A stretch of DNA of 12,533 bases from an uncultured Erysipelotrichaceae bacterium. Lineage in GTDB: Bacteria > Bacillota_I > Bacilli_A > Erysipelotrichales > Erysipelotrichaceae. Where the stretch lies: NCBI GenBank assembly GCA_902766675.1, contig CACXEN010000040.1:1-12533 (forward strand). Reading direction: 5' to 3'. Shown here one piece after another: positions 1 through 12,533 of this stretch (its first letter is position 1; each line of letters begins with the position of its first letter). A model generated the notes under the pieces. The model worked only from the letters and a program-made list of their open reading frames with translations, was not told where the DNA came from and ran no database searches. Made by a program: the position numbers and the translations under genes.

Positions 1-294
1 AATTGGATTTGGTACACCTTCTTGTGCCATTCTCATTAGCTTTATACCAGAACCTTTCAGTTCTTGTTCAGCTTGTGTAAAGAATCTACCATCTGTCCAA
101 AGTCCCGCAAATTTCTGTGTCACAATCATACAACCAGATTCGCCTGTGAAGCCTGACATAAATTGCTTACATTTAAAATGATCTGCAGTATATTCTGCGG
201 ATAAATGGTCATCTTCATTTGGTATATAATAGATGTCTATTTTCTTTTCTTTCATCAACTTTCTTAATGATGAAATCCTTTGTTTGATATTCAT
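1..294 (-). CDS. Aminopeptidase P family (M24B) protein, N-terminal part, cut by window edge
   Basis: The minus-strand frame opens with ATG at 294 and stays open for 98 codons to base 1, so only the N-terminus is visible. The residues YYIPNEDDHLSAEYTADHF, SGFTGESG and GLWTDGRFFTQAEQEL match the creatinase-like N-terminal domain of Xaa-Pro aminopeptidases of the larger, eukaryote-like type. The metal-binding catalytic domain would lie beyond the edge and is not seen. Family members are cytoplasmic and remove an N-terminal residue preceding proline. The start is supported by GGGGG at 302-306, seven bases before the ATG, and by a near-consensus promoter at 322-350. There is no signal peptide. 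The family is fairly sure; the exact substrate is not. Confidence 0.82.
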   Translation of the reverse strand, partial: MNIKQRISSLRKLMKEKKIDIYYIPNEDDHLSAEYTADHFKCKQFMSGFTGESGCMIVTQKFAGLWTDGRFFTQAEQELKGSGIKLMRMAQEGVPNPI

Positions 295-321
295 ATAGGT
301 TCCCCCTTAAATAACATCCTA

Positions 322-350
322 ATTGTATTGTTTTTTTTAGTTTGTTTCAA
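322..350 (-). promoter_or_regulatory. Promoter of the aminopeptidase P-like gene with a dyad over its -35 box
   Basis: On the minus strand, TTGAAA (350-345) and TACAAT (327-322) are separated by exactly 17 bases; each matches the sigma-A consensus at 5 of 6 positions. Transcription would start near 315, just before the ribosome binding site. An inverted repeat with 7-base arms (340-346 and 349-355) is centred on the -35 box, an operator-like placement. The promoter lies downstream of the oligo-U tail of the candidate RNA, so the gene need not depend on read-through from it. Confidence 0.7.
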
Positions 351-364
351 CAAACATACAACAC

Positions 365-456
365 AAAAAAAAGAACCTCGGTCAAGCCCTCATCTATTTC
401 TCATTTTATATATGTATCAATTACCTTGGCTTGTATTTTTCGAGATTCTTTTTATG
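365..456 (-). terminator. Terminal helix plus U8 tract ending the candidate RNA
   Basis: On the minus strand an A-rich segment followed by GAATCTCG (448-441) pairs with CGAGGTTC (380-373) and the start of the following run of eight T (372-365). The inner helix CAAGCC/GGCTTG (433-428 with 388-383) stacks inside it. The loop is much longer than in a classical terminator, so this may be the end of a compact RNA domain that doubles as an intrinsic terminator. One pair in the outer helix is a U-G wobble that forms only in minus-strand RNA. Confidence 0.5.
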
Positions 457-777
457 TTTTTTTAATTTCCAGATTGATGTTTCTGGTGAAAATATTCTTT
501 TTTAACCCAGTATTTTTTTATACTGTCATGAAATGTAATTTCTATGTATACGGCCTATGCCGCATTGTAAGCTATTTAGTTTTTAAATTGAATTTCCCAT
601 TGGTCTGTCCTCATGCAGACTTTCACTTTCTTTTTTTGAGGAAACTTGTCAGTTTCTGACTTTTCTACGTCCCCTCCGAATCTTTCTGCAACTCATCGAA
701 GTGGACGGCTACTTGTATTCTAGTAATACCTCTTTCATCGTCCTGTACCTACCTTTCTTTATTGGTACCTTACTTAC
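365..777 (-). ncRNA. Candidate structured non-coding RNA of about 410 nt, family unknown
   Basis: No plausible protein is encoded here, but minus-strand RNA folds into a series of helices. In 5' to 3' order these are 764-768/745-749, 725-729/715-719, a 12-bp helix 696-707/668-679 with one mismatch, 656-660/648-652, an 8-bp helix 639-646/591-598 enclosing 616-620/603-607, 559-565/548-554, 520-525/508-513 (A6 loop), 482-486/469-473, and a terminal domain 441-448/373-380 with inner helix 428-433/383-388. The RNA then ends in eight U (372-365). Four of these helices contain five positions that are G-U pairs in minus-strand RNA but C-A mismatches on the plus strand, so the minus strand is the RNA. 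An extended -10 promoter sits at 784-792. I saw no hallmark of RNase P RNA, tmRNA, SRP RNA, 6S RNA or T-box leaders. The 5' end is estimated from the promoter. The fold was drawn by eye, without energies or alignment. Confidence 0.6.
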
Positions 778-783
778 ACTTAC

Positions 784-792
784 AATATAGCA
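784..792 (-). promoter_or_regulatory. Extended -10 promoter for the candidate RNA
   Basis: The minus strand carries TGCTATATT (792-784), an extended -10 element (TGn followed by a 5-of-6 match to TATAAT). No good -35 box is found 16 to 18 bases upstream, which is tolerable for extended -10 promoters. The start would be near 777. It is divergent from the amylase promoter at 815-843. Confidence 0.45.
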
Positions 793-814
793 GTTATAAA
801 TTAAAAGAGTAGAC

Positions 815-843
815 TACACAATAAAAGTTTTTTCTTATATAAT
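815..843 (+). promoter_or_regulatory. Promoter of the GH13 amylase-family gene
   Basis: TACACA (815-820, 4 of 6) and a perfect TATAAT (838-843) are 17 bases apart. The start would fall near 850. That gives a leader of about 40 bases to the preferred start codon at 892, but only about 12 to the ATG at 862. I found no convincing catabolite-response element around it. Confidence 0.6.
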
Positions 844-891
844 AATTCTGTTGGGGCCCATATGGGCGTTTTTATTTATATGGGGGTATGT

Positions 892-2193
892 ATGCCAAAT
901 TATAATGAAATAATCTATCAAATCTATCCACTAGGATTTGTTGGTGCGCCAAAAGAAAATGATGGTGTTACAGTAAATAGAATTCATAAAGTCATCGACT
1001 GGATTCCACACTTCACTAAACTAAGTGTGACTAGTATTCTATTCAATCCAATTTTTGAAAGTGGTACACATGGTTATGACACAAAGGACTTTGATCATAT
1101 CGATTGCAGATTAGGCACAAACGATGATTTCAAAGAAGTTTCTAAACAATTACATAAGAATAATATAAAAGTTATTTTAGATGGTGTATTTAACCATGTC
1201 GGTCGTGAGTTTTCTTATTTTAAAGATGTATTAGAAAAGAAATGGGATAGCCCATATTGTGAATATTTCTATATTGATTTCAATAACCAAGATAATCCAG
1301 ATGGTTTTACCTATGTAAATTGGGAAGGCCATTCCATGTTGGTGAAGTTAAATCTTGATAATCCTAAAGTACGTCAATATTTAATAGATAAAGTTGATAC
1401 ATGGATTAAAGAATATGAGATTGATGGATTACGCTTAGATGTTGCATATACACTCAATCATACATTTATGCAGGAATTATGTGCCCATGTTAGAGAGAGT
1501 CATCCAGATTTTCTATTCATTGGTGAGATGATTCATGGTGACTATAATATATTATTCAATCAAGGTCATCTCAATAGTGTTACCAACTATGAATGTTATA
1601 AAGGGATCTATTCTTCTTTTAATTCTAAAAACTTATATGAAATTGCTTATTCATTAAACAGACAATTTGGAAATGAAGATTGGTGTCTCTATCGAGGAAA
1701 ACATCTATTATCTTTCCTAGATAATCATGATGTAAATCGTATCGCTAGTAATTTAGAAGATTCCAGTAATCTTCCTTTAGCTTATGCATTATTATTCGCC
1801 ATGCCAGGTATGCCATGTATTTATTATGGAAGTGAATGGGGAGCTACAGGTATGCGCACACCAGAAAGTGATGCTGCACTTCGTCCTTGTTTTGATGAAT
1901 ATACCTATAATGATTTATCTAAAACAATCACAAAACTGTCTCAAATAAGAAAAGATAATCCAATTCTCGCCTATGGTACATATCGCCAATTATCCATCCA
2001 AAATGAAGCACTCGTTTTTGAAAGAGTATTAGATGATAAAAAACTCATATTCGGTATCAATATGAGCCAAGAAAATAAAGAAATGGATATACAAGGTGAA
2101 TATGAGGCACTTGATCTAATAGATAATAAGAAAGTTTCTTTATCACATACAATTGTTTTACAACCAAAGTCTTTCTGCTTTTATTTGGTATAA
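892..2193 (+). CDS. Cytoplasmic GH13 alpha-amylase-family glycoside hydrolase
   Basis: The 433-residue protein has the conserved regions of family GH13: DGVFNH (97-102), GLRLDVAYT with the nucleophile Asp183, FIGEMIHG with the acid/base Glu212, and FLDNHD with the transition-state-stabilising Asp280. It starts almost directly with the first barrel strand (IIYQIYPLGF) and has no signal peptide. It probably acts inside the cell on imported maltodextrin-like oligosaccharides (inference). The subfamily (neopullulanase, cyclomaltodextrinase or alpha-glucosidase type) cannot be settled by eye; no extra N-terminal starch-binding domain is present. The frame also opens at ATG 862 and 880. I prefer 892 because GGGGG (882-886) lies five bases before it and the family fold begins there. 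Its 3' end overlaps the convergent pseudouridine synthase gene by 13 bases. Confidence 0.9.
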   Translation: MPNYNEIIYQIYPLGFVGAPKENDGVTVNRIHKVIDWIPHFTKLSVTSILFNPIFESGTHGYDTKDFDHIDCRLGTNDDFKEVSKQLHKNNIKVILDGVFNHVGREFSYFKDVLEKKWDSPYCEYFYIDFNNQDNPDGFTYVNWEGHSMLVKLNLDNPKVRQYLIDKVDTWIKEYEIDGLRLDVAYTLNHTFMQELCAHVRESHPDFLFIGEMIHGDYNILFNQGHLNSVTNYECYKGIYSSFNSKNLYEIAYSLNRQFGNEDWCLYRGKHLLSFLDNHDVNRIASNLEDSSNLPLAYALLFAMPGMPCIYYGSEWGATGMRTPESDAALRPCFDEYTYNDLSKTITKLSQIRKDNPILAYGTYRQLSIQNEALVFERVLDDKKLIFGINMSQENKEMDIQGEYEALDLIDNKKVSLSHTIVLQPKSFCFYLV

Positions 2194-3047
2194 AACTTTT
2201 GCATATAGGTAGGTAATGGTGCTTCAACCACAATTCTTTCCTTTTGGAATGGTTGTTGTAGAGTGATACTAGCACAATGTAAACAACAAGGAATATCTTC
2301 CTTTTTGCCATATAAAGCATCCCCTACAATTGGTTGTAGAAAATATGCAAGACCTGCTCTAATTTGATGAGATTTTCCTGTTTCAATGATGACTTTCAAT
2401 ATTGTATAGTCATCATTTTCTTTTAGCACTTCATAATGCGTAATACAATCTTTCTCATTAGGATTTACACTTTTTAAAATACTATTTTCTTGTTTGTGTA
2501 TTCCATATACTAATGTATCTTTTTTCTTTTTTACTTTGCCATGAATGATTGCGATATATGTTTTTTGTAATATGCCAGTATTTCTTTGCGTGCTCAATCG
2601 AGATGCACTTGGTTGATTTTTCGCATATAAAACGACACCTGATACATCTTTATCCAAACGGCCAATCGCTCGCACCACAAATTTCTTTTGGTAATAGTTT
2701 TGCAGTAATGTGCCCATATCATCATGCAAATGTTTGTGGCTAGGATGTGTTGGCATTCCTGTTGGCTTATTAACAATCACAAGATCTTCATCCTCATAAA
2801 GGATTTCTGGTTTATTTTCGATAATTTGCGCCTTTTTCTCATCTTGTTCAAGAAAGATGATTTCCACAGTATCCCCTTCATGCATGATTTCTGTAACACG
2901 TACAGATTCACCATTCACAACTATGCCATGATTAAATTTCAATCTTGATATTTCTCTTCTAGAAAGATTTAAATGCTTGCTTAAAATGGCCTTAATCATA
3001 AGGCCATCCTGTTCACTTGTGATTTGAAATTTAATCTTCTTTTCCAT
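2181..3047 (-). CDS. RluA-family RNA pseudouridine synthase
   Basis: The 288-residue protein has an N-terminal S4-type RNA-binding domain (about residues 14-75, including RREISRLKFNHGIVVNGE). A RluA-type catalytic domain follows, with NKPTGMPTHPS (93-103) and the signature GRLDKDVSG, whose Asp132 is the expected catalytic residue. Such enzymes isomerise specific uridines in rRNA or tRNA; the site modified here cannot be told, so no symbol is given. The HRLD motif reads GRLD. The ATG at 3047 lies inside the end of prfB (17-base overlap) and has no strong ribosome binding site, suggesting translational coupling. The start is supported because the S4 domain begins right after it. It is the last gene of the minus-strand cluster, and no terminator follows. 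Confidence 0.9.
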   Translation of the reverse strand: MEKKIKFQITSEQDGLMIKAILSKHLNLSRREISRLKFNHGIVVNGESVRVTEIMHEGDTVEIIFLEQDEKKAQIIENKPEILYEDEDLVIVNKPTGMPTHPSHKHLHDDMGTLLQNYYQKKFVVRAIGRLDKDVSGVVLYAKNQPSASRLSTQRNTGILQKTYIAIIHGKVKKKKDTLVYGIHKQENSILKSVNPNEKDCITHYEVLKENDDYTILKVIIETGKSHQIRAGLAYFLQPIVGDALYGKKEDIPCCLHCASITLQQPFQKERIVVEAPLPTYMQKFYTK

Positions 3048-4150
3048 CGCTTTGAATTTGACTTCTTAAATAACTATCAATGAATCCATCTAAATCCCCA
3101 TCCATTACAGCTTGTACATTTCCTGTTTCAAAGCCAGTTCTTAAATCTTTTACCATAGAATATGGATGGAATACATAGGAGCGAATTTGTGAGCCCCACT
3201 CATTCGCCTTTACTTCACCTCTTACCTCAGCAGCACGTTGTTCATTTTCTTTAATGCGAATTTGCAGTAATTTTGATTTCAACATATTCAGACATGCTTC
3301 TCTATTTTGTAGTTGTGAGCGCTGGGTTTGACAGAATACCACAATACCAGTAGGAATGTGCGTCATACGCACTGCACTATCTGTTTTATTAATATGTTGG
3401 CCCCCTGCGCCACTAGATCGCATCGTTATAACATCTAAATCTTTTTCATCAATTTCAATATCTGCATCGTCTTCAAACTCTGGCATTACTTCCACTGACG
3501 CAAAACTTGTATGTCTTCGTGCATTAGAATCGAATGGTGAAATTCTTACTAGACGATGTACACCATTTTCTGCTTTTAAATAGCCATATGCCATTGGACC
3601 TTCAATCAAAATCGAACAAGATTTCATTCCAGCTTCTTCCCCATCTTGATAATCCATGACAGTAATCTTATAGTTTTTTCTTTCTGCCCATCTAGTGTAC
3701 ATGCGATATAACATCATTGCCCAATCCATCGCTTCTGTACCACCTGCACCTGGGTGGATTTCTAGAATTGCATTATGATTATCATATTCTCCACTTAATA
3801 AAACTTGTATTTCAAATTCATCAAAGTCTTTCATCGTGGAAATATATTCTTCTTGAATTAATTCATTCAATTCCGCATCGAATGATTCTGATAATTCATT
3901 TAATCCTTCACTTAAACCACCAAAAGCACTGACTAATGCTTGGTATGTATCAATCAGTGATTTTAGTTGATTGGTTTGTTTGATTGTTTTTTGTGCACTT
4001 TTTTGGTCATCCCAAAAATCTGGTGCACTCATTTTTTCATTATTTTCGTCGACAATTTTCTGTTTATTATCTAAGTCAAAGAGATTGGCCAAGAGACTCC
4101 AATTTGTCTTGGCACTTAGAAACAGTTTGTCTCATTTCAAATAGTTCCAT
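3031..4150 (-). CDS. prfB: Peptide chain release factor 2 (RF2), made by programmed +1 frameshift
   Basis: RF2 recognises UGA and UAA in the ribosomal A site and triggers peptide release. The main frame carries the RF2-type SPF anticodon-like tripeptide (about residues 204-206) and the catalytic GGQ motif (about 249-251). The first 24 codons, from ATG 4150 (MELFEMRQTVSK...), lie in another frame and end at in-frame TGA (4078-4076). Skipping base 4078 joins ...SLGQSL to DLDNKQKIVDEN..., giving a 372-residue protein, normal for the family. A reading that starts at the TTG at 4092 would miss the true N-terminus. The ribosome binding site AGAGG (4163-4159) overlaps the secA stop codon and sits eight bases before the ATG. 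prfB therefore follows secA closely, as in many Bacillota, and overlaps the next gene. Product level is expected to autoregulate: scarce RF2 favours the shift. Confidence 0.95.
4075..4081 (-). other. prfB: Programmed +1 ribosomal frameshift site (CTT TGA C) in prfB
   Basis: CTT (4081-4079) is followed by stop TGA (4078-4076) and C (4075), the classical RF2 recoding heptamer, at codon 25. After the shift the ribosome reads GAC. The Shine-Dalgarno-like AGGGGG that normally lies three bases before CTT is missing. The nearest GGAG is about 15 bases upstream, too far by the known spacing rule. The codons before the slip site partly repeat (TCT CTT GGC, then TCT CTT TGA). Confidence 0.92.
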
Positions 4151-4161
4151 CTTTATTACCT

Positions 4162-6510
4162 CTATGCTTGATTATCCACTACTCGAATATTCATACAATA
4201 TGTCACAATTTCTTGTGAGATTGTACGCATCATATCTTCAAACAATTGATAACCTTCTTCTACATATGCTTGGAGTGGATTATGTTGGGCATAGCCACGC
4301 AATCCAATACCATCACGTAGTTTAGACATTGTATCAATATGATTTGACCAAGCACGATCAATTGTACGTAATGCGACTTGTTTTTCTACAGGTAAAATCT
4401 TATCTTTTACCGGTTCAATCTTTTTATTGTACATTTCCCAAGTTTTCTCTACGCATAAGCTTGTGACATCTTCTCTTTGTTTACCTTCAATATCACTTTC
4501 TTTTAATGCTTCTTTAAAGCCCATATCATCTAAAGCTTTTACTAATCCTTGGGCGTCCACATTTTGATTTTTACTTTCAAAATCAACATGTGAAGCAACT
4601 AAATCAGAGATAACACGTTTAAACATATCTTCAATGATGCTATGTACATCATCATTCTCTAAGATATAGTCTCTTTGTTGGTACATTGTTTCTCTTTGTT
4701 GGCGCATAACATCGTCATATTGTAATAATTGTTTACGCGCATCATAGTTCACACCTTCTACACGGCGTTGTGCAGAAGAAATTGATTTTGTGATTGTTTT
4801 AGATTCTACAGCTGTATCTCCTAAAGACGCAAAGAGTGCTTCCATTCTTTCTGATCCAAATCGAACCATCAAATCATCTTGTACAGATACATAGAATCTA
4901 GACATACCTGGGTCTCCTTGACGTCCAGAACGACCTCTTAACTGGTTATCGATACGTCTACTTTCATGTCTTTCAGAACCAAGTACACATAAACCACCTA
5001 GTTCCCTAACACCTTCACCTAGCTTAATATCGGTACCACGACCTGCCATGTTGGTTGCGATTGTTACGGCACCTTTTTTACCAGCATTCGCAATGATTTC
5101 TGCTTCACGTGCGTGATTCTTTGCGTTTAATACATTATGTGGTATCTTTCTTTCTTTTAAATATTTCGATAACAATTCTGATGTTTCAACCGCAATTGTA
5201 CCAACTAGTACCGGTTGACCAGCTTCATGTCTTTCTTTTACTTCTTCAACTAAAGCATTGTATTTCGCTTTCTTTGAACCATACACTGCATCTGGATAAT
5301 CAATTCTCTCTACTGGTTTATTTGTAGGTATTTCAATAACATACATGTTATAGATTTCTAAGAATTCTTCTTCTTCTGTTTTTGCAGTACCTGTCATACC
5401 AGCTAGTTTGTTATATAAGCGGAAGAAGTTTTGGTATGTAATTGTGGCCATAGTCGTAGTTTCTTGCTTAATAGAAATACCTTCCTTAGCTTCTACTGCT
5501 TGATGTAAACCATCTGACCATTGTCTACCCTTCATCAAACGTCCAGTATTTGGATCTACAATAACGATTTCATCATTTTCTGTATCTACTACATATTCAA
5601 TATCACGCATCATAATATAGTTTGCTTTCAATGCTTGATTAATATGATGCAATAGATGTGTATGTTCTAAATCGAATAAGTTATTTACACGGAAAACACG
5701 CTCTGCTTTAAAAACACCTTGTTCTGTTAGTTGCACAGAGCGACTTTTTACATCTACTTCGTAATCTTCATCTTCTTTTAACTTCTTCACAAAACGATCG
5801 CTTTGTAAATAAAGATTTGCTGTTTGTTTTTGTCCACCAGAAATAATTAATGGTGTTCTTGATTCATCAATTAAGATAGAGTCAACCTCATCGACAAGCG
5901 CAAAGTTCAATTTACGTAATACTCTATCTTCTACACGTGTCACCATATTATCTCTTAAATAATCAAATCCAAGTTCTGAGTTTGTTGTATATGTAATATC
6001 GCAATTATATGCTGCACGCTTTTGTGCTTTCGATAATTGTCTTAAGTTCAAACCAACAGTTAAACCTAACCATCTATGAATTTGTCCCATCCACTCGCTA
6101 TCACGTTCAGATAGGTATTCGTTAACTGTAACAACATGTACACCTTTTCCAGATAATGCATTTAAATAAACAGCCATTACAGATGTCAATGTCTTACCTT
6201 CACCAGTCTTCATTTCAGCGATGTCACCACCCTGCATTACAGTTGCACCAATTAACTGCACAGGATATGGGAATTCACCTATAACACGTCGACATGCTTC
6301 TCTTGCAGTCGCAAAAGCTTCTACATAGATATCATCTAATGTAGCCCCATTTGCGAGCTTTTCTTTCAGCATTGGCGTCATCGCCTTCAGCTCTTCATCG
6401 CTCATATTTTTATACTTTTCTTCCGCATCTAAAATTGGTTGGATTTTCTTTTCCAATTGCTTCAATTTGCGGTTATCTTCATTAAATAATTTTGAAATAA
6501 AGTTAGCCAT
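4162..6510 (-). CDS. secA: Protein translocase ATPase SecA, short form without the zinc tail
   Basis: SecA is the ATP-driven motor that pushes preproteins through the SecYEG channel at the membrane. The 782 residues contain NBD1 with Walker A GEGKT (103-107) and DEVD (207-210). They also contain the preprotein cross-linking region starting near 220, NBD2 with MAGRGTDIKLGEG and QLRGRSGRQGDPG, and the helical scaffold and wing regions up to YAQHNPLQAYVEEGY near the end. The protein stops at NIRVVDNQA. The C-terminal linker and CxCxSG...C(C/H) zinc-binding tail seen in B. subtilis or E. coli SecA are missing. GGGAG lies about 12 bases before the ATG and a strong promoter is at 6544-6572. prfB starts 11 bases after the stop. 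Confidence 0.97.
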   Translation of the reverse strand: MANFISKLFNEDNRKLKQLEKKIQPILDAEEKYKNMSDEELKAMTPMLKEKLANGATLDDIYVEAFATAREACRRVIGEFPYPVQLIGATVMQGGDIAEMKTGEGKTLTSVMAVYLNALSGKGVHVVTVNEYLSERDSEWMGQIHRWLGLTVGLNLRQLSKAQKRAAYNCDITYTTNSELGFDYLRDNMVTRVEDRVLRKLNFALVDEVDSILIDESRTPLIISGGQKQTANLYLQSDRFVKKLKEDEDYEVDVKSRSVQLTEQGVFKAERVFRVNNLFDLEHTHLLHHINQALKANYIMMRDIEYVVDTENDEIVIVDPNTGRLMKGRQWSDGLHQAVEAKEGISIKQETTTMATITYQNFFRLYNKLAGMTGTAKTEEEEFLEIYNMYVIEIPTNKPVERIDYPDAVYGSKKAKYNALVEEVKERHEAGQPVLVGTIAVETSELLSKYLKERKIPHNVLNAKNHAREAEIIANAGKKGAVTIATNMAGRGTDIKLGEGVRELGGLCVLGSERHESRRIDNQLRGRSGRQGDPGMSRFYVSVQDDLMVRFGSERMEALFASLGDTAVESKTITKSISSAQRRVEGVNYDARKQLLQYDDVMRQQRETMYQQRDYILENDDVHSIIEDMFKRVISDLVASHVDFESKNQNVDAQGLVKALDDMGFKEALKESDIEGKQREDVTSLCVEKTWEMYNKKIEPVKDKILPVEKQVALRTIDRAWSNHIDTMSKLRDGIGLRGYAQHNPLQAYVEEGYQLFEDMMRTISQEIVTYCMNIRVVDNQA

Positions 6511-6543
6511 AATATTTCACATCTCCCATAAACATGCTAGTTT

Positions 6544-6572
6544 ATTATACTTGCATACGAAATAATTGTAAA
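6544..6572 (-). promoter_or_regulatory. Promoter of secA (and prfB, rluA-type gene)
   Basis: On the minus strand, TTTACA (6572-6567) and a perfect TATAAT (6549-6544) are separated by 17 bases. The start would fall near 6537, about 27 bases before the secA ATG. It lies in the 67-base gap after comFC, so the secA-prfB unit can be transcribed independently of the competence genes. No terminator is visible in the gap, so read-through from comFC is also possible. Confidence 0.75.
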
Positions 6573-6577
6573 CGGAC

Positions 6578-7180
6578 CTAAAGCCATCTACGGTTGTAAG
6601 AAACCGTATAAATACGTATCTTTTTACACTTTTTTTGAATGCATCGCAAGGCACCAGATAATGTAGCTCCCGTTGTAATTGTATCATCCACCAACAATAC
6701 TTTTTTTGGAAGATCAATCCCTTCTTTTAAGCCAATCAACCCTTTCATTTTTTCTCTTTCCATTATCGATAATTCTTTTTGATCAACATTTTCTAATTTG
6801 TATAATGCATCTAACATGGGCAGTTTCACATTTCGAAACATCTCTTTTAAATGATTAAATCCTCTATCTTTTTCTTTTTGTTGTGAACTTGGTAATAACA
6901 CTACTGTATATCCATAATATTTACGAAATATATGCAATTTTTCCCCAAAAAGAAATACATCTTTTAATGCTTCATCTTTATATTCTTTATATTGAATTAA
7001 ACATTTTGAAAATGCTTCATTGTATACATAAGTTGATTCAATTGGAATTCCATCATAAAGAAATTGAAATCTCTTTTTCTCCCATTTCTTCCTACACTCC
7101 TCACAAAGTGGATCATCTGGCATCATGATATCCACAAGTGATCCTACCCACTTTTCTTTATCACACATCAAACAGCGCAT
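6578..7180 (-). CDS. comFC: ComFC-like phosphoribosyltransferase-fold competence protein
   Basis: The 200-residue protein has an N-terminal zinc-finger-like set CLMC (Cys3, Cys6) and CEEC (Cys26, Cys29). Near the C-terminus is the type I phosphoribosyltransferase PRPP loop VDDTITTGAT (about 164-173). This is the ComF/ComFC layout. In transformable Bacillota, ComFC works with ComFA in DNA uptake; its biochemical activity is not settled. The ATG at 7180 is inside the end of comFA (13-base overlap) and has GAAGG (7194-7190) nine bases upstream, so translation is probably coupled. No other competence genes are visible, so natural transformation cannot be claimed from this window. Confidence 0.9.
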   Translation of the reverse strand: MRCLMCDKEKWVGSLVDIMMPDDPLCEECRKKWEKKRFQFLYDGIPIESTYVYNEAFSKCLIQYKEYKDEALKDVFLFGEKLHIFRKYYGYTVVLLPSSQQKEKDRGFNHLKEMFRNVKLPMLDALYKLENVDQKELSIMEREKMKGLIGLKEGIDLPKKVLLVDDTITTGATLSGALRCIQKKCKKIRIYTVSYNRRWL

Positions 7181-8316
7181 CGATTATCACCTTCAATTTC
7201 TTGAATACATGCCAATGTTGTTTCCTTTATCTCATTACATAGAAATAGCACATCCCCATATGGGTGTTTAAAGTTTCTTCCTGCTCTACCTGCAATTTGA
7301 ATTAAGCTAGCTTTATCAAATACAGAATGGTTAGCTAAAAAAACACATATTTGTGCATCTAATATTGTTACACCTCTTTCTAAAACAGTCGTTGTGACTA
7401 TTAAGCCTTGTTTTTTCTTTCTAAATTGATAAATAATTCGATCTTTGTCTTCACTTTGACTTGTGCACAATAAACACTCTGGATAAAACAGTTTTAAAAA
7501 GAATGCCAATTCTTTTGCGATTCTAATTGTTGGCACAAATATCATACGCGGATGATTTTTATATCGATCAATCCATCGTATCAACTGATACAGAAGGACA
7601 CTTTTTGGAGCAACGATTTGACGCGGAACAGGCAGTGGTTTTCCATGTGGTCTTTGTTTTAAAGTTAATACTTTCATATCCCCTTTTGCACATGCATCCA
7701 ATAAATATTCATCGATTGTAGCTGTCATATAAATGATTCTATTTTTGGTACTTGTTTTAGCAATGCCATGTAATACAGGATTTCCTTTAAATGGAAAAGC
7801 ATCCGGTTCATCTAAGATTAATAGATCAAATGCTTTGTAATAACGATATAGTTGGTGCGTTGTGCAAATAATTAAATCACCATCCACTATATCTGTATGT
7901 CCACCACAAACAGCTATTACTTTCGCTTTTGCAAAATATTTAGAAAGTCTTTCTTTCAATTCTAATACTACTTGCCTTCTTGGTATCGCAAAACAGACCT
8001 TCTTTTTTTCTTTTAGCATCCTCGAAATACTTTCAACCACCAATTCTGTTTTGCCTGCACCACAAACACAATGCAATAAAACATTTGTATAGCGAATACT
8101 ATCTGCGCATTCTTTTGAAATTCTTTCTTGTGCATAAGTAAGAGGATATTTTAAAGAATATTCTTCACTACCTTCCCTAATATCCTCTAATCCTATCTGC
8201 TTTGTGTCTTCTTCAAGCATCATCCTTCCAAATGAAATACATCTTCGACAATACCACCCTCTCGAGCCTTTATAAAAATAGGACGTATCTGTATTCAAAC
8301 ATCTAGGACATTGCAT
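7168..8316 (-). CDS. comFA: ComFA-like DEAD-box ATPase for DNA uptake
   Basis: The protein begins with a four-cysteine zinc motif (CPRC, then CRRC about 16 residues later). A superfamily 2 helicase core follows, with Walker A GAGKT (about 86-90), the DEAD-type box DEPDAFP (about 169-175), TAT (motif III) and QIAGRAGR (motif VI). ComFA is a cytoplasmic ATPase thought to drive single-stranded DNA through the ComEC channel. The family box is usually DEVDAFP; here it is DEPD. I prefer ATG 8316 (382 residues) because GGGG (8325-8322) lies five bases before it; a GTG at 8322 in the same frame would add two residues. It overlaps comFC by 13 bases. No convincing promoter is visible in the 60 bases upstream. 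Confidence 0.9.
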   Translation of the reverse strand: MQCPRCLNTDTSYFYKGSRGWYCRRCISFGRMMLEEDTKQIGLEDIREGSEEYSLKYPLTYAQERISKECADSIRYTNVLLHCVCGAGKTELVVESISRMLKEKKKVCFAIPRRQVVLELKERLSKYFAKAKVIAVCGGHTDIVDGDLIICTTHQLYRYYKAFDLLILDEPDAFPFKGNPVLHGIAKTSTKNRIIYMTATIDEYLLDACAKGDMKVLTLKQRPHGKPLPVPRQIVAPKSVLLYQLIRWIDRYKNHPRMIFVPTIRIAKELAFFLKLFYPECLLCTSQSEDKDRIIYQFRKKKQGLIVTTTVLERGVTILDAQICVFLANHSVFDKASLIQIAGRAGRNFKHPYGDVLFLCNEIKETTLACIQEIEGDNRCAV

Positions 8317-8370
8317 ATACACCCCATACTACATATACCCTATATTCAAAAAAATACGAATGATTTGTAT

Positions 8371-8397
8371 AAGAAAAGCTAGTTCATTGAACTAGCT
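8371..8397 (-). terminator. Rho-independent terminator of the beta-helix surface protein gene
   Basis: A perfect inverted repeat (AGCTAGTTCA at 8377-8386, and 8388-8397) with a one-base centre lies 10 bases after the stop codon. Read on the minus strand it is followed by TTTCTT. It separates the surface protein gene from comFA. Confidence 0.8.
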
Positions 8398-8407
8398 ATT
8401 ACTCTAT

Positions 8408-10753
8408 TTATCTTTGGTATGATTTCTTCTTCAAGATACAGCCAGCTACCATTAGAGATATTACAAATAAGAATGCATCTCGTTGAACTGTAGAAGTATC
8501 TGCAGTATTTGGTGTTGTTGGAGTTTTTGGTCTTTCTGGAGTTTTTGGTTTTTCTGGAACAGGTGGCTTTTCAGGAGTTTCAGGAGTCTTTGGTTTTTCT
8601 GGTTCTTCAGGTGTAGGTTCATCAGGTGTTTCTGGTGTTTCTGGAGGTTCCTTACGATTTGTAAACTCTGCTGCATAAGTTACTTGTGGATCTAAGAATT
8701 GTCCAACTTCACCTTTCGAAATAACTTCAAACTCTTCACCATCTAATTCTTCTACTGTATATTTTGCCTTATCTGGTAAGCCATCCACATATTTCACTTC
8801 GTTATGTTTTAAAGTGAATGTAGCTGTAGAATCAACGAATTCTAAGTCGCCATAAGTACCATCTTCTATCGTTTGGTCAATTGTGACTTTGAATGTGAAT
8901 TCTTTTTCATAATCTTCTTCTCTTGGACTATCTACGATTTTCTTAATTGATAATTTTCCTGAATGTGTATCTTTATAACCAATATTCACTTGTCCATTAT
9001 TACCAATTCCACCACCGCGTGTACCACTGTAGTTATTGATAATCCAAACCTTCGCTTCACTTTCAGCTAATGCATAATCTTCTTCGCTAACATTTGAATT
9101 TAAATATACATTTGCATATTTTCCTGATAAATAGAATGATTTATCCGCATTCTCAAATTTTTCTAACGAATCAGTATGCATCCAGTTATTTTCAATACCA
9201 GCTAATGATTTACTTGCAATATGTGCTGTTGGAACTTTCATCGTATATCCATATGTTCTTGTTAGATATATATCATTGTCAGGTAAACCTGCAACAGTAT
9301 TATTTCTATTCACAAGCGCACCTTCATTGATATAGAAATATGTATGTGATGTTGGACAACTAGCAATACCACCACCAGAACGATATGCAACATTCTTCGA
9401 AATCATTGCATTTGTTAGATTTAAGTATGCTCTATTAGAATCACTTCCATTTACATATATGCCACCACCAGCAAATGAGCAATTATAACCTCCTTTTGCT
9501 TCATTATTGGAGATTATACCACCAGAGATATTTGCTTCTATTTTATAGCCGTCTTTACTTTGTACAAGGATTCCTCCACCACAGCTTTCCGCAACATTAT
9601 GATCAATAATACCACCTGTCATATTCAAAACAGGAGCTGGTCCACTACTATATGTTCCGATACCTAATAAGGCGATACCACCACCAGCATTCAGTGAATA
9701 GTTATAAGAAACTTCTCCACCATGCATATTCATAACACCGCCATTATATAGATAAACACCACCACCGGCATTTCCAATATATCCCCAACTTCCATATGTA
9801 ACATGTGTATCTTCAACTCGATTCTTTGTGATTAAACCACCTGTCATTGTGAAAACACCTTCACTGATAACACCACCACCTTGGGCTGCTGTATTATTTT
9901 GAATCGTACCATCTTCTAATAAGAAATTACCAGATGGGTATACGTGAATCGCACCAAATGCATATGCATTTGAAGACCCATTGTTATTTTGAACATAGCT
10001 CCCCTTTTTCATTGTTAGATTGCCATACACATTGATAATTGATTTAGAACCTTTTTGTTCTTTATCACCATCAATCACAATATCTTCTAGGGTTGCTTCT
10101 TGACCAGCAGGAACATTTAACATTACACCACTAAATCCAGGTGCTCTTTTTAATACAACATCTTTAGGAAGTGTTAATGTTCCGCAAATATCTGTTGTAT
10201 TTAAAATATAAATTGTTTTAACATCTGGATTGCTTTCCAACAATGCTACTGCGGCATCAAAAGATTTTACTGGATTATCTTTTGTTCCTTCTTCTGTACC
10301 ACTTGCAGAAGGTGATATATAAATTTCAGATAAACTTTCTTTACTATTTGTAAGAGATGCTTTCTTTTTTGTTTTTGGTGTTTGTTTGATTTGTGTTGGT
10401 TCCACGAGCTCATTGTTCGTAACCTCTGCATTATCTTCTTCCACCAATTCTTCTTCACTTGTTTGCGTCTCTTTGGCTTCTTCTACAGCTTCAATTTCTT
10501 GACTCTCATCATTTTGTGAAATATCTTCAATCTCTTCTATTATTTCCTCTCCTTGAGGGGATTCTCCAATATTTTGATTATCTTCTGTTATTTCCTCATC
10601 TAGCGTTTCTGTTTCTTCTACAATTTGACTTGTATCCTCTAATTCAGTTGATTCTTCGGCATGAACGTTCACTCCAACAAACGAACAAAAAAGCATTAAA
10701 GATAACAATAATGCGAATATTTTAGATATAAATCGATTTGTACAATACTTCAT
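8408..10753 (-). CDS. Sortase-anchored surface protein: beta-helix plus pilin-type isopeptide domain
   Basis: The 781-residue protein opens with a signal peptide (basic start, hydrophobic 12-28, likely cleavage after VHA at 32). A very acidic stretch (33-118) and a short basic patch (KTKKK) follow. Residues about 145-590 form glycine-rich coils with seven GGG(V/I) turns and repeated TGG-I--N motifs, typical of a right-handed beta-helix. Residues 597-701 resemble a pilin isopeptide-linkage domain, with candidate bond residues in LSIKK, YTVEE and FTNRK. A Pro/Glu/Lys-rich wall spacer (702-747) leads to PNTAD (748-752), a hydrophobic segment (760-774) and the basic tail KKK. GGGGG lies shortly before the ATG. 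The likely role is adhesion or binding of host or dietary glycans; I see no catalytic residues that would prove a lyase. It is flanked by terminators and so forms its own unit. Confidence 0.85.
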   Translation of the reverse strand: MKYCTNRFISKIFALLLSLMLFCSFVGVNVHAEESTELEDTSQIVEETETLDEEITEDNQNIGESPQGEEIIEEIEDISQNDESQEIEAVEEAKETQTSEEELVEEDNAEVTNNELVEPTQIKQTPKTKKKASLTNSKESLSEIYISPSASGTEEGTKDNPVKSFDAAVALLESNPDVKTIYILNTTDICGTLTLPKDVVLKRAPGFSGVMLNVPAGQEATLEDIVIDGDKEQKGSKSIINVYGNLTMKKGSYVQNNNGSSNAYAFGAIHVYPSGNFLLEDGTIQNNTAAQGGGVISEGVFTMTGGLITKNRVEDTHVTYGSWGYIGNAGGGVYLYNGGVMNMHGGEVSYNYSLNAGGGIALLGIGTYSSGPAPVLNMTGGIIDHNVAESCGGGILVQSKDGYKIEANISGGIISNNEAKGGYNCSFAGGGIYVNGSDSNRAYLNLTNAMISKNVAYRSGGGIASCPTSHTYFYINEGALVNRNNTVAGLPDNDIYLTRTYGYTMKVPTAHIASKSLAGIENNWMHTDSLEKFENADKSFYLSGKYANVYLNSNVSEEDYALAESEAKVWIINNYSGTRGGGIGNNGQVNIGYKDTHSGKLSIKKIVDSPREEDYEKEFTFKVTIDQTIEDGTYGDLEFVDSTATFTLKHNEVKYVDGLPDKAKYTVEELDGEEFEVISKGEVGQFLDPQVTYAAEFTNRKEPPETPETPDEPTPEEPEKPKTPETPEKPPVPEKPKTPERPKTPTTPNTADTSTVQRDAFLFVISLMVAGCILKKKSYQR
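8513..8650 (-). repeat. Pro-rich wall-spanning repeat region (PEKPKTPE-type)
   Basis: About 46 codons encode an imperfect repeat of Pro, Glu, Lys and Thr (ETPETPDEP, EKPKTPETPEKP, EKPKTPERPKTP). Such low-complexity stretches span the peptidoglycan between the folded domains and the sortase signal. The DNA is correspondingly repetitive (TCTGGAGTTTTTGG and variants), so copy number may vary between strains. Confidence 0.8.
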
Positions 10754-10782
10754 TCTTATTATTCCCCCAACTTTACATTCAT

Positions 10783-10811
10783 ATATTACAGTTTCTAGTT
10801 GACTATAACAA
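10783..10811 (-). promoter_or_regulatory. Possible promoter of the beta-helix surface protein gene
   Basis: TTGTTA (10811-10806) and TAATAT (10788-10783) are 17 bases apart on the minus strand; each matches the consensus at 4 of 6 positions. The gap between the preceding terminator and the ATG must hold a promoter if the gene is a separate unit, and this is the best candidate I see. Confidence 0.4.
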
Positions 10812-10865
10812 CCTTTTTTTTAACTAAAAACAAGCCATTTTTAGGCTAAAATAGGCAATCATTAT

Positions 10866-10901
10866 AAAAAAACCAATCAAATCGAAATCTGATTGGTTTT
10901 T
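10866..10901 (-). terminator. Strong rho-independent terminator after the Cna-B surface protein gene
   Basis: A 12-bp perfect stem (10868-10879 with 10890-10901) and a 10-base loop lie about 19 bases after the stop codon. On the minus strand it ends in seven T. It would also act weakly in the other direction, since the plus strand ends in five T. Confidence 0.9.
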
Positions 10902-10919
10902 CATAAAATCTAAGACGAA

Positions 10920-12533
10920 TTAGCTAGCTCTTTTTAGCATTCTTAGTGATAAGAAGGCTGCTAATAGTGACATGATGAATGTTCCACTATAGAAAGGAAT
11001 ATTCGTATGGTCACTTGTATTTGGGGAAATCTTTCCATTTCCAGAGCTTGGTGGTACTGCTTCACATGGTGTGTTTTCACACTTGCATTCTGGGCAATCT
11101 TGTTTTACACACTTATATGCTGCTGCATAGATAATATTACCTTCTGCATCAGTTGTTTGTACCCATCCAGTGAATATGTAATTCTTATGGCTTGGATCAG
11201 CTGGTGCTGTTACAGTACTTGGATCAGTTGTAATAACTGATTTCACTCTTGGATTAGAAGCTAATGGATCAACATAAGTTACGGTATTTGTAATCTCTTC
11301 GTATTTCGCAACTAAGATATATCCTGTTTCATCTTCATAATCGATATCCCATCTTACGAATCGATAGCCATCATGACTTGGATTTTCTCCGATTGCATCA
11401 GTCATATCAGCTTTAGAATTAGCTTCTTTTGCTGCTGCACCTGGCGTTTCATATACATGATGCCATACAATCATTTCTTCTGCATCATTGAGTGGATCTA
11501 CATATGTTACTAGAGGATATACATCCAGTTGATATGTATTCTTGATTGTGACTGTATGTACCTCTACATTTACACCATTATTTTCTTCCATCGTGACTTC
11601 TTCAGTTTGTGTCATGATGTAACCTTCTGGTACTTCTTCCTCAACAGTATAGGCAATCTTATTTGTGCCATTATACTTCGGTAAGTTTTCCCAAGTAACC
11701 GTAGTAACATCTGCTGTGATATCTTTTGTTGCATCTGTTTCTACAGGTGTTCCATCAGCCATCAATGTAAATGTTGTATCTGTTGGCAATGGATCAGCAT
11801 CACTGCCTGAATGATTCCAAACCTTTATTGCAACAACTTTTACATAATTTGTACGCTTATTCGTGATGTATAGTGAACCATCATCACCTTCACCGATTAG
11901 CGATTGATATCCTTCTGGAACTTCTTCCGCAACACTATATTCCACAAGTGTGCCTACTTCACCAGATTTATATTTTGGTAAATCTGTAAATGTGTATTCC
12001 CAAGTATTTGGTGCTGTTTCATTACTTGCGTAAATGACACCATCATACTCATTTCCATCGCTACCAGTTAATTTCACTGCGATGAAGTTAGGTCTCTTAC
12101 CATCTTCATTGTTGTTATCATCCCATACTTTTACAACACTTACTTCTGTTGTATCTGGTGTATGTGCATTGATTACAACATAATCACCATCACTATTTAC
12201 TGTTACTTGTGTTTCATACTCGCTAACTGTCTCTTCTTGTACGAAATAGAAGATACTTTCGAGATGATCTACTTCTTCAACTGTAATCTTTTCAGGCACA
12301 TCATATGTCTCACCTGCTGCTTCTGCAGCTGCTGCAGCCTCTGCATCATAATCAGGATTATCAATTTCAGAAGACTTCGTGATTTCTTTATAAGTAGGTA
12401 AGTTATACCATGTCGCATAACCATCTACTACTTCTTTGTCGTCGTCTGTAACTGCATCATAGCTTTCATTTGGATCACTTTCGTTATTCGCAAATTTATT
12501 TAATTCAATTGCTGAATCAGGAACTTCTTCAAC
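10920..12533 (-). CDS. Sortase-anchored surface protein with Cna-B and InlB-type repeats, 5' end missing
   Basis: The frame is open without a stop from the right window edge to the stop at 10920, giving 537 visible residues; the start and signal peptide lie outside. An apparent start at 12299 is only an internal GTG. Visible residues about 131-227 and 230-334 are Cna-B-like domains, each with a KVW lysine, a YSVAEE or YTVEEE glutamate and an ITN or IKN asparagine, the expected isopeptide-bond residues. Residues 1-130 look like a diverged Cna-B domain (TWYNLPTYK, ITVEE) with an Ala-rich insertion. Residues about 339-475 hold two InlB/Listeria-Bacteroides-type repeats, each starting VTYVDPL. 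A Cys-rich linker (475-490), SPNTSD (503-508), a hydrophobic segment (about 515-530) and a basic tail end the protein. The likely role is adhesin or cell-wall stalk. Confidence 0.85.
   Translation of the reverse strand, partial: VEEVPDSAIELNKFANNESDPNESYDAVTDDDKEVVDGYATWYNLPTYKEITKSSEIDNPDYDAEAAAAAEAAGETYDVPEKITVEEVDHLESIFYFVQEETVSEYETQVTVNSDGDYVVINAHTPDTTEVSVVKVWDDNNNEDGKRPNFIAVKLTGSDGNEYDGVIYASNETAPNTWEYTFTDLPKYKSGEVGTLVEYSVAEEVPEGYQSLIGEGDDGSLYITNKRTNYVKVVAIKVWNHSGSDADPLPTDTTFTLMADGTPVETDATKDITADVTTVTWENLPKYNGTNKIAYTVEEEVPEGYIMTQTEEVTMEENNGVNVEVHTVTIKNTYQLDVYPLVTYVDPLNDAEEMIVWHHVYETPGAAAKEANSKADMTDAIGENPSHDGYRFVRWDIDYEDETGYILVAKYEEITNTVTYVDPLASNPRVKSVITTDPSTVTAPADPSHKNYIFTGWVQTTDAEGNIIYAAAYKCVKQDCPECKCENTPCEAVPPSSGNGKISPNTSDHTNIPFYSGTFIMSLLAAFLSLRMLKRAS
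11064..11111 (-). other. Cys-rich linker in the surface protein
   Basis: Sixteen codons between the InlB-type repeats and the sortase signal encode five cysteines in the pattern C-x4-C-x2-C-x-C-x4-C. The rest of the visible protein has essentially none. The spacing could suit a metal site or disulfides; neither is proved by the sequence. Confidence 0.6.

Follow-up and report, generated by a model that had tools for sequence, protein, structure and literature searches.

A conserved structured RNA of the Erysipelotrichaceae with two very short open reading frames and a candidate translation-coupled pseudoknot

The gap at positions 365–777 of a 12,533-nucleotide stretch of Erysipelotrichaceae DNA (the window) is filled by a real conserved structured RNA, encoded on the minus strand. 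Judged from its letters and those of its relatives, this RNA looks like a translated molecule rather than a noncoding one. Comparison of the relatives shows, at the level of sequence, conservation of two very short open reading frames (ORF1 and ORF2), of the hairpin P2, of a pairing between the P2 loop and a core element, and of a promoter-like region, while the neighbouring genes vary. We propose that it belongs to a new family of regulatory RNAs which are free-standing and coupled to translation, a reading to which we assign a probability of about 0.45. Transcription, translation, a switch driven by ribosomes, the direction of this switch and any output are what we infer. The features, in window coordinates and with the evidence used, are as follows.

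365–777, minus strand: the RNA as a whole, its ends placed by a promoter-like box and a U run.
838–877, plus strand: divergent tiny unit composed of TATAAT (838–843), GTTGGGG, the hairpin GCCCATATGGGC and a T run; simple rule in relatives.
811–815, minus strand: AGTCT box (AGACT in most relatives), exactly 28 nt 3′ of ATTATA; spacing in relatives.
784–789, minus strand: −10-like box TATATT; letters and aligned upstream regions.
745–769, minus strand: P1, GGTACC pairing with GGTAC of the first Shine–Dalgarno sequence; weak.
745–754, minus strand: first Shine–Dalgarno sequence, AGGTAGGTAC; present in relatives.
709–738, minus strand: ORF1, MKEVLLEYK and stop; all 30 DNA-search loci, pN/pS 0.22.
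668–707, minus strand: P2, a hairpin abutting the ORF1 stop; covariation.
685–689, minus strand: P2 loop GCAGA, first strand of the pseudoknot; compensatory exchanges.
615–619, minus strand: UCUGC, second strand of the pseudoknot, which could pair in a local hairpin (P3) instead; compensatory exchanges.
609–612, minus strand: second Shine–Dalgarno sequence GAGG, 8 nt before AUG; conserved block.
583–600, minus strand: ORF2, start-stop minigene MGNSI and stop; stop position across rows.
548–565, minus strand: P4 hairpin; conserved position.
530–542, minus strand: P5 hairpin GAAAU/AUUUC; seen by eye in relatives.
508–525, minus strand: P6 hairpin CAGUAU/AUACUG; predicted in the minus-strand fold.
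469–486, minus strand: P7 hairpin CCAGA/UCUGG; similar hairpin seen by eye in some relatives.
365–448, minus strand: terminator with oligo-U end; fold, and simple rule in relatives.

The minus strand of 365–777 folds with −89.1 kcal/mol (z −4.70) and beats 100 of 100 dinucleotide shuffles. The plus strand beats 100 of 100 shuffles too (z −3.18), so that folding energy is weak evidence by itself, as is the strand-specific sign (G-U pairs on one strand, C-A mismatches on the other) on which the original prediction relied. As folding energy alone decides neither strand nor function, relatives were looked for. The predicted minus-strand structured RNA was borne out by the z-score and by covarying homologues, and the conserved features do lie on the predicted strand. 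Two plus-strand ORFs (280–465 and 342–659) cross the stretch; because relatives conserve the minus-strand features despite these ORFs, we rejected a remnant of a protein gene.

A DNA search with positions 340–860 of the window matched 37 of 60 genomes: 32 of the 36 from the same genus and, with weak E-values only, five of the 24 others. Scanning one genome per species for an exact pattern yielded 48 loci. By their titles, forty of these belong to the Erysipelotrichaceae, including Solobacterium sp., Lactimicrobium massiliense (L038, the cultured strain Marseille-P4301) and OH741_COT-311; eight (L041, L043, L044, L050, L053, L063, L066 and L069) are from unrelated taxa, lack ORF1 and were discarded as chance matches. 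The 30 loci of the DNA search and 41 places in the 40 pattern loci add up to 71, which left 51 rows after removal of duplicates. A model of the first Shine–Dalgarno sequence, ORF1 and P2 (R1) matched 53 of the 195 family genomes; its matches in L113 and L117 are false and read as lipoprotein-like starts. A sequence-only model reaching from ORF1 to ORF2 (R2) matched 102 of 315 genomes of the order and 14 of 79 genera at E ≤ 0.001, all in the family of the window, with 62 of 70 among the same-genus genomes listed; genera g58 and g60 each have a single weak, uninspected match. The class-level search matched 7 of 296, again all in this family. In our searches the RNA is confined to one bacterial family. 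A mobile origin was rejected, as a plasmid search gave no match to the RNA and a phage search nothing credible (five matches of about 30 bases, E 0.3). One match to a viral contig (L119) falls where a large phage-type ORF ends and was taken as chance.

A Shine–Dalgarno sequence followed by ORF1 occurs in every locus of the DNA search, the nearest copy lying 77–193 nt upstream of a conserved block around the second ribosome-binding site. The rule applied in these loci set residues 1–4 and left residues 5–8 free. In the 51 rows, ORF1 was found by rule in 50, L060 (MKRVLFKP) being added by hand. The units of L079–L118 were chosen with the ORF1 pattern, so that conservation of ORF1 is there partly by construction. 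The peptide, mostly 8–10 residues long, has the consensus MK(K/E)(V/I)LL(E/N)(Y/F/I). The 80 copies, which comprise 57 distinct sequences and 27 peptides, gave a pN/pS of 0.22, a ratio which is only partly clean since the control frames gave 0.37 (+1) and 1.68 (+2). Leu5 is present in all 80 copies, for which all six leucine codons are used. The last base of codon 3 is G in 80 of 80 copies and Glu7 is encoded by GAA in 74 of 74, indicating nucleotide constraints in addition. P1, upstream of ORF1, forms its own stem of at least five pairs in 58% of 76 rows compared with 30% with swapped partners, which is weak. Codons 2–4 of ORF1 resemble internal Shine–Dalgarno sequences (AAGGAG, AAGAGGU) and might pause ribosomes.

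ORF1 modules also occur in tandem: two in L006, L009, L025, L076, L078 and L116, three in L012 and four in L080 and L082. L070 has two complete units, and L079 has three ORF1 modules which are 1.2–2.3 kb apart with genes between them. In L082 and L116, ORF2 is absent by the search rule.

A possible, if doubtful, alternative is that the short peptide itself is the product and the RNA a structured messenger for a leaderless peptide, acting as a signal or as an intracellular effector. Tandem modules would then raise or diversify the dose, and P2 and the pseudoknot would protect or pace the messenger. The low pN/pS of ORF1 agrees with this, as do the two to four modules per RNA or locus (for example in L006, L009, L012, L076, L078 and L082) and the two loci with ORF1 modules without ORF2. 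However, no export signal or transporter partner was seen, the fixed G of codon 3 and the fixed GAA of Glu7 point to nucleotide constraints too, and a mere messenger leaves the pseudoknot and ORF2 unexplained.

These two elements are central to the translation-coupled reading. The conserved block GAGGnYAGACCR is a Shine–Dalgarno sequence eight bases before an AUG. The frame opened by this AUG stops at codon 6 in 44 of the 51 rows (25 UAA, 19 UGA), compared with 2.9 expected. It is at most 12 codons long in 50 of 51 rows; as 31.8 are expected to be so short, and as other frames also often stop early, only the exact length counts as evidence for ORF2, and related rows share it by descent. ORF2 is five codons long in 53 of 74 distinct units and at most 12 in 73, with 20 in the remaining one. 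The pattern scan fixes the ORF2 start in its own loci, while all 30 loci of the DNA search had this start without that choice. The ORF2 peptide is unconstrained (pN/pS 0.84). Downstream of ORF2, many rows from several genera share the motif AAYUGAAUA. Divergent versions in L104, L106 and L114 have another core (for example GGGGGUAUAUACCC before the AUG), and a local hairpin perhaps hides the second start.

The stretch had been described as gene-free and its RNA as noncoding; both descriptions give way to two mini-ORFs, one for a conserved short peptide and the other a start-stop ORF, with a Shine–Dalgarno sequence ahead of each. We regard it as highly unlikely that the ORFs are incidental features of a structured RNA that is noncoding. 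The covarying helices, the nucleotide constraints within ORF1 and the low pN/pS of its frame +1 would be in line with such an RNA, but Leu5 is retained through six codons, the ORF2 stop is kept as either UAA or UGA, and both ORFs are preceded by a Shine–Dalgarno sequence.

Covariation among homologues confirmed the predicted structure for P2 (668–679/696–707), which shows two-sided changes in 8 of 8 RNAalifold pairs on alignment A1. On alignment A3, which was fitted to its model, P2 has 97 two-sided cells compared with 45 in shuffles and 79.8% paired cells; slid by +1, it still has 86 two-sided cells and 74.0% paired. The pairing of the P2 loop with the UCUGC-type element, five bases just upstream of the second Shine–Dalgarno sequence, had escaped the original prediction. 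Loop and core exchange together across genera as GCAGA/UCUGC, CCAGA/UCUGG, ACAGA/UCUGU and GUAGA/UCUAC, and L102 has UCAGA/UCUGA. On alignment A4, 219 of 220 cells pair, compared with 23–42% in slid versions, and the variable pair is GC in 31, AU in 7, CG in 5 and UA in 1. Where the pentamer could be scored, its exact complement is present in 43 of 44 A4 rows, the sole miss being one copy of L079, and in 22 of 22 rows outside A4 (16 of the common type, 6 others). In the cross-row control, which pairs rows whose pentamers differ, this holds for 40 of 2128. The P2 loop is missing from five A4 rows (two each from L080 and L081, one from L094), which could not be scored; L016–L018, also unscorable, keep only four pseudoknot pairs. 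The shuffle and cross-row controls leave relatedness in; the exchanges fall in different genera. In L080 and L081, a pairing AUUGGU/ACCAAU could hide the second start.

The alternative hairpin P3 shows no covariation (90.4% of cells paired, observed equal to shuffled) and, though compatible with most cells, is unsupported as a proven helix. When the pseudoknot strand was held in 45 rows of the Solobacterium group, the probability of being unpaired fell from 0.63 to 0.42 for the second Shine–Dalgarno sequence and rose from 0.42 to 0.61 for the ACCR before the AUG. Opening of this Shine–Dalgarno sequence by the pseudoknot is thus unsupported by folding, the sequence being less open on average. 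The terminator loops of relatives (for example L007, L011 and L012) often hold CAGCAG, which could pair with the UCUGC element.

Besides P2, two further helices of the original prediction, 548–554/559–565 (P4) and 373–380/441–448 (the terminator stem), occupy positions used by relatives. The fourth, 591–598/639–646, lacks conservation: the strand AUGGGAAA, which overlaps the ORF2 start, recurs in only 2 of 74 units (L001 and L003). Within a 48-nt stretch, 49 of 51 rows have a P4-type hairpin of at least five Watson–Crick pairs (11.7 expected). Its offset of 8–11 nt is constant in 35 rows, there are 36 distinct stems, and the loop is GAAA in 22. A simple rule detects a terminator in 45 of 51 rows; the six missed include the window, owing to its long loop.

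The −10-like box and the oligo-U end were both found, as predicted, and relatives conserve the promoter-like region as well as the terminator. In 61 of 73 upstream regions (about one expected), the distance from ATTATA to the AGACT that follows is exactly 28 nt. AGACT is followed in the aligned upstream regions by a −10-like box preceding AAGTG, and no clear −35 box accompanies the AGACT/ATTATA arrangement. The AGACT box at its fixed distance may be an unusual promoter or a regulator site. Read in reverse, ATTATA is TATAAT. A simple rule finds GTTGGG or GTTGAGG after it, then a hairpin and a T run, in 50 of 81 upstream regions; this divergent unit would yield an RNA of about 25–30 nt.

A conserved divergent tiny unit, tandem copies and very short ORFs bring to mind a type I toxin–antitoxin-like locus, with the divergent RNA or the 3′ half of the main RNA as antitoxin. 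Type I toxins are hydrophobic and membrane-spanning. ORF1, in contrast, encodes 8–10 residues with charged K and E, too short for such a membrane toxin, and the divergent unit lies outside the RNA and does not overlap it. We consider this explanation hardly likely at all.

The gene following the RNA encodes a Creatinase_N protein in the window, a convergent E1–E2 ATPase in L003 and a glycosyl hydrolase 1 (GH1) in L008, and other following genes were noted by eye, also in other genera. As the neighbouring genes vary, the RNA is no simple leader. It is very unlikely that the RNA acts in cis as a leader or attenuator of the gene downstream, which is pepP-like in the window. By eye, at least 15 of 30 loci do have a pepP-like gene next on the same strand, and an ORF with hairpins looks like an attenuator; against this, the next gene is convergent in 6 of 30 loci by eye (L003, where the ATPase was confirmed, L004, L006, L007, L009 and L019), and the terminator at the RNA end recurs in most rows. 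Elsewhere in the window, two large repeat-rich, surface-protein-like proteins are encoded on the minus strand (8408–10753 and 10920–12533), each with a tail region that is of the proline/threonine type or lacks LPxTG, and with a hydrophobic stretch at the C terminus.

That the RNA matches no known large RNA, as originally stated, agrees with our scans. Covariance models of Rfam 15 (including ROOL, GOLLD, OLE, raiA, 6S, RNase P and tmRNA) gave nothing above gathering in the window, in 300–860 alone or in 18 of 29 further loci. At E ≤ 5, the whole-window scan has two weak matches, both outside the RNA. The scan of 300–860 gave seven matches below gathering, the best to RF04326 (653–715, 20.1 bits compared with 31), and L009 has one sub-gathering rimP match (36.8 bits compared with 47). 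A missing housekeeping RNA of the genome (G000) was rejected, as RNase P and tmRNA are found above cut-off elsewhere in it; a 6S candidate elsewhere in G000 is below gathering (35.7 compared with 46.4 bits). No description of the RNA was found in the open-licence literature searched, and MKKVLLEY was absent from it. A term search gave no match in PMC8632094.

We propose the following mechanism for the translation-coupled reading. A dedicated promoter would give rise to an RNA of about 410 nt which ends at its own terminator. Ribosomes would load at the strong first Shine–Dalgarno sequence and translate ORF1, a conserved short peptide. As the ORF1 stop abuts P2, a ribosome finishing or pausing there may open this hairpin: by its size it should cover the 5′ strand of P2, so that ORF1 translation should disrupt both P2 and the pseudoknot next to the second Shine–Dalgarno sequence. 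When P2 is folded, its loop would pair with the UCUGC-type element just upstream of the ORF2 Shine–Dalgarno sequence. Ribosome traffic on ORF1 would decide whether the pseudoknot exists and hence whether ORF2 is accessible. ORF2 would be a start-stop minigene whose translation matters and whose peptide does not, and the 3′ hairpins would carry the output in trans.

More tentatively still, it may be a chromosomal, stand-alone peptide-mini-operon RNA. Its one to four tandem cistrons would yield octapeptides that hardly vary (MKKVLLEY and its kin), and it would sense its own translation via a loop pseudoknot gating a five-codon start-stop cistron, its dedicated promoter region also driving a divergent tiny terminated RNA. 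If the translation-coupled reading is right, this RNA class brings together elements so far known only separately, in that a free-standing RNA carries both an octapeptide gene constrained at the amino-acid level and a minigene gated by a translation-coupled pseudoknot. Gene finders do not usually call ORFs as short as 5–10 codons, so other loci of this kind may have gone unnoticed. With the base exchanges that occur naturally in the pseudoknot, a reporter could test the mechanism directly.

We could not match the combination of an octapeptide-scale gene, a knot-like fold and a five-codon second gene to a known system, and we know of no other RNA class with minigenes as its only translated output. 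ROOL, GOLLD, OLE and raiA are conserved structured RNAs of unknown function; the present RNA gave no covariance-model match above gathering to them and has ORFs at its centre. To our knowledge, dual-function small RNAs have no pseudoknot-gated second minigene. Like the RNA described here, SgrS/SgrT and VcdRP combine a small RNA with a short ORF, which is longer in those cases, for example 29 residues for VcdP (PMC8672173). ORF1 is likewise a conserved coding ORF, with the caveat of its frame +1. Leader-peptide attenuators of the erm, trp and ilv type also have a short ORF beside a switching hairpin. Related examples are the ilvB and fthC uORF motifs (PMC11109978). Such attenuators control a fixed downstream gene, whereas no constant gene follows the present RNA.

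The leaders of the rep genes (repZ/repA) of IncI-alpha, IncB and IncL-M plasmids are similar in architecture: translation of a short leader ORF opens a structure, and a loop pseudoknot lies beside the second Shine–Dalgarno sequence; a leader ORF and a loop pseudoknot in this position are present here too. Studies of repZ-type leaders are cited in PMC10724649. The second cistron of the rep leaders is a plasmid replication initiator, whereas the RNA described here has a minigene, of five codons in the window, lies on chromosomal-type contigs and has no plasmid match; ORF2, at most 20 codons long among the units, does not encode such an initiator. By analogy, the proposed logic of this RNA would be that of the plasmid repZ leader, with a minigene as the gated cistron.
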